NCBI GenBank assembly: GCA_021286825.1
Contig: JAJTBP010000002.1
Coordinates: 1-60,031, forward strand
Reading direction: 5' to 3'
Source of the DNA: Marinilabiliales bacterium
GTDB taxonomy: Bacteria; Bacteroidota; Bacteroidia; Bacteroidales; Prolixibacteraceae
DNA: 60,031 nucleotides
The translations under genes were made by a program, and so were the position numbers. This document shows, in pieces, positions 1-60,031 of the stretch. Positions within the stretch are counted from its first letter, which is position 1. Each line of letters begins with the position of its first letter. The notes under the pieces were generated by a model. It had not been told where the DNA came from. It saw only the letters and a program-made list of their open reading frames with translations, and ran no database searches.

Positions 1-2
1 TC

Positions 3-500
3 ACGCCTAAGGAACCCGTTTACTTTGAAGCCGCCAAAAAGACCCTGGCCCGCAGATTGGCCAATGGTGGCGGCCATACCGGCTGGAGCAAAGCCTGGAT
101 CGTCGGTCTCTATGCGCGGCTGCTTGAAAGTGAAAAAGCCATGGAGAACCTCAACGACCTGCTGCGAAAGAGTACACTGCCCAACCTCTTCGACACACAC
201 CCGCCCTTCCAGATTGATGGCAATTTCGGGGGATCGGCTGCGATGGCTGAGATGCTGCTGCAATCGGAGAACGGCGAGATCCTCTTGTTGCCTGCACTAC
301 CAAACCAGTGGAAGGAAGGTTCCTTCACCGGACTCAGGGCCAAGGGAGCCGTGACCGTCAATGCCGCATGGAAAGAGGGAAAACTGACGAGTGCCCTGCT
401 GAAGTCGGACAAAGGGGGAAGCTTCACGGTGCGATACGGAGCTGCCACGAGACACCTCTCACTGAAGCCAGGCGTGGCTGTCAGGATGGACAAGTGGTAA
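3..500 (+). CDS. GH95-type alpha-L-fucosidase, C-terminal part (5' end outside window)
   Basis: The frame is open from the window edge to a TAA at 498-500, so only about the last 165 residues are present. The run GHTGWSKAWI, then LLRKSTLPNLFDTHPPF, QIDGNFGG and LLLPALPNQW is the hallmark end of the (alpha/alpha)6 catalytic domain of glycoside hydrolase family 95, followed by the small beta-rich C-terminal domain. Family members cleave terminal alpha-1,2-L-fucose, or related L-galactose, by inversion, usually in the periplasm. The catalytic acid and most of the active site lie upstream and cannot be checked. It sits beside DUF1080 and sulfatase genes, consistent with host- or algal-glycan use. 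Family assignment is secure; exact substrate is not. Confidence 0.88.
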   Translation, partial: TPKEPVYFEAAKKTLARRLANGGGHTGWSKAWIVGLYARLLESEKAMENLNDLLRKSTLPNLFDTHPPFQIDGNFGGSAAMAEMLLQSENGEILLLPALPNQWKEGSFTGLRAKGAVTVNAAWKEGKLTSALLKSDKGGSFTVRYGAATRHLSLKPGVAVRMDKW

Positions 501-691
501 TTGGTACTCGTAAAAAACATCACCTAACGGGATCGGAAATGGAAAGGGGGATTGGATCGGCAAGCCCAATCCGGAATGGAGAGGGATCGCCGGCAACCAG
601 GGTTGGATCCCCCCATTTCCCAAATCACGGGATGTACCTTCCAGGCAAGGGTAGCACTGGGAGGAAACCCCTCCGCCCCATGAAAAAAACC

Positions 692-722
692 TTTGACTTA
701 TCCATTTGATTCGCTAATTTAG
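692..722 (+). promoter_or_regulatory. Putative Bacteroidota promoter for the DUF1080 gene
   Basis: TTTG (692-695), 19 bases, then TAATTTAG (715-722), a one-mismatch match to the TAnnTTTG -7 element. It would give a leader of about 130 bases to the ATG at 856. The rest of the 501-855 gap shows no convincing gene. Confidence 0.4.
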
Positions 723-855
723 ACCGCACCAAAATCAACGATTTTCCCGGGGGCGATCCCCTGTTGACAGATACATCGGGCATGATCCGGAACATCATCG
801 GTCGGAGATCCATCATGCGGATTTCGTCCGGCAAAACTTTAAAGACTTATTCGAG

Positions 856-1596
856 ATGAAAAGAAACATTTTCCTGTCATTCACCCTACTCATTGCCCTC
901 CTCGTTTCGGCCCCTGCCTTTGCTCAGGAGTTAAACAAACTGACCAAAAAAGAGAAGAAAGAGGGATGGGTACTTCTTTTCAATGGCAAAAATTTTGATG
1001 GCTGGAGACAATGCAACGGCACGGCCATGCCCACCAACTGGGTCATCGAAGAGAATGCCATGAAGGTATTTACCGCTCCTGACAAAAAACCGGGACAAGG
1101 ATCCAACGGTGACATCCTTTTCCCTGGCAAGAAATTCAAGAACTTCGAACTCTCGATCGACTGGAAAGCCAGTCCGATGGCCAATTCCGGCATCTTCTAC
1201 TATGTCAGGGAGGTTCCAGGCAAACCCATCTACTATGCGGCACCTGAGATCCAGGTTCTGGACAACAAGGATGCCACCGACAACAAAATCGACAGTCACC
1301 TGGCAGGATCTCTCTACGACATTCTCCCATGCGATCCCAAGACCGTCCATCCGGCCGGCGAATGGAATACCTGCGTCGTCAAGGTACAGGACGGCAAAGC
1401 CGTTCACTTCATGAATGGTGTGGAGGTTGTGAAATATACCCTTTGGACACCCGAATGGGATGCCATGGTTGCCAAGAGCAAATTCAAAAGTTTCCCGGGC
1501 TGGACAGAAGGCATCGCCAAGGAAGGTTACATCGGATTGCAGGACCACGGATATGCCGTTTGGTTCCGCAACATCAAGATCCGCGAACTGAAGTAG
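856..1596 (+). CDS. Secreted DUF1080 (3-keto-disaccharide hydrolase-like) protein
   Basis: A 246-residue protein with a clear Sec signal peptide (about residues 1-24, ending AFAQ) followed by one DUF1080 domain (Pfam name 3-keto-disaccharide hydrolase), a concanavalin-like beta-sandwich. Family landmarks are WVLLFNGKNFDGW near the start, the NSGIFYYVRE and PEIQVLDN strands in the middle, the SLYDI segment, and the closing IGLQDHGYAVWFRNIKIREL. Family members act on glycosides whose sugar has been oxidised at C3, releasing the aglycone by hydrolysis or elimination. Two Gfo/Idh/MocA oxidoreductases, the enzyme type that makes 3-keto sugars, lie 5-9 kb downstream. A promoter-like element precedes it and a strong terminator follows. 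The domain call is secure; the substrate is unknown. Confidence 0.9.
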   Translation: MKRNIFLSFTLLIALLVSAPAFAQELNKLTKKEKKEGWVLLFNGKNFDGWRQCNGTAMPTNWVIEENAMKVFTAPDKKPGQGSNGDILFPGKKFKNFELSIDWKASPMANSGIFYYVREVPGKPIYYAAPEIQVLDNKDATDNKIDSHLAGSLYDILPCDPKTVHPAGEWNTCVVKVQDGKAVHFMNGVEVVKYTLWTPEWDAMVAKSKFKSFPGWTEGIAKEGYIGLQDHGYAVWFRNIKIRELK

Positions 1597-1615
1597 TCGG
1601 ATCCAACAACACGAA

Positions 1616-1662
1616 GAGGCCGGAACCCGCTTGATTAAGCAAGGTTCCGGCCTCTCTTTTTT
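1616..1662 (+). terminator. Rho-independent terminator after the DUF1080 gene
   Basis: A perfect 12-bp stem, GAGGCCGGAACC (1616-1627) with GGTTCCGGCCTC (1643-1654), has extra GCTT/AAGC pairing in the loop and is followed by TCTTTTTT (1655-1662). It separates this transcript from the convergent MBL gene. Confidence 0.85.
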
Positions 1663-1690
1663 GGCAAAACAGGAAGCTGCTACCGGGTGT

Positions 1691-2410
1691 CTACCGGTTT
1701 TTCACTACCCCGTAATGACCCGTGAGGAGGTAACGAAAAGTGGAGAGCTCCGGCAAAAGTTTCAGCGAGGCCTCCTCCTGTTGCGTATTCATGTTGAACC
1801 GATCCACAAAATGGACGGCCTTCCCCTTCTCGGGCTTCAGGTTGTCGCCCGTGACCAGGTAATCCTTGTTGACCACATAGCAGACCGATCCAGGCGTATG
1901 GCCCGGCGTGTGGAGGACCTGCACGAAAACACCATCCACGGTCAGGGTGTCTTTGTCGTTCAGCAACTGGTAGGGACCGAACTTCCAATGTGTCTTGAAG
2001 GGCCCCATCTTGGCGGTGGTACCGTTGATCATCTGCTCCTCATCCCGATGCATAAAGATCTGTGGATGTGGATACAAACCGATGCTTCCGATGTGGTCAC
2101 CGTCGCAATGGGTCAGAAAGATTGCTTTCACGGCATCAACCGAGATTCCGGTTTTCTCAAGCTCTTTCCGGAAGGAGTCCTCTCCGTAGCCGGCATCGAA
2201 AAGGAGATAGCCTGTCTTCCCTTTGAACAGATAGGCATTGACAAACTTGTCGCGTACGACCAGTAGCGAGTCATTCACCCTGCCGGTCTCGGCAGGCGTC
2301 ATCTTTCGGGTTTCCATGAAAAATCCCACGATATACATTGCGGAGACAATCACCAGAAAGCTGACCAGGATCCCGAATCCCCACAGCGCTCTTTTCACAA
2401 TTTTATTCAT
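1691..2410 (-). CDS. Membrane-anchored MBL-fold metallo-hydrolase
   Basis: A 239-residue protein with one N-terminal membrane segment (about residues 8-31), then a metallo-beta-lactamase fold. The first metal motif reads THCDGDHIG, the H-x-D-x-D-H variant of HxHxDH. Further landmarks are the HTPGHTPGS loop, the VTGDNL strand carrying the bridging Asp and the final LTGHYG histidine. The fold hydrolyses thioesters, lactones, phosphodiesters or beta-lactams, so the substrate cannot be read from sequence. It follows the metallophosphoesterase gene by 31 bases on the same strand, so the two are probably co-transcribed. Both appear to be inner-membrane hydrolases. Confidence 0.85.
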   Translation of the reverse strand: MNKIVKRALWGFGILVSFLVIVSAMYIVGFFMETRKMTPAETGRVNDSLLVVRDKFVNAYLFKGKTGYLLFDAGYGEDSFRKELEKTGISVDAVKAIFLTHCDGDHIGSIGLYPHPQIFMHRDEEQMINGTTAKMGPFKTHWKFGPYQLLNDKDTLTVDGVFVQVLHTPGHTPGSVCYVVNKDYLVTGDNLKPEKGKAVHFVDRFNMNTQQEEASLKLLPELSTFRYLLTGHYGVVKNR

Positions 2411-2441
2411 ATCCTTTCGTTTGTAACTGTTTGCGATCGAG

Positions 2442-3554
2442 TCATTTCAAAGTAAGATCCACCTGAACAATTTCGGTCTTTCCGGTGGTTCGGACGGGAG
2501 ATCCCCACAACCGAATGCCACTCGTGACGATGAAATGGGTGTTTTCAATTTTTTCATGTCCATAACTCAGCCGGTAGAGCAACTTCAGCAGTAGGTTGAA
2601 GGGGAACAACTGGCCGTTGTGGGTATGACCCGACAACTGCAGGTCAGTTTTTGTTTTGCTCACCGCCTCGATGTCTGTGGGCCGGTGGTCGACCAACAGG
2701 ATCGGAAGGGTATCCGGAACATGTTTCAGCAGCTCAAAAGCCGGTACTCTTTTTCTGTAAAGATCGTCATATCTCCCCGCCAGGACAAAACCATGCAGAT
2801 CTTCCACGACCGAATCTCTTAACAAGGTGATGCCTGCATTTCCGAAAAATGGCCAGCTGGCAGGACCCCTGTTGAACTCATGGTTCCCCAAGGTAGCATA
2901 GACACCGTATCTGGCCTTGATCTGTCGGAAGATGTGCTCTACCTGAAGCAGGAAAGGGGTCTCCACGCTTCCCTCCACAATGTCGCCACCCATGATGACG
3001 AGATCGGGGTGAATCTCATTGACCTGTTCCACAAACCTCTCCACTTTTTCAATTTCGGAACTCCTTTTCAAATGAAAATCGGCGATGAAGGCAATCCTGA
3101 GATGGTCCAGGGGGGAGGATTTCCGCGGAATCTCCAGATCGTATTTCGTTACCTGAAGATGGTTGAAGTTGTAGGCACCGTAGGAGACGATCAGGGATGG
3201 GATCAACAGGAGCACAGCAAAGGCCATGATACGGTAAGCAAACGATTTGCGCCGCTCTTTCGACACCATCCGGACCATTGCGTTGAGCAGGAGGATCAGA
3301 TCATAGACGACCAGCAACAGGAAAAGGTAGAAGTAATAGGGAAAAATATACCGGGTGATCCAGGTCAGGATACCCACGTTGAAATCGCTATCCCCATCGG
3401 CGATGAGGGTATGGATCGGATTGATGAGGGCTATGACAAGATAGATCCAGAAAAAGAGGGTTCGGAAACGTTGGGGAATGAAATGCTGGCGCAACCTGAA
3501 AAAAATATAGAGGCAAGGAAAGAGATAGCCAAAAAAGAAAACAAAGTTGAACAT
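2442..3554 (-). CDS. Polytopic membrane metallophosphoesterase (YkuE-like)
   Basis: About 370 residues. The first third has four or five hydrophobic helices, and the rest is a calcineurin-like phosphoesterase domain with all metal motifs in order: FIADFH (D-x-H), IMGGDIV (GD), TLGNHEF (GNHE), LVDHRP, and LSGHTHNGQLFP (GHxH). This layout is common in Bacteroidota, where such proteins are predicted to act on phosphorylated lipids or cell-wall intermediates at the membrane. The ATG at 3554 is preferred because the protein then begins with the first membrane helix; an in-frame start at 3650 adds 32 residues without family character. The substrate is not known. Confidence 0.85.
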   Translation of the reverse strand: MFNFVFFFGYLFPCLYIFFRLRQHFIPQRFRTLFFWIYLVIALINPIHTLIADGDSDFNVGILTWITRYIFPYYFYLFLLLVVYDLILLLNAMVRMVSKERRKSFAYRIMAFAVLLLIPSLIVSYGAYNFNHLQVTKYDLEIPRKSSPLDHLRIAFIADFHLKRSSEIEKVERFVEQVNEIHPDLVIMGGDIVEGSVETPFLLQVEHIFRQIKARYGVYATLGNHEFNRGPASWPFFGNAGITLLRDSVVEDLHGFVLAGRYDDLYRKRVPAFELLKHVPDTLPILLVDHRPTDIEAVSKTKTDLQLSGHTHNGQLFPFNLLLKLLYRLSYGHEKIENTHFIVTSGIRLWGSPVRTTGKTEIVQVDLTLK

Positions 3555-3732
3555 ATCACGCAGCTCAGGTTTATCATCTAAAGTTAATGGAATTTTTGGG
3601 ATTTCTGAGCCCCCTTCGGCGGTTGGGCCGGTAGCTGTGTGAGAATACACCCTTTCCTTTCTACCGAATCTTCCAATCCTGCATCAAAATCCGTAACTTG
3701 GTCACAACAACCAAACGGTCCTACCTCCGATC

Positions 3733-5163
3733 ATGAAAAGACTATCCTTACTCCTGCTGGGTGCTTCCCAGGTTGCATCTTTGGCTACATCGGCGCAGCA
3801 CCCCAACATTGTTTTCATCCTGGCCGATGACCTGGGTTATGCCGACCTTGGTTGTTATGGGCAGCAGCATTTCGAAACGCCCAACATCGACCGACTGGCG
3901 CAGGAGGGGATGCGTTTTACGAGACACTATGCAGGATGTACCGTCTCGGCACCTTCCCGTTCCTCCCTGATGACCGGACTACACACCGGGCATGCCCCCA
4001 TCCGTGGCAACAAAGGCTTTGGCAACGAAGGTGAATGGCCCGTTCCCGCCGGAACTTTCACACTGGCGGGTATGCTGAAATCGGCCGGATACCGGACAGG
4101 TGCCTTCGGCAAATGGGGACTCGGATCTCCCGGTTCGGAAGGTGATCCACTCAATCAGGGGTTCGATACTTTCTTCGGATTCAACAGCCAGACCCTGGCC
4201 CACAACTATTACGCCGACTACCTCTGGGACAACGACAAGAAATTCATGATTGAGGAGAACCGGGATGGAAAAAACGGACGCTTTGTTCCCGACCTGATCC
4301 ACCAGCGAGCCCTACAGTTCCTTGAAGAGAACAAGGAAAAGCCCTTCTTCCTATTCTATCCAACCACCATTCCTCATGCCGAACTCGTTGCACCGGAAGA
4401 GGAGATGGCCCGCTTCCGCGGAAAGTTCCCACCCGAAAAATCCTTCAAGGGGACAGACAAGGGACAGCCCGGCTTCCGAAAGGGGCCTTATGGCTCCCAA
4501 CTTGAAACACATGCCGCCTTCGCCGCCATGGTAACCCATCTGGATCGTCAGGTAGGTGAGATCATGGCGAAGCTAAAGGAACTGGGGCTCGATCAAAATA
4601 CACTGGTCATCTTCAGTTCGGACAATGGACCCCACATCGAAGGGGGAGCCGATCCAGACTTCTTCGACAGCAACGGTCCATGCAAAGGATTCAAACGGGA
4701 TCTCTACGAAGGAGGCATCCGAATTCCGATGATCACACGCTGGCCGGGTCACATTCAACCTGGGAAGGTAACAGACCATGCCTCCGCCTTTTGGGATTTC
4801 CTGCCCACCCTGGCCGAATTGACCGGTCAGAAGATTCCGGATCATCTGGATGGCCTCTCATTCCTGCCATTGCTCATCGGTAAGAAAGGCCAACAGAACC
4901 ACCGGTTTTTCTATTGGGAATTCCATGAATTGAAAGGCAGACAGGCCATCCTCATGGGAAATTGGAAACTGATCCGCTACCAGGTCATGGTTCCGGAGGA
5001 GACCACCACCGAACTTTACGACCTGAGCAAAGATCCTGGAGAGACCCATAATTTGGCAGCCCGATACCCGGCAAAGGTGGCGTTGCTGCTCAAGCAACTC
5101 AAAAAAGAACGGACAGTCTCAGCCGGATTCCCATTCCCCCCTGTGGATCAGCAAAATTTCTGA
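3733..5163 (+). CDS. Secreted sulfatase, Ser-type active site
   Basis: A 476-residue arylsulfatase-family (alkaline phosphatase superfamily) protein with a signal peptide of about 21 residues. The metal-binding Asp pair is in ADDLGYADLG (residues 31-40) and the active-site signature is S-A-P-S-R at 72-76, with the downstream GKWGLG and FSSDNGPH blocks intact. Ser instead of Cys at the modified position means formylglycine would be made by the anaerobic radical-SAM maturase anSME, which is not in this window. Sequence features fit the N-acetylgalactosamine/glucosamine-6-sulfatase-like (S1) group, but the sulfated substrate cannot be fixed. Proximity to a fucosidase suggests sulfated, fucosylated glycans. 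Confidence 0.9.
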   Translation: MKRLSLLLLGASQVASLATSAQHPNIVFILADDLGYADLGCYGQQHFETPNIDRLAQEGMRFTRHYAGCTVSAPSRSSLMTGLHTGHAPIRGNKGFGNEGEWPVPAGTFTLAGMLKSAGYRTGAFGKWGLGSPGSEGDPLNQGFDTFFGFNSQTLAHNYYADYLWDNDKKFMIEENRDGKNGRFVPDLIHQRALQFLEENKEKPFFLFYPTTIPHAELVAPEEEMARFRGKFPPEKSFKGTDKGQPGFRKGPYGSQLETHAAFAAMVTHLDRQVGEIMAKLKELGLDQNTLVIFSSDNGPHIEGGADPDFFDSNGPCKGFKRDLYEGGIRIPMITRWPGHIQPGKVTDHASAFWDFLPTLAELTGQKIPDHLDGLSFLPLLIGKKGQQNHRFFYWEFHELKGRQAILMGNWKLIRYQVMVPEETTTELYDLSKDPGETHNLAARYPAKVALLLKQLKKERTVSAGFPFPPVDQQNF

Positions 5164-5246
5164 TGCTGTGTTGAGAAGGTTCAAATTAAAACTTATTTTA
5201 GCCACTCAATCGAGGGTTCGGCTACTACTACAACAATTGACGCACA

Positions 5247-5280
5247 CAGTCTTTCTAACAGACTGTATTTCTGTATTTTG
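5247..5280 (+). terminator. Weak terminator-like hairpin after the sulfatase
   Basis: CAGTCT (5247-5252) pairs with AGACTG (5260-5265) around a 7-base loop and is followed by the T-rich stretch TATTTCTGTATTTTG. It lies 84 bases after the sulfatase stop. The stem is short, so this is tentative. Confidence 0.3.
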
Positions 5281-5358
5281 CTATTTCTACGGGGATTCTA
5301 TGACCCCCGCGGACTCCTCATTGAGAACGAAAACTTGTAATTAAGATTGACACTCAAC

Positions 5359-6888
5359 ATGAAATGGAGTAAGTTTTTGGAAGGAAGTAAAGCAAAATAT
5401 CTATGGTTGATGGCAGGCATGCTGCTTTGTCTGATCATCCTGTTATCTGTTTATCAGGTCTCTGAAGTCACCTCTTCCGACAAATATTGTGTTTCCTGTC
5501 ACATTCATCCAGTCCCGGATCAGAATTGGAGGCTCTCCGAACACTTCAACAACAAAGCCGGAGTGGTTACCCATTGTGTCGAATGCCACCTTCCTCCCAA
5601 GGGTCATGGCTATTTCCCGGCGAAGATCAAGCACGGTCTGAAGGATGTGTACGGCAAGCTCTTCAAAGACAGCGCCTCTTTTGACTGGGAGTCCCGCAAA
5701 GCACTGGAGGTGGCCAAAGGATATGTCTATGAGGAATCCTGCAAAAAATGCCATCAGAACCTCTTCCCTGCCACCCTTTCGGTTAACGGAAGCAATGCCC
5801 ACCTGCAATATGTCAACAGCAAGGAGGAGCCCAAACCCCACTGTCTGAACTGTCACCTCAACGTTGGCCATTACGACAAGAACAACCTGCATGCCCACAA
5901 TGCCAACTTCGGCGTGACGGAAACGGTTGCCAAAGAGCTCTTTGCCGCAGCAACGGAAGTGAAGAAATTCTCTGCCTTCACCGAGCAGGTTCCTGGCACC
6001 ACCCTCTCCTTTGACATGGTGGCGATCCCGGAAGGCACTTTTGATATGGGAAGTCCGCAGGTTGAAGAACTCCGCAAACCCGATGAGGGCCCCGTCAGGA
6101 AGGTGCATCTGACCCGTTTCTTTATGGCCAAAACCGAAGTGACCTGGGATGAATACCTGGAGTTCTTCAAAGCCACCGCTTCCCAGGGAAGGAAAGAGGA
6201 GAGCACACCCAAAGCCGAGACCGATGCCATCACGGGCCCGACCCCGCCATGGGGCGCCCCGGACCAGGGATGGGGAAAAGGGACAAGACCGGCCATCACC
6301 ATGTCATGGAAAGCCGCCAACACCTACTGCCAATGGTTGTCCAGAAAAACAGGAAAAAAATACCGGCTTCCCACAGAAGCAGAATGGGAATATGCGAGCC
6401 GTGGCGGAACGCAGAGCCCTTATTTCTTCCCAGGAAATGCCAAAAAATTCAGTGCGTCGGGTATGTGGAACAAGATCTTTGGACCCGATACCACCACCAT
6501 CAACTCTTTCGTGGTGTACAAGACCAACAGTCAGTCGAAGACCAAGGAACCCGGATCTGTCAAAGCCAATCCTTTCGGTCTGAAAAACATGCTGGGAAAT
6601 GTGGCCGAGTTCTGCTCTGACTTCTATTCCCCGAATGGGTACAAGAGCAACGAGCCGGTACCTCTCAACGATCCAAAAGGTCCGGCCAACGGACAGGAAC
6701 ATGTGATCCGGGGCGGATCCTTCAAGAGTGATGCCAAGGATGTTCGCTGTGCCTCCAGGGATTTCACCAAAACGAAGGCATGGTTGATGACCGATCCACA
6801 GATGCCCAAGAGTGTCTGGTGGTATTCAGACAGCAATGATGTTGGCTTCAGGGTCGTTTGTGAAGTCGATGCAGCACTACCCAAATGA
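5359..6888 (+). CDS. NapC/NrfH-type tetraheme cytochrome c fused to a SUMF1 (FGE-like) domain
   Basis: About 509 residues. A membrane helix (about residues 14-34) leads into four CxxCH heme motifs, CVSCH (44-48), CVECH (73-77), CKKCH (128-132) and CLNCH (162-166), the layout of NapC/NirT/NrfH quinol-oxidising cytochromes. From about residue 219 a complete SUMF1/FGE-sulfatase fold follows: IPEGTFDMGS, RLPTEAEWEYASRGG, NMLGNVAEFCSD, VIRGGSFKSD and DVGFRVV. True formylglycine-generating enzymes carry two copper-binding Cys after RGGS; here the first position is absent (RGGSFKSDAKDVRCASR), so sulfatase activation is unlikely. ATG at 5359 is chosen over the TTG at 5347. The fusion is unusual; it is followed 101 bases later by exported Gfo/Idh/MocA genes and may exchange electrons or assemble with them (inference). 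Confidence 0.85.
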   Translation: MKWSKFLEGSKAKYLWLMAGMLLCLIILLSVYQVSEVTSSDKYCVSCHIHPVPDQNWRLSEHFNNKAGVVTHCVECHLPPKGHGYFPAKIKHGLKDVYGKLFKDSASFDWESRKALEVAKGYVYEESCKKCHQNLFPATLSVNGSNAHLQYVNSKEEPKPHCLNCHLNVGHYDKNNLHAHNANFGVTETVAKELFAAATEVKKFSAFTEQVPGTTLSFDMVAIPEGTFDMGSPQVEELRKPDEGPVRKVHLTRFFMAKTEVTWDEYLEFFKATASQGRKEESTPKAETDAITGPTPPWGAPDQGWGKGTRPAITMSWKAANTYCQWLSRKTGKKYRLPTEAEWEYASRGGTQSPYFFPGNAKKFSASGMWNKIFGPDTTTINSFVVYKTNSQSKTKEPGSVKANPFGLKNMLGNVAEFCSDFYSPNGYKSNEPVPLNDPKGPANGQEHVIRGGSFKSDAKDVRCASRDFTKTKAWLMTDPQMPKSVWWYSDSNDVGFRVVCEVDAALPK

Positions 6889-6989
6889 TCGGAGCAGTGC
6901 TTCAAGTGAATAACAGATAAAAATTTACACCTGATTCCGCGGACAGTCGAAAGCGTGATCGCCGGGCCCGGAATATATGCTTGCTAATC

Positions 6990-8333
6990 ATGGAAAAGAA
7001 AAACATTGACAGAAGAAAATTTTTGGGTACCGGGGTTCTTGCCGGTGCGACTGTCTTGGGCGCCAATGCGTTGCTCAACTCCTGCAAGGCAGAGCCCACC
7101 AATGCCTCGCTGGGTTTGCCACCGATTCTGAAGGGAGCTCCCAAAGGCAGGAAGCTGAAAGCCGGTCTCGTAGGCTGTGGCAACCGGGGAACGGGAGCTG
7201 CCATCAACTTCATCAGTGCCGGTCCGGACCTGGAGATTGCCGCTGCTTGCGACCTTTTTCAAGACAAGATCGATGCCTTCCGGGAACGCTTCAAGTCATT
7301 TAACCTGGAAGTTCCGGAGAAAAACTGTTTCGCCGGCTTTGACGGATACAAGAAACTGATGGCTCTGGAAGAACTCGACGTGGTGTTGCTGGCCACTCCC
7401 CCCAGATTCAGACCGGATCATCTGCTGGAAGCCATTCAGAACAAGAAGCATGTCTTCATGGAAAAACCGGCAGGTGTAGACCCGGTCGGCATCCGTTCCG
7501 TCCTCGCCTCTGCAAAAAAAGCGGAAGCACTCGGACTCAACATCGTGACCGGCACTCAAAGAAGGCATCAGGAAGATTACATCGAAACCTACAAAAGGGT
7601 CAAAGCCGGAGCGATCGGTCGCCTCACGGCTGCCAAAGCCTTCTGGAACCAGGAGCACGTCTGGTTCCGCACCCGGGAAGAGGGTTGGGATGACATGACT
7701 TACATGATGCGCAACTGGAACAACTTCTGCTGGGTCGGAGGCGACCACATCCTCGATACCCATGTGCACAACATCGATGTCATCAACTGGTTTATGGGCA
7801 AGACACCCCTGAAAGCCGTGGGCAACGGTGGCCGGCACCGCAGGGTAACGGGCGACCAATACGACTATTTCAACATCGACTTTGATTACGGCAATGGCGT
7901 CTTCTCGCACAGCTTTTGCCGCCAAATCGACAGTTGCGCCAACGGCACCGGAGAGCTCATCATGGGAACCGAAGGGTATACCAATTGCGTCAACACCATC
8001 TGGGATCTGGATGGAAAAATCAAGTGGCAATTCGAATATCCCAAAGACGAAAATGGCAATGCCATGAGCCAGCTGAAAATACCTGCCTACGTTCAGGAAC
8101 ACATGCACCTCGTCTATGCCATCCGAAAAGGGACCTATGTCAACCAGGCGGAGGAGACGGCCCTTTCCACCCTCACAGCCATCATGGGACGCACGGCAGC
8201 CTATACCGGACAAATGGTCACCTGGGAGGAGATGATGAAATCCGATATGCAATTGGGTCCGAAAGAGATGAAATTCGGGCCTGTCGAGATGAAATTCGAA
8301 GTTCCAGTACCGGGAACTCCCCCAAATGTATGA
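6990..8333 (+). CDS. Tat-exported Gfo/Idh/MocA oxidoreductase (1)
   Basis: About 447 residues. A twin-arginine leader, DRRKFLGTG, is followed by a hydrophobic stretch ending near LLNSC, so export by Tat is likely and lipidation is possible. The nucleotide-binding fold begins with GLVGCGNRGTG, and the EKPAGVDP block contains the Lys-Pro of the Gfo/Idh/MocA family. The GGDHILDTHVHNIDV helix contributes catalytic His/Asp residues. The family oxidises or reduces sugars with tightly bound NAD(P); exported members such as glucose-fructose oxidoreductase recycle the cofactor in place. ATG at 6990 is preferred to the upstream TTG at 6981. It lies 78 bases before a second family member and after the tetraheme-SUMF1 fusion. 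Substrate is unknown. Confidence 0.88.
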   Translation: MEKKNIDRRKFLGTGVLAGATVLGANALLNSCKAEPTNASLGLPPILKGAPKGRKLKAGLVGCGNRGTGAAINFISAGPDLEIAAACDLFQDKIDAFRERFKSFNLEVPEKNCFAGFDGYKKLMALEELDVVLLATPPRFRPDHLLEAIQNKKHVFMEKPAGVDPVGIRSVLASAKKAEALGLNIVTGTQRRHQEDYIETYKRVKAGAIGRLTAAKAFWNQEHVWFRTREEGWDDMTYMMRNWNNFCWVGGDHILDTHVHNIDVINWFMGKTPLKAVGNGGRHRRVTGDQYDYFNIDFDYGNGVFSHSFCRQIDSCANGTGELIMGTEGYTNCVNTIWDLDGKIKWQFEYPKDENGNAMSQLKIPAYVQEHMHLVYAIRKGTYVNQAEETALSTLTAIMGRTAAYTGQMVTWEEMMKSDMQLGPKEMKFGPVEMKFEVPVPGTPPNV

Positions 8334-8348
8334 TAAATGACTAACTTA

Positions 8349-8380
8349 ACAGGCAGGAATGGAAACGCCCACCTGCCTGT
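8349..8380 (+). repeat. Intercistronic inverted repeat between the two Gfo/Idh/MocA genes
   Basis: ACAGGCAGG (8349-8357) and CCTGCCTGT (8372-8380) form a perfect 9-bp stem around a 14-base loop. No U-run follows, so it looks more like an mRNA-stabilising or processing hairpin than a terminator. Confidence 0.5.
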
Positions 8381-8411
8381 GCGATCCGTTTCAACAACCA
8401 ATAATCAAACT

Positions 8412-9725
8412 ATGACAACCCAGACAAACAGAAGAGCATTTCTGAAAAATTCGGCTGTTGCTTCCGTTGGTTCCCTGATTCTGCCTTCCATCATCCCCTC
8501 TACAGCACTGGGGATGGGTGGTAAACCAGCCCCCAGCAACAGGATTGTGATGGGAGCCATCGGCACCGGTTCCCAGGGCCGAAGCAACATCGGTGATTTC
8601 CTTGAACTCAACAACCAGGTTCAATTTGTGGCACTCTGCGATGTCGATACCGGCAGCTTACAGAAGGCGAAAGAAAAAATTGCCAAAAGCGGGGCCAAAG
8701 ACGACCAGCGCACCTACGGCGATTTTCGTGAATTCCTTGAAAAAGAAAAACTGGATGCGGTAACCATCGCACTGCCGGATCACTGGCATGGCATCATCTA
8801 TACCGCGGCAGCCGAAAAGAAGCTCCACGTCTACGGCGAAAAACCAATCTGCCGGACCATTCACGACGGTCAAACCATCGTCAAGGCGGTGCAGAAAAAC
8901 AACATCATCTGGCAGACCGGTAGTTGGCAGAGGTCGCGATCCAATTTCCACAGGGGAGCCGAATTGGTCATCAACGGAAGGATTGGGAAGATACAACGGA
9001 TCGAGGTGGGACTGCCCAACGGCAACAAAGGCATCGGTACCCCACCCGTTCAGGAGGTTCCGAAAGAACTGAACTGGGACATGTGGTTGGGTCCTGCTCC
9101 GAAAGTAGCATACAGGGGTGTCAGCCACTGGAACTGGCGCTGGATCCTTGACTATTCCGGCGGTCAGCTCACCGACTGGGCCGGTCATCACATCGACATC
9201 GCCAATTGGGGTGCCGGATTGGAACACACCGGTCCCGTAGAGATCTCGGGAGTTGGTGTCTATCCACGGGAGGGTATTTACAACGTCCCCGTGGAGTATG
9301 ATTTCAACTGTAAGTATGCCAACGGCATCGAAATGAGGGTATGCAACGAAGGCCGGCTGGAGATGGGTTCCGGCACCACCTGGTATGGCGACAAGGGATG
9401 GATCCATGTCAACAGGGGCGAGACCCTCGTGGCCTCTGACCCCAAAATCCTCCAGGAAGTGATTGGCGAAAAGGAGATTCACCTGATCAAAAGCGACAAC
9501 CATTGGCAGAACTTCATCGACTGCGTCCGTTCAGGCCAGAAAACCATCGCTCCGGTGGAGGTAGCCTACAGGGCCATCTCGGTTGGACTGCTGGGTGAAA
9601 TCGCCATGCAGACCGGACAGACCATCCATTGGGATCCGGAAAAGGAGGAAATCATTGGTAATCCGATGGCCGCCAGACTCCTGAACAGGCCCTATCGTCA
9701 ACCTTGGCATTTAGCAACCCTCTAA
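8412..9725 (+). CDS. Tat-exported Gfo/Idh/MocA oxidoreductase (2)
   Basis: About 437 residues starting at the ATG at 8412, which places the twin-arginine motif NRRAFLKNS at residues 6-14. The open frame extends upstream to 8337, but that part runs through the hairpin. The Rossmann motif MGAIGTGSQGR, the VTIALPDHWHG segment, the EKPICRTI block with the family Lys-Pro and the DWAGHHIDIANWG active-site helix mark a Gfo/Idh/MocA dehydrogenase of the type common beside DUF1080 and ThuA genes. It probably oxidises the C3 hydroxyl of a glycoside or inositol-like substrate, by analogy with such clusters. It is only 12 bases upstream of the ThuA-domain gene, so the run from the tetraheme fusion to ThuA looks like one operon. 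Confidence 0.88.
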   Translation: MTTQTNRRAFLKNSAVASVGSLILPSIIPSTALGMGGKPAPSNRIVMGAIGTGSQGRSNIGDFLELNNQVQFVALCDVDTGSLQKAKEKIAKSGAKDDQRTYGDFREFLEKEKLDAVTIALPDHWHGIIYTAAAEKKLHVYGEKPICRTIHDGQTIVKAVQKNNIIWQTGSWQRSRSNFHRGAELVINGRIGKIQRIEVGLPNGNKGIGTPPVQEVPKELNWDMWLGPAPKVAYRGVSHWNWRWILDYSGGQLTDWAGHHIDIANWGAGLEHTGPVEISGVGVYPREGIYNVPVEYDFNCKYANGIEMRVCNEGRLEMGSGTTWYGDKGWIHVNRGETLVASDPKILQEVIGEKEIHLIKSDNHWQNFIDCVRSGQKTIAPVEVAYRAISVGLLGEIAMQTGQTIHWDPEKEEIIGNPMAARLLNRPYRQPWHLATL

Positions 9726-9737
9726 GCACTACCTCCC

Positions 9738-10946
9738 ATGAAAAAAATACAGATCCTATTTGTACTGCTGGCCGGATTTCTCCTCTTCCAATCCTGTCAG
9801 GAAAAAAGAGCCTACAGGGCCCTGATCATCACCGGTCAAAGCAACCACAACTGGATGGCCTCTTCACCCATTCTCAAGACCATCCTCGACCAGACTGGCC
9901 TCTTCGCAACCGATATCGCCCGGACACCCAAAGAGGGCGGAGACATGAGCAAGTTCCAGCCTGATTTCCAGAAATACAACGTCGTGGTGATGGCATACAA
10001 TGGCGACAGCTGGCCAGAAAAGACCAAGACTGCCTTTCTGGACTATGTGAAAAACGGGGGTGGTGTCGTGATCTACCACGAAGCCGACAACTCCTTCCCC
10101 GATTGGAAAGAATACAACGAGATCATTGGCCTCGGGGGTTGGAACCACAGATCCGAGAAAGATGGTCCCTATGTCTACTACAAAAACAATGTTCTGGTCA
10201 GGGATACTGCCAAGGGTTCTGCCGGATCGCACGGACCACAGCACGAATTTCTCGTCAAGGCCAGAAAACCGGACCATCCCATCTTGAAAGGACTTCCCGT
10301 AGCCTGGATGCATGGCAAGGATGAGTTGTACAGCACCTTGCGTGGACCGGCCCAAAACATGGAGATCCTGGCCACCGCTTACGCGGATACCGCCAAACGA
10401 GGAACCGGCCGTGACGAACCGATGTTGATGACCATCAGCTACGGCAAAGGCCGCATCTTTCATACAGCCATGGGACACGTTGGAAAGGATGAGACCCATC
10501 CGGCAACGGAATGTGTTGGATTTATCGTCACCCTCCAACGGGGTGCCGAATGGGCTGCCACAGGAAATGTGACGCAGCAGATCCCCATCGACTTCCCCAA
10601 TGTCGCCTGCTCTGTTTCAAGGCCCGATTACAAGGAGGTAACCCTTTCTGAGGACCTGGACAAGATTTCCAAATACTCCATCGACAAGAGCACGCGCTAC
10701 TATACCGATCTTCAGGCCAGAATCCGCAAGGTCACCGGGGATCCGGCCGCCCTGCTCGAACTGGAGAAGAAGATGGTGCAAGTGCTGAAGGACAAAAATG
10801 CCACTGCCGAAGGAAAGAAGCTTCTCCTTCGCGAACTGGCCTGGATGGGCTCCGATTACTGCCTGCCGGTGGTTCAGGAATTGCAAAAGGATGCCGATCT
10901 TCAGGAAGCAGCCACCTTTGCCATCGAACGCATGAAACCACAGTAA
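9738..10946 (+). CDS. ThuA-domain lipoprotein
   Basis: A 402-residue protein with a lipoprotein signal peptide (lipobox LLFQSC, Cys about residue 20). The class-I-glutamine-amidotransferase-like ThuA fold runs to about residue 260: ALIITGQSNHNW, VVVMAYNGDSWP, GGGVVIYHEADNSF and YGKGRIFHTAMGHV. ThuA proteins take part in trehalose and other disaccharide utilisation, often next to Gfo/Idh/MocA oxidoreductases and DUF1080 proteins, where 3-keto sugars are intermediates. The last 130 residues are helical and look like a short HEAT/ARM-type tail. It is the last gene of the presumed operon, with a strong terminator about 150 bases downstream. Confidence 0.85.
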   Translation: MKKIQILFVLLAGFLLFQSCQEKRAYRALIITGQSNHNWMASSPILKTILDQTGLFATDIARTPKEGGDMSKFQPDFQKYNVVVMAYNGDSWPEKTKTAFLDYVKNGGGVVIYHEADNSFPDWKEYNEIIGLGGWNHRSEKDGPYVYYKNNVLVRDTAKGSAGSHGPQHEFLVKARKPDHPILKGLPVAWMHGKDELYSTLRGPAQNMEILATAYADTAKRGTGRDEPMLMTISYGKGRIFHTAMGHVGKDETHPATECVGFIVTLQRGAEWAATGNVTQQIPIDFPNVACSVSRPDYKEVTLSEDLDKISKYSIDKSTRYYTDLQARIRKVTGDPAALLELEKKMVQVLKDKNATAEGKKLLLRELAWMGSDYCLPVVQELQKDADLQEAATFAIERMKPQ

Positions 10947-11093
10947 GCCCTTTGTCGGCCATCCGGATCTGACAAAACAGTTTGCATTTCTCGTCCCCAG
11001 GGCATTCGATGGTTGTTCTGCCTCGGCTGGAAGGCCAGGAAACGCTAAATATCCGGGGAATCCTATTTGATTCCAAGGAATTGATTAACTTTA

Positions 11094-11140
11094 GGCATCC
11101 CGTTACAAGAAAGGATTTGTGACGGGATGCCGCCGTTTTT
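11094..11140 (+). terminator. Strong terminator between the ThuA gene and the GT2 gene
   Basis: Arms 11094-11108 and 11117-11131 (GGCATCCCGT/ACGGGATGCC plus ACAA/TTGT with one G-T pair) enclose an 8-base loop; TTTTT follows at 11136-11140. It ends 11 bases before the GT2 ATG, so it could end the upstream operon or attenuate GT2. A GTG start at 11119 would lie inside it, which argues for ATG 11152. Confidence 0.75.
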
Positions 11141-11151
11141 ACCTGGAAGCC

Positions 11152-12075
11152 ATGCAATTTTCCCTGATCATACCTGTCTACAACGAAGAACAACTGATCG
11201 ATGACCTGATCACCAGAGTAGTCGACTCGGTAGCCGGTTTTGCCACCGAATACGAACTCCTCTTCGTGGATGATGGCAGCAAGGATGCCACCGTCAGGAA
11301 ACTGCTTGACCGACGGCGGGAAAACCGGCAGATCAAAATCATCTCCCTCTCCCGAAACTTTGGCCATCAAGCTGCCTTCACGGCCGGACTGGAACTGGCA
11401 CAAGGGGAGGTCGTTGCCATGATGGATGGCGATCTTCAGGATCCTCCGGAATTGCTGCCGGAGATGTACCGTAAAATCCGGGAAGAAAGGTTCGACATCG
11501 TCAACGGCAAAAGGACTGGGAGGAAAGAGAAGGGACGCCGATCCCTCTATACCAAACTGTTTCACCTGATCTTTAAAAATGTCGCAGGACTCGAAAGCCT
11601 GGAAAATACAGGAAACTTCTCGATGATGACCCGGGAGGCGCTGCATGCACTGCTCTCGCTGAAGGAAAAAGTCAGATACATGCCCGGCCTTCGTTCTTTT
11701 ATTGGGTTCCACCAGGGAACGGTCGAGTACATCCGTGAAGACCGCCATCGCGGGGAACCCAAGATGAGCCTGTCGCAACTCTTTCTCCTGGCTGCCGATG
11801 CCATTTTTTCATTTTCCAGATTTCCCATTCGGCTTTGCCTTTATCTTGGCGTGATCGGCACCATCGTCTTCATGATTGCCGGCATCTATGTCCTGATCGA
11901 TAAGATGCTGGGCTTCGCCATCATCGGCTGGTCCTCCACCCTGTTAAGCCTCTATTTCCTCGGTTCGATCCAACTGGTCTTTCTGGGCATCGTCGGAGAA
12001 TATGTCTTCAGAATCTACAAGGAATCCCAAAACCGTCCGATCTATTTTATCAAGAAGATTCACGGGGAAGAATAG
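11152..12075 (+). CDS. GT2 glycosyltransferase, GtrB/ArnC/DPM1-like, two C-terminal membrane helices
   Basis: A 307-residue protein. The GT-A domain starts with SLIIPVYNEE, has the sugar-nucleotide motif FVDDGSKD, and the metal-binding MDGDLQDPPE segment typical of polyprenyl-phosphate glycosyltransferases. Two hydrophobic helices at about 225-250 and 265-290 anchor it in the inner membrane, and it ends in a basic tail. Family members transfer glucose, mannose or aminoarabinose-type residues from a nucleotide donor onto undecaprenyl phosphate for later use by GT-C enzymes in the periplasm. A GT-C-like protein lies 3.4 kb downstream, so the two could be functionally linked (inference). Confidence 0.88.
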   Translation: MQFSLIIPVYNEEQLIDDLITRVVDSVAGFATEYELLFVDDGSKDATVRKLLDRRRENRQIKIISLSRNFGHQAAFTAGLELAQGEVVAMMDGDLQDPPELLPEMYRKIREERFDIVNGKRTGRKEKGRRSLYTKLFHLIFKNVAGLESLENTGNFSMMTREALHALLSLKEKVRYMPGLRSFIGFHQGTVEYIREDRHRGEPKMSLSQLFLLAADAIFSFSRFPIRLCLYLGVIGTIVFMIAGIYVLIDKMLGFAIIGWSSTLLSLYFLGSIQLVFLGIVGEYVFRIYKESQNRPIYFIKKIHGEE

Positions 12076-12144
12076 GCTATTTCACAATCGCCATAAATAG
12101 GTAGCTTCCCAAACGAATGCCATCAAAAAGTTGCGCATCGATCC

Positions 12145-12303
12145 ATGAAATACAGTCATTGGAGGATATTGGCGATAGATCTTCCGTTCGTGATCATCCT
12201 TTTCTCCTTTTTTGCGTGGAAGGACCCAAACCAATCAGAGACACATGCTATGCCTGATAGCTTATTGGGAGATCGACTCCAATCAGATCAATTCGGTCCA
12301 TAG
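12145..12303 (+). CDS. Candidate 52-residue single-span membrane protein
   Basis: An ATG at 12145 opens a 52-codon frame ending in TAG at 12301-12303. A basic start (MKYSHWR) is followed by a hydrophobic stretch, LAIDLPFVIILFSFFAW, and then a polar tail, which fits a small inner-membrane protein. The 3' end overlaps the convergent WG-repeat gene by 16 bases. No homologue is recognised and there is no clear promoter. It fills an otherwise empty 210-base gap and may be genuine or chance. Confidence 0.3.
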   Translation: MKYSHWRILAIDLPFVIILFSFFAWKDPNQSETHAMPDSLLGDRLQSDQFGP

Positions 12304-13616
12304 GAAACATCCGTACCATTTACTGTGGCAATAACCGGCAAAAATGAGGATTTATCATTGATGAGAAACTTGTTGTAGCTATACGCACCACTTTCGTAAC
12401 GGATTAAAACAATGGAGTCATGCGTGGGGCTTATGAGGAGAGATCCCGATATGTCAACCATACCATATGTGAACCGGTTATAACTCCCTTTGGATTTGAT
12501 TTTGATGCAGTTGTTCCGGATAAATTTACCGTTCTCCCACTCCTCCGGTTTAAATTTACTATTTAAGGAAAAATAAGTGTGATGATGAACATCCATCAAT
12601 TTGCAACTCGTCTCTGTTTCAGCACTGAGGATCCCATCTTCATCAGGATAGCTAATTTTGTCATACAGGAACGGTATGACCTCACGACCAGAAGAATTAA
12701 TCAATCCGTATTTATAATTTGATATGCTCCTGACCTTTGCATATCCATTCAAAAATTCACGAGCTTCCATGTAGATAGGCTCGATTGCTATTCTGCCACT
12801 CGTATCAATGTACCCCCAGTTTCGATTTCTCACCTGCACGCTGGCCAACCCTTCACTAAAGCTCTCTGCCGAAGGATAAACTTCCTCCGATAGCTTTTTT
12901 CCAAATCTATTGACAAAGAAATAACCATTTTGATAAACCCGAAAGGGTCCTTCGCCGAACGAATCTACAAAATGAAAAGTTTTCGAAGCATGTTTGAGGA
13001 TGGTCCCTTTGTAATCGATAATTGAAGTCTCCCCTTTTTTTTCGGCAGATATGCAGGTAGCGTAGCGGGTCGGTACGATTCTGTCATAAATAAAATCGAC
13101 CATTATGTGGTTGGATTGATCAATAATTCCCCATTTCCCATTTCTTTTGACGATCGCAATACCATTCCTAAAAGCATCGTTGTAGACTTCTTCATAAATG
13201 GCCGGGATGACAATCTCTCCAAACTTATCAAATGCACCCAACATTTCTCCTTTCTTTTCCCAATGTATGGATTGCGTATTATTCACAGACTCAGAGAACC
13301 ATGAAATTTTTCTTTGAATATTTCTTTCATATTCGGATTTTTTCAAGGCAATGAATATGACAAAAAAAATTACCAGGGCTATCCCAGTCAGGTAGGCCAT
13401 GCCATCGAAGAATTCATAGAGTGCTGCAATGATCAAAATGATCCCAGCCAAAAAGATAAAGCCACCAACAATCAATCCGGATATCAAACTGACCAATCCG
13501 AAATCATCGCCTTTTAAAAAGGGCATCAACCATGTAAACCATAAAATTAAAAACCCCAAAATGGAGGCACCTACACCCACAATCAAAAGTCCTGCAATGT
13601 CATTTTTCTTAGCCAT
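12288..13616 (-). CDS. WG-repeat membrane protein
   Basis: About 442 residues from the ATG at 13616 (MAKKNDIAG). Three hydrophobic segments in the first 100 residues are followed by five or six WG-type beta repeats, for example NGKWGIIDQSN, NRNWGYIDTSGR, YKYGLINSSGR and YGMVDISGSL. WG (KWG Leptospira-type) repeats form beta-propeller-like folds of unknown ligand, often on the cell surface. Base composition is clearly AT-richer than the glycan genes upstream. It groups with two other small or unknown membrane proteins on the same strand. No enzymatic motif was seen, and the function is unknown. Confidence 0.75.
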   Translation of the reverse strand: MAKKNDIAGLLIVGVGASILGFLILWFTWLMPFLKGDDFGLVSLISGLIVGGFIFLAGIILIIAALYEFFDGMAYLTGIALVIFFVIFIALKKSEYERNIQRKISWFSESVNNTQSIHWEKKGEMLGAFDKFGEIVIPAIYEEVYNDAFRNGIAIVKRNGKWGIIDQSNHIMVDFIYDRIVPTRYATCISAEKKGETSIIDYKGTILKHASKTFHFVDSFGEGPFRVYQNGYFFVNRFGKKLSEEVYPSAESFSEGLASVQVRNRNWGYIDTSGRIAIEPIYMEAREFLNGYAKVRSISNYKYGLINSSGREVIPFLYDKISYPDEDGILSAETETSCKLMDVHHHTYFSLNSKFKPEEWENGKFIRNNCIKIKSKGSYNRFTYGMVDISGSLLISPTHDSIVLIRYESGAYSYNKFLINDKSSFLPVIATVNGTDVSYGPN

Positions 13617-13968
13617 AGGAAATAATTTCTGTGAGAAATTTTCTTGATCGGAGAAGCACTTTGCGACTTCCAATCGATGCATTTGAATGAAACTTCAGGT
13701 GAAAACAAGGGAAATAGTTCAGGATACAATGATTGAACTGAAAGTCCAATCAATTGGATCACAGCACAAGGAACCTTCTGTCTGGATACCGATCCTGAAT
13801 CGCCACGGCTTTCACTTCCGGGATTCGATCCATGCCATTTGCCACAATAAAAGAATGTCATTTCGTCACAATCTTCTGTCGCAGATCAATCTGAACCCAA
13901 CATTTCCCAAAGATTCTCGCATACTCCCTGGAATTGTAACGATCGTCACCAATGGTCCGGAGATCACG
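13617..13968. other. Intergenic stretch without a convincing gene
   Basis: Short open frames exist on both strands, but none has a signal peptide, membrane segment or recognisable motif. No good TAnnTTTG promoter or terminator was found. Confidence 0.5.
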
Positions 13969-14208
13969 TCATCGCCTGAACAATGAAAATAGCCAATCGA
14001 AGACCGTACCTATCGCCAGACCCAACATACCCCCTGCAAATGCACCAAGAAAGATGATAAATATCAAACCTAACAAATCAGCGACCCCAGACACCTGAAT
14101 AGGTTTCGTAACCAATATCCAGACAATGCCGCCAATCCCAAAGAGAGTAGAGAATATTTCAGTAATCGTAATGCCGGACTTTTTTTGCTGTGATTCCTGA
14201 TAACCCAT
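13969..14208 (-). CDS. Small two-helix membrane protein
   Basis: A 79-residue protein: polar N-terminus (MGYQESQQKK), then two hydrophobic helices at about residues 21-35 and 43-70. The second is Gly-rich (FLGAFAGGMLGLAIG), and the protein ends in a basic tail, LFRR. No family is recognised. It lies 57 bases downstream of the GYF_2 gene on the same strand, in an AT-rich block, so it is probably co-expressed with it. The hydrophobic pattern and the clean start and stop support a real gene. Confidence 0.55.
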   Translation of the reverse strand: MGYQESQQKKSGITITEIFSTLFGIGGIVWILVTKPIQVSGVADLLGLIFIIFLGAFAGGMLGLAIGTVFDWLFSLFRR

Positions 14209-14265
14209 GGCAGATACTTGAGAGATTGATTGATTAATTTGGAGATTTATCCTTCGAGGATCTAC

Positions 14266-15159
14266 TTAGCTTCTTTCACTGGTAAGTTTGCTAAAATCGT
14301 GGATTTGCTTTGAAAAAAGGATGATGAGTACGAAGGCAATGGAAAAATTGAAATAATAGAGAATGCTGACGATTTGTGCCCCTAATATCATCTCACCCGA
14401 TGGCTCATAAACCAGCATAGACCTGACAATGACTTGGATAATGGCCAAAAGAAAAGAGGTAAGTGCACTGATTGCCAATGAAATTCCGATACCTGATCCA
14501 ACCTCATGGGAGATATTCAATTGTTGCAATCGTCGGTTGGCGTGTTTGGACCATGAACCAATGGCGATAAAAATCCAATATAAATTATAAAACGGGATGA
14601 AAAGATAGCCTACAATTTTACCGGGTGTAAGCCTTGGGTCATTGATTTGCATAAGCTTCCAACCTCTGTACAATATCTTCATGAAAACGATATAGAATAC
14701 AATGAAGAATGGAAATAAAAATAGATTAATTAGCGAAGCTGTGGTAAAAACCTTTTGGGCAAACTCCAGATCATCCCTTTGCATGCAGTTAAAGGCATCC
14801 ATTTCCGCTACAGCAGATGCAGAACGAATCGCTAAGATGATGAGTGTAGAGACGAACAACCAGATGTACAAGGAATGCATGCCATGGTTTGGTTTAGCTG
14901 GTTCTGGTACATATCTCGGAGCCTCATACCTGGGTTTAGTTGCTTGCTTGGCTTGCTGCTGAAATGGAGGGATGAATGGTGGAGCAGCAAATCGTTGGTC
15001 CAAGGCATTTTTAATATCCGGTACATTCCTGGCTTCTGTCCAATCATTGTATCCGTAACTCCAAATATATGTGTTGTGATCGATCATCCGAACCAATAAA
15101 TCCTTATTAACAGGTCCAAATCGCTCACTATCCTTGATGTAATAATACTCCCCTTCCAT
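14266..15159 (-). CDS. GYF_2-domain (DUF4339) membrane protein
   Basis: About 297 residues from the ATG at 15159. Residues 1-45 are a GYF_2 domain (YYIKDSERFGPVNKDLL, then YIWSYGYNDWTEA), a small fold thought to bind proline-rich peptides. A Pro/Gln-rich linker follows, then about five membrane segments resembling DUF4328-type domains. Such proteins are widespread in bacteria with no established role. The linker itself (PPFIPPFQQQ) could be a ligand for the domain. An upstream in-frame ATG at 15204 adds 15 residues without family support. The role remains unknown. Confidence 0.7.
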   Translation of the reverse strand: MEGEYYYIKDSERFGPVNKDLLVRMIDHNTYIWSYGYNDWTEARNVPDIKNALDQRFAAPPFIPPFQQQAKQATKPRYEAPRYVPEPAKPNHGMHSLYIWLFVSTLIILAIRSASAVAEMDAFNCMQRDDLEFAQKVFTTASLINLFLFPFFIVFYIVFMKILYRGWKLMQINDPRLTPGKIVGYLFIPFYNLYWIFIAIGSWSKHANRRLQQLNISHEVGSGIGISLAISALTSFLLAIIQVIVRSMLVYEPSGEMILGAQIVSILYYFNFSIAFVLIILFSKQIHDFSKLTSERS

Positions 15160-15258
15160 GGTTTCCTGGTTTAGCGTGTTTAGATATTTTGTGCCGTTTG
15201 ACACATTCGTACGGTTTCGGAATCAATCTACAGTGGTCTGTTTTAGGACGCTTTCATC

Positions 15259-15279
15259 CTGTTTACCAAAGATAAACAG
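15259..15279. promoter_or_regulatory. Palindrome in the divergent intergenic region
   Basis: CTGTTTA (15259-15265) and TAAACAG (15273-15279) are separated by 7 bases in the 360-base divergent gap between the GYF_2 gene and the GT-C gene. Spacing and symmetry fit a dimeric regulator site. No T-run follows, so it is not a terminator. Nothing else was recognised in 15160-15519. Confidence 0.35.
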
Positions 15280-15519
15280 ATGGACAATTGGTGAATTGCA
15301 ATCTGTCACCAACAGTACATTTGATGTAATGAACGGTTCAGATTTACGAACGAGGTCCCGTCAGATGGTGGTTTCGATCCGAATCAATCCAACACTTCCC
15401 CAAAAGGCTCTTCCAGACTTATAGAGCTGCTTTTCAGTCAAGGGTGTTTTAAAGACAAAATCCCCGTTTCTGTTGAATTTTATATCTTTAGCCGTTGTTA
15501 TCACTTTTCCCGGATTCGA

Positions 15520-17601
15520 ATGAAGCTTCTGCAATTTCCACTTGCGAAAGAAAGGGGACCAAAAATTCTCTACAGTTTGGCTGGCATATTGCTTTTCGTG
15601 ATCTTACTTAATGCACAAAAGGCCGGCATATCGGGTGATGAAGAGGTCCATTACCTTCATTCCCTGAAGGTCTATCATTATTTTGCCACTTGGGGTGCCG
15701 ACCAAAGTGCCGTCAACACACCGGAGACCCATCTGCAATACTACGGCCAGTCGTTCGATAACCTGACCACCCTTCTGGCCCAATGGTTCCACATCGATGA
15801 CATCTACACCTTCCGGCACCTGATGAACAGCCTGGCCGGCTGGCTTTGCATCTGGCTGGCCGCACAGTTTGCCGTCTGGCTTTCGGGGTATGGTGCAGGC
15901 ATCGTTGTGCTTTTGCTCTTTTCCCTCTCCCCCACCTTTCTCGGTCATTGCCAGAACAACCTGAAAGACATTCCCTTCGCCCTTGCTTACCTGGCTGGTA
16001 CCTACTATCTGCTGAGGTGGCTGCTTGAGAAAAAACCTGGATGGCGACTTACCGGTCTGCTGATCCTTTCCCTGGCTTTCAGCATCAGCATCAGACCTGG
16101 CGGATTGCTGCTCTTTTGCTATCTTTTGTTCTTCTTTGGCATACGCGTGATCTGGCAATGGAGAGCCGGGACCTTCGTTAGGAGCCGCTTCAGGCAACAA
16201 GGCCTGCAGATTTTCGGCATCCTGTTGGCGGCTTACCTGGCAGGGATCCTGCTCTGGCCCTACCTCCTGCAGCACCCTTTCAGCGGAATCTGGAAATCGT
16301 ATCAGGTGATGGCCCACTTTCCAACAACCCTGAGGCAGCTCTTCGAAGGCAGATGGGAATGGTCCGACCTGATGCCCTGGTACTACCTCCCGAAACTGAT
16401 GCTCATCACCCTGCCTTTTACCATTCTGGCTGCCCTTCTGCTCTTTCTCGCCCGACTAAAACAGATCCTCCGAAAGGATAGCATCCGGATCGGAGCGCTG
16501 ATCTTCACCCTCCTGTTTCCCATCCTCTTTGTCATCCTGGAAAAGGCCAACCTTTACGGATCCTGGCGCCATTTTCTCTTTGTCTACCCAGCTCTGGTTA
16601 TCCTGGCCGCCATAGGCATAGTCAGCACATTTGAACGACTCAGGACCCGGCTACAAAAAGGCATCCTGGTTACCTTGCTGGCCCTGCTCTCCATCCATCC
16701 GATCGACTTTATGATCCGTAACCACCCATACTTCTATCTCTATTACAACCCTTTGGTGGGCGGACTAAAAGGGGCTTACGGACACTACGAAACCGATTAC
16801 TATTACCACTCCCTGCGCGAAGGAACCGAATGGTTGCAGCAATATTTGAAGCAAAACCATGGAACCGAAACGATCCAGGTGGCTACCAACTTCCCGGCCA
16901 ATTGGTTCTTCCGAAACAACCCAAAAGTCTCGGTCCGCTTCGTCCCTTACACCCTGAGAAGCCAGCAGGATTGGGATTATTACATCGTGGTAAATAGCTA
17001 TGTATCACCCACCTTGCTGCAAAACAAAAACTGGCCACCAGCCAATACCCTGCACCTCATCAAAGCCGATGAGGTCCCCATCTGTGCCATTCTCAAGCGG
17101 GATGATAAATCCGATTTAATTGCATATCAGTACCTTACAGAAAACAAGCTGACCGAATCCCTCAAATGCTTTGAAAAAGCGATCAAGAATAGATGCAGCG
17201 ATGAAGTAATCTTTTTTAACTTTGCGACAGCTTGTTACAGGAATGGAGACCGGAGCGGAGCGGTGACGAACCTTCTGGAGGGTCTGAAAATAAATCCGGA
17301 TAACGAGATGTTGCAGATGTTCCTGGCCAACATCCGGATCGAAATGGGTGAGACGCAAGCGGCAGCCGATCTCTACCAACGGATTCTTTCCTTCAACCGG
17401 AAATACTTCGAAGCCTATCCGGCATTGGCCAAAATATGGATCGAAGGGCAAAAGCGGCAAGAGGCCAGACAACTGCTGAAATCCTGCCTCATGATTCATC
17501 CCGGCTACAAGGCTGCCATACAGGTATTGGCCGACAGCTACAGGGATACCGATCCCCAGGTGGCCATTCAATACGATGAATTGCTGAAATCCATGAATTG
17601 A
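15520..17601 (+). CDS. GT-C (ArnT/PMT-like) membrane glycosyltransferase with C-terminal TPR repeats
   Basis: A 693-residue protein. About 9-10 membrane helices occupy residues 15-400. An acidic motif in the first periplasmic loop (SGDEEVHY) matches the catalytic Asp position of GT39/GT83-type enzymes, which use polyprenyl-phosphate sugars. The NNLKDIPFAL loop and the RPGGLLLF segment also fit PMT_2-type proteins. Residues 400-530 form a soluble domain, and 535-690 contain about four tetratricopeptide repeats (LTESLKCFEKAI, AVTNLLEGLKINPDN, AADLYQRILSF, AIQYDELLK). It could glycosylate a periplasmic protein or lipid, using the donor made by an upstream GT2 enzyme. Acceptor and sugar are unknown. 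Confidence 0.75.
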   Translation: MKLLQFPLAKERGPKILYSLAGILLFVILLNAQKAGISGDEEVHYLHSLKVYHYFATWGADQSAVNTPETHLQYYGQSFDNLTTLLAQWFHIDDIYTFRHLMNSLAGWLCIWLAAQFAVWLSGYGAGIVVLLLFSLSPTFLGHCQNNLKDIPFALAYLAGTYYLLRWLLEKKPGWRLTGLLILSLAFSISIRPGGLLLFCYLLFFFGIRVIWQWRAGTFVRSRFRQQGLQIFGILLAAYLAGILLWPYLLQHPFSGIWKSYQVMAHFPTTLRQLFEGRWEWSDLMPWYYLPKLMLITLPFTILAALLLFLARLKQILRKDSIRIGALIFTLLFPILFVILEKANLYGSWRHFLFVYPALVILAAIGIVSTFERLRTRLQKGILVTLLALLSIHPIDFMIRNHPYFYLYYNPLVGGLKGAYGHYETDYYYHSLREGTEWLQQYLKQNHGTETIQVATNFPANWFFRNNPKVSVRFVPYTLRSQQDWDYYIVVNSYVSPTLLQNKNWPPANTLHLIKADEVPICAILKRDDKSDLIAYQYLTENKLTESLKCFEKAIKNRCSDEVIFFNFATACYRNGDRSGAVTNLLEGLKINPDNEMLQMFLANIRIEMGETQAAADLYQRILSFNRKYFEAYPALAKIWIEGQKRQEARQLLKSCLMIHPGYKAAIQVLADSYRDTDPQVAIQYDELLKSMN

Positions 17602-17682
17602 AGGCGTACATCTGGAATGAGAATGGTAAGATATTGATTGAAAGATATTTATATAACAAATTACATAACAACAGATCAAAGA

Positions 17683-17937
17683 ATGAAAAAGAGCATCCTC
17701 CGTTTGACACTTGCAGCCATGCTGCTGATCAACGCTGCCGGAATTGCACTGGCACAACAACCTCAGGCACAGAAAGATACTGTAAATGCCGACAAGGCAG
17801 CCAAACCCGTCTTCTATCAGGCAGCTGAAGAAGAAAACAGCAACAGTGGCGTAAATCCGCTGGTATATGTAGCCGTTGGCGTGGTTGTAGTAGCCGGCGT
17901 CGTATTCTTCCTGCGCGCCAGGAAGAATAAAAAATAG
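17683..17937 (+). CDS. Small secreted protein with C-terminal membrane anchor
   Basis: 84 residues from the ATG at 17683: Sec signal peptide (about 1-24, ending LAQ), a 35-residue polar linker (QKDTVNADKAAKP, EEENSNSG), a hydrophobic helix VYVAVGVVVVAGVVFFL, and a basic tail RARKNKK. This gives a type I topology with a short periplasmic segment. No LPxTG or PEP-CTERM signature is present. It follows the GT-C/TPR gene by 81 bases on the same strand and could be its partner or substrate, but that is only positional. No family is recognised. Confidence 0.6.
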   Translation: MKKSILRLTLAAMLLINAAGIALAQQPQAQKDTVNADKAAKPVFYQAAEEENSNSGVNPLVYVAVGVVVVAGVVFFLRARKNKK

Positions 17938-17940
17938 GGT

Positions 17941-18984
17941 TCAATCCAGGTACAATACCTTTTTCTGCAGAGGCAGGGCTTCACCGATAATTTCAGCATC
18001 CGGTAGTCCTGCCTTTGTTTTCAAGTCCTGAAGGAGCTCATTGGCCCGGGCGGCTGGGACCGCCATCAGGAGACCCCCGGAGGTCTGGGCATCACAACAG
18101 AGCATCTTCTCCTCATAAACGACAGAAGAGCCGAACTGCACCGCTTCCTGCACAAAGGTCAGGTTGCGGAAAGCCGCTCCGGGAATGCATCCCGCTTCCA
18201 GCAAATCCATTGCCTCACCGAACCGGGGTACCCACTTTGAATTGAAACGAATCGTGACCCGACTGGCCTCTGCCATCCGACGGGCATGACCCAGCAGTCC
18301 AAAACCGGTCACATCGGTTGCCCCCTTCAGCTGGTATTGCTGCATGACCTCAGCACCGCTCTTGTTGAGCATCTTCATGTAATTCAACGCCTTCCTTACC
18401 GTATCCTCATTGGTCAGCTGGTTCCTCTGTCCGGCAAGGATCACCCCACTACCCAGCGGTTTTGTCAGGATCAGGAGATCCCCTTCCCTGACACCGGCGT
18501 TGGTGATCAACCGATCGGGATGAACGGTTCCCACCACAGCCAATCCATATTTCGGAACCTCATCCTCGATGGTATGGCCTCCAAGCACCAGGGCTCCGGC
18601 CTCCTGAACCTTTTCCCCTCCTCCGCGCAGGATCTCTCCGAAAACCTCCAATGGAAGGGTATGGGCTGGAAACATCATCAGATTCAAAGCCAGCAGTGGC
18701 GATCCGCCCATGGCGTAAACATCACTCAAGGCATTGGCAGCGGCAATCTGACCGAACTCAAATCCATCACTGCAAACCGGCGGAAAGAAATCGGTGGTGT
18801 AAATGAGTGCCGTCTCGTCATTCAATCGATAGACACCGGCATCATCATGGGTCTCAATGCCGACCATCAGGTTGGGATGTTCGATTTTGGGCAATCCGGC
18901 CAGCACCTGCTCCAACTGGACCGGTGATAGTTTGACAGAGCAGCCTCCCTGCACCACAACAGACAATAGATCAAATCCTTTCAC
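17941..18984 (-). CDS. selD: Selenide, water dikinase (selenophosphate synthase)
   Basis: A 347-residue SelD. It makes selenophosphate from selenide and ATP, the selenium donor for selenouridine and selenocysteine. The N-terminal active site reads QGGCSVKLSP: Cys15 aligns with the catalytic Cys of the E. coli enzyme and the following Lys is kept, so this is a Cys-type, not selenocysteine, enzyme. The metal/ATP motifs TTDFFPPV, ANALSDVYAMGG, LGGHTIED and TDVTGFGLLGHA are intact. It is the last gene of the minus-strand cluster that also holds mnmH, yedF, a desulfurase-like gene and DUF3343. No selA or selB is in the window, so its evident local client is MnmH. Confidence 0.95.
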   Translation of the reverse strand: MKGFDLLSVVVQGGCSVKLSPVQLEQVLAGLPKIEHPNLMVGIETHDDAGVYRLNDETALIYTTDFFPPVCSDGFEFGQIAAANALSDVYAMGGSPLLALNLMMFPAHTLPLEVFGEILRGGGEKVQEAGALVLGGHTIEDEVPKYGLAVVGTVHPDRLITNAGVREGDLLILTKPLGSGVILAGQRNQLTNEDTVRKALNYMKMLNKSGAEVMQQYQLKGATDVTGFGLLGHARRMAEASRVTIRFNSKWVPRFGEAMDLLEAGCIPGAAFRNLTFVQEAVQFGSSVVYEEKMLCCDAQTSGGLLMAVPAARANELLQDLKTKAGLPDAEIIGEALPLQKKVLYLD

Positions 18985-19142
18985 GCTAAAATAACTTGGT
19001 TATTTGATGAAGGGTCCCACGCGGGACCGGTACCTCTTTTCGGATGCAGCCGTTGGAACCCATGGGCACATGGAAAGAGATGACCTGACAAAAGTAATCA
19101 GATTGGTGAAAAAGACCACTGGTCTCAGATCCCCATTTCTCT

Positions 19143-19930
19143 TCAGCCTCCGACGGTGGCGACCAGACCGAAGTCAGCCAAAATCTTCACCGCCTCCTGC
19201 AAACGTTCCTTCGTAGGCTCCTCCATCAACCTGAATTCCCCTGGCCTCCCCAGCTTCTGATACTTGGTCTGGGCAATCTTGTGATAGGGCAACAACTGGA
19301 TCCTGAGGTTTTCTTTGCCTAGTCCGGCCAGAAATCTGCCTGTCTCCTCCAGGTTTGCAGCACCGTCATTGATTCCCCCCATCATCGGGATTCGAACAAC
19401 AAATGCCTTGCCCATCTCCGACAACAGCCGCAGGTTCTCCAGAATCCGCTCATTTCCCACGCCGGTCCATTCACGGTGTTCTGCTGTATTCATCATCTTC
19501 AGGTCATAGAGAAAGAGGTCGGTCTCGGCAGCAACGGATCGCAAGGTTTCCTGAGTCACGTTACCCGCCGTATCTCCCGGCCCGACATCTCCGTGGCACG
19601 GGTTGGGCACACTTCGGCGCAGTGGCCCGAGCGGTCACAACGTTCCGGTTGAATGGCGATGCCTTCCCGTGTGAGGCTGAGTGCCCCGTTTGAACAGGCT
19701 TCCAGGCAGAGCCCACACCCAATGCAAGCCGATCGGGCATACATCCGCTCGGCGGGTAAGGAGATTCCTTCGGGATTGTGACACCAGGCGCAATTTAGGT
19801 TACAACCCTTTAAAAAAATGGTGATGCGGATTCCCGGTCCGTCATTGATCGCATACCGCTTGACGTCGAAAACTTTTCCGGTCAAGCCGGGATCGCCGCC
19901 CAAACCCTTTTGTGCATCAGAAACCATCAT
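19143..19930 (-). pseudogene. Glycyl-radical-enzyme activase, disrupted by an internal deletion and frameshift
   Basis: Two frames cover one radical-SAM activase. The first (19930 to 19556) carries the SAM-cluster motif CNLNCAWC, a ferredoxin insert CIGCGLCLEAC and CDRSGHCAEVCP, and runs to SGREI. The second, in another frame (ending at 19143), resumes at DTAGNVTQETL and continues normally: TDLFLYDLKMM, LRIQLLPYHK and so on. In intact activases about 55 residues lie between these points, including the GGGVTxSGGEP SAM-binding motif. They are absent, and the join near 19573-19578 is out of frame. The start overlaps the GRE stop by 14 bases. Either the gene is truly dead or the sequence is misassembled here; the rest looks well conserved. 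Confidence 0.85.
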
Positions 19931-22382
19931 TTTCCGTCCTTTCGATCACTTCCCGCTGCAGATCCGCATTCATATCATTGAAATAGTCGCTATAACCCGC
20001 CATCCGTACCATCAGATCCCGGTAGTCGGAAGGCGATTTCTGTGCCGCCAGCAGCGTTGCCGTGTCCACAATGTTGAACTGAACATGGTGACCCCCCAGG
20101 CGGAAATAGCTGCGTACGAGGTGACCCAATTTGACCACATCCTCCTCTTTTTTCAACAAGCCGGGCATGAAACGCTGGTTGAGGAGGGTTCCGCCCGACT
20201 TCACCTGATCCAGTTTCCCAAGCGACTTCACCACTGCCGAAGGGCCATGGGTATCGGCACCATGGGAGGGGGAGGTGCCATCCGAGATCGACTTCCCGGC
20301 CAGCCTGCCGTTCGTCGTAGCTCCCAGCATCTTCCCAAAATAGACATGACAGGTGGTCGAAAGCATGTTCAGATGATAGGCTCCCCCCTTGATGTTGGGT
20401 TTGCCATCGATGGCCTTGACCAGGTCATTGTAAACCTGAACGGCGATGGAATCGGCGTAGGGATCGTCATTGCCAAAGAAAGGTGTCCGGTTCATCAACC
20501 ACTGCCTCAGCACCTCTTCCCCACTGAAATTCCGGTCTGCCGCCTTCAGGATCCGCTCCATCGTAAAATTCTGCTCCTCAAAGACATGCTTTTTCAGGGC
20601 GATCAGGCTATCCGATACCGTTCCAAGTCCGCAACACTGGATGTAGCTGGTGTTGTACCGCGGACCTCCATCGTAATAATCTTTCCCTTTGGCCAGACAA
20701 TCTTCGATGACCACCGAGAGAAAGGGAGCAGGTGCATATTTCGCAAACATCCGGTCGATGTAGTTGCTCACCCGCATCTTCAGATCCACCACATAATTCA
20801 GTTGCTTCAGGAAGGCAGCATAAAGGGAGTCGAAGTCCCTGAAAGAGAGCGGATCGCCCGTCTCCGGACCTACCCGAACACCCGTCAATGGATCGAGGCC
20901 ATTGTGCAGGGTCACCTCCAGGATCTTGGGTACATTGAGATAGCCGGTCAACAGATAGGCCTCCTTGCCAAACGCCCCCACCTCGATGCAACCGCTGCAA
21001 CCTCCTTCCAGGGCATCCTCACGACTTTTCCCCTGTCGCATCAGCTCTTCCACATAGAGATCGGGGTTGAAGACAGAAGGATAGCCATGTCCTTGCCGGA
21101 TCACCCGGGCAGCAGCATGTAGAAAACGGTCGGGCGTCTCCCGGCTGATGTGCACCGAAAATCCGGGTTGCAGGATGTGAAGCTCCTCGGCTACTTCCAG
21201 CATCAGAAAGGAGACTTCACCCGTCCCATCGTTCCCGGCACGGGTCAACCCACCCAGGTTGATGTTGGTAAAATCGTTGTAGGTCCCGCTCTCTTTGGCT
21301 GTGATGCCTACCTTCGGCGGAGCGGGATGGTTGTTGACCTTGATCCAGAAACAGGAGAGCAACTCCCTCGCCATTTCCCTTGTCAGCGTTCCCTCCGCCA
21401 GTCCTTGCCGGTAAAAGGGTTCCAGATGCTGATCGAAATGGCCCGGGTTCATGGCATCCCAGCCATTCAGTTCCGTAATCGTTCCCAAATGCACAAACCA
21501 ATACATCTGGATCGCCTCCCAGAAATTTCTCGGCGCATGGGCGGGCACCCAACGACACACTTCGGCAATCCGAAGCAACTCAGACCTTCGGAGCGGATCT
21601 GCCTCCTCAGCGGCAAGGGCTTTGGCCTTGTCTGCATGCCGCTCGGCAAACAGGATCACCGCATCACACGAGATCTGCATGGCCTTCCACTCTTCGGCCT
21701 TGTCGGTGGCCTCGGGGTCATTCAGATAATCCAGGCTTGCCAACCTCTCAGCCAACTCCTGCTTGAAATCGAGCATCCCCTTTCGGTAGATCTTACCATC
21801 GAGGGTGGTATGACCCGGTGCACGTTGCTCCATGAATTCCGTGAACAGTCCGGCTTCGTAAGCCTTTCTCCACTCCTCCGGTACATGGGCAAAAATCCGC
21901 TCACGTTGCGTTCGGCCCTCCCAGTAGGGAATCACCTCCCGCGCATAGGTTTCTATCTCTTCGTCCGTTATCGAATATCGTTGCAAATCCCGGTTTCTCA
22001 GCACATGCAGATCTTCTACACTGTGGCAAGTGAGTTCGGGAAAGGTAGGAACAGCCTTGGGACGAGGGCCGCGCTCTCCCACGATCAATTCGCCTTCCCC
22101 CAGGTAAATTTCCTTGAAACGGCAGTGATGGAGAAAGTTGGCAGCCCGTAACACCGGTATCGATAACTTGCCCAGATGCTCCTTGTAAAAGGCGGTCTCA
22201 TGCAGGGCCCTCTCAATCGAGAGCGAGGGGGCAGCTTCCACACTCAAGGCCCGTAACCGCTGGATCCTGAGATTCATGCCGGGACCCACGGTGTCCGGCC
22301 GACTTTTCGTATCGTAATAATTTCCTTCCCGTCCAGCCGGCCGCTCCGGCTCAGGAAGATGTTGCCTGATCTGTTCAAACAT
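19917..22382 (-). CDS. Glycyl radical enzyme of the PFL2/dehydratase type
   Basis: An 821-residue glycyl radical enzyme. The active-site loop GGCSGCIEVG places the thiyl Cys at about 465 and the acid/base Glu at 467, the GCxE arrangement of C-C/C-N/C-O lyases and dehydratases rather than pyruvate formate-lyase. The radical loop MAGYSDYF has its Gly at about 796. The block SGTYNDFTNINLGG precedes the active site. An alternative ATG at 22277 (MNLRIQRLRALS) gives 786 residues, close to hydroxyproline dehydratase length and with a typical family start. The substrate is not assignable: no proC, microcompartment or choline genes are nearby. It sits between the selenium genes and selD behind its own promoter, with a defective activase gene downstream. 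Confidence 0.9.
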   Translation of the reverse strand: MFEQIRQHLPEPERPAGREGNYYDTKSRPDTVGPGMNLRIQRLRALSVEAAPSLSIERALHETAFYKEHLGKLSIPVLRAANFLHHCRFKEIYLGEGELIVGERGPRPKAVPTFPELTCHSVEDLHVLRNRDLQRYSITDEEIETYAREVIPYWEGRTQRERIFAHVPEEWRKAYEAGLFTEFMEQRAPGHTTLDGKIYRKGMLDFKQELAERLASLDYLNDPEATDKAEEWKAMQISCDAVILFAERHADKAKALAAEEADPLRRSELLRIAEVCRWVPAHAPRNFWEAIQMYWFVHLGTITELNGWDAMNPGHFDQHLEPFYRQGLAEGTLTREMARELLSCFWIKVNNHPAPPKVGITAKESGTYNDFTNINLGGLTRAGNDGTGEVSFLMLEVAEELHILQPGFSVHISRETPDRFLHAAARVIRQGHGYPSVFNPDLYVEELMRQGKSREDALEGGCSGCIEVGAFGKEAYLLTGYLNVPKILEVTLHNGLDPLTGVRVGPETGDPLSFRDFDSLYAAFLKQLNYVVDLKMRVSNYIDRMFAKYAPAPFLSVVIEDCLAKGKDYYDGGPRYNTSYIQCCGLGTVSDSLIALKKHVFEEQNFTMERILKAADRNFSGEEVLRQWLMNRTPFFGNDDPYADSIAVQVYNDLVKAIDGKPNIKGGAYHLNMLSTTCHVYFGKMLGATTNGRLAGKSISDGTSPSHGADTHGPSAVVKSLGKLDQVKSGGTLLNQRFMPGLLKKEEDVVKLGHLVRSYFRLGGHHVQFNIVDTATLLAAQKSPSDYRDLMVRMAGYSDYFNDMNADLQREVIERTENDGF

Positions 22383-22589
22383 GGTATGGGTGGTTTTCGG
22401 GCAGACAAGGCCCGGTTCATGGGAAACAACACGTCAAAACAAGCGTGCCACCCCACCAAGGGTGGCTGACCATCGGCTTTTCAGTAATAGAACATCAGAC
22501 AACTGAACAGCCTTCGGTAGTTCTTCAAAAGGGAAGGAATCAGAACCGGTCTTTCCATGATTTTGAGGGCAAGGGAGATTGCTTATCGG

Positions 22590-22620
22590 CAAAATTAACG
22601 ATCCTAATCTAACACACAAA
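22590..22620 (-). promoter_or_regulatory. Bacteroidota promoter for the glycyl radical enzyme
   Basis: Read on the minus strand: TTTG (22620-22617), 19 bases, then TAATTTTG (22597-22590), a perfect match to TTTG-N19-TAnnTTTG. The leader to the GRE start at 22382 is about 200 bases and contains a CCACC/GGTGG hairpin around 22448-22465. It makes GRE-activase-selD a possible separate transcript. Nothing else was recognised in the 22383-22710 gap. Confidence 0.65.
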
Positions 22621-22710
22621 CAGTTACCGAAAAAATATGCCCTGCGATCCGGCGTTAGCCGAAATGGGTCTTATTTTTACCGGCTGTCGCCGGATCGACC
22701 CCGGCAACCG

Positions 22711-22959
22711 TCAACGCGAAACGAAGGGAACATCCCCCCCGGCAATTCTGCGGATCTCCATCCCCCGGGAACGTGTAAAGGCTTCGAGCCGATCCCCCTC
22801 CTGGCTGCCTATCGACAAGCACATGCCGCATTCGGAGGAATAGGGTCGCGGAACCGGTTTGACCCGGACATCGAGCCTCTGTTCCGTCGACCACCGTTCG
22901 GCGAGAATCACCTGACGTATGTTCTGAAAAAGAAATATGTCCCTATTTTCCAATGTCAT
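22711..22959 (-). CDS. DUF3343 putative Se/S carrier-like protein
   Basis: An 82-residue protein from the ATG at 22959, overlapping the end of the desulfurase-like gene by 17 bases. It matches the small DUF3343 family (Pfam Se/S carrier-like): an opening IFLFQNIRQVILAE, the alpha/beta core with VRVKPVPRP, and the key motif YSSECGMCLSI with a Cys-x-x-Cys pair. Family members sit next to cysteine desulfurases, YedF and SelD in selenium-using bacteria, and are predicted to carry sulfur or selenium on the conserved Cys. The frame is embedded in a longer open frame reaching 23094, but only this part has family character. Overlap with its neighbour suggests translational coupling. Confidence 0.8.
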   Translation of the reverse strand: MTLENRDIFLFQNIRQVILAERWSTEQRLDVRVKPVPRPYSSECGMCLSIGSQEGDRLEAFTRSRGMEIRRIAGGDVPFVSR

Positions 22960-24061
22960 AAACGGCTTTCGCAAGATGGGAGAGCTCCTCCGCCGTGTGG
23001 TAGGGCGAGAGCGAAAAGCGGCAGTCACCATACGGAAAAGAGCCCAGGTGCTTGTGCGCCAGAGGTGCACAGTGCAAACCGGAACGGCATTCAATGCCCC
23101 ATTCTCCGAACAATCTCCCGGCCAGCTCCGATCCGCTCAGCCGGTCATGAACTACGGAGAAGAGTTTGCCCTGATGGGCCATATCATCCGCACAACGGAC
23201 CTTGTACCCCGAAAATCCCTTCACCTCACGTATCAATTGCTCAAAATCATCCGGACTGTAGTGCAATGCCGGCGGATGTGCCAGAGCCGCATTCAATCCA
23301 TGGATGCCGGTGATGTTGGGTGTTCCCGCTTCAAATCTGTCAGGCATCACCTCGGGCATGTCGAAGGAGTCGGAGCCACTGCCGGTACCGCCGTACAGCA
23401 GGGGGGCCACCCACTCCGGATGGCGCATGAAAGCTCCCCCGGTACCCGTGGGGCCCAGCAACGATTTATGACCGGTAAAAGCCAGAAAATCAACGCCCCA
23501 TCGGTCGGCCTCCACTGGGTACTGTCCCAGCGACTGACTACCATCCACCAACAAAGGAATCTCACCGATGGCCTTTTTGATCTCGGACAACGGCTGAATG
23601 ACCCCATTGACGTTGCTCATGTGGCAGATGACGACGAGTCGGGTATCCGCTCTGAGCTTGCCTGCAATGCGATCGGGCAGAACCCGTCCATCCGGGGCTG
23701 CATCCAGCAGTTCCCAGGTGATGATCCCAGACTTTTGCAGGAAGGAGAGGGGCCTTGCCACAGCATTGTGTTCCATGGGCGAGGTGAGGACATGGCCACC
23801 CTTCCGGCAGATCCCCTGAATCATCAGGTTCAAGGCGGTGGTGGCATTGGCGGTAAAGACCACCTTGCCGGCATCGGCGGTACCGATTCGGGCGGCAAGC
23901 CGTTCGCGGCACTCCTCTACCAGCCCTGTCGAACGCAGAATTCTTGGGTAGGCAGCCCTTCCGTAAGTACCTCCTGTCTCATCGAGATGAAGACGCATCG
24001 CTTCCGCAACCTGTGGAGGCTTCGGGAAACTGGTGGCACAATTGTCAAAATAGAGATTCAT
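22943..24061 (-). CDS. Cysteine desulfurase / selenocysteine-lyase family protein (selenium-associated)
   Basis: A 372-residue class V aminotransferase-fold PLP enzyme. It starts MNLYFDNCATSFPKP, has ATTALNLMIQG and SPMEHNA blocks, the PLP Lys in FTGHKSLLGPTGTGG, and the substrate Cys in RSGLHCAPLAH near the C-terminus. This matches the desulfurase subfamily known from Enterococcus selenium loci (EF2568-like), which co-occurs with SelD and YedF. It likely delivers sulfur or selenium from (seleno)cysteine to a carrier; here YedF upstream and DUF3343 downstream are obvious candidates. It lies 26 bases after yedF and overlaps DUF3343 by 17 bases, so these are one operon. Confidence 0.88.
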   Translation of the reverse strand: MNLYFDNCATSFPKPPQVAEAMRLHLDETGGTYGRAAYPRILRSTGLVEECRERLAARIGTADAGKVVFTANATTALNLMIQGICRKGGHVLTSPMEHNAVARPLSFLQKSGIITWELLDAAPDGRVLPDRIAGKLRADTRLVVICHMSNVNGVIQPLSEIKKAIGEIPLLVDGSQSLGQYPVEADRWGVDFLAFTGHKSLLGPTGTGGAFMRHPEWVAPLLYGGTGSGSDSFDMPEVMPDRFEAGTPNITGIHGLNAALAHPPALHYSPDDFEQLIREVKGFSGYKVRCADDMAHQGKLFSVVHDRLSGSELAGRLFGEWGIECRSGLHCAPLAHKHLGSFPYGDCRFSLSPYHTAEELSHLAKAVYDIGK

Positions 24062-24087
24062 TGTCAGCTGTTAAAAGATGGAACAGG

Positions 24088-24693
24088 TCATGGCCGAACA
24101 ATATGGCCGGCCTCGGCCATGGTCTTGGTAAGGGTGAACATATCGGTGATGCGACCTGCTACAATCTGACTGCGAATGACATAGAAATCAACGCAGGTGC
24201 CGCACAACAAGATTTCCACACCTTTGGCGGCCAGCGATTGAAGGGCCGCATCCACACCCGAGATGTCGGTGGCCATTTTCACGCCGGCATTGTACAGCAA
24301 CAGGTGTGTCGGCAGTTGGGGCTGGTCGGGAAGGGCGTTCAGGAAGGCCTTCATCAGGATGGCCCCCAGCAGGGGATCGCCATCTCCCATTTTGTCGCTG
24401 CTGATCACCACCACATAGTTTGTGGGACAGGTGACAGGTTCCGCGTCAGGCACTTCGGGCTTTTCGTCCGGAAGGGGCGCCTTAAATTGCGCCTCAATGG
24501 TGAAAAGTCCCTCCTTTTCAGATCCAACCGGGTCCAAATGTTGATCGGTCAGAAAAGTCATCACATTCTGAAAAGCAGTCTGATTGTCCACCTCAACATG
24601 GATCGTCTCTCCGGGCAGGCACTCCTTGAGAGCCCTTCTGGTCAAGATCAATGGCTGCGGACACAGCAGCCCCTTTCCATCAACTTTTTGCAT
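24088..24693 (-). CDS. yedF: Selenium metabolism protein YedF
   Basis: A 201-residue two-domain protein. Residues 1-70 are a TusA/SirA-like domain with the CPxP motif (GKGLLCPQPLIL). Residues 100-201 are a DsrE-like domain (VVVISSDKMGDGDPLLG, GVEILLCGTCVDFY) carrying a second conserved Cys in GTC. This architecture defines the YedF family linked to selenium use, where it probably relays selenium or persulfide between the desulfurase and SelD/MnmH. It is 35 bases downstream of mnmH and 26 upstream of the desulfurase-like gene on the same strand. Mechanism in selenium delivery is inferred. Confidence 0.9.
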   Translation of the reverse strand: MQKVDGKGLLCPQPLILTRRALKECLPGETIHVEVDNQTAFQNVMTFLTDQHLDPVGSEKEGLFTIEAQFKAPLPDEKPEVPDAEPVTCPTNYVVVISSDKMGDGDPLLGAILMKAFLNALPDQPQLPTHLLLYNAGVKMATDISGVDAALQSLAAKGVEILLCGTCVDFYVIRSQIVAGRITDMFTLTKTMAEAGHIVRP

Positions 24694-24728
24694 AGCAGCT
24701 TATTTTTGTCAACATTCATGGGTCTTCT

Positions 24729-25748
24729 TCACGCGAGGCAAGCGGCCGCAAAAGCCGGAATCTCCCTGGCTACCACCTCCGGTTCATAGGAGGAGGGCAC
24801 AAAGGGATTGGATGGGCTTTCTCTGCGGGTCATGCTGAAAGCGTATGTCTTGTCGTAATAAATCAGCGTAAGATCGGCAACCGTGCGAAAATCGCCGTCG
24901 AGAAGGGCCTCAAGCGCATCTTGGGTCGCCTTTCCCCCCATCCTGCGGCTGATCTTCTCCAGACTGACCTGCAACGCCTCCTTCGGGAAGCAGGCATAGT
25001 CCCGGATCAACCTTTCCATCCGTAGCTCCCTGGGAGTGTCGAGGCGGATGGCCGGACACCGGTTCATCTGCTGAAACAATTCCATGGGGATGGTCACCTT
25101 GCCAATCATCTGGCTCTCCCCCTCAATCCAGATGGGTTGGGATCGGTCGAAGGAGAGCAGTTGTTCGGCGATCAGGTTGGAAAATTGTTCATTACCGGGT
25201 TGCTGGGGCTGACCGATCCCGCCGAAGCTGGATCCCTTGTGGTTGGCCAGTCCTTCCAGATCGAGTACCTGATGACCGTTTCTGGCCAACGCATGCAAGA
25301 CCTCTGTCTTTCCCGATCCGGTGGGACCGTTGATCATAATCAAACGAAGTGGTTGAGTCATCAGCTCCCGCCCGTAGGTGCGGTAAGACTTGTAACCACC
25401 TTCCAGAAGGAATACCTCCCGTCCGGCAGTCTGCAACAACCAGGCCATGCTGTTGCTGCGCATGCCGCCTCTCCAGCAATACAAGTAGAGCGCTCCCTTC
25501 AACCGCCCAGCCGCAACGACATAATCCTTCAATCGCGGTCCAACCAGTTCAAGTCCTTTGAGTACGGCCTGGTCTCTTCCTTTTTGCTTGTACAAGGTGC
25601 CGACAATGACCCTTTCATCATCGCTGAAAAGCGGGAACGAAAGGGCCCCCGGAAGATGCCCCTGGGCATATTCTGCCGGAGTCCGGATGTCCAAAAGGGT
25701 TCCGTTCTCCATTGCTTTGATAAAATCAGTCACAGCCAGCGTTGCCAT
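24729..25748 (-). CDS. mnmH: tRNA 2-selenouridine synthase
   Basis: A 339-residue MnmH (SelU/YbbB). The enzyme uses selenophosphate to replace sulfur with selenium at the 2-position of U34 in tRNAs for Glu, Gln and Lys, via a geranylated intermediate. The N-terminal rhodanese domain has the catalytic Cys in YCWRGGMRSNSMAW. The second domain has a P-loop, INGPTGSGKTEVL, for the prenyl-transfer step. The ATG at 25748 is preferred: it lies about 10 bases from a near-perfect promoter's expected start site, while the open frame to 26006 lacks family character. It is the first gene of the selenium cluster; mnmG, acting on the same nucleotide, is at 55.8 kb. Confidence 0.93.
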   Translation of the reverse strand: MATLAVTDFIKAMENGTLLDIRTPAEYAQGHLPGALSFPLFSDDERVIVGTLYKQKGRDQAVLKGLELVGPRLKDYVVAAGRLKGALYLYCWRGGMRSNSMAWLLQTAGREVFLLEGGYKSYRTYGRELMTQPLRLIMINGPTGSGKTEVLHALARNGHQVLDLEGLANHKGSSFGGIGQPQQPGNEQFSNLIAEQLLSFDRSQPIWIEGESQMIGKVTIPMELFQQMNRCPAIRLDTPRELRMERLIRDYACFPKEALQVSLEKISRRMGGKATQDALEALLDGDFRTVADLTLIYYDKTYAFSMTRRESPSNPFVPSSYEPEVVAREIPAFAAACLA

Positions 25749-25766
25749 ACCTCTCCGTTTACTAGA

Positions 25767-25796
25767 CAAAGGTAACCCAAAAAGAACGGACTGCAA
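25767..25796 (-). promoter_or_regulatory. Bacteroidota promoter for mnmH and the selenium operon
   Basis: On the minus strand: TTG (25796-25794), 19 bases, TACCTTTG (25774-25767), a full TAnnTTTG match. Transcription would begin about 10 bases before the mnmH ATG at 25748, giving a very short leader and supporting that start. Confidence 0.6.
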
Positions 25797-25889
25797 CAGG
25801 TGGGGAAGCAATGAATATGAGAAATTTAGGATCTTCCGGACGTAAAAGAAAGGATTGAGGTCGTTTATGAAAGGCCCGGTGTGACCCTG

Positions 25890-25918
25890 CTGAATGATAA
25901 ATTTCTTTCGTAGCTTTG
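25890..25918 (+). promoter_or_regulatory. Possible promoter for the polytopic membrane protein gene
   Basis: TAGCTTTG at 25911-25918 is a perfect -7 element. The -33 position holds only CTG (25890-25892, 18-base spacing), so the match is partial. It points toward the ATG at 26053, with a leader of about 130 bases. Confidence 0.35.
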
Positions 25919-26052
25919 ACTGCATTCGAAAACTACTATTAACTGCGCTCGTGCCCTTTCGATGGTCTTCCTTCCAATGAACGGATGGGAACAAGTAGAC
26001 AGGCAATCGGGCAAAAACTCAGAAATTTAAAAACCAGAAAAGAAGCCAACAC

Positions 26053-27315
26053 ATGAAAAAGAATCAACTGACACTGGCCATTCTGCTCGTCGGAATCGCC
26101 TTCGCAACCGCTTGGGCCATCAGGGGCCAATTTGGCCATGAACCCGGTGCCGCCATGGCCGGAATCGTGGGCGGAGCTGCCTTGGTATGGGTAGCCAAAC
26201 GAAAAGACTGGCATGCCAAGATGCTGCCCATCATCGCCAGTACAGCCATTGGTTGGGGAACAACCGGCATGATCAGCTATGGCATGGTGGTGGGTTATTG
26301 CAGGGTGGGCGATCTGCTCAATTCCACCTATGGGTATCTCTCGCTGTTTGTCATCGGTGGACTTTTCGGATTGATCGGCGGCGGACTGACAGGCCTTTCT
26401 CTCAATTCTTCGCCTGGAAAAAGAGTTCGGTGGGCAACCCTCTTTGCCGAAATGGTCGCCGGTGGCGTCGTGGGCTATTTCTTCCTGATAGAACAGGCCG
26501 AATTGCTCATGACCCCTCCCCGCTCAGAAGCCTGGGCCATCTGTCTGGGTGCAGGGGTGGCACTCGTCGCCTACATGCTTCGGAATGGATTTCATTCGGC
26601 CTTCAGGGTCTCCTTTCATGCCATGCTGGGTGCCGGATTTGGCTTCTCTTTTGGAAACCTGCTGCAGACCATCGGGACCGTGATGGAACTTCCCTTCAAC
26701 ATGTGGAATGTCATGGAATACAACATCGGTTTCTGGGGAGGTTGCGGAATGGCCTATGCCGTCTTTACCTCCGAATGGCCCATCGACACAGAAAAACCCG
26801 ACAAAACCAGGAATGCCCTCTCGTTGGCTGTCATCGGACTCATCATTCCATTTTTCGTCTGGAAAGATGCCTTCACCCTACAGGAAACCCTGAAGAGCCC
26901 GTTCTTGCACAACGATACCTCCGTAGCCTGGATGTTGGCCATTGGAACCCTGCTGATGCTGGGACTGGCCTATTTTATCATCCGAAAAAAGCTGGGAAAG
27001 GACGAAACACCCGGTACCCAACAGGCAGGGACGCTATTCATCACCATGATGCTGCTCTACATTTTCTGGAGTTATCTCATCACCGGACTATTCATGGGCA
27101 ATTTCAGATCCGAACAGCCCCTCTACCTTGTCAACCTGATCGCCTTTCTTTTCCTCTTCACAAAACTGGAACAACCTTTTTCCATCAAAACGACCTCCGA
27201 CAACTGGTATCTACGCTTCTTTTTGGTTATTTTGGTCATACTGACCTTTTCTGTCATCACGCTGATGATTCATGGCGGCAATCCCGCCTTGCATCCGCGT
27301 TTCGGTGGCCAGTAA
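26053..27315 (+). CDS. Polytopic membrane protein of unknown function
   Basis: A 420-residue protein with about 11-12 hydrophobic helices spread over its whole length, Gly-rich in several (VIGGLFGLIGGGLTGL, GAGFGFSFGNLLQ), and a motif near the N-terminus, WAIRGQFGHEPGAAMAG, that falls between helices 1 and 2. No transporter family signature is recognised with certainty. It is followed after 45 bases by an SMP-30-type lactonase gene, so the pair may import and process a sugar lactone or sugar acid, but this is positional inference. It starts at ATG 26053 with a basic MKKNQ before helix 1. Confidence 0.7.
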   Translation: MKKNQLTLAILLVGIAFATAWAIRGQFGHEPGAAMAGIVGGAALVWVAKRKDWHAKMLPIIASTAIGWGTTGMISYGMVVGYCRVGDLLNSTYGYLSLFVIGGLFGLIGGGLTGLSLNSSPGKRVRWATLFAEMVAGGVVGYFFLIEQAELLMTPPRSEAWAICLGAGVALVAYMLRNGFHSAFRVSFHAMLGAGFGFSFGNLLQTIGTVMELPFNMWNVMEYNIGFWGGCGMAYAVFTSEWPIDTEKPDKTRNALSLAVIGLIIPFFVWKDAFTLQETLKSPFLHNDTSVAWMLAIGTLLMLGLAYFIIRKKLGKDETPGTQQAGTLFITMMLLYIFWSYLITGLFMGNFRSEQPLYLVNLIAFLFLFTKLEQPFSIKTTSDNWYLRFFLVILVILTFSVITLMIHGGNPALHPRFGGQ

Positions 27316-27360
27316 AACGGATCGGTAAGGTAATCGAAACACGCTCTAATCATCGATATC

Positions 27361-28257
27361 ATGAAAAAAATGCTCCTTTTGCTGCTTTGTACAGGTTTGA
27401 TGGGAACGCTTCGTGCAGCCGGTCCCGATGAAACGGGTGGATTGGTTGCCAAAGGAGCAACGGTCACCAAAGCTGGCGGCGGATACGCCTTTACCGAGGG
27501 TCCTGCAGTGGCACCCGATGGCAGTGTCTACTTTACCGATCAACCCAACGACAAAATCGAAGTATGGAGCGAAAAGGGAAAGATCACCCACTTCCTCACC
27601 TCCTGTCAACGGGCCAACGGAACCTACTTCAACAAAAAGGGGGAACTGCTGGCCTGCTCAGATCTCCACAACCGATTGGTATCCTTCACGATGAAAGGGG
27701 AAAGAAAGACCCTTGCAGAAGGGTTTGAATCGGTGCATTTCAATGGGCCCAACGATCTATGGATTGCTCCCAATGGCGGGGTCTATTTTTCGGATCCCTA
27801 TTATCCGCGAGACTATTGGGAGGAGGGTCACCAGGAGCTGCAAAAGGTTCGCGGGGTCTATTATCTCTCCCCGGATGGAAAGGTGACCCGGGTGATCAGC
27901 GACTTCAAACAACCCAACGGACTAATCGGCACTCCGGATGGAAAGACACTTTATGTCAGCGACATCAACGATGGCAAGATTTGGCAATACACCATCCTGG
28001 CAGATGGCTCCCTTTCCGAAAAGCGCTTTTTTGCTCCCGAGGGATCCGATGGCATGACCCTCGACAACAAGGGAAATGTCTACCTGACCAACAAGGCCGT
28101 TTCCGTCTACAACCCCTCTGGAAAACGGATTGCCAGGATCCAGATCCCGGAGACTCCCTCCAACCTTTGCTTTGGCGGCAAAAAACGAAACATCCTCTTC
28201 ATCACGGCCAGAACGTCTGTCTATACCTTGAAAATGAATACCAAAGGGGTGCACTGA
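27361..28257 (+). CDS. Secreted SMP-30/gluconolactonase-family protein
   Basis: 298 residues with a signal peptide (about 1-20, ending LRAA). The rest is a six-bladed beta-propeller of the SMP-30/gluconolaconase/LRE family: YAFTEGPAVAPDGSVYFTDQ, then FNGPNDLWIAPNGGVYFSDPYY, QPNGLIGTPDGKTLYVSD and EGSDGMTLDNKGNVYLTN. Glu in FTEGP, Asn in GPND and Asp in SDP/SD-type loops match the Ca/Zn-binding positions of the family. Enzymes of this group hydrolyse sugar lactones to acids, fitting downstream processing after oxidation of sugars by Gfo/Idh/MocA enzymes. The precise lactone is not evident. Its stop codon lies in the loop of the terminator hairpin. Confidence 0.88.
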   Translation: MKKMLLLLLCTGLMGTLRAAGPDETGGLVAKGATVTKAGGGYAFTEGPAVAPDGSVYFTDQPNDKIEVWSEKGKITHFLTSCQRANGTYFNKKGELLACSDLHNRLVSFTMKGERKTLAEGFESVHFNGPNDLWIAPNGGVYFSDPYYPRDYWEEGHQELQKVRGVYYLSPDGKVTRVISDFKQPNGLIGTPDGKTLYVSDINDGKIWQYTILADGSLSEKRFFAPEGSDGMTLDNKGNVYLTNKAVSVYNPSGKRIARIQIPETPSNLCFGGKKRNILFITARTSVYTLKMNTKGVH

Positions 28258-28282
28258 TCAGGTGCCCCCCTTTGGTATTTTT
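28237..28282 (+). terminator. Terminator overlapping the lactonase stop codon
   Basis: AATACCAAAGGGGTGCAC (28237-28254) pairs with GTGC...CCCTTTGGTATT (28262-28279) with one bulge; TTTTT ends at about 28282. The TGA at 28255-28257 is in the loop. Confidence 0.8.
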
Positions 28283-28322
28283 CATCTGTCACGCCAGAAA
28301 TCCTTTGGCCAGGCAAAGACTT

Positions 28323-29516
28323 TCAAGAGGAATGCCGGATGTGCGGAAAAATCCTTCGCTCAAAATAGATATCCAGTATGTTGGTGACCATGGGCCGGTA
28401 AAAATGCCAGAAAAACGGCGTCCGGTTGCCCCAGTTGTAACGGTCATAGAAAAATTTGTGATAAAGGGCGATCCCCATAAATCGGGCAGATTGAAGGTAG
28501 ATCGGATTGTCACTGAAATCACCGCAGAAATAGTAGTAATTCTTCTCCTGATTCTCCACCACACAAGGAAAGACATCCGGAATGCCTGCATCCATCATCG
28601 CCTTTTTCCCTGCCGGATTGGCGTAAATCTTATACTGGCTCACGATCCGATTGGATGGTCCGGAGCTGGTCACATCAAACCAATAGGGATAGGTGATCTC
28701 ATTGGGCACATCGTAACGGTCCTGCCCGTATGCTGAGGTATAGATCCATGGCACCTCTTCGTCAAGGGTCGATCCTGACTCAAGTACCAAAATTCGTCCG
28801 TTCTCATGGACAAACAGGATGCCCGGCCGATGAAAATTCCAAGCGAGGCCGTATTGCGATTGATACAACCGCCGGGCCCAGATCGGGATCTCCGGATTGG
28901 CCAATGTATCCAGCGAATCATAAGAGCGACCCACCCAACCGGTCCAGGTAAGGTCCAACAGTTTCTCCGCCTCCTGACGGATTCCGGCAGGTGTCGGACT
29001 GGCCCAAAAATTAAACTCGGCAATGAACAATTTTTTACTGCTCTGCAATCGGGTAATCAGTTGAACGTCCTTCTCATTCAACCCGCCATAGATTTTCTGG
29101 GAGTGTGCTCCATCCCGTTTGTCCCGATACCATTCATTTGCATAGACACCATAGGTATCGGTGTAATAGACCACATCCACACTATCGGCCGAACGGGCAA
29201 TCTCTTCATTGGTCATCCGGCTGAAGTCTATGGTCCGGTAGCTGAACCGCGACAGGGGATGGAAACCGGAATAGTCCTTTCCCGGGTCATTGATCCGATG
29301 GTCCGCGACAAATTTCTGATGAATCAACACCCAGCTCAACGACTTGTGTTCCGAATAATCCGCGACGGGGACTGTCATGTCATACACCAACACTTTCAAC
29401 GGGCGATCCCCCGAAAATTTCCAGGCCAGATAACTGAGCAAGGGAATCAGAATCGGTATCCCAATCAACAGGAAGATCAGGTGTACTCTTTTGAACTGGA
29501 CCTTGTAATTCCGCAT
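28323..29516 (-). CDS. Membrane-anchored protein of unknown function
   Basis: A 397-residue protein with an N-terminal membrane anchor (about residues 12-32, IFLLIGIPILIPLLSYLAW) and a large soluble extracytoplasmic part. Segments such as KVLVYDMTVPVADY, SVDVVYYTDTYGVY and ILVLESGSTLDE suggest an alternating beta/alpha fold with a ThuA- or glutamine-amidotransferase-like feel, but no catalytic motif is certain. It is not recognised as a named family. It stands alone on the minus strand, 66 bases after a convergent gene and 87 bases downstream of the ADP-ribosylglycohydrolase-fold gene, which could be in the same transcript. Confidence 0.65.
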   Translation of the reverse strand: MRNYKVQFKRVHLIFLLIGIPILIPLLSYLAWKFSGDRPLKVLVYDMTVPVADYSEHKSLSWVLIHQKFVADHRINDPGKDYSGFHPLSRFSYRTIDFSRMTNEEIARSADSVDVVYYTDTYGVYANEWYRDKRDGAHSQKIYGGLNEKDVQLITRLQSSKKLFIAEFNFWASPTPAGIRQEAEKLLDLTWTGWVGRSYDSLDTLANPEIPIWARRLYQSQYGLAWNFHRPGILFVHENGRILVLESGSTLDEEVPWIYTSAYGQDRYDVPNEITYPYWFDVTSSGPSNRIVSQYKIYANPAGKKAMMDAGIPDVFPCVVENQEKNYYYFCGDFSDNPIYLQSARFMGIALYHKFFYDRYNWGNRTPFFWHFYRPMVTNILDIYFERRIFPHIRHSS

Positions 29517-29603
29517 GGCACAAAGAGTTGAGTTACTCTAAAGTTAAACATTTTTCAACGCTTTGCTCCACGCAAACCAAAAACCTTCAGGAAGCTTCGT
29601 TAC

Positions 29604-31172
29604 CTATCTTTTCCAGCCATCCTTGATCTCCTGATCCCCATAAATTATGTAATCCAGAAACCGGACGATGCAACCCTCGATGGGATTCTCAATTTTCAGT
29701 GTGACAGTGTGTTCTCCGGGTGGCAAACCATAAACCCAGGCCATCTCATCTTTCCGGATCTTTCGGTCCACCGGAAGGTCCGTCACCTCATACAATTTCC
29801 CGTCCAAATAGGTTCCCACTTTGAAAATATGTTGATCAACCCCTTTGCCGCCCGATTTTTCGATGCGCCCGGTCATCACAAAACCTGTCCCACGGAAGGT
29901 AAAACTGTATTGGTTGACCTCCCGTCCGAGATTGAGCAACACATTTTTCCTGTATTGGGGATAGCATCCTTCGAAAGATTTTTCGAACGGAACCTCAACC
30001 GGTTGCTGAAACAGAATCTCTGCCCCGGAAGCATTGACCGTTCCTCCCTCCTTTTCAATCACCTGAAGGGCGTGCCTGTATCCCAGCTTGTATAGATCAT
30101 TCAGGGTAAGCGAGGAATAGGGAACCTTCAACTCTTCCACCCGACGGACCGGATCCCGCCAATAAGCCGGGATGTTGCTGTATCCCATCATGGTTCCCAA
30201 AATTCCTCCGGCATTCGCCGGATTGCAATCCGAGTCCAGTCCCACCCTGGTCGATATTTCAAGGGTCCGGGAATAATCCCCGTTCCCATACAGCAATCCC
30301 ATGACGATATAAGCCGCATTGATCTTCGCATCGATGTCAAATGACTCAAAAACACCATCCGGGCAACCCACTTCCGACGTCCACTTTTTTTGTAAGGCAA
30401 ACCAGGTGTCACGCCAGTCACTGTTCTTTTCACTCCAGTGGATGGCATCGGAAACACATTGGTAAAATTGGGACTGAGGCGGAATGGATCGGATCGCTTC
30501 ATGGACGATGGTGCGGATATCCTTGTAAACGAAGGCCAAAGAATAGAGATTGGCGACGAAGACACCGCCATAATAGCCATCGCCATAACAGATCATGTGG
30601 CCGATCCTGTCACAGATGGCAGATGCCTTGCGGGGCATTCCGGGGGTCATCAGTCCGGCAAAATCGGCTTCAATCTGGAAATCAATGTCATCTGCGTGCG
30701 GATTGTTCTTCCAAAATCCGGAAGCCGGTGGCATCAGTCCGCGCAGAATGTTGTACCGGGCATTCTGATTGGCATGCCACAAAGAGTAACCGGCATGCGC
30801 AAATGCGTTGGCATGTGAAGAAGCCGGAGCCTCTATCCCCTCCTTTTCCATGACCTCAACAAAAGTGAGATCCATGTATAGGTCATCATACAATCCCGGG
30901 TCCTTCTCAAAGCACTCCCGGATGTACTCGGGTCCCCAGGGGATGGTCTGATAATCCTGGATCATCGAACCAACAAACTTATATTCGGTGGGACCTCCAA
31001 AGGTACACCCGATGACCTGTCCGGCCCATCCACCCATGATCTTGTCCCGCAGTTCCGCTTCCGTCAGGCGGATCTTCTCTCCGGAATGATACAGCCGCTC
31101 CTTCGAAAAAAGGGAGTGGACTGGCAGCAGCATAAATGAAATCAGGAAACAACAATAGCAAATGGCTTTCAT
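29604..31172 (-). CDS. Secreted ADP-ribosylglycohydrolase-fold protein
   Basis: 522 residues. A signal peptide (about 1-24) precedes an ADP-ribosylglycohydrolase (DraG/ARH) domain: KIMGGWAGQVIGCTFGGPTEY, the metal motif DDLYMDLTFVE and the C-terminal GLDSDCNPANAGGILG, where D-x-D helps hold the two metals. The last 130 residues are a beta-sandwich resembling a carbohydrate-binding or jelly-roll module (VNQYSFTFRGTGFVM, GEHTVTLKIENP). Secreted bacterial homologues occur in polysaccharide-use loci and are unlikely to act on intracellular ADP-ribosylated proteins; an N- or O-glycosidic bond in a secreted substrate is plausible but unproven. Confidence 0.85.
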   Translation of the reverse strand: MKAICYCCFLISFMLLPVHSLFSKERLYHSGEKIRLTEAELRDKIMGGWAGQVIGCTFGGPTEYKFVGSMIQDYQTIPWGPEYIRECFEKDPGLYDDLYMDLTFVEVMEKEGIEAPASSHANAFAHAGYSLWHANQNARYNILRGLMPPASGFWKNNPHADDIDFQIEADFAGLMTPGMPRKASAICDRIGHMICYGDGYYGGVFVANLYSLAFVYKDIRTIVHEAIRSIPPQSQFYQCVSDAIHWSEKNSDWRDTWFALQKKWTSEVGCPDGVFESFDIDAKINAAYIVMGLLYGNGDYSRTLEISTRVGLDSDCNPANAGGILGTMMGYSNIPAYWRDPVRRVEELKVPYSSLTLNDLYKLGYRHALQVIEKEGGTVNASGAEILFQQPVEVPFEKSFEGCYPQYRKNVLLNLGREVNQYSFTFRGTGFVMTGRIEKSGGKGVDQHIFKVGTYLDGKLYEVTDLPVDRKIRKDEMAWVYGLPPGEHTVTLKIENPIEGCIVRFLDYIIYGDQEIKDGWKR

Positions 31173-31274
31173 AGTTGATTGGAAAAAAATGCTGACAAAG
31201 GAAAAAATGCCTTTCCTCCTGTCACCACGGCAACTTATAAGGCCGTGGTCCCCTGACCGGTAAAAGGCAGCATG

Positions 31275-31327
31275 AAAAAACCACCTCTTCCTCCCACTGC
31301 AAAAATGTAGCAGGAAAAGAGGTGGTT
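31275..31327 (-). terminator. Terminator of the isomerase/epimerase gene
   Basis: Arms 31312-31327 and 31279-31292 (AACCACCTCTT/AAGAGGTGGTT core) form a stem that, on the minus strand, runs into a T-run (31280-31275). It lies just after the stop at 31351. Confidence 0.75.
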
Positions 31328-31350
31328 CGTTGACGAACAGGATCGTTCGC

Positions 31351-32220
31351 TTATTTTACAAAAGGCGCAGAGGCCAGGAAGTCATAGCTCTTCTGAACAC
31401 TTACGAGTGGTTCAAAATTGTAGCGTTCCACTTCAACAAAGAAGTCCTTGACACCAATCGAATAGGCCGTTTCATAGATCGATTTGAAATCCAGCAGGCC
31501 ACTCTCGCCGATTTCCTTCTCATCCTTGATGTGGAGCAGTTGGAACCTCTTGGGATATTTCTTCATGTACTCAACAGGTGAACAGCCACCCTTCATCACC
31601 CAATAAACATCCATTTCGAAAGTTACCGTCTTCGGATTGGTGTTCTCCAGCATGAAATCGAAGATCACCTTATCATCGATCTTTGTGAATTCGTGGTTGT
31701 GGTTATGCCATCCAAACTGCATGCCGGCAGCCTTGGTGAGATCACCCACAGCATTGAAATAATCCATCTGCACCTTCAGTTCATCCAGTTTCTCCGGCCA
31801 TTTCATTCCGGGTTTGATCATGAATTTCATGCCTGTCTGAACATGATCCTCGATGGCTGTCTTCCACCAATCCATCACCGATGCATGGGTCTCCTTGGTA
31901 TAAACCGGACCTCCCAGGTGACAGCTGGTCAACTTCATACCCAGATCCTCGACAACTTTCTTGAATTCCAGCGGGGCCATTCCATAGATTTTCCTGTCTC
32001 CGTAGGAGGCCGTCTCCAGGGAATACCATCCCATGGCAGCCACTTTCTTCAGGGTGCCCAAGGCATCTTTCCCCATATCATCACGCAGGGAGTAAAGTTG
32101 CAAGCCGATCTTTTTCTTTTTGTTACCACCCGGTACAGCAGCCGATAACATATTGGCACCAATCATACTTCCGGCAACTACCAGGGAAGTGGTCTTAAAA
32201 AAATCTCTTCTGTTTGTCAT
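31351..32220 (-). CDS. Tat-exported sugar phosphate isomerase/epimerase-type TIM barrel protein
   Basis: 289 residues with a twin-arginine leader, MTNRRDFFKTTSLVV, followed by a hydrophobic segment and AAVPG. The barrel matches the xylose-isomerase-like (AP endonuclease family 2) group: IGLQLYSLRDDM, CHLGGPVY, FGWHNHNHEF, TFEMDVYWVMKGG, LLHIKDE and FFVEVER, with metal-binding Glu/Asp/His residues at the barrel mouth. An exported location makes a phosphorylated substrate unlikely. Such proteins accompany DUF1080 and Gfo/Idh/MocA genes, where they are thought to act on 3-keto sugars or their enediol/glycal products. It is a single-gene unit with its own terminator. Confidence 0.87.
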   Translation of the reverse strand: MTNRRDFFKTTSLVVAGSMIGANMLSAAVPGGNKKKKIGLQLYSLRDDMGKDALGTLKKVAAMGWYSLETASYGDRKIYGMAPLEFKKVVEDLGMKLTSCHLGGPVYTKETHASVMDWWKTAIEDHVQTGMKFMIKPGMKWPEKLDELKVQMDYFNAVGDLTKAAGMQFGWHNHNHEFTKIDDKVIFDFMLENTNPKTVTFEMDVYWVMKGGCSPVEYMKKYPKRFQLLHIKDEKEIGESGLLDFKSIYETAYSIGVKDFFVEVERYNFEPLVSVQKSYDFLASAPFVK

Positions 32221-32286
32221 AGCAAATCGAACTTTGGGGTTTTGTGTAGAACCGTAAAATTAGCTTTTATTTTCCTGACAAATGCA

Positions 32287-32316
32287 AAGGCCACCTCCTG
32301 AAAAGGAAGCGGCCTT
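32287..32316. repeat. Hairpin upstream of the isomerase/epimerase gene
   Basis: AAGGCC (32287-32292) pairs with GGCCTT (32311-32316), with partly paired CTCCT/AGG inside. A-runs flank it on the right. It sits in the 530-base divergent gap 32221-32754, which otherwise shows no convincing gene apart from the palindrome at 32690. Confidence 0.35.
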
Positions 32317-32689
32317 ACAAAAAAAACCGTTCAATCTGTCTTTTACTAAACCACGCTATCCATAAGACTGCAAACATTCCGAATTGTTACACTCTTCACC
32401 AAAAAAAATAAACATAAAATTAGAAAAAATGACCCCGCACACCCTTGCCAGACCAACCTGCCGGGAACCCTTGAAGGCTGCCTGCTTCGGCTCTGTGAAA
32501 CCACACCGGACAACCCATGAAGGTTCGGTGCAAAACAGCCATAAAAGTTCGATTGCATCGTCCCCCATTCCTTCCCAAAACGGCCAAAACCAGCAGATGC
32601 TACCTGAGCAATGGCCATTTCCAAGGGTAGCAATTGTAACGAACTTAAATTCTGATACTTATTGAAAATATTGAATTTCTTCTTTGATC

Positions 32690-32719
32690 AACAACCTAAA
32701 CATTAGGTTGTTATCTTTA
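32690..32719 (+). promoter_or_regulatory. Perfect 10-bp palindrome abutting a -7-like box
   Basis: AACAACCTAA (32690-32699) and TTAGGTTGTT (32703-32712) form a perfect inverted repeat with a 3-base spacer. TATCTTTA (32712-32719), a one-mismatch TAnnTTTG, starts on its last base. The ATG of the ceramidase-like gene is at 32755. This has the look of a repressor operator over a promoter. Confidence 0.5.
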
Positions 32720-32754
32720 CATTTTCAATGACACTCAATTTTTAGACTATTAAC

Positions 32755-34302
32755 ATGAAAAAATTCTTGAAGTACACAGGAGGCGTCCTCCTGCTATTGG
32801 TCCTTCTCTTGATGATCTGGGTGGGGAGAAACCTCCGTGATCAGCATCCCGATTACAAATTGGATCTGAAAATTCTGAACAACTCACCGGCCCCACTCTC
32901 TGCCGGATTTGCCGCACTCCCCATCACCCCTGCAGTGCCGGACAGATGGGACGACAAAAACAAGAATGCTGAGTTTGACAAGGGTGAGTCTTATACCGAT
33001 GGGAACGGAAACGGTAAGTTCGATCAGGTATGGATCGCCGGATTTGGCAACAACAGGCCTGCCAATGGCATCCACGATGATGTCTGGGCCCGCGCCATGG
33101 TTCTCGATGACGGAAAAACCAGGCTGGCAGTGGTGGTACTCGACGCCATCGGATTCATGAACAACGATGTCATTGACGTTCGTAACCGCATCCCCAAAGA
33201 AGCGGGCATCACCTACGCCATCATCACCTCCACCCATACGCATGAAGGTCCGGATTTACTGGGTCTCTGGGGCCCCAATCCTTTCAATACCGGAGTCAAT
33301 CCGGAACACATGGAATATGTGAAAAACCAGGCGGCCAAAGCCATTGAACAAGCCGTTAAAAACCTGCGTCCTGCCAGGCTTTCGGTCGCACAGGACCTCG
33401 AAGGGGCCAAACCACTCGTCATCGATACGCGCAAACCCGAATATTTCGATTCAGGTCTGCGGATGATCCAGGCCATCGACAAGGAAAACGGAAAGACCCT
33501 TGGTACATTGATCGCTTTTGGTGATCATCCGGAGACCTTGTGGAGCGACAACTTGCTCGTTTCATCCGACTTTCCCCACTATGTCAGGGAAGGCATCGAA
33601 AAGGGGGTCTTCAAGAGGGATAGCCTCGTGAAAGCTGGAGTCGGCGGAGTGGCAGTCTACATGAGTGCATGTGTGGGCGGGCTCATGACCACCCATCCAC
33701 GCCTGACGGTCAAGGATCCTTTCACCGGCGAGGAATTCAAGGCACCTACCTTCGAAAAAGCCGCGGCCCAAGGCAAAACCATGGCTTGGCTGGCCCTTAA
33801 GGCCATGGACAAACCCGAAGCAGTGATCGACTCAGCCGCCATCTCAGTGATCGCCCGAACCATTCCAATCAAATTGGATAACAACATGTTCGCACTGGCG
33901 GCTGCAACAAAACTGATGAACAGGGGTACCATGGGCTGGATGAAGATGAAATCAGAAGTAGCCGTAGCCAAAATTGGTCCGATCTCCATCGTCACCATTC
34001 CTGGAGAACTCTATCCCGAAATCCTCAACGGAACCATTGAGGCTCCGGTAGGCCAGGATTTTGCCATCGCTCCGGTAGAAGTGCCCTGCATCAGGGATCT
34101 GATGCCCGGTAAATACAAATTCATGTTTGGATTGGCCAACGATGAAATCGGCTACATCATCCCCAAAAGTCAGTGGGATGCTAAACCACCGTTTACCTAC
34201 GGCAAGGATGGAGCTCCCTATGGTGAGGTCAACTCCATGGGACCTGAGACAGCCCCCGACATTCACAAAAACATCAAAGCCCTGCTGGAAGAACTCCGGT
34301 AA
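32755..34302 (+). CDS. Neutral/alkaline ceramidase-like protein with Ca-loop-like insertions
   Basis: 515 residues with an N-terminal membrane anchor or signal (about 7-24). The core resembles the N-terminal domain of neutral/alkaline non-lysosomal ceramidases: GFAALPITP start, RLAVVVLDAIGF, and the Zn-type motif STHTHEGPDLLG, then AFGDHPE and MSACVGG. Between residues 60 and 100 two Asp/Asn-rich loops, DKNKNAEFDKGE and DGNGNGKFDQVW, resemble EF-hand or dockerin calcium-binding loops and are not part of classic ceramidases. The C-terminal Ig-like domain of full ceramidases seems missing, so amide hydrolysis of a lipid is possible but not shown. A palindromic operator-like site precedes it. 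Confidence 0.75.
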   Translation: MKKFLKYTGGVLLLLVLLLMIWVGRNLRDQHPDYKLDLKILNNSPAPLSAGFAALPITPAVPDRWDDKNKNAEFDKGESYTDGNGNGKFDQVWIAGFGNNRPANGIHDDVWARAMVLDDGKTRLAVVVLDAIGFMNNDVIDVRNRIPKEAGITYAIITSTHTHEGPDLLGLWGPNPFNTGVNPEHMEYVKNQAAKAIEQAVKNLRPARLSVAQDLEGAKPLVIDTRKPEYFDSGLRMIQAIDKENGKTLGTLIAFGDHPETLWSDNLLVSSDFPHYVREGIEKGVFKRDSLVKAGVGGVAVYMSACVGGLMTTHPRLTVKDPFTGEEFKAPTFEKAAAQGKTMAWLALKAMDKPEAVIDSAAISVIARTIPIKLDNNMFALAAATKLMNRGTMGWMKMKSEVAVAKIGPISIVTIPGELYPEILNGTIEAPVGQDFAIAPVEVPCIRDLMPGKYKFMFGLANDEIGYIIPKSQWDAKPPFTYGKDGAPYGEVNSMGPETAPDIHKNIKALLEELR

Positions 34303-34316
34303 ACGGATCCACACAC

Positions 34317-34370
34317 AAACGAATGCATCAATTGGAGAAAAACACCTGCTCCAGTTGATGCATTTGTTTT
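34317..34370. terminator. Bidirectional terminator between convergent genes
   Basis: AAACGAATGCATCAA (34317-34331) pairs with TTGATGCATTTGTTT (34355-34369) with one mismatch, and GGAG/CTCC pair inside. T-rich sequence follows on the plus strand. The left arm contains the stop region of the minus-strand HAD gene (ends at 34328). Confidence 0.7.
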
Positions 34371-35029
34371 ACCACCACTTCGGCTCCCTCCTGACTCAGC
34401 AATCCATCAGCCAGAATGCCGGTATTAAAACCGATGGTGCGAATTCCCGCAGCCCGTGCCGATTGTACACCCAGCGGTGCATTTTCGATCACCACCACCT
34501 CCTCCCGGCGGTGCCCTGATTTCTCAAGGGCTTTCAGGTAAGGTTCCGGATGGGGCTTCCCAATCTTCACATCCTTGGCCGAAATGATCCGGTTCTTCTC
34601 TACCAACCCTGGGAAATCAAGGCAGAGACCTTCCAGCAAAAGCTCCTGGGCCGATCCGGTGACTACCCAGATGGCGATTCCTTGCTGATCCAGCCGCCTC
34701 ATAAAATCCACCATCCCAACAAAAGGCCTGGCCGCGGGAAGTGCCTCAAAATATTGACTCTTCCGACGATATACCTCCGACAGCTCTTCCGGATTAGCCT
34801 CCCTTCCCAATTGTTCCAGAAAGACCATCTGAACCGTAGAGGAACCGGTTCGACCCTCATTCAAATAGACCTTTTCGTGGGGAAAATCCAATCCCAAAGA
34901 GGCAAAAGCCTGATTCCAGGCAATCGCATTGTTCCCCATGGAGTCATAAAGGACCCCATCCATATCAAAAAAAACGGCTTTGAGTGATTCAAAGCCATTT
35001 CGTAATTCATTCGCTTTCATTGGCTCCAT
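34328..35029 (-). CDS. HAD-superfamily phosphatase / beta-phosphoglucomutase-like
   Basis: A 233-residue class IA HAD hydrolase. Motif I is FFDMDGVLYDS, with nucleophile Asp and acid Asp spaced DxD. Motif II is VVTGSAQ, motif III Lys is in VKIGKPHPEPYL, and motif IV is VVIENAPLGVQSA with the Glu-Asn variant. A helical cap sits at residues 35-95. The length and the KPxPxxY/ENAPxGVxAA pattern fit the beta-phosphoglucomutase/sugar-phosphatase group. It could start at ATG 35029 or three codons later at 35020. It is a lone minus-strand gene; the natural substrate is probably a sugar phosphate or nucleotide but is not determined. Confidence 0.87.
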   Translation of the reverse strand: MEPMKANELRNGFESLKAVFFDMDGVLYDSMGNNAIAWNQAFASLGLDFPHEKVYLNEGRTGSSTVQMVFLEQLGREANPEELSEVYRRKSQYFEALPAARPFVGMVDFMRRLDQQGIAIWVVTGSAQELLLEGLCLDFPGLVEKNRIISAKDVKIGKPHPEPYLKALEKSGHRREEVVVIENAPLGVQSARAAGIRTIGFNTGILADGLLSQEGAEVVVKQMHQLEQVFFSN

Positions 35030-35154
35030 CTGCTTTGCATATCCGGAACATCAGAAGTTTACACCCCCATCCGGAGTCACCGCAAAGATAATGGATCCAA
35101 CCGCTTTCAGAAACCTTCCGGAAAGCATTCGCAAGGCATCCCGCTTCTCAAAAA

Positions 35155-35994
35155 TCACATCCTGGAGGAGAACAGGTCCAGAAGGGGAGTTACCCGCTTT
35201 TTGTCCGAAAAACCACTAACCCCGATCAGGTGATTACCCTTCCACCGAAGCAAAACGGTTCCGTTGAAAGGATCCTTCAGCAAAAAGTCTCCTTCCGCAG
35301 GCTTCTTGATTTTGGCTTCTGCATAGTCGATGTACTTCTGCACCATCTGCGCGATTTCTCCTTTTTCGGCACGTTCCATTACAAACAGGGTGACCTCTTC
35401 TCCGCTCACATTGTATTTGGCCCTAACAGCCGATCCAAGAAAACCCAGGCCCATGAATTCAGTGGGTATGTACTGACAACTGTTGGCTACTTGCCCATCC
35501 TTTGGGAACATGCCAACAAGGGTCGGATAGAGCGGCTTGGCACAGAGTTTGGGAGCCATCTCGGCAGCAATCCCTTGAAGAGAAAAACCCGGGAGCTTAT
35601 CCAGACCGGTACCATTCATCTTCACATAATACCTGCCGGCAACAAAGTTAAAAGTGGTGGCATCTCCGTATCCCTCCAGCCCGACAGCAACAACAGAAGC
35701 CTTTGCCGACTTCTCAATGCTGTAAATGCCGTATGCGTGAAGGTCGTCCGCATGGTCGTAAACTTCAATGGTCACCTCGGCACCCTTGTTGCTCCAACTG
35801 GCAACATAAAGTTTCTCAAACCCATAGGTAAGATAAAACTCCGAGGCGCCATCAATGTGTTCGAATAAATTTTCCTTGTTGAACTCCTGAAGGGCACCAT
35901 CATGCTTCCAACCTGCCATTTCCGGGAATGTAGGCATCTGGGCCTTTACCAGACAGCCAACCAACATCAGGCAAACTACAAGAATGTGCTTCAT
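35155..35994 (-). CDS. DUF6599-type secreted protein
   Basis: About 279 residues from the ATG at 35994, with a signal peptide (about 1-18, ending VKAQ). The core EFNKENLFEHIDGASEFYLTYGF is the recognisable signature of DUF6599 proteins, followed by WSNKGAEVTIEVYDHADDLHAYGIYS and NGTVLLRWKGNHLIGVSG. No catalytic residues are assigned in this family. Its ATG overlaps the TGA of the upstream aldo/keto reductase (ATGA at 35994-35991), indicating translational coupling. This strict pairing suggests a shared function at the membrane or in the periplasm. Confidence 0.8.
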   Translation of the reverse strand: MKHILVVCLMLVGCLVKAQMPTFPEMAGWKHDGALQEFNKENLFEHIDGASEFYLTYGFEKLYVASWSNKGAEVTIEVYDHADDLHAYGIYSIEKSAKASVVAVGLEGYGDATTFNFVAGRYYVKMNGTGLDKLPGFSLQGIAAEMAPKLCAKPLYPTLVGMFPKDGQVANSCQYIPTEFMGLGFLGSAVRAKYNVSGEEVTLFVMERAEKGEIAQMVQKYIDYAEAKIKKPAEGDFLLKDPFNGTVLLRWKGNHLIGVSGFSDKKRVTPLLDLFSSRM

Positions 35995-37181
35995 ACAAGA
36001 TAATTGGTAGAAACTAACTGAATACCTGCAATGTCGGTTATCCGCTCCTGCACATTTAACCCTTTGGGACACTTCACCGTACAACCCGGGCAGCCTTCAC
36101 AGGGATTGGCAGAAACATTCAGCTTGACAACAGTAGAATAGGCTTTCGCCGGATAGGCATAGCCATAGTTGTACATATAGGAACGCATCAGATCCGGTAT
36201 GGGAAGATCCTTGGGACATTGTCCTGAACAGGAGAGACATCCGTGACAATAAAGCCCTGTCTCATTCATAGCCAATTGCAAATCCATCCTTTCCGTGTCA
36301 TCCATCTTGTGGTCCTTGGCAACTTTCCAGTTGTCCTTCAGCATTTCAAAATTGGTGATCCCGGGGATGCAGGTATGAATCAAGGGATTGGAAAGCGCCC
36401 ATTTCAAGGCTGCCCGGCAATTGACAGGCTTTTTGCGTTCCTTGTCCAGAAAACCTCCGGCCATGTTCTTCATCCCGACAATTCCCAATCCCGCATCATT
36501 GGCTCTTTGCAACGCCTTGTGAAACTCTGCATCATCCTTCATCCTGAAATTGTAGGAAGTCAGGACCACGTCATACAATTTGCTGTCGACTGCAGCATTC
36601 AATACCTCAGCCATGTTGGAGTGCGTGGAGCAACCAACAAAACGGGCTTTTCCACTCTCCTTGGCCTTTCTGAGGGCTTCCGTATACCGGGGATCCAAAG
36701 TATAGGCACGATCATTTGCCACATGCAGATAAAGAATGTCAACATAACTCATCTGCAACCGCTTCAGACTCTCATCAAAATTTGCAAGAAACTGCTCCGT
36801 TGACAATCCCTCTTTCGGTGGATGGATCTTGGTAGAGATGATGACCTGATTCCTGGGAATATCCTTGAAAAATTGTCCAACCATCTCCTCATTCCGCCCA
36901 TCCTGATAGCCGCTGGCCGTATCGAAATGTCTGACACCCAACTCATAGGCAGCCTTAAGGATGGCCGGATTATCTGCACGCATCACCCCCATGCTGACGA
37001 TTGGGACTTCAATGCCCGTATTCCCCAACGTACGGTAGATGATCTTTTTTTTCTTTTTCTCTTTTTTCTGCTTCTTCTTCTTTTCTACAGGGGCCGCCTG
37101 CAGGGATTGTGCAGCAAAGGCTGCTGTCGCCGTAGCTCCCATAAAAAGGAAGTTGCGTCTGTTAAGGATGGGTCTTGACAT
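35991..37181 (-). CDS. Tat-exported aldo/keto reductase with C-terminal ferredoxin domain
   Basis: About 396 residues. A twin-arginine signal, LNRRNFLFMG, is followed by a lysine-rich stretch (PVEKKKKQKKEKKKKK) and then an aldo/keto reductase barrel: TLGNTGIEVPIVSMG, the catalytic region HFDTASGY, DILYLH and GIVGMKNMAGG. Two 4Fe-4S motifs end the protein, CHGCLSCSGQCPKDLP and CEGCPGCTVKCPKG. The combination is a known subgroup of exported AKR-ferredoxin proteins in Bacteroidota, likely moving electrons between a sugar-type carbonyl or alcohol and a redox carrier. ATG 37181 places the Tat motif at the N-terminus. The polylysine run is unusual in an exported protein. Confidence 0.87.
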   Translation of the reverse strand: MSRPILNRRNFLFMGATATAAFAAQSLQAAPVEKKKKQKKEKKKKKIIYRTLGNTGIEVPIVSMGVMRADNPAILKAAYELGVRHFDTASGYQDGRNEEMVGQFFKDIPRNQVIISTKIHPPKEGLSTEQFLANFDESLKRLQMSYVDILYLHVANDRAYTLDPRYTEALRKAKESGKARFVGCSTHSNMAEVLNAAVDSKLYDVVLTSYNFRMKDDAEFHKALQRANDAGLGIVGMKNMAGGFLDKERKKPVNCRAALKWALSNPLIHTCIPGITNFEMLKDNWKVAKDHKMDDTERMDLQLAMNETGLYCHGCLSCSGQCPKDLPIPDLMRSYMYNYGYAYPAKAYSTVVKLNVSANPCEGCPGCTVKCPKGLNVQERITDIAGIQLVSTNYLV

Positions 37182-37313
37182 ATGCTTCTGTTTAGTGAGT
37201 ATCCCAGGGTGATTTGAACCGATAATGCATCCGAAAATTAATAAAAAAAACAATGACACCAAGAGGGTATGGGAGCCGCAAACCATAGCTGCTCTACCTT
37301 TCCGATTTATTTG

Positions 37314-37321
37314 TAACTTTG
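37314..37321 (+). promoter_or_regulatory. Possible -7 element for the flavoprotein-metH operon
   Basis: TAACTTTG at 37314-37321 is a perfect TAnnTTTG box, 81 bases before the flavoprotein ATG at 37402. No TTG is found at the expected -33 distance, so confidence is limited. No cobalamin riboswitch-like sequence was recognised in 37182-37401. Confidence 0.4.
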
Positions 37322-37401
37322 CTGGGTTGGTCTGATAGCAAGGATCCAACCCATATTTCATCTTCCGGTATTCCATCCGGACCATAAATTAGGCAGACAC
37401 C

Positions 37402-38811
37402 ATGCAGCAGCATTTCGATGTCATCATTGTAGGCGCAGGACCGGCAGGCATCTTCACGGCCTACGAGATCATTCGCAACAACAAAAATATCAGCATCTTG
37501 ATGCTGGAAAAAGGAAGGGATATCTACAAACGGAAATGTCCAAAGCATACCAATGGGGGTACCTGCGTCAATTGCAAACCTTGCTCCATCACCACTGGAT
37601 GGGCCGGTGCCGGTGCCTTCTCCGATGGCAAGTTGTCCCTTTCCCATGAGGTGGGTGGTACGCTTCCTGATTACATCGGCGTGGAAAAAACAAGGGAACT
37701 GATCCAGTATACCGACCAAATCTACCTGCAGTTCGGAGCCGACAGCGATGTGCATGGTCGGGATGAGACGCCGGCCATGAAGGAGATCCGGAGAAAATCG
37801 ATAGAAGCCAACCTGAAATTGGTTCAGTGTCCGGTCCGACACCTCGGAACGGAAAAGACACAAGAACTTTACCGCGCCCTTTACGAACATCTGAAAAATA
37901 ACGGGGTGGAAGTCCGATTCAATACCCCGGTAATTGACCTGATCCTCGAAAATGATCAAATCAGTGGCGTCCGGACAAAGGATCAAACCTTTCCTGCGAA
38001 AATCGTTGTCGTGGCCATCGGCCGTGAAGGTTCAGACTGGCTAATGCGCCAGTGCGATAGCCATAAAATACCCACAGAGGTGGGCATTGTCGACATCGGT
38101 GTCAGGGTTGAATGCAGGAATGAGATCATGCAGGAGATCAATGAAAATTTCTATGAAGCCAAACTGATTCATTATACCCGTACCTTCGATGACAAGGTGA
38201 GAACTTTCTGCTCCAATCCGGGAGGATTTGTCTCATCAGAATATTACGACAACAATCTGGCCGTTGTCAACGGGCACAGCTACAAAGATCTGAAAAGCGA
38301 AAACACCAACTTCGCCTTGCTGGTCTCCCAGAAATTCACCGAACCCTTCAATGCCCCCATTGAATATGGTCGTCACATTGCACGACTGGCCAACATGCTT
38401 ACCAGAAACAAGATTCTGGTTCAACGCTTCGGGGACCTCGTCAGGGGCCGAAGAACCACCTCTGAAAGACTCTACCGAAACAACATCCTCCCGACGCTGA
38501 AGGATGCCGTTCCAGGTGACCTCAGCCTGGTCCTTCCCCACCGTATCCTCTTCGATATCGTGGAGATGATCAAATCACTCGACAAGGTGACGCCTGGCCT
38601 CGCCAGTGATGAAACCCTGTTGTATGGTGTCGAGGTAAAATTCTATTCCAACATCGTAAAAGTGGGCCCAGACTTTCAAAGTTCCAGCGTGAAGAATCTC
38701 TATTTCGGAGGAGATGGCGCCGGAATTACCCGCGGACTGATGCAGGCTTCCGTCAATGGAGTCCTGATCGGCCGCGCCGTTACCGCCTCCTTTTCGCATC
38801 AATTGAAATAA
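37402..38811 (+). CDS. COG2509-type FAD-dependent oxidoreductase
   Basis: 469 residues. The FAD-binding Rossmann motif is [16 protein letters not shown] near the N-terminus. A Cys-rich loop follows, [17 protein letters not shown], with four Cys, then [14 protein letters not shown], and the C-terminal FAD motif [17 protein letters not shown]. This matches the uncharacterised FAD-dependent dehydrogenase group COG2509. The four Cys might bind a metal or Fe-S cluster, or form disulfides (inference). It ends only one base before metH, so they form one transcript; the pairing hints at a role in methionine, folate or cobalamin redox chemistry but is not proof. Confidence 0.85.
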
Positions 38812-38812
38812 C

Positions 38813-41800
38813 ATGAAGCAAGACATACGAAAACTGATCAGTGAAAGGATCCTCGTCCTGGATGGTGCGATGGGTACCATGATCCAGCAATACAAACTGA
38901 CAGAAGCCGATTTTCGCGGGGATCGCTTCCTCAACTGGCCTACCCCCCTCAAAGGCGACAACGATCTGCTAACCCTGACCAAACCCGAAGTGATTCGTGA
39001 AATTCATGAAGCATTTCTGGAGGCCGGAGCCGATATCCTGGAAACCAACACCTTCAATGCTACCTCCATTTCGCAGGCCGATTATGGAATGGAATCTTAT
39101 GTGAAGGAGATGAACACCCGCGCGGCTTTACTGGCTGCTGAGGCTGCTTCCAGATACTCCACACCGGAAAAACCCCGATTCGTAGCCGGCTCCATCGGGC
39201 CTACGAACAAGACCTGCTCCATGTCACCCAATGTCAACGATCCGGGATTCCGGGCACTCTCCTTCGAAGCGCTCAAGATTGCATACATGGAACAGATGGA
39301 AGGACTGCTGGAAGGCGGGGTGGATCTCTTCCTGGTGGAAACCATCTTCGATACCCTGAATGCAAAGGCCGCACTGGTGGCCCTTCACGAAGTCGGCAAG
39401 AAACAGGGTCGCCAACTACCGGTCATGATCTCCGGAACCATCACCGACAAAAGCGGTCGGACCCTCTCCGGACAGACCATCGAAGCTTTCCTCAACTCCG
39501 TTTCCCACATCGACCTGCTATCCATCGGACTCAACTGCAGCTTTGGGACGAAGGACATGCAACCCTATGTGGAAGAACTCAGCAGAAAAGCCCCCTTCCC
39601 GATCAGCATGTACCCCAACGCAGGTTTGCCCAACCAATTTGGTGAGTATGATGAAACCCCCGAGATGATGCGCGATCAGGTGGCCAGACTTACCTCCGGC
39701 AGTACCGTCAACATCATTGGCGGATGCTGCGGAACGACTCCTGCCCACATCCGGGAACTGGTTCATCTGGCCGCCCAGGCGAAACCACATCAATGTCCTC
39801 CGCAGGAAAAGGCCACCCGGCTTAGCGGACTCGAACCGCTTACCATCAGCCATCTTTCAAACTTTGTCAACATAGGCGAGCGCTGCAATGTAGCCGGCTC
39901 CATCAAATTTGCCAGGCAAATTAGGGAAGGCAAATACGAAGAGGCACTCTCCGTAGCCCGGGAAATGGTCGAGGGAGGAGCCCAAATCATCGATGTCAAC
40001 ATGGACGATGCCATGCTGGATGCCAAAAAAGAGATGGTGCGCTTCCTCCATCTGCTTGCCTCCGAACCCGATATATCAAGGCTTCCCATCATGATAGACT
40101 CCTCCAAATGGGAGGTGATCGAAGCCGGCTTGCAATGCGTCCAGGGCAAATCCATTGTCAACTCCATCAGCCTAAAAGAGGGAGAAACGCAATTCCTCTT
40201 CCAGGCTTCGAGAATCCGGGAATATGGCGCAGCTGTCGTAGTCATGGCATTCGACGAGGAGGGACAGGCAACGACACTCGAAAGAAGAATCGCCATCTGC
40301 CAAAGAGCCTACCAACTGCTGACAACGAAGGTGGGATTTCCTCCGGAAGACATCATCTTCGATCCCAACATCCTAACCATTGGAACTGGGCTCGAAGAAC
40401 ACAACAACTATGCAATCGATTTCTTCAAAACAACGGAATGGATCAAACAAAACCTGCCCCACGCCAAAGTGAGCGGCGGCATCTCCAATGTCTCCTTCTC
40501 CTTCAGGGGAAATAACCTGCTCAGGGAGGCCATACACTCCGTCTTTCTCTTTCATGCCATCAAGTCAGGCCTCGATATGGGAATCGTCAACCCCGGTATG
40601 TTGCAGATCTATGACGACATTCCGGCCGACCTCCTCGAAAAAGTGGAAGACCTTGTACTCAACCGGAGACCGGATGCCACCGAGAGATTGCTCACCTTCG
40701 CCGAAAACCTCACGGCGACCACCGGGAAACAGGAAAAAGCAGACAGCTGGCGTCAACTGCCCGTCAATGAACGGATTGAATACGCAATGGTAAAAGGATT
40801 GGCCGATTTTATTGAAGCCGATGTGGAAGAACTGTTGCCCTCCTTTTCCTCTCCCCTGAGCATCATCGAGGGTCCACTCATGGATGGAATGAGCAAGGTC
40901 GGTGACCTGTTTGGTTCCGGCAAAATGTTCCTCCCCCAGGTGATCAAATCCGCAAGAGTGATGAAAAAAGCGGTAGCTTGGCTGCAACCCCTCATCGAGG
41001 AGGAGAAGAAAAATCTCCCAAGCGGATCGGTTAGCAGAAAGAAAATCCTGCTGGCAACCGTAAAGGGAGATGTTCACGACATCGGGAAAAACATTGTGGG
41101 AGTGGTCCTTGCCTGCAACAACTACGAGGTCCTCGACCTGGGTGTCATGGTGCCTTGCGAGACCATCCTGGAAACCGCAGAACGAGAACAAGTCGATATC
41201 ATCGGACTCAGCGGACTCATTACCCCATCCCTGGAGGAAATGGTCCATGTGGCTAGCGAAATGCAAAAAAAGAAGATGACCCTCCCTTTGCTGATTGGCG
41301 GAGCAACCACTTCCAAAATCCATACGGCTGTCAAAATCGCACCCGAATATGATCAGGTAACGCTCTATGTCAAGGATGCCTCCCGATCCGTCCAGGTAGT
41401 GGCCGATCTGCTGTCCGGTTCCAAGGAATACAAGGAGGCCATATCCCGCGAGTACGCCGATATTCAACTGGCGCACCAATCCAAAACAGGGAAGGAATAC
41501 TTTACCCTGGAAGAGGCCAGGGATAAGAAATTCAGACCCTCCTTCCAGGCAGATACCCTGTCCCAACCCAACTTTACCGGAGTGAAATATTACCTGGATT
41601 ATCCACTGGCTGAACTGCGGGAGTACATCGACTGGACCTTCTTCTTCCATGTGTGGGAAATCAAAGGCCGATATCCTGCGATCCTGAATGACCCTGAAAA
41701 AGGCGAGATCGCCCGCCAACTCATGACAGAAGCCAACGAGATGCTGGATCAGATAATCGACGGACAATGGATCCGCGCCAACGGAGCAGTCGGCATCTGG

Positions 41801-42490
41801 CCAGCCAATTCAGATGGTGACGATGTGCTGCTCTTTGCAGATGAAAAGAGAGAACATCCCCTGGCAACCTTCTACCAACTCCGTCAGCAGGAAAAGAAAA
41901 CCAACGGAGCAGCCCAACTTTGCCTTAGCGATTTCATTGCCCCCGTCTCTTCTGGTCTGAACGACCATTGTGGTGCCTTTGCCGTTACCGCTGGGATCGG
42001 AGTCGCCGAAAAGATCGCAGCTTTCAGGGCTGAACACAACGATTACAAGGCAATCATGCTGGAAGCGCTTGCCGACCGACTGGCAGAAGCCTTTGCCGAA
42101 CGATTGCACGAATTGGTCAGGAAGGAACTTTGGGGATACAGCAAATACGAACAACTTTCCAAAGAAGAGCTTTTTGCCTGCAAATACAGGGGCATAAGGC
42201 CAGCCCCCGGCTATCCGGCATGCCCGGAACATGCAGAAAAAGCAACACTTTTCAATTTGCTGGATGCTACACACAACATTGGGATCTCGTTGACTGAACA
42301 CTATTCCATGTTCCCCAATGCATCGGTTTGCGGAATCTATTTCGCCCATCCCGATGCACGCTACTTCGGCGTAGAAAAGGTTGGCAAAGACCAGGTGGTA
42401 GACTATGCCCAAAGAAAAGGAGTTCCGGTTGATTTTGTCGAGAAGTTCATCCCGTCCAACCTGAATTATACACCGACAAGAAAGAACTGA
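38813..42490 (+). CDS. metH: Cobalamin-dependent methionine synthase
   Basis: A full-length 1225-residue MetH that moves methyl from 5-methyltetrahydrofolate to homocysteine through methylcobalamin. Domains in order: homocysteine-binding barrel (1-325) with zinc Cys in LNCSFG and GGCCGTTP; pterin barrel (345-610) with [11 protein letters not shown]; cap (640-740); B12 domain (745-880) with the cobalt-binding His in GDVHDIGKN; and the reactivation domain (900-1225) with [12 protein letters not shown] for SAM. All landmarks are intact, and the length matches the E. coli enzyme. The ATG is one base after the flavoprotein stop. No clear terminator was seen after it. Confidence 0.97.
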
Positions 42491-43031
42491 AGATCAGATG
42501 ATCTCTCTGTACGAAGTTGTCTGCCAGCAATAGACAGACTTGCTGCGGTTTGCTTGCCCCACCTGTCTTGCGGAAGAGATCCGATGGCACCGGTGCGATA
42601 CCAAACCGTTCAAATGAACTCAGACAAATCCTCCCTTACACTGCGATGGAACGCCCGTAAGCGGGGAAATAAATGCTTTCTCGTCACCAAAGGAGCAGCA
42701 TTGGATTTTCCCTGGACTGGAGCCGGACCTATGACCCCATCCGAATTGGCTCCGTCGTATTGAAAAATTACCTCTTCAACCCATCGCTTTCACCCCCAAC
42801 GACCGTGGCGAATTCCATGGTGACGCTCTATTTCCCTCCCATGGCACAGGATTTTCAGAATTTTCCATCGTGTCCATAAACTGTCCATGGCACTGCGACA
42901 AAATTGGGGTAACCTTTTGTCATTTTGGAGTATTTATTTGTAAACCAACAGGATAATCGCTAATCCATTCCAATTCAGTGGGGAAGGGGATCCGTTGAAA
43001 AACTGAATGTTCGACCCAAAATCATGCGACA
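42491..43031. other. 540-base region with no convincing gene
   Basis: Several short plus-strand open frames exist at 42554-42879, none with a recognisable motif. A perfect AGATCA/TGATCT palindrome lies just after metH near 42490-42505. No terminator with a T-run was found. The region may contain a decayed gene. Confidence 0.4.
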
Positions 43032-43487
43032 ATGATCAGATGGATGTTTCTCTTTGGCCTCATTTTGGTTATCAGCCAAACAGGTAGAGTTTCGGAAACC
43101 CCGCCTGCCCCTCTTACCGATGGAATCCGGTTCAATGGGGCCTTTGCCTGGACCTCAACCAATCCAGGCCAGTCTGTCCTTCGTCTCCGCTCCATCAGCC
43201 CGGACCTTCTCGGTATACCAGAGTCATCCGTTGGGCAAGATGCCCTTCCAAGCGTCCACGACGTCCGGACCATGCCCATGTTGGCTACTCCCAAATCCCA
43301 TGTCACCCAGGAAGAAAGAAAGGCAGCCATCCCCTTTCAGGAACGATCTTCAGGAAAAAATTACATGAAAATAGATGCTGATCGATTGCAGCAGATCCCC
43401 TCATCTGCCTGGGGATGTGTCTGTGCATGGATTGAAAAGATTCAAGCTTACCTAAACCAAATATGCGAACATAGCTGCTTTACTTAA
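43032..43487 (+). CDS. Hypothetical secreted protein (uncertain)
   Basis: A 151-residue frame beginning MIRWMFLFGLILVISQTG, a plausible signal peptide, followed by a Pro/Ser-rich polar body without recognisable family. A long hairpin with a T-rich tail lies about 80 bases downstream (43565-43629) on the same strand, which supports a transcript ending there. Against it: no homologue is recognised, other frames in the same place are also open, and there is no clear promoter. It could be a lineage-specific gene or a decayed remnant. Confidence 0.3.
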   Translation: MIRWMFLFGLILVISQTGRVSETPPAPLTDGIRFNGAFAWTSTNPGQSVLRLRSISPDLLGIPESSVGQDALPSVHDVRTMPMLATPKSHVTQEERKAAIPFQERSSGKNYMKIDADRLQQIPSSAWGCVCAWIEKIQAYLNQICEHSCFT

Positions 43488-43564
43488 CCTATGAAGGATG
43501 ATGCCTTCCTTTCACAGACCCTTGTGCGTCATCCTTCCCTCTCCATCCTCAGGTAACCTTGAAA

Positions 43565-43629
43565 AACCGCACCGGTGGCTGAAACAAAACCCAATTCCAT
43601 CTTTCAGATCACTGGTGCGGTTCCATTTT
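43565..43629 (+). terminator. Long terminator-like hairpin
   Basis: AACCGCACCGGTG (43565-43577) pairs with CACTGGTGCGGTT (43610-43622) with one mismatch, and CTGAAA/TTTCAG (43579-43584/43602-43607) extends the stem. CCATTTTA follows. It is in the gap between 43487 and the Crp/Fnr gene. Confidence 0.6.
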
Positions 43630-43775
43630 ACCCAACTCCAACCCACGCCCAATTTCTCCTACCTAATCACGGAATGCCCCGGTGTGCACCTCCGCACAAA
43701 CCGATTGATTTTGGATCAACCATCTCAATTTTCTCCTCCGGAACATGAAAAATTTGCGCAGAAAGGCTAAAACAA

Positions 43776-43810
43776 GGCCAAAATGGGGCCAAAATGGGGC
43801 CAATTGGCAG
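43776..43810. repeat. 11-bp direct repeat next to the Crp/Fnr promoter
   Basis: GGCCAAAATGG occurs at 43776-43786 and 43787-43797, followed by the related GGCCAATTGGC. The period equals about one helical turn. The last unit overlaps the -33 TTG of the downstream promoter. Confidence 0.5.
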
Positions 43811-43834
43811 ATCCGTACGAAAATTGTATATTTG
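43804..43834 (+). promoter_or_regulatory. Bacteroidota promoter for the Crp/Fnr regulator
   Basis: TTG (43804-43806), 20 bases, TATATTTG (43827-43834), a perfect -7 element. The start site would be near 43841, about 20 bases before the ATG at 43860, which excludes the upstream in-frame start at 43794. Confidence 0.65.
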
Positions 43835-43859
43835 GCCCACGAAAGAATGTTCCTTATTT

Positions 43860-44573
43860 ATGGATCAAATGAAGAACAGCTATAACATTACGGATGATGT
43901 CAGCCTCACGGGATTTCGCTTCTTTCAATCTTTGAATGAAGATGAAATGCGCAGCCTTAACAATGAAAAAGTGTGCATGACCTACAAAAAGGGAAGCATA
44001 CTTTACAAAGAGGGAAGCCGGCTGACGGGTTTTTACTGCATCACGCAGGGGATCGTCAAGATTTATAAGACGGGTAACGATGGAAAAGAGCAGATCATCC
44101 GATTTGCCAAAAAAGGAGACATCATTGCTTACCGCTCCCTCCTAAGCCAGGAATCGGCGTGTACCTCCGCAAAAACCATTGAAGAAGCCACCTTGTGCCA
44201 CATTCCCTATAAAACGTTGCTGAGCCTGATTGAGCGGAATTGGAAGTTCTCCCTGGCCATGCTGAAAATTGTCTGCGCCGAGCTGAAGGAAGCCAATGAT
44301 TACATCACCGACATCGCACAAAAAACGGTACGGGAAAGATTGGCTGAGGTTCTCTTGCTCCTGAAACAAGAATTCGATCTGGATGCCGAAAAAGCACTCC
44401 AGATTTCTCTCACACGCGAAGAATTGGCCAACATGGTGGGAACCGCAACCGAATCCATCATCCGGCTTCTGTCTGAATTCAAACAGGATAAACTGATTGA
44501 TCTTCAGGGAAGAAAGATCAAGATCCTCAACATCCAGGCGCTGACGAAAGTAGCCAACTTATCCAAATATTAA
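43860..44573 (+). CDS. Crp/Fnr-family transcriptional regulator
   Basis: A 237-residue two-domain regulator. Residues 15-125 form a cyclic-nucleotide-binding-type beta roll (KKGSILYKEGSRLTGFYCITQG, FAKKGDIIAYRS). A long dimer helix follows, and the C-terminal winged helix carries SLTREELANMVGTATESIIRLLSEF as the recognition region. Cys residues are scattered and do not form the N-terminal FNR cluster, so it is not an oxygen-sensing Fe-S FNR. Effector is unknown. Start at ATG 43860 (43869 is possible) fits the promoter just upstream. It converges on the EnvC-like gene with only 3 bases between stops. Confidence 0.88.
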   Translation: MDQMKNSYNITDDVSLTGFRFFQSLNEDEMRSLNNEKVCMTYKKGSILYKEGSRLTGFYCITQGIVKIYKTGNDGKEQIIRFAKKGDIIAYRSLLSQESACTSAKTIEEATLCHIPYKTLLSLIERNWKFSLAMLKIVCAELKEANDYITDIAQKTVRERLAEVLLLLKQEFDLDAEKALQISLTREELANMVGTATESIIRLLSEFKQDKLIDLQGRKIKILNIQALTKVANLSKY

Positions 44574-44576
44574 ACA

Positions 44577-45785
44577 TCAGCCACTGATCCATCGCTCGGG
44601 ATCCTGTTTGGCATTTTCATACCAGAGCTGAAACTTCAGAACCGTTCTGTTGTCATCCTCTTTGTCTGTGAAAACCACACCCAATTCCTGTTTGGTATCC
44701 ACTTTCTGCCCCACCTGTACATTGACAGAAGCCAGGTTGGAATAGACCGTCAAATAACTTCCATGTCGAAGGATAATGGCCATATTTCCTCCGGGGATCG
44801 CCAATATCTTGGTAACCTCTCCTTTGAAAACGGCCCGCGCCTTCGAACCCGCCTGTGTGGTGATATCGATACCCGAATTTCGCTTGATCACGCGCTTCAA
44901 CACCAGGTCGGGATGTTCCCCAAAATGATCTGTGATGATACCCCGGGCCACTGGCCATGGCAACTTACCCTTGTTCTGCGAGAAATCATCCGATAAAATC
45001 TTCATCTCCGGTGTTACCTTGGCCCCGGTATTCTTGGCATTTTTTGCCGCTCTCCGTTTGATCTCCTCCGCTATGCTCTTTTCAATTTCCTGCTCTAGCT
45101 TCTGGGCAATTCGTTGCTGACTCTCCAGCTTCTTGCGCAAATCTTTCTCCTTTTTCTGCAACGAATCGTAATACTCTTTTTGCTCAGCTTTCTGCTTTTC
45201 ATAGAGTTCAGACTGACTCATCTTCACCGTCAGCAGCTGCTTCTTATCACTCTTGCGCGAATTCAGCTCATCAACCAACTGAGACAGTTTGGCTTGGAGC
45301 GATTTGATCTCTTCAACCTGTGTGCGACGATAATCCGAATATTGCCGGAGATAAGCAAAACGTTTGTAGGCTTGATTAAAGTCATCCGAAGAGAGCAAGA
45401 ACAACATTTGATCCGTTTGATTCTGGTTCCTGCGGGCGTAACGGATCATGGCCGCATATCTGCCTTTGATCCGTTCGAGATCAGCGGAGAGGGAATCCAA
45501 ATTCCTTGAACTCTTCAGAATGGTAGAATCCAAATATCCCAACTCATTGTTGATGTTGGTGATGAGATTGGCCTGAAGCTTAATCTTCTTGTCAAGCATC
45601 GAAAGCCTGTTGATGGAACTCTTGGAATTCTGATCCGTCTCTTTCAACAAATGGTTGATGTACTCAATCTCCTGAGTCGTTTTCTCTTTCTGCTTTCTTA
45701 AATCATTGATCGATTGGCCAACAGAGGTATGTGCCAACCATAGCAAAAAGAAACCCATCATCCAGTTACGCATGGCCAAAATCAT
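44577..45785 (-). CDS. EnvC/NlpD-like murein hydrolase activator (degenerate M23 domain)
   Basis: About 402 residues: signal peptide, a long coiled coil (about 25-245, rich in Lys/Glu/Gln, e.g. LRKKLESQQRIAQKLEQEI), and a C-terminal LytM/M23 fold. Zinc ligands of active M23 enzymes are lost: the first His is Asn (KRNSGIDI), the YAHL His is Asn (VYSNLA), and the HLHFE end reads LKFQLW. This is how EnvC-type proteins look: they do not cut peptidoglycan but activate amidases at division. ATG 45785 lies just past the DUF4292 stop; ATG 45773 is an alternative. It closes the conserved flippase-dut-TPR-DUF4292 run. Confidence 0.88.
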   Translation of the reverse strand: MILAMRNWMMGFFLLWLAHTSVGQSINDLRKQKEKTTQEIEYINHLLKETDQNSKSSINRLSMLDKKIKLQANLITNINNELGYLDSTILKSSRNLDSLSADLERIKGRYAAMIRYARRNQNQTDQMLFLLSSDDFNQAYKRFAYLRQYSDYRRTQVEEIKSLQAKLSQLVDELNSRKSDKKQLLTVKMSQSELYEKQKAEQKEYYDSLQKKEKDLRKKLESQQRIAQKLEQEIEKSIAEEIKRRAAKNAKNTGAKVTPEMKILSDDFSQNKGKLPWPVARGIITDHFGEHPDLVLKRVIKRNSGIDITTQAGSKARAVFKGEVTKILAIPGGNMAIILRHGSYLTVYSNLASVNVQVGQKVDTKQELGVVFTDKEDDNRTVLKFQLWYENAKQDPERWISG

Positions 45786-45786
45786 T

Positions 45787-46668
45787 TCACTCCTTTCCGG
45801 TTTTTTCCAATGTCTCTCTTCTGTATTTCGACGGGATGGAGAATCCAAATTCAGTCTCATCATTCACCGATACCTTCGACAACTCCACTTCCAGCTTCAA
45901 CCGCTCTTTCCCGGTGAGGGTGGCGACAATATTGCCCGGAAACCAACCATTGGCTAGCGGTTTGAACTCCGAAAAATCGATGGTCACGATCCTTCCCGAA
46001 TCAATATCACTGTACACCAATCGCCTGACGACAAAGATATCCGGATCTACAAAAATATCCTGCTTCACCAGGTGATCTTCTTCCTTTCGTTGTTTGAACC
46101 TTTCATACTTCCCTTCATTGTTGAGAAATCGTTTGAATTTCCTCTCCCGTAACGAAGAAATCTTGTACATATTCTCGGCAACCGAAACCACGTAATCCTT
46201 AAATTGATTCTCTTTCTGATCGATCTTGATCGATTGCAGATGATTGCTTAGGATCGCCTGTATGCTTTGAAATTCGAGGTCATAACCAATAAATTCACCC
46301 AATCTGGCAATCGATTCAGACATAACAAATTTGTCTATGTAATAAACCAACCGAAATGAATCAGGATCCACTTCCATCTTGCCAACAGGAAACGACAACT
46401 TCTGTGCCGATAGCTGTATGATGCTATCCTTTTTAATCTTGTACAATCCCCTGACAGAGGAGGTCTTCCCATTGTTGTCGATCGACAAATTGACTTTCTT
46501 TACAGACAACGTGTTAAATTGCAGTTCATTGTCCAGAACCTGACGTACAATTTTTTTTACACTCATCGGACGCAGTTTCTTCTCAATGACCACCTTCTCG
46601 GTATGCTTGCATCCGGAAAGGAACAGCATCAAAAGAAACAACCCAAAGATCCCTAACCTCTTGTTCAT
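45787..46668 (-). CDS. DUF4292 lipoprotein
   Basis: A 293-residue lipoprotein (lipobox LFLSGC, Cys about residue 20) with a DUF4292 domain, a LolA/LolB-like half-barrel: SVKKVNLSIDNNGKTSSVRG, KDSIIQLSAQKLSFPVGKMEVDPDSF, FIGYDLEFQSIQAILSNHL. In Bacteroidota the family sits next to M23/EnvC-like and TPR genes and is expected to handle lipoproteins or lipids at the outer membrane. It lies 57 bases after the TPR gene and one base before the EnvC-like start. The exact cargo is unknown. Confidence 0.87.
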   Translation of the reverse strand: MNKRLGIFGLFLLMLFLSGCKHTEKVVIEKKLRPMSVKKIVRQVLDNELQFNTLSVKKVNLSIDNNGKTSSVRGLYKIKKDSIIQLSAQKLSFPVGKMEVDPDSFRLVYYIDKFVMSESIARLGEFIGYDLEFQSIQAILSNHLQSIKIDQKENQFKDYVVSVAENMYKISSLRERKFKRFLNNEGKYERFKQRKEEDHLVKQDIFVDPDIFVVRRLVYSDIDSGRIVTIDFSEFKPLANGWFPGNIVATLTGKERLKLEVELSKVSVNDETEFGFSIPSKYRRETLEKTGKE

Positions 46669-46725
46669 GTCAATACAATCTCCTAATATTTTATCCCTTC
46701 ACACCTTCCCTGGCAGACTGCCCAT

Positions 46726-48501
46726 TCATTGGACCTCCTCAGATTCTATGTAAACCACCTTCCTGATCTTCTCCGGAAGAACTTTGGAGGGATTACCCAT
46801 CTTAAGGGATTGGTTCCACTGCTCAACGGCCTTCTCCTTTTCATTGAGGAAAAACAGAATGTCGCCATAATGTTCCAACAATACAGGATTCTGCTCCTGA
46901 TTGTTGGTTAGGGCAGATTCCATATAAAACTTTGCCAGCTTGAAATCCTTTTTCTTAAACAACACCCAGGCATAGGTATCCAAATACGTAGCATTGTTTG
47001 CATTATTCTGCACCACAGCACTGCTAAGCTTCTCTGCCACATCCAATTTGGTATTCCTTACAGAAAGGTAATAGGCATAATTGTTCATAGCCAGCCAATT
47101 TTTGGGGTCCATCTGGACCACCTTGTCAAACCAGCTGAAGGCTTCATCATATTTCTTAAGCTTGTAAAAAGCCTCCGCCCTGTAGGTATAAATCTGAGAC
47201 ATGGCCTGGGGATTGTTGACAATGTTTACCTCCGCTGAATCCAGCACAGAAAACACCTCCTGGTAGCGATCCATCTGAAGTAAGGCCACGGCATCCAAAA
47301 TGTAAATGAGCGGTTGTTCAGGAAAATACTTTACCGCCTCCTTGCTATCCTCCGAAAGTGCCTTCCAGTCTGTCAGATCATTGTCCAGATACATCAGCCG
47401 TTCCCAATAGGGATAATTGCCTTTGTTCAACTCAACAGCCAGTTTTAACTGCTCCCGGGCTTCGCGATTCTGCTTTTTGGAAATGAAATATTCTGCATAC
47501 AAAGCCCGAGGCCGCTCATCATCCGTATGCCTTTCCAGGAGTATGTGAATGAGCGAATTCTGTTGGTCATCACTCAACTTATGATCTTCCGTCTGAGCAA
47601 GAAACAGATACATTTGAATCTTCGTCTCCAGCTCAATGTCGGGATTTTCGAAGCCCATCTTCAGTTCCTGGAAAGCCTTATCATATTCGCCCTTCATCCG
47701 GTAATAGTTGGTAAGGGAAAAATGAACGAACCCATCATGGGGCTTCAACTCCAACACCTTGTTAAATTGGACAATGGCCTTATCCAAGGTGCTGTCTGAA
47801 AGGTACATATCTCCCAACATACCATAATACCTCGGATTCCCGGGAGCTTGATGGATCAAGTTTTCCAATTCATGATATGCCTCCGGCTTTTTCCCCATTT
47901 TCAGAAAAATCGCCTGCTTACCCAAGGCTGTTTGTTCGCTGACTCCCGACTTCTTCTCCACATCATTGTAGGCAGAAAGGGCATCCATCGGTTTGCCAGC
48001 CATGTTCAGCATTTCAGCCCGAAAAATGGGATAGTCGTTGTTGTCCGGCTCGATGGTGGAAAGAACGGCAAAAGTACCCGCTGCCTTCTCATACAACTTA
48101 TTTTGCTGATAGATCTTGGCCAACAGGAGTTGATAATATTTATTGTCCGGACTTATCGAAACAGCCTTTTCGAGCATCATCATGGCGCTTTGAAAATCAC
48201 CCTTGGCCAAATGAATGTTGGCTATCTCATAGAGCGAGGAAGAGGAGTAGGGATCCATTTCCAAACATCTGGAGAATATTTTGATCGCCTCATCCACATT
48301 CCCAAGCGTCCGCTGCTTGACACCCTCTACAAACAGATACTGAAAGGTCTGTCGCTGATCTTCATTCAACAAGGACATACTGTTACTCTCTTCGCCAATC
48401 ACCCTTTTTTCCTGAACAGGCAACTGTTTCGCAACTTTACAGGAGAAGAGGGATAGGCTGATGGGCAGCAGTACCCGGATGAAAATGGATTTTATCTTCA
48501 T
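46726..48501 (-). CDS. TPR-repeat lipoprotein
   Basis: 591 residues with a lipoprotein signal (SLSLFSC, Cys about 21) and at least ten tetratricopeptide repeats across the rest, for example AIKIFSRCLEMDPYSSSSLYE, AIVQFNKVLELKPHDGFVHF and AFSWFDKVVQMDPKNWLAMN. It is an outer-membrane-facing scaffold protein. Its place between dut and DUF4292 is conserved in many Bacteroidota, suggesting a shared role in envelope building. No catalytic motif was seen. Confidence 0.87.
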   Translation of the reverse strand: MKIKSIFIRVLLPISLSLFSCKVAKQLPVQEKRVIGEESNSMSLLNEDQRQTFQYLFVEGVKQRTLGNVDEAIKIFSRCLEMDPYSSSSLYEIANIHLAKGDFQSAMMMLEKAVSISPDNKYYQLLLAKIYQQNKLYEKAAGTFAVLSTIEPDNNDYPIFRAEMLNMAGKPMDALSAYNDVEKKSGVSEQTALGKQAIFLKMGKKPEAYHELENLIHQAPGNPRYYGMLGDMYLSDSTLDKAIVQFNKVLELKPHDGFVHFSLTNYYRMKGEYDKAFQELKMGFENPDIELETKIQMYLFLAQTEDHKLSDDQQNSLIHILLERHTDDERPRALYAEYFISKKQNREAREQLKLAVELNKGNYPYWERLMYLDNDLTDWKALSEDSKEAVKYFPEQPLIYILDAVALLQMDRYQEVFSVLDSAEVNIVNNPQAMSQIYTYRAEAFYKLKKYDEAFSWFDKVVQMDPKNWLAMNNYAYYLSVRNTKLDVAEKLSSAVVQNNANNATYLDTYAWVLFKKKDFKLAKFYMESALTNNQEQNPVLLEHYGDILFFLNEKEKAVEQWNQSLKMGNPSKVLPEKIRKVVYIESEEVQ

Positions 48502-48524
48502 TTTGTTTCTTTTACCTTAAAAAA

Positions 48525-48959
48525 TCAATGCCTGCCGGTATGACCAAAACCACCATCTCCACGCTCTGACTCCTCCAATGAATCTGTCTCCTCCCATGAG
48601 ATTCGTGCATAACTTGCAATGACCATTTGGGCAATTCGCTCAGCAGGATTGACAACAAAACTTTCAGCCGATAAATTGACGAGAATGATTTTGATTTCTC
48701 CACGGTAATCCGCATCAATGGTCCCGGGTGAATTCAGAACCGTCACACCTTTGGAGATCGCCAGTCCACTGCGAGGCCGGACCTGTGCCTCATAACCTTC
48801 AGGAAGCTGGATATACAAACCCGTTGGAATCAATGCCCTTCCCAGAGGTTCAATTACGACTGGTGCCGCCAGATCAGCCCGAAGATCCATTCCGGCAGAA
48901 TGAAGGGTACTGTATTCCGGCAAGTTATTCTTTGATTTATTGACTATCCTTACTTTCAT
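48525..48959 (-). CDS. dut: dUTP diphosphatase
   Basis: A 144-residue trimeric dUTPase. It hydrolyses dUTP to dUMP and pyrophosphate, keeping uracil out of DNA and supplying thymidylate synthesis. All five motifs are present: AGMDLRA (1), RPRSGLA (2), [13 protein letters not shown] (3), AERIAQMV (4) and the C-terminal [12 protein letters not shown] (5). Length and motif spacing are standard. It lies 23 bases upstream of the TPR gene in the conserved envelope cluster. Confidence 0.96.
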
Positions 48960-49065
48960 TTTTGACTATTTTGAAAACGATCTTGTGCTATGATTTGGCT
49001 GCATTGACCAACCGGCAATCATCCTTCCACCGGACCGATGATGAATCGGCTAAGATAAGAAATAT

Positions 49066-50571
49066 TCACCCTTTCAATCTATCCGCGATCCGCTTCGGCA
49101 CCAATCTGATCAAATCAGATCGCTCATTTCTCCAGATGAAAAACAGAAAAACAGAAAACAAGAGGGTTCTGAATCCCAAGGTATACAAAAGACGATCCAT
49201 CTTGACCAAAAGAATGATTACATAAAGTGCGATGGCCACCAAAAAATAGAGACCCAACTTCTTTAGTTCGTAAGGTACCGGAAAGTATTTCTGTCCATAA
49301 TAGTAGGAGACAAGCGTCATGACAAGCGTGGAAACAAAAAAGCCGTAGGCCGATGCCAGATAACCCAGGTGAGGTATAAAGATTACATTGATCACCAGGG
49401 TGATGACAGAGCCTATAATGGAGAACAAGGCGCCATATCTCGTTTGATCGGTTAGCTTGTACCAAAGCGACTGCGTATAGAATATTCCCAAAAACAGATT
49501 GCCCATCAACAACCAGGGAACAACCGATAACCCTTCGTGGTATCCTGAATGGGTTGATCCAATGAAGAATTTCAATACATCGATGTAACATTCAACACCC
49601 AAGAATATCAGCAATCCAAAAATGACGAAATAATTCATGATCACACTGTAAACCTTCTTGGATGCCTCGTTCTTGTAATGCGAAAAGAGAAACGGCTCAA
49701 AAGAAAATCGAAACGCCTGTATAAATAAGGTCATCAATATGGCCAATTTGCCACTCGCCGCATAGACCCCCAACTCATATTTCGGATCCTTGCCACCTGT
49801 AATCAATTCCGGTATCAAAATCTTATCGATGTTGAGGATAACCATTCCGGTTATTCCGACGATCAGGATGGGCCAACCATAATGCAGCATTTCCTTCAAT
49901 AAGGACCCGTCAAATTTTAGATTTCTGTAAGACAAATCCGGAATAAACAATACCATGGTAACCACAGAAGCAATCAGATAGGAAAGAAAAACATAGCCTA
50001 TGCCTATCTCGGGAGAATAGAAATAACGGAGGAAGGACTGGGGATGAGCAGCCAATACCCTTGGACACAACAAAATCCAGAACAGATTGAGCAAGATGTT
50101 GACGCCAATGTTAACCAACTTGAAGAAGGCAAACTTAATGGGACGTTCCTGTAAGCGCAAACGCCCAAAGGGAATGGCAGAGAGTGCATCCAGGGCCACA
50201 GTCAATCCCATCCAAACCACATATTCAGGATGGTCTGACAATTCAACCCATCCTGCCAATCGTTTCGAAAAGAGGAGAACAAGCAAAACAAATGCCGAGG
50301 AGGTAAGGGCTATCGATCCCAAAGCCGTTCCAAAGACAAGATTGGGTTTGCTATGCCTGCTGGCATAACGGAAATAGGAAGTCTCCATTCCATAAGTGAG
50401 AAAAACCTGAAGGATGGAAACGTACGCCAGCAAATTGCTCATAATTCCGAACTTATCCGGAACAAATGTCCAGGCATAAATGGGTGTGAGCAAATAATTC
50501 AAGAATCGCCCGACAATGCTCGACATACCATAGATCATGGTATCTCCTGCCAATTTCTTTAATGCACTCAA
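49066..50571 (-). CDS. Wzx-like oligosaccharide/lipid flippase
   Basis: A 501-residue MATE/MOP-superfamily membrane protein with about 12-14 helices. The start SALKKLAGDTMIYGMSSIVGRFLNYLLTPIY is a hallmark of the Bacteroidota polysaccharide-biosynthesis flippase group. It would flip undecaprenyl-linked oligosaccharides or a peptidoglycan/LPS precursor. The start codon is TTG at 50571: an in-frame stop lies five codons upstream and no ATG intervenes, while the next ATG would remove the conserved LKKLAGDT start. A -7 box lies about 26 bases upstream. Confidence 0.88.
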   Translation of the reverse strand: MSALKKLAGDTMIYGMSSIVGRFLNYLLTPIYAWTFVPDKFGIMSNLLAYVSILQVFLTYGMETSYFRYASRHSKPNLVFGTALGSIALTSSAFVLLVLLFSKRLAGWVELSDHPEYVVWMGLTVALDALSAIPFGRLRLQERPIKFAFFKLVNIGVNILLNLFWILLCPRVLAAHPQSFLRYFYSPEIGIGYVFLSYLIASVVTMVLFIPDLSYRNLKFDGSLLKEMLHYGWPILIVGITGMVILNIDKILIPELITGGKDPKYELGVYAASGKLAILMTLFIQAFRFSFEPFLFSHYKNEASKKVYSVIMNYFVIFGLLIFLGVECYIDVLKFFIGSTHSGYHEGLSVVPWLLMGNLFLGIFYTQSLWYKLTDQTRYGALFSIIGSVITLVINVIFIPHLGYLASAYGFFVSTLVMTLVSYYYGQKYFPVPYELKKLGLYFLVAIALYVIILLVKMDRLLYTLGFRTLLFSVFLFFIWRNERSDLIRLVPKRIADRLKG

Positions 50572-50596
50572 GTCAGGATGGTTTTAACGTTGTTTG

Positions 50597-50604
50597 CAAA
50601 GATA
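50597..50604 (-). promoter_or_regulatory. -7 element upstream of the flippase
   Basis: On the minus strand TATCTTTG (50604-50597) is a perfect TAnnTTTG, about 26 bases before the TTG start at 50571. No clear -33 TTG is present. Confidence 0.35.
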
Positions 50605-50681
50605 AGGAAGATTAAGATATGGCTGTGATTTATACCATCTTTAGACACAACTCTGCTGAGAGATTCTCTTCTCTGAGGATG

Positions 50682-50713
50682 TTGGTGATTTTGAAATAAG
50701 TATTCTATTTTTG
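50682..50713 (+). promoter_or_regulatory. Bacteroidota promoter for the glutaminyl cyclotransferase gene
   Basis: TTG (50682-50684), 21 bases, TATTTTTG (50706-50713). The start site near 50720 is about 12 bases before the ATG at 50732. The alternative TTG start at 50711 would lie inside this promoter. Confidence 0.6.
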
Positions 50714-50731
50714 ACTAAAATTTTCATCTGT

Positions 50732-51808
50732 ATGAACAGATACAATGGACTTCTTTCAGCAACACTATTCTTGTTGCTCATTTTTACAAACTGTGGGGAA
50801 TCAAAATCTCATTCCAGAAATCCCGTCACTGCCATACAACTGGAATCCAATGGAAAAAGCATCACATGGGGTGAGGAGATCAAGGTGAATCTGGAGACGA
50901 AACTCAGGGATGGAAACCTTGATAAAATTTTTGTTTTTGTGGACGGAATCCAAGTGCTTGATTCTAAAAATCTCACCAATTCCTTTACCTACAAAAGTTC
51001 TGATTATGGAGTGGGCAAACATCTGATTAAGGTCAAAGCCGTCAAGGATGATGGAAGCATTGGTGAAAATTATAAGGAAATTCAGGTTAATTCTAATGTA
51101 GTTCCCATCAAGTATACCTACAAAATTATCACAACCTTTCCACACAATCCTGATCATTTTACACAAGGTTTGGAATTTCATGATTCCAAACTTTATGAAG
51201 GTACCGGACAAGAAGGCAGCTCTGCACTGTATCAGATCAATTTGCAAAATGGAAAAGAAATTCGAAGTTATAAACTTGACGATCAATTTTTTGGAGAAGG
51301 AATCACAATTCTTGACGGAAAAATTTATCAACTTACCTATAAACACCGAATCGGTTTTGTCTACGATCTGAATACCTTCAAACCACTCAAAAGATGGGCA
51401 TTTTCATCGCAGGAAGGGTGGGGACTTACCAATGACGGAAAGTCTCTGATCATGAGTGATGGAACGGAATTTATCAATTTTATTAACCCGATCACATTTC
51501 AGGTTGAGCGAAAAATTCAGGTCTGTGACAACCGCAATCTTTGCACAAACATCAATGAACTGGAATATATTAAAGGAGATATTTGGGCCAATGTTTGGCA
51601 AACTGATCGGATCCTTATCATTGATCCCAAAAGTGGCGTCGTGAAGGCAGAAATAGACATGAGTGGATTATCCGGCACCATTGTGGAAAATCCAAAAAAT
51701 CCAATTGATGTCTTAAATGGAATCGCCTGGAACCCGGAAAATGATAAAATTTACGTGACCGGTAAACTATGGCCGAAATTGTTCGAAATTCAACTGGTTC
51801 AAAAATGA
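50732..51808 (+). CDS. Glutaminyl-peptide cyclotransferase, lipoprotein
   Basis: About 358 residues from the ATG at 50732. A lipoprotein signal (LIFTNC, Cys about 20) is followed by an Ig-like domain (about 30-115, WGEEIKVNLETKLRDG, FTYKSSDYGVGKHLIKVKA), then the five-bladed propeller of plant/bacterial-type glutamine cyclotransferase: PHNPDHFTQGLEF, YEGTGQEGSS, EGWGLTNDG, CTNINELEYIKG and NGIAWNPENDKIYVTGKLWP. It converts N-terminal Gln to pyroglutamate on exported proteins, protecting them from aminopeptidases. The convergent ruvB stop is one base away with no terminator between. Confidence 0.9.
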   Translation: MNRYNGLLSATLFLLLIFTNCGESKSHSRNPVTAIQLESNGKSITWGEEIKVNLETKLRDGNLDKIFVFVDGIQVLDSKNLTNSFTYKSSDYGVGKHLIKVKAVKDDGSIGENYKEIQVNSNVVPIKYTYKIITTFPHNPDHFTQGLEFHDSKLYEGTGQEGSSALYQINLQNGKEIRSYKLDDQFFGEGITILDGKIYQLTYKHRIGFVYDLNTFKPLKRWAFSSQEGWGLTNDGKSLIMSDGTEFINFINPITFQVERKIQVCDNRNLCTNINELEYIKGDIWANVWQTDRILIIDPKSGVVKAEIDMSGLSGTIVENPKNPIDVLNGIAWNPENDKIYVTGKLWPKLFEIQLVQK

Positions 51809-51809
51809 A

Positions 51810-52835
51810 TCAGAACAAAGTCATTTCATTTGAATTTTCGTTCGTCCTGCCAAGGTGTTTGTAAGCCAATTCGGTTACTTCACGCCCCCTTGGGGTCCGT
51901 TTGATAAAACCCTCCTTGATTAGGAAGGGCTCATAAACCTCTTCTATCGTACCGGAATCTTCCCCCACAGCTGTGGCAATCGTCGAAATTCCAACAGGCC
52001 CACCTTTGAATTTATCAAGGATGGTATACAATATTTTGTTATCCATCTCATCCAATCCAAACTGATCAATGTTCAGTGCCTCCAGGGCATATTTGGTTAT
52101 TTCAAGATCAATTTTACCACTTCCTTTCACCATGGCGAAATCACGAACCCTTCGAAGCAAGGAATTGACGATTCTAGGCGTTCCCCGGCTACGACGGGCA
52201 ATTTCATACGTTGCATCATCTGCAATGGCAACATCCAGTATTCTTGCCGAACGCTTCACAATTCCAGTAAGAATTTGAATGTCATAATATTCCAGATGAC
52301 AATTGATGCCAAAGCGGGCTCTTAGGGGTCGTGTTAACAAACCACTTCTGGTCGTCGCTCCAATCAGGGTAAAGGGATTCAATTCCAATTGAATGGAACG
52401 TGCACTCGGACCTTTGTCAATCAAAATATCAATGCGATAATCCTCCATGGCAGAGTAGAGATATTCTTCCACAACCGGACTCAACCGGTGTATCTCGTCA
52501 ATGAAGAGAACATCATTCTTCTCGAGATTGGTCAACAGTCCTGCCAAATCACCAGGCTTATCCAATACGGGACCTGATGTTAACCGCAATTTTACACCGA
52601 GTTCATTGGCAATAATGTTGGATAAAGTGGTTTTACCCAATCCGGGTGGTCCATGGAGCAAAACATGATCAAGTGCTTCCCCCCTCATCATGGCAGCCTT
52701 TACAAAAATCTGAATGTTTTCAATAATTTTTGTTTGCCCGGCAAAATCAGCAAATTTTAATGGACGCAGTTGATTATCGAATTCCTGTTCTACAGAATCC
52801 TGTTCAAAATTTCTTAAATCAACAAATTCACCCAT
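51810..52835 (-). CDS. ruvB: Holliday junction branch migration helicase RuvB
   Basis: A 341-residue AAA+ ATPase. It drives branch migration of Holliday junctions with RuvA in recombination and repair. Motifs: [12 protein letters not shown]-terminus, Walker [12 protein letters not shown], Walker [10 protein letters not shown], the beta-hairpin region [13 protein letters not shown], sensor 1 [10 protein letters not shown], the arginine finger region RARFG, and the C-terminal winged helix [18 protein letters not shown]. Length is standard. It is a lone gene here; a TATTTTTG box (52880-52873 minus strand) is a possible -7 element. Confidence 0.97.
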
Positions 52836-52895
52836 GGAAATAAGATGAGAAAATTACTTTCAATGCCTCTGCCAAAAATAAGATAGAAATTTTGT

Positions 52896-53291
52896 TTAAT
52901 CAGCCAGCAACCTGTTTAAAACTTCAAAAAATTTGAAGGAATTAAAGGGCTTTTCCATTAAATAATCCATGCCGCAATCAATACACTTTTGAAAATCATT
53001 GTTTAAGGTATTGGCAGTAAAGGCAATGATGGGAGTTCTAACCAGAGAGGGATCTGCTTCTTCCAATTTTCTGATTTCGATGGCCGACTCAAATCCATCC
53101 ATCACAGGCATCATGAGATCCATCAAAATGACATCATATTTGCCGGATTTGAATTGATTCACTCCTTCCAATCCATTGTTTGCCAAAGTTATAGAACAAT
53201 TATACTTGGCAAGATTAATGCACATCAATCTTTGGTTAAGCAGATTGTCTTCAATCAAAAGTATCTTTAAATTTTCTTTTAGGTTTATCAT
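52896..53291 (-). CDS. Stand-alone response-regulator receiver protein
   Basis: 131 residues from the ATG at 53291 (the open frame continues to a TTG at 53303). A single REC domain: acidic pair in LLIEDNLLNQ, phospho-acceptor Asp in DVILMDLMMPVMDGFE, Thr/Ser switch in PIIAFTANT, and Lys in YLMEKPFN. There is no output domain. Its closest look is to receiver modules of hybrid histidine kinases, so it may pass phosphate to or from such a kinase. No kinase gene is adjacent. Confidence 0.88.
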   Translation of the reverse strand: MINLKENLKILLIEDNLLNQRLMCINLAKYNCSITLANNGLEGVNQFKSGKYDVILMDLMMPVMDGFESAIEIRKLEEADPSLVRTPIIAFTANTLNNDFQKCIDCGMDYLMEKPFNSFKFFEVLNRLLAD

Positions 53292-53303
53292 AGAAGGTAT
53301 CAA

Positions 53304-53766
53304 CAGTTTTATTGGACATAAGGGATATTCAATTAAACGATGGATCTTCGTTAAGGGTTATTCAAACAAAGGGAATTTTAAACAAACATATATTATTATT
53401 GTTTATTAGATAAAGAAAGAATGATAATAATTTATATCCTGTGGATAGTGTTAATAATTTAGGACGGATTTGGGAAGGTATGAAGGAGTGTTTATTTCTT
53501 TTGGTTGTATGAACAATGTAAAATTATGAAATTCATTTGAATAGGTAATTATCAACCTACTGTTAATTTTGAATATTGATAAATCTTTCATTTCTTATTC
53601 TCGTATATTCTTGTGAGGTTTTGTTTTATTTGTTTAGGTAGCTTTGGAAATAACTATTCTGAGTGATCGTGCTTGGGATCATTTGTATTTTGTATTGAAC
53701 CGTTTTAAAAAAGTTTTAAACAATTATTAACAGAATTTTGATTTGGACATTAAATAAGCTCATGTA
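53304..53766. other. AT-rich intergenic region before the rpiB operon
   Basis: About 460 bases, strongly AT-rich, with no convincing gene. It contains -7-like boxes on both strands: CAAACATA at 53393-53400 (TATGTTTG on minus) and TAGCTTTG at 53639-53646 on plus, either of which could drive the flanking genes. A clear -33 partner is missing for both. Confidence 0.45.
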
Positions 53767-54198
53767 ATGAAAAAAATAGTTGTGGCTTCCGATCATGCCG
53801 GTTATCATATGAAAATGGACATTATTGAATATTTGACTGATTTGGGTTATCATGTTGATGATCAAGGTTGTTATTCTGATCAACCATGTGATTATGCAGA
53901 TTTTGCTCACCCTGTGGCTTATGCAGTTGAACAAGATGAAGACATAATAGGTGTGGTCTTTTGTGGTTCCGGCAATGGAATCAACATGACGGTCAACAAA
54001 CACAAAGGCATTAGGTCTGCAATTTGTTGGAATAAGGAATTGTCACATCTGGCAAGGTCACACAACGATGCAAATATTTGCTCTATTCCCGCTCGTTTTG
54101 TGTCATCATCAGATGCAAAAGAGATTGTGTCCGTCTTTCTAAATACAGCTTTTGAAGGAGGTAGACACATAGCCAGAATCCGTAAAATACCGTTATAA
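53767..54198 (+). CDS. rpiB: Ribose 5-phosphate isomerase B
   Basis: A 143-residue RpiB. It interconverts ribose 5-phosphate and ribulose 5-phosphate in the pentose phosphate pathway. Motifs: IVVASDHAGY at the N-terminus, DYADFAHPVA, the GVVFCGSGNGINMTVNKHKGIRSA loop with the catalytic Cys and the anion hole, and SHNDANICSIPARF. Length is normal. It opens a tight operon of six genes; hemW follows after three bases. Confidence 0.95.
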   Translation: MKKIVVASDHAGYHMKMDIIEYLTDLGYHVDDQGCYSDQPCDYADFAHPVAYAVEQDEDIIGVVFCGSGNGINMTVNKHKGIRSAICWNKELSHLARSHNDANICSIPARFVSSSDAKEIVSVFLNTAFEGGRHIARIRKIPL

Positions 54199-54201
54199 GG
54201 T

Positions 54202-55326
54202 ATGGCTGGAATTTACATTCATATTCCTTTTTGTGAACACAAGTGTCTCTATTGTGACTTTTTTTCTGGCAACCAGCTGTATTTAATGGATGATTATGTG
54301 GAGGCAGTTGCAAAAGAACTGAAGTTAAGAGCTGATTACCTCCATCACGAGTTTGTTGAGACGATCTATTTTGGAGGGGGTACACCTTCCCTATTAAATA
54401 AAGAACAGATATTGTGGTTAAAGAATGCTATTGTAAAGGCATTCCCTGTGAAAGACACCGTTGAATTTACGTTGGAGTGCAATCCAGAGAACATTAATAC
54501 GTTATATGTCAAGGATTTGATTGAGATTGGGGTAAATCGAATCAGTTTGGGTATTCAATTTTTGAACAATGAAAGATTGTCCTATTTCAATCGTAATCAT
54601 ACCAGAGAATTGATATTACAAAGTTTAGATGTTCTGGAGAAACTGAATTTTCCAAACATTTCTGTTGATTTCATTTTTAACGTTCCTGGAATAGATTCCG
54701 AGGAGTTGATAAAAGATCTTAAATTCATTTTGAAGTACCCAATCAAACACATTTCTACTTACTCCTTGACTGTTTCTGAAGGTTCAAAACTTTATTGGTT
54801 GAGAGATAAAGGAGTTTTTCATGAATCTAGTGAAGAGGATTTTGAAAATCATTATACCTCCGTTCTAGACTTAATGGCGAATTATGGTTATAGACAATAT
54901 GAAATAAGTAATTTTGCCAAGTCTGGTTATGAAAGTATTCACAATTCCAATTATTGGCGTAATGGAATTTATTTGGGTGCTGGAGTTTCAGCCCATAGTT
55001 ACGATGGTAACACAAGACAATGGAATCATAAAAACATCAAGAAATATATACGGGATTTGGAAAACGATCGTATGGAATTTGAAAAGGAGACACTTTCTAC
55101 TGATCAAAAGTTGAACGAATACTTACTTTTCAAACTACGTACATTTGATCCTATTGATTTTGAATGGATTACAAATAATTTTGGAGATCATTACAGTCGT
55201 TTGCTCCGAAAGAAAGTAAATGAGTTATATCAGGATGGTTATTTTGTTCGGGAAAATGAAAATTTTAGATGCAGTCAAAAGGAATTTATGGTATCTGATT
55301 ATTTGGCAAAACAATTATTTTTCTAA
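54202..55326 (+). CDS. hemW: Radical SAM heme chaperone HemW
   Basis: A 374-residue member of the HemW/HemN-like radical SAM family. The cluster motif IPFCEHKCLYCDF (Cx3Cx2C) is followed by IYFGGGTPSLL and the family's SLGIQFLN and SVDFIFNVPG segments. The extra N-terminal residues needed for true coproporphyrinogen oxidase HemN are missing, so a heme chaperone/insertion role is more likely. It uses a C-terminal HemN domain (about 290-374). It starts three bases after rpiB. Confidence 0.92.
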   Translation: MAGIYIHIPFCEHKCLYCDFFSGNQLYLMDDYVEAVAKELKLRADYLHHEFVETIYFGGGTPSLLNKEQILWLKNAIVKAFPVKDTVEFTLECNPENINTLYVKDLIEIGVNRISLGIQFLNNERLSYFNRNHTRELILQSLDVLEKLNFPNISVDFIFNVPGIDSEELIKDLKFILKYPIKHISTYSLTVSEGSKLYWLRDKGVFHESSEEDFENHYTSVLDLMANYGYRQYEISNFAKSGYESIHNSNYWRNGIYLGAGVSAHSYDGNTRQWNHKNIKKYIRDLENDRMEFEKETLSTDQKLNEYLLFKLRTFDPIDFEWITNNFGDHYSRLLRKKVNELYQDGYFVRENENFRCSQKEFMVSDYLAKQLFF

Positions 55327-55337
55327 AGTATCGATAC

Positions 55338-55763
55338 ATGGCTATTTATTTTAATTGGGATAGTGTTGAAAGCTTTGATATACAGGAAAATAAGATAAGG
55401 AAGGTGATTAAAAACCTTCTTAGAATTAATTTTTTGAGGTTAGGTGAGATCAATTATATCTTTTGCAGCGATGAGTACTTGCTAGAGATCAATAAGAATT
55501 TTTTATCACATGATTATTATACTGATGTGATTACCTTCGATTACAAGGAAGGACGTTTGGTTTCAGGTGATGTTTACATTAGTCTGGATACCGTTCGGGA
55601 GAATGGACGCTTGTTCGGAGATAGTTTTGAAATAGAAATTCTTAGGGTTATCTTTCATGGTTTTTTGCATTTGATTGGTTATGATGACAAGGATATGAAT
55701 AGTAAAGCCATCATGACCCTTATGGAGGATCGGTTGCTAGAAAAATATGCCAGTTTGAATTGA
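55338..55763 (+). CDS. ybeY: rRNA maturation endoribonuclease YbeY
   Basis: A 141-residue YbeY, a metal-dependent RNase for 16S rRNA 3' processing and ribosome quality control. The motif HGFLHLIGYDDKD corresponds to HGxLHLxGYDH; the first two His are kept but the third ligand position is Asp. Bacteroidota homologues commonly diverge at this position, so it is probably a lineage feature. SHDYYTDVITFDY and SGDVYISLDTV strands are typical. The TGA directly abuts the mnmG ATG. Confidence 0.93.
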   Translation: MAIYFNWDSVESFDIQENKIRKVIKNLLRINFLRLGEINYIFCSDEYLLEINKNFLSHDYYTDVITFDYKEGRLVSGDVYISLDTVRENGRLFGDSFEIEILRVIFHGFLHLIGYDDKDMNSKAIMTLMEDRLLEKYASLN

Positions 55764-57644
55764 ATGACGACTAATAATAGATTTGATATAATTGTTGTGG
55801 GAGGCGGTCATGCCGGGTGTGAAGCTGCCCATAGTGCGGCTTCTTTGGGAGCGCATGTTTTATTGATTACGATGGATATTTATAGGATTGCACAGATGAG
55901 TTGTAATCCTGCTGTGGGTGGCATTGCAAAAGGACAAATTGTTCGTGAGATTGATGCATTGGGTGGAATGATGGCTAAAATCACGGATCAATCCACTTTA
56001 CAATTCCGAATGTTAAATCGTTCGAAAGGACCGGCCATGTGGAGTCCTCGTGCGCAGTGTGATAAAATTAAATTCTCAGAAGGTTGGAGAATTCAATTAC
56101 AAGAGAATAAAAATATTTCTTTTTGGCAAGGTTCAGCAAAAAAGTTGATTTTAGATGGTGATACTGTTTTGGGAATTGAAACAGATTTGGGTTTTAAATT
56201 TTATAGCAAGGCAGTTATCCTTACGAATGGAACTTTTTTGAATGGTCTGTTGCATTTTGGTCAAACCAAGATAGGAGGAGGTCGAATTGCGGAGCAATCC
56301 TCTGTTGGTATTTCCGACCAAATGGCATTACTTGGTTTTAATACCGGCAGGATGAAAACGGGTACACCTCCTAGAATTGACAAACGGACAATTAATTTTT
56401 CTAAGTTAGAGGAGCAATTCGGAGAATCCAATCAACAGTTTTCCTTCTATCACCCTCGTCAAGTTAGATTGCCTGAAATCAATTGTCACATTACCTATAC
56501 CAACGAACGTGTGCATCAAGAATTGGAGGTAGGTTTCGCGCAATCACCCATGTTCGATGGAACCATAAAGGGATTGGGTCCAAGATATTGTCCCAGTATT
56601 GAGACGAAATTGGTCATCTTTGCTGAAAAGTCAAGCCATCAACTATATCTGGAGCCTGAAGGAGTGGATTCTATTGAATATTATTTGAATGGGTTTTCTA
56701 CTTCCTTGCCCTTAGATGTTCAATTGCGTGCAATTCATTACATCGAAGGATTAGAGGATGCTCTGATCATTCGTCCTGGTTATGCCATCGAATACGATTT
56801 CTTCGATCCAACGCAATTGCATCATACATTGGAATCCAAAATCATATCAAACCTATTTCTGGCTGGGCAAATTAATGGAACAACAGGATACGAGGAAGCT
56901 GCAGCACAAGGTTTAATGGCGGGTATCAATGCCTACCAAAAATGCCATAGCAAACAACCCATGGTACTGGATCGCTCCGAAGCCTACATCGGTGTGCTCA
57001 TTGATGATCTGGTAACCAAAGGAGTCGATGAACCTTATCGTATGTTTACCAGCCGTGCTGAATATCGGTTGCTCCTTAGACAGGACAATGCGGATGAACG
57101 TTTGTCTCAGAAAGGATACGACATAGGGTTGTTACCAGGAGAACATTACGATAGATTTATCGAAAAACAACATTTCATCAAAATGCATGTTGAGAATGCC
57201 GGTCATATTTCTGTCGTACCAGAGTTTATCAATCCTTATTTAGTTGAACACGAATCTGCCCCCATTAAGCAAAGAACCAGATTGTCTAGTTTGGTAAGTC
57301 GACCTCAAGTTCGTCTCGCCGAAGTCTTGGATCACTCATCCGTTCTTAAGAACTATTTTTCATCAATCCCTCTTAAGTTTTGGCAAGAAGTCATTGAATC
57401 TGTTGAAATTCGCATCAAATACGCGGGTTACATTAGTCGGGAACACAATACAGTTGATAAATTGGTTAGATTGGAAAATGTAAAGATTGAAGATAGGTTT
57501 GATTATCAATCCATTCAGTCATTATCAACTGAAGCCAGAGAAAAATTGACACGTATCCAGCCTAAAACCATTGGCCAGGCCAAGCGGATTCCTGGGATTT
57601 CACCCAATGACATTAATGTTTTATTGGTTTTGTTGGGCCGATAA
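55764..57644 (+). CDS. mnmG: tRNA U34 carboxymethylaminomethyl modification enzyme MnmG
   Basis: A 626-residue FAD enzyme (GidA). With MnmE it makes the cmnm5/nm5 group on wobble U34. Motifs: VVGGGHAGCEAA for FAD, MSCNPAVGGIAKGQIVREIDALGG, KGPAMWSPRAQCDK, TGRMKTGTPPRID with the TGTPPR signature, LAGQINGTTGYEEAAAQG and FTSRAEYRLLLRQDNAD. Length is complete. MnmH, acting at the same nucleotide's 2-position, is encoded at 24.7 kb. A parS-like palindrome starts on the very next base after its stop. Confidence 0.97.
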   Translation: MTTNNRFDIIVVGGGHAGCEAAHSAASLGAHVLLITMDIYRIAQMSCNPAVGGIAKGQIVREIDALGGMMAKITDQSTLQFRMLNRSKGPAMWSPRAQCDKIKFSEGWRIQLQENKNISFWQGSAKKLILDGDTVLGIETDLGFKFYSKAVILTNGTFLNGLLHFGQTKIGGGRIAEQSSVGISDQMALLGFNTGRMKTGTPPRIDKRTINFSKLEEQFGESNQQFSFYHPRQVRLPEINCHITYTNERVHQELEVGFAQSPMFDGTIKGLGPRYCPSIETKLVIFAEKSSHQLYLEPEGVDSIEYYLNGFSTSLPLDVQLRAIHYIEGLEDALIIRPGYAIEYDFFDPTQLHHTLESKIISNLFLAGQINGTTGYEEAAAQGLMAGINAYQKCHSKQPMVLDRSEAYIGVLIDDLVTKGVDEPYRMFTSRAEYRLLLRQDNADERLSQKGYDIGLLPGEHYDRFIEKQHFIKMHVENAGHISVVPEFINPYLVEHESAPIKQRTRLSSLVSRPQVRLAEVLDHSSVLKNYFSSIPLKFWQEVIESVEIRIKYAGYISREHNTVDKLVRLENVKIEDRFDYQSIQSLSTEAREKLTRIQPKTIGQAKRIPGISPNDINVLLVLLGR

Positions 57645-57660
57645 TGTTCCACGTGGAACA
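57645..57660. promoter_or_regulatory. parS-like ParB-binding site
   Basis: TGTTCCACGTGGAACA is a perfect 16-bp palindrome with the CACGTG core, one or two bases away from the common bacterial parS sequence TGTTTCACGTGAAACA and keeping its symmetry. It sits between the mnmG stop and apt. In many genomes parS sites cluster near oriC, where gidA/mnmG also often lies. Confidence 0.75.
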
Positions 57661-57688
57661 ATGTTACATAAAGCAAAAATCCAGAAGT

Positions 57689-58222
57689 ATGACAATTACC
57701 CTTGAAGATGTTAGAAAATCCATCCGAAACATCCCTGATTTTCCGAAAGAAGGAATTCAATTCAAAGATGTTTCCACTGCGTTCAAAGATAAGAGAATTT
57801 ATAATTTTATTCTAAAGGAACTGGCAGACCATTACAAGGACTTTGGGATAACCAAAGTTGTCGGAATTGAATCCAGGGGTTTCATCTTAGGAAGTTCGTT
57901 GGCTGGTGCCCTTCATGCAGGATTTATTCCGGTGCGAAAACCCGGAAAATTGCCGGCTGATACCTACATGCAGACTTATGATTTGGAATACGGCACAGAT
58001 GCGTTGGAAATTCATACGGATGCTTTAACACCGGATGATGTTGTTTTGATTCATGATGATTTGCTGGCTACCGGAGGTACGGTGAATGCTGCCGTTGATT
58101 TGGTTAAGAAGTTTGGTGTGAAGCAAGTTTTTGTCAATTTTTTTGTTGAATTGGATTTTCTCAAGGGAAGAGAGAAAATCAATCCCAATATTCCGGTTTG
58201 GTCTTTAATACATTTTGAATAG
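57689..58222 (+). CDS. apt: Adenine phosphoribosyltransferase
   Basis: A 177-residue Apt from the ATG at 57689. It salvages adenine to AMP using PRPP. Motifs: IRNIPDFPKEGIQFKD N-terminus, GIESRGFILGSSLA, RKPGKLPADTY hood and the PRPP loop VVLIHDDLLATGGTVNAA. An upstream in-frame start at 57644 would overlap the parS site and lacks family sequence. The TAG is immediately followed by the uvrC GTG. Confidence 0.95.
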   Translation: MTITLEDVRKSIRNIPDFPKEGIQFKDVSTAFKDKRIYNFILKELADHYKDFGITKVVGIESRGFILGSSLAGALHAGFIPVRKPGKLPADTYMQTYDLEYGTDALEIHTDALTPDDVVLIHDDLLATGGTVNAAVDLVKKFGVKQVFVNFFVELDFLKGREKINPNIPVWSLIHFE

Positions 58223-60022
58223 GTGAGTGAGTCTGAATCACATCTTTTGTCTGTCGTCAAAGCCTTGCCTTCCGATCCGGGGGTTTATCAATTCTTTAAT
58301 AAGGAAGGGAAAATCATCTATGTTGGGAAAGCAAAGAACCTTAAGCGAAGGGTATTGTCCTATTTTCAAAAGGAACACACCAGTCGAAAGACGGAGGTGT
58401 TGGTAAGACAGATAGAAAAAATTCAGCACGTTGTCGTAGATAGTGAGGATGATGCGTTGCTTTTGGAAAACAACCTGATTAAGAAATATCAGCCCAAGTA
58501 CAACATCCTCCTGAAGGATGACAAAACATTTCCTTGGATATGTATCAAGAATGAAGCATTTCCAAGGATTTTTTATACGCGGAAGCGCATAAAAGATGGG
58601 TCCCAGTATTTTGGACCCTACACTTCCGTTTTTATGGCTAAGACGCTTTTGGAGGTAATCAAACAATTGTTCCCCATAAGAAATTGTACGCTTGTTCTTA
58701 ATCCAAGAAATATTTCGGAAAATAGATTCAAGCGATGTTTGGAATATCAGATCGGTAATTGTTATGGTCCTTGTGAATCGCTTTATTCAAAGGAATTGTA
58801 TGATGAGGACGTCTTAAACGTTAAGTCGATATTAAACGGAACCTTGACACCTGTGTTTTCCTTTTTAAAAGAAAGAATGCAGTTGTTTGCTGATCGATTG
58901 GATTTTGAAAGAGCCCTTCAATACAAGCAAAAAATTGAAATTCTTGAGAATTATCGTAGCAAATCTTTGGTTTGTTCGGCTGTATTGACCAACCTCGATG
59001 TATTTTCCTACCATGAAAAGGAAAATCTTGTGATGGTTAATTATTTCAGAATAGTAGATGGCTCCATTGTAAATACCTATTTGTTGGAGGTTCGTAAAAG
59101 ATTGGAAGAAAATCAGGAAGAGATCCTTTCATTGTGTGCTGTATCGATCCGGGAACGCTTTAAGTCGACCTCACAAGAAGTTTTGGTTCCCTTTGAAACA
59201 CAAATTCCGAAAGCAAAAGTAACAGTACCCGTCAAAGGGGAGAAGAGAAAATTGCTTGAACTGTGTGAGCGAAATGGGAAGATGGCACTGTTGGAGAAAA
59301 TAAAAAATGATTCAGCGAAGGCTCCAGCCACCAAATCGAGTCGGATTTTGGAGACACTTCAGAAGGATTTGCGATTGCCTAAACCTCCGCAATGGATTGA
59401 GTGCTTTGACAATTCCAATATTTCTGGGGAGTTTCCGGTTTCTTCCTGTGTGGTTTTCAAAGATGCCGTACCCCATAAATCTCAGTACCGTCACTTTAAT
59501 GTCAAGCAAGTGGTGGGACCCAATGATTTTGCGACCATGGAAGAGGTGGTTCGAAGAAGATATACGCGACAAGTAGAAGAAGGCAATCGTTTGCCTGATT
59601 TGATCGTCATCGATGGGGGGAAAGGCCAATTGTCAGCAGCGTTTGGGATTCTACAGGAGCTTTCACTGGCAGATAGAATCCCTATGATAGGGATTGCCAA
59701 GCGCTTGGAGGAGATTTACTATCCATCTGATCCTTTGCCACTCTACCTGGATAAAAAGTCAGAAAGCATGAAAGTGCTTCAACATTTGCGAGATGAAGCA
59801 CATCGTTTCGGCATTACCTTTCATCGGAACAAGCGTTCTCAGGGATTTACCGATTCCATGTTGGAAAAGATTGAGGGAGTTGGTAAGAAGAGTGCCGAAA
59901 AATTGTTGGGAGTCTATCATTCCGTGGAGAAGCTAAAAACAATCCCTGTGGAAGAGATGGCAAAGCAGGTAGGATTGGAAAGAGCCAGGAAGATTAAGAA
60001 TTATCTGGCAGGATCAAACTAA
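58223..60022 (+). CDS. uvrC: Excinuclease ABC subunit C
   Basis: A complete 599-residue UvrC with a GTG start adjoining the apt stop. It makes both incisions in nucleotide excision repair. Domains: GIY-YIG nuclease (15-95) with PGVYQF and IIYVGKAKNLKRRV; Cys-rich region C-x8-C-type RCLEYQIGNCYGPC (about 172-185); UVR helix LDFERALQYKQKIEIL; RNase H-like C-terminal nuclease with ECFDNSNISG and VIDGGKGQL; and two helix-hairpin-helix motifs at the end (IEGVGKKSAEKLL). Ends nine bases before the window edge. Confidence 0.96.
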   Translation: MSESESHLLSVVKALPSDPGVYQFFNKEGKIIYVGKAKNLKRRVLSYFQKEHTSRKTEVLVRQIEKIQHVVVDSEDDALLLENNLIKKYQPKYNILLKDDKTFPWICIKNEAFPRIFYTRKRIKDGSQYFGPYTSVFMAKTLLEVIKQLFPIRNCTLVLNPRNISENRFKRCLEYQIGNCYGPCESLYSKELYDEDVLNVKSILNGTLTPVFSFLKERMQLFADRLDFERALQYKQKIEILENYRSKSLVCSAVLTNLDVFSYHEKENLVMVNYFRIVDGSIVNTYLLEVRKRLEENQEEILSLCAVSIRERFKSTSQEVLVPFETQIPKAKVTVPVKGEKRKLLELCERNGKMALLEKIKNDSAKAPATKSSRILETLQKDLRLPKPPQWIECFDNSNISGEFPVSSCVVFKDAVPHKSQYRHFNVKQVVGPNDFATMEEVVRRRYTRQVEEGNRLPDLIVIDGGKGQLSAAFGILQELSLADRIPMIGIAKRLEEIYYPSDPLPLYLDKKSESMKVLQHLRDEAHRFGITFHRNKRSQGFTDSMLEKIEGVGKKSAEKLLGVYHSVEKLKTIPVEEMAKQVGLERARKIKNYLAGSN

Positions 60023-60031
60023 TACAATGAG

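Follow-up and report, generated by a model that had tools for sequence, protein, structure and literature searches.

What function joins a tetraheme cytochrome, a domain with the fold of the formylglycine-generating enzyme (FGE) and exported sugar-type oxidoreductases in one locus? The question is raised by contig JAJTBP010000002.1 of a Marinilabiliales bacterium (family Prolixibacteraceae, assembly GCA_021286825.1), of which the window, a stretch of 60,031 nucleotides, was analysed. An earlier note, made from the sequence of the window, had proposed a periplasmic sugar-oxidation unit wired to the quinone pool.

Organization of the locus

The following features were annotated:

5359..6888, + strand: fusion of a NapC/NrfH-type tetraheme cytochrome with a SUMF1 (FGE-fold) domain, 509 amino acids
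5386..5472, + strand: predicted N-terminal transmembrane helix, residues 10–38 (AlphaFold2 model; anchor by homology to NrfH)
5398..5874, + strand: PF03264 NapC/NirT domain, with CxxCH motifs at 5488–5502, 5575–5589, 5740–5754 and 5842–5856
6013..6765, + strand: domain of the SUMF1/FGE fold, lacking the FGE Cys pair
6793..6822, + strand: subfamily signature DPQxPKSxWW, in which D, P, Q, S, W and W are conserved without exception in 76/76 fusions and also in standalone relatives
6990..8333, + strand: Gfo1, Tat-lipoprotein Gfo/Idh/MocA oxidoreductase, obligate neighbour (the ORF opens at 6981)
8337..9725, + strand: Gfo2, second Tat-exported Gfo/Idh/MocA oxidoreductase, optional
9738..10946, + strand: ThuA-family (PF06283) exported lipoprotein, optional
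11094..11131, + strand: hairpin of 16 pairs with a T-rich tail, at which the transcription unit probably ends

The reading frame of the fusion opens at 5347, with the ATG at 5359, and ends at 6888 (+). Matches to PF03264 NapC/NirT (E 1e-25; 90.9 bits against a gathering score of 24.1) and PF03781 FGE-sulfatase (E 1e-44) were found in this single frame, along with four CxxCH motifs, which bears out the description of the gene product as a NapC-type tetraheme module and a SUMF1 domain in one protein. The N-terminal helix probably serves as the membrane anchor, judging by homology to NrfH, and the linker near residues 177–190 is of low confidence in the AlphaFold2 model. A cytochrome c assembly protein is also encoded in the source genome.

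The genes that follow are, as the earlier note had read them, Tat-exported Gfo/Idh/MocA oxidoreductases: two such genes with twin-arginine signals precede the ThuA gene. Gfo2 gave a partial match to the model of the glycoside 3-dehydrogenase BT_2158, with a score under the model cut-off. The strong hairpin located 3' of the ThuA gene is consistent with a four-gene transcription unit (fusion, Gfo1, Gfo2 and ThuA).

Distribution of the fusion

Altogether 81 non-redundant full-length fusions were found in Bacteroidota, in Prolixibacteraceae, Tannerellaceae and other groups, including Parabacteroides distasonis. The first set (n = 76) was obtained by searches of relatives and of 84,980 species genomes with enlarged regions; five fusions, including P. 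distasonis WP_008779407.1, were added later. Four CxxCH motifs are present in 76/76 fusions of the first set and in all five later ones. The genome search covered Bacteroidota, the phylum of the window. A scan of genome contigs revealed loci labelled Bacteroidota and one labelled Chlorobiota, and a plasmid search revealed one true member (P. distasonis) and weak cyanobacterial SUMF1 matches. In the SUMF1 tree, all 81 domains from fusions group in a single clade, with a support of only 0.5.

Misassembly, which had been considered as a possible origin of the fusion, was rejected, since 81 non-redundant full-length copies exist and a second fusion paralogue with its own Gfo gene is present in the same genome (locus L075). 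In relatives SUMF1 is encoded separately, yet a Gfo of the same subfamily still accompanies it. The fusion is real, ancestral and widespread.

Gene neighbourhood of the fused loci

The gene located directly 3' of the fusion, on the same strand, encodes a Gfo/Idh/MocA oxidoreductase of the Gfo1 cluster in all 78 loci with a continuing contig (73/73 in the first set and 5/5 among later additions); the fused loci are phylogenetically related, and these counts do not represent independent events. The gap between the two genes has a median of ~18 nt in the first 73 loci and is usually within 50 nt. The 3.64-Mb source genome contains about 29 Gfo/Idh/MocA genes, not all of which encode exported proteins.

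Within five genes of the fusion, 26 of the 76 fused loci have a second Gfo at position +2; ThuA is present in 14/76 and DUF1080 in 10/76. Each of them occurs in a minority of loci and was therefore rejected as a core part. Thus, the co-occurrence anticipated in the earlier note holds for the Gfo gene that adjoins every testable fusion, and fusions mostly lacking such neighbours were not encountered; the second Gfo, ThuA and DUF1080 proved to be optional.

The SUMF1–Gfo1 pair without the cytochrome

Outside Bacteroidales, SUMF1 of the DPQxPxSxWW type is a separate protein of ~300–430 amino acids that appears to have an export or lipoprotein signal. In 27 of the 33 loci it adjoins Gfo1 (directly downstream in 25, past a small opposite-strand ORF in one and divergent in one), and the remaining six genomes all carry Gfo1 elsewhere (6/6).

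Among 395 genomes of the class, which are related and do not constitute independent trials, both SUMF1 and Gfo1 were found in 25, SUMF1 only in none, Gfo1 only in three (G124, G218 and G687) and neither in 367. The SUMF1 subfamily was delimited where the scores drop clearly from 327 to 210 bits, and Gfo1 by an author-chosen cut-off of E <= 1e-85. This near-perfect co-occurrence is the strongest evidence for the pair and argues that SUMF1 and Gfo1 work together. Tree distances of SUMF1 and Gfo1 are positively correlated (Pearson 0.70 overall for aligned distances; 0 of 500 in a Mantel test), but this carries little weight because the correlation is weaker inside the fused set and three domains were truncated in the run. 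The conserved unit is SUMF1 and Gfo1, and NapC is a lineage-specific addition.

The NapC/NrfH-type domain

Residues K82 and D89 of NrfH (2J7A) align with K89 and D96 of the fusion, both of which are invariant in 76/76 sequences. Residues H62, H148 and H171 are likewise invariant (76/76; three or four further conserved His) and may represent axial heme ligands, as far as the alignment indicates. The heme-1 motif is CxxCHxH in 76/76 aligned fusions, whereas NrfH has CxxCHxM, and the Met of this motif, together with Asp89, is essential for menaquinol oxidation in NrfH (PMC10654088). The scores of the fusion are under the NCBIfam cut-offs for NrfH (equivalog), NapC and TorC. Because the heme-1 Met is replaced by His in all 76 sequences, the fusion was assigned to the broad NapC/NrfH family and not to NrfH proper. 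The helix, the four CxxCH motifs and the invariant quinol-site residues agree with the membrane-bound, quinol-linked module claimed in the earlier note; the His at heme 1 speaks against it.

Putative redox partners in different lineages

NapC was found in 8/8 genomes of fused lineages tested, where 15 of 24 NapC matches were this fusion, and was absent from 14/14 genomes of unfused lineages tested. Genes of the ApbE flavin transferase (PF02424) are located within four genes of the module in 14 of 33 unfused loci versus 0 of 81 fused ones. The genomes contain one to four ApbE matches each, and the chance expectation is ~0.15 loci, an estimate that assumes ~two copies among some 4,000 genes. ApbE genes were also found near Gfo1 in three genomes with SUMF1 located elsewhere (L181, L185 and L186). 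In two loci, a gene of a Tll0287-type heme protein lies directly upstream (L155, Pfam-confirmed, and L173, by resemblance). Lineages thus appear to differ in their redox partner and to share SUMF1–Gfo1.

The flavinylation acceptor motif of ApbE systems is D-x-x-[ST]-G-A-[ST] (PMC12052999). None of the 14 ApbE-containing loci encodes it, so the link with ApbE is only suggestive. SUMF1 and Gfo1 were rejected as flavinylation targets of the linked ApbE, since the acceptor motif is absent and the GTGA(A/T) of Gfo1 is the Rossmann loop. An association of Gfo or SUMF1 with ApbE flavinylation is not named in the flavinylation surveys consulted.

Electrons may flow through the fused module in either direction, since proteins of the NapC family usually run from quinol to the periplasm: NapC, NrfH and CymA are known as quinol dehydrogenases that pass electrons to reductases in the periplasm (PMC10654088). 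By analogy, menaquinol would reduce the NapC hemes, and Gfo1 or an intermediate carrier would then reduce a periplasmic carbonyl, for example that of a keto-sugar. The invariance of D96, the equivalent of D89, and the presence of NapC in fusion-carrying lineages but not in the unfused ones tested agree with such a flow, although electron transfer from menaquinol (about -75 mV) to NAD+ (about -320 mV) is uphill unless the potential of bound NAD is strongly shifted, and the optional neighbours (ThuA, DUF1080 and TIM barrels) suggest catabolic sugar oxidation. We consider this direction unlikely, and to the same degree a role for it as an electron sink or in finishing a pathway.

Gfo1

Gfo1 (~450 amino acids) represents one subfamily of its own, obligately paired with DPQ-type SUMF1. 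Its twin arginine and lipobox Cys are invariant in 54/54 aligned sequences, which points to an exported lipoprotein. The protein matches PF01408 and keeps the Rossmann motif GxGxxG (third Gly in 50/54), the acidic residue D88, the EKP motif and the His that usually forms part of the catalytic pair; its matches to named NCBIfam models are partial and all under the cut-off. The AlphaFold2 model, with a mean pLDDT of 88, matches inositol dehydrogenases, aldose–aldose oxidoreductase (AAOR) and GFOR.

Both GFOR and AAOR are exported with Tat signals, keep their cofactor bound and perform a redox-neutral cycle (PMC4628093). The earlier note assumed that exported NAD-type oxidoreductases need to get rid of electrons in the periplasm; in view of GFOR and AAOR, this premise is not convincing and the electron-sink argument is weak. 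Gfo1 itself might recycle bound NAD(H) in the same redox-neutral way, with SUMF1 as a membrane scaffold and NapC mainly as an anchor or as part of an unrelated electron route. This would fit the predicted fold, which is closest to such sugar enzymes, and the NapC-less pair of unfused lineages. However, the four CxxCH motifs, the extra His and the quinol-site Lys and Asp, all invariant in 76/76 fusions, are unlike a mere anchor, and ApbE is independently enriched near Gfo1; a redox-neutral Gfo1 is therefore held to be improbable.

The SUMF1 domain

Alignment to solved FGEs, and the segment that follows RGG, showed that both FGE cysteines are missing from the SUMF1 domain of the fusion, and the loss of the catalytic Cys pair noticed earlier is thus confirmed. 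A sulfatase gene is located upstream of the fusion (3733–5163); its product has a Ser-type motif (SAPSR) and is presumably not an FGE substrate. The match to PF03781 and the position of this gene would suggest that the SUMF1 domain is the formylglycine-generating enzyme of the sulfatase. This function was rejected, as the cysteines are absent and the sulfatase is of the Ser type; moreover, the constant partner is Gfo1 and not a sulfatase, which leaves the FGE function a negligible probability.

The best structural match of the domain is PvdO (PDB 5HHA), which is also its best PDB match by single-protein sequence search, and the score against the NCBIfam PvdO equivalog is 107.8 versus a cut-off of 500. 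PvdO also lacks the FGE cysteines. Domains of PorK/GldK are related to the SUMF1 domain of the fusion as well, and because they are structural, the SUMF1 fold can also be structural.

PvdO is periplasmic, is required for an oxidation step and possibly needs an electron transport system, but as purified it is inactive and contains no detectable cofactor (PMC6206403). The SUMF1 domain could accordingly be a PvdO-like redox catalyst, with the Gfo1 product or substrate as its target and the fused hemes as the electron acceptor. Apart from the resemblance to PvdO, such a catalyst is suggested by the subfamily-specific invariant segment DPQxPxSxWW located after the FGE active-site region. No conserved cofactor site was identified in the domain, however, and together with the inactivity of purified PvdO and the purely structural role of similar PorK/GldK domains this makes a catalytic SUMF1 quite improbable.

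Proposed function

The preferred reading, to which we give slightly less than an even chance, is that the fusion is a membrane-anchored redox and docking partner of Gfo1, sugar being oxidised in the periplasm and electrons passing to the menaquinone pool. The cysteine-less SUMF1 domain would bind either Gfo1 or the Gfo1 substrate close to the hemes, and at the inner membrane the tetraheme domain would exchange electrons with menaquinone. The net reaction would most likely be the oxidation of a hydroxyl of a periplasmic sugar or glycoside, probably to a keto-sugar, which may be processed by the optional second Gfo, ThuA, DUF1080 and xylose-isomerase-like TIM barrels, while the electrons would end in the quinone pool. 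We infer a physical complex of the fusion with Gfo1, a transfer of electrons linking the NAD(H) bound by Gfo1 to heme, its direction and the substrate. A switch between two-electron and one-electron transfer (flavin or other) is needed between NADH and heme, and none is encoded in the fused loci.

The periplasmic sugar-oxidation unit of the earlier note is partly supported, by the Gfo neighbour in 78/78 loci and by the invariant K89 and D96, but only SUMF1 and Gfo1 belong to the conserved core. In a more specific form, which we regard as doubtful, Gfo1 would be a nicotinoprotein sugar dehydrogenase whose bound NADH is reoxidised via the pseudo-FGE adaptor, with exchangeable redox partners: the fused tetraheme domain in Bacteroidales and an ApbE-made flavoprotein or another heme protein elsewhere. 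If so, the unit would be a hitherto unrecognised respiratory module of Bacteroidota, through which glycan-derived sugars supply the quinone pool from the extracytoplasmic side.

Bacteroidota contain many exported Gfo/Idh/MocA enzymes. For one subfamily of these, the module provides an obligate partner and a possible route to the quinone pool, as well as a role for a cysteine-less SUMF1. The module is present in the gut commensal P. distasonis, with the proteins WP_008779407.1 and WP_121955936.1. If electrons flow from Gfo1 to quinone, periplasmic glycan breakdown would contribute directly to respiration.

Comparison with known systems

In the literature searched, the coverage of which was partial, no relevant description was found for NapC–SUMF1, SUMF1–Gfo or Parabacteroides with NrfH. 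The parts are of known kinds; neither their combination nor the SUMF1–Gfo1 unit was met in this incomplete set of literature.

Similar to the quinol dehydrogenases NrfH, NapC and CymA (PF03264), the fusion has a single N-terminal membrane helix, four CxxCH motifs and the quinol-site Lys and Asp; unlike them, it includes a fused SUMF1 domain, and its partner is a Gfo/Idh/MocA enzyme and not NrfA or NapA. With FGE it shares the SUMF1 fold, but the catalytic Cys pair is absent and the gene context is unrelated. PvdO, involved in pyoverdine maturation, is likewise a periplasmic protein of the SUMF1 fold linked to a redox step, but it has no fused cytochrome and the partners in the present loci are different. 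Gfo1 resembles the exported Gfo/Idh/MocA enzymes GFOR, AAOR and the BT_2158-type glycoside 3-dehydrogenases in its Tat signal, NAD-binding Rossmann motif, EKP Lys and catalytic-type His, and differs from them in its obligate pairing with DPQ-type SUMF1. The unfused lineages, with an ApbE gene in or beside the module, are similar to ApbE-dependent extracytosolic flavinylation systems, from which their loci differ in lacking the canonical acceptor motif.

Genomic context of the fusion

Two genes are located just upstream of the fusion of the NapC/NrfH-type tetraheme cytochrome with the SUMF1 domain in the window:
856-1596, DUF1080 protein
3733-5163, Ser-type sulfatase (SAPSR motif), which would require an anaerobic-type maturase, not FGE

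Among homologous loci with a standalone SUMF1 gene, the Gfo/Idh/MocA oxidoreductase gene Gfo1 is often followed by that of a Tat-exported xylose-isomerase-like TIM barrel, with a PF01261 match demonstrated in L148:
L148, 5075-6001
L160, 11769-12701
L162, 11079-12023

A divergent TIM barrel follows Gfo1 in the Parabacteroides-type fused loci (L163, L175-L177). In L163 (NZ_OY725790.1, 55867-72775), the fusion, Gfo1 and TIM barrel are located on a 278-kb record of Parabacteroides distasonis, labeled as a plasmid.

Additional Gfo1-like genes (590-634 bits), not beside a fusion, were found in genomes also containing fused loci:
G000, contig C283, 1513-2847
G448, contig C111, 20056-21408
G630, contig C3, 200322-201674

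The fused homologue L024 (G019, contig C115) contains an in-frame TGA close to the contig end; this copy may be decaying, or the TGA may stem from misassembly.

Genes adjoining standalone SUMF1

A Tll0287-like exported protein with a single CxxCH is encoded immediately upstream of standalone SUMF1-Gfo1 in L155 (7207-7950; Pfam match) and L173 (7339-7989; by resemblance only).

In L143 (8198-16150) and L144 (8059-16364), a DPQ-type SUMF1 subfamily member is present with no adjoining Gfo1. Next come genes for a YceI-like protein, the flavin transferase ApbE (in L143 but not in L144), a PSCyt1/PSCyt2/PSD1 protein, one with a Tat signal, and a membrane protein carrying a single CxxCH. These gene sets possibly represent a second redox role for the DPQ-type SUMF1 domain.
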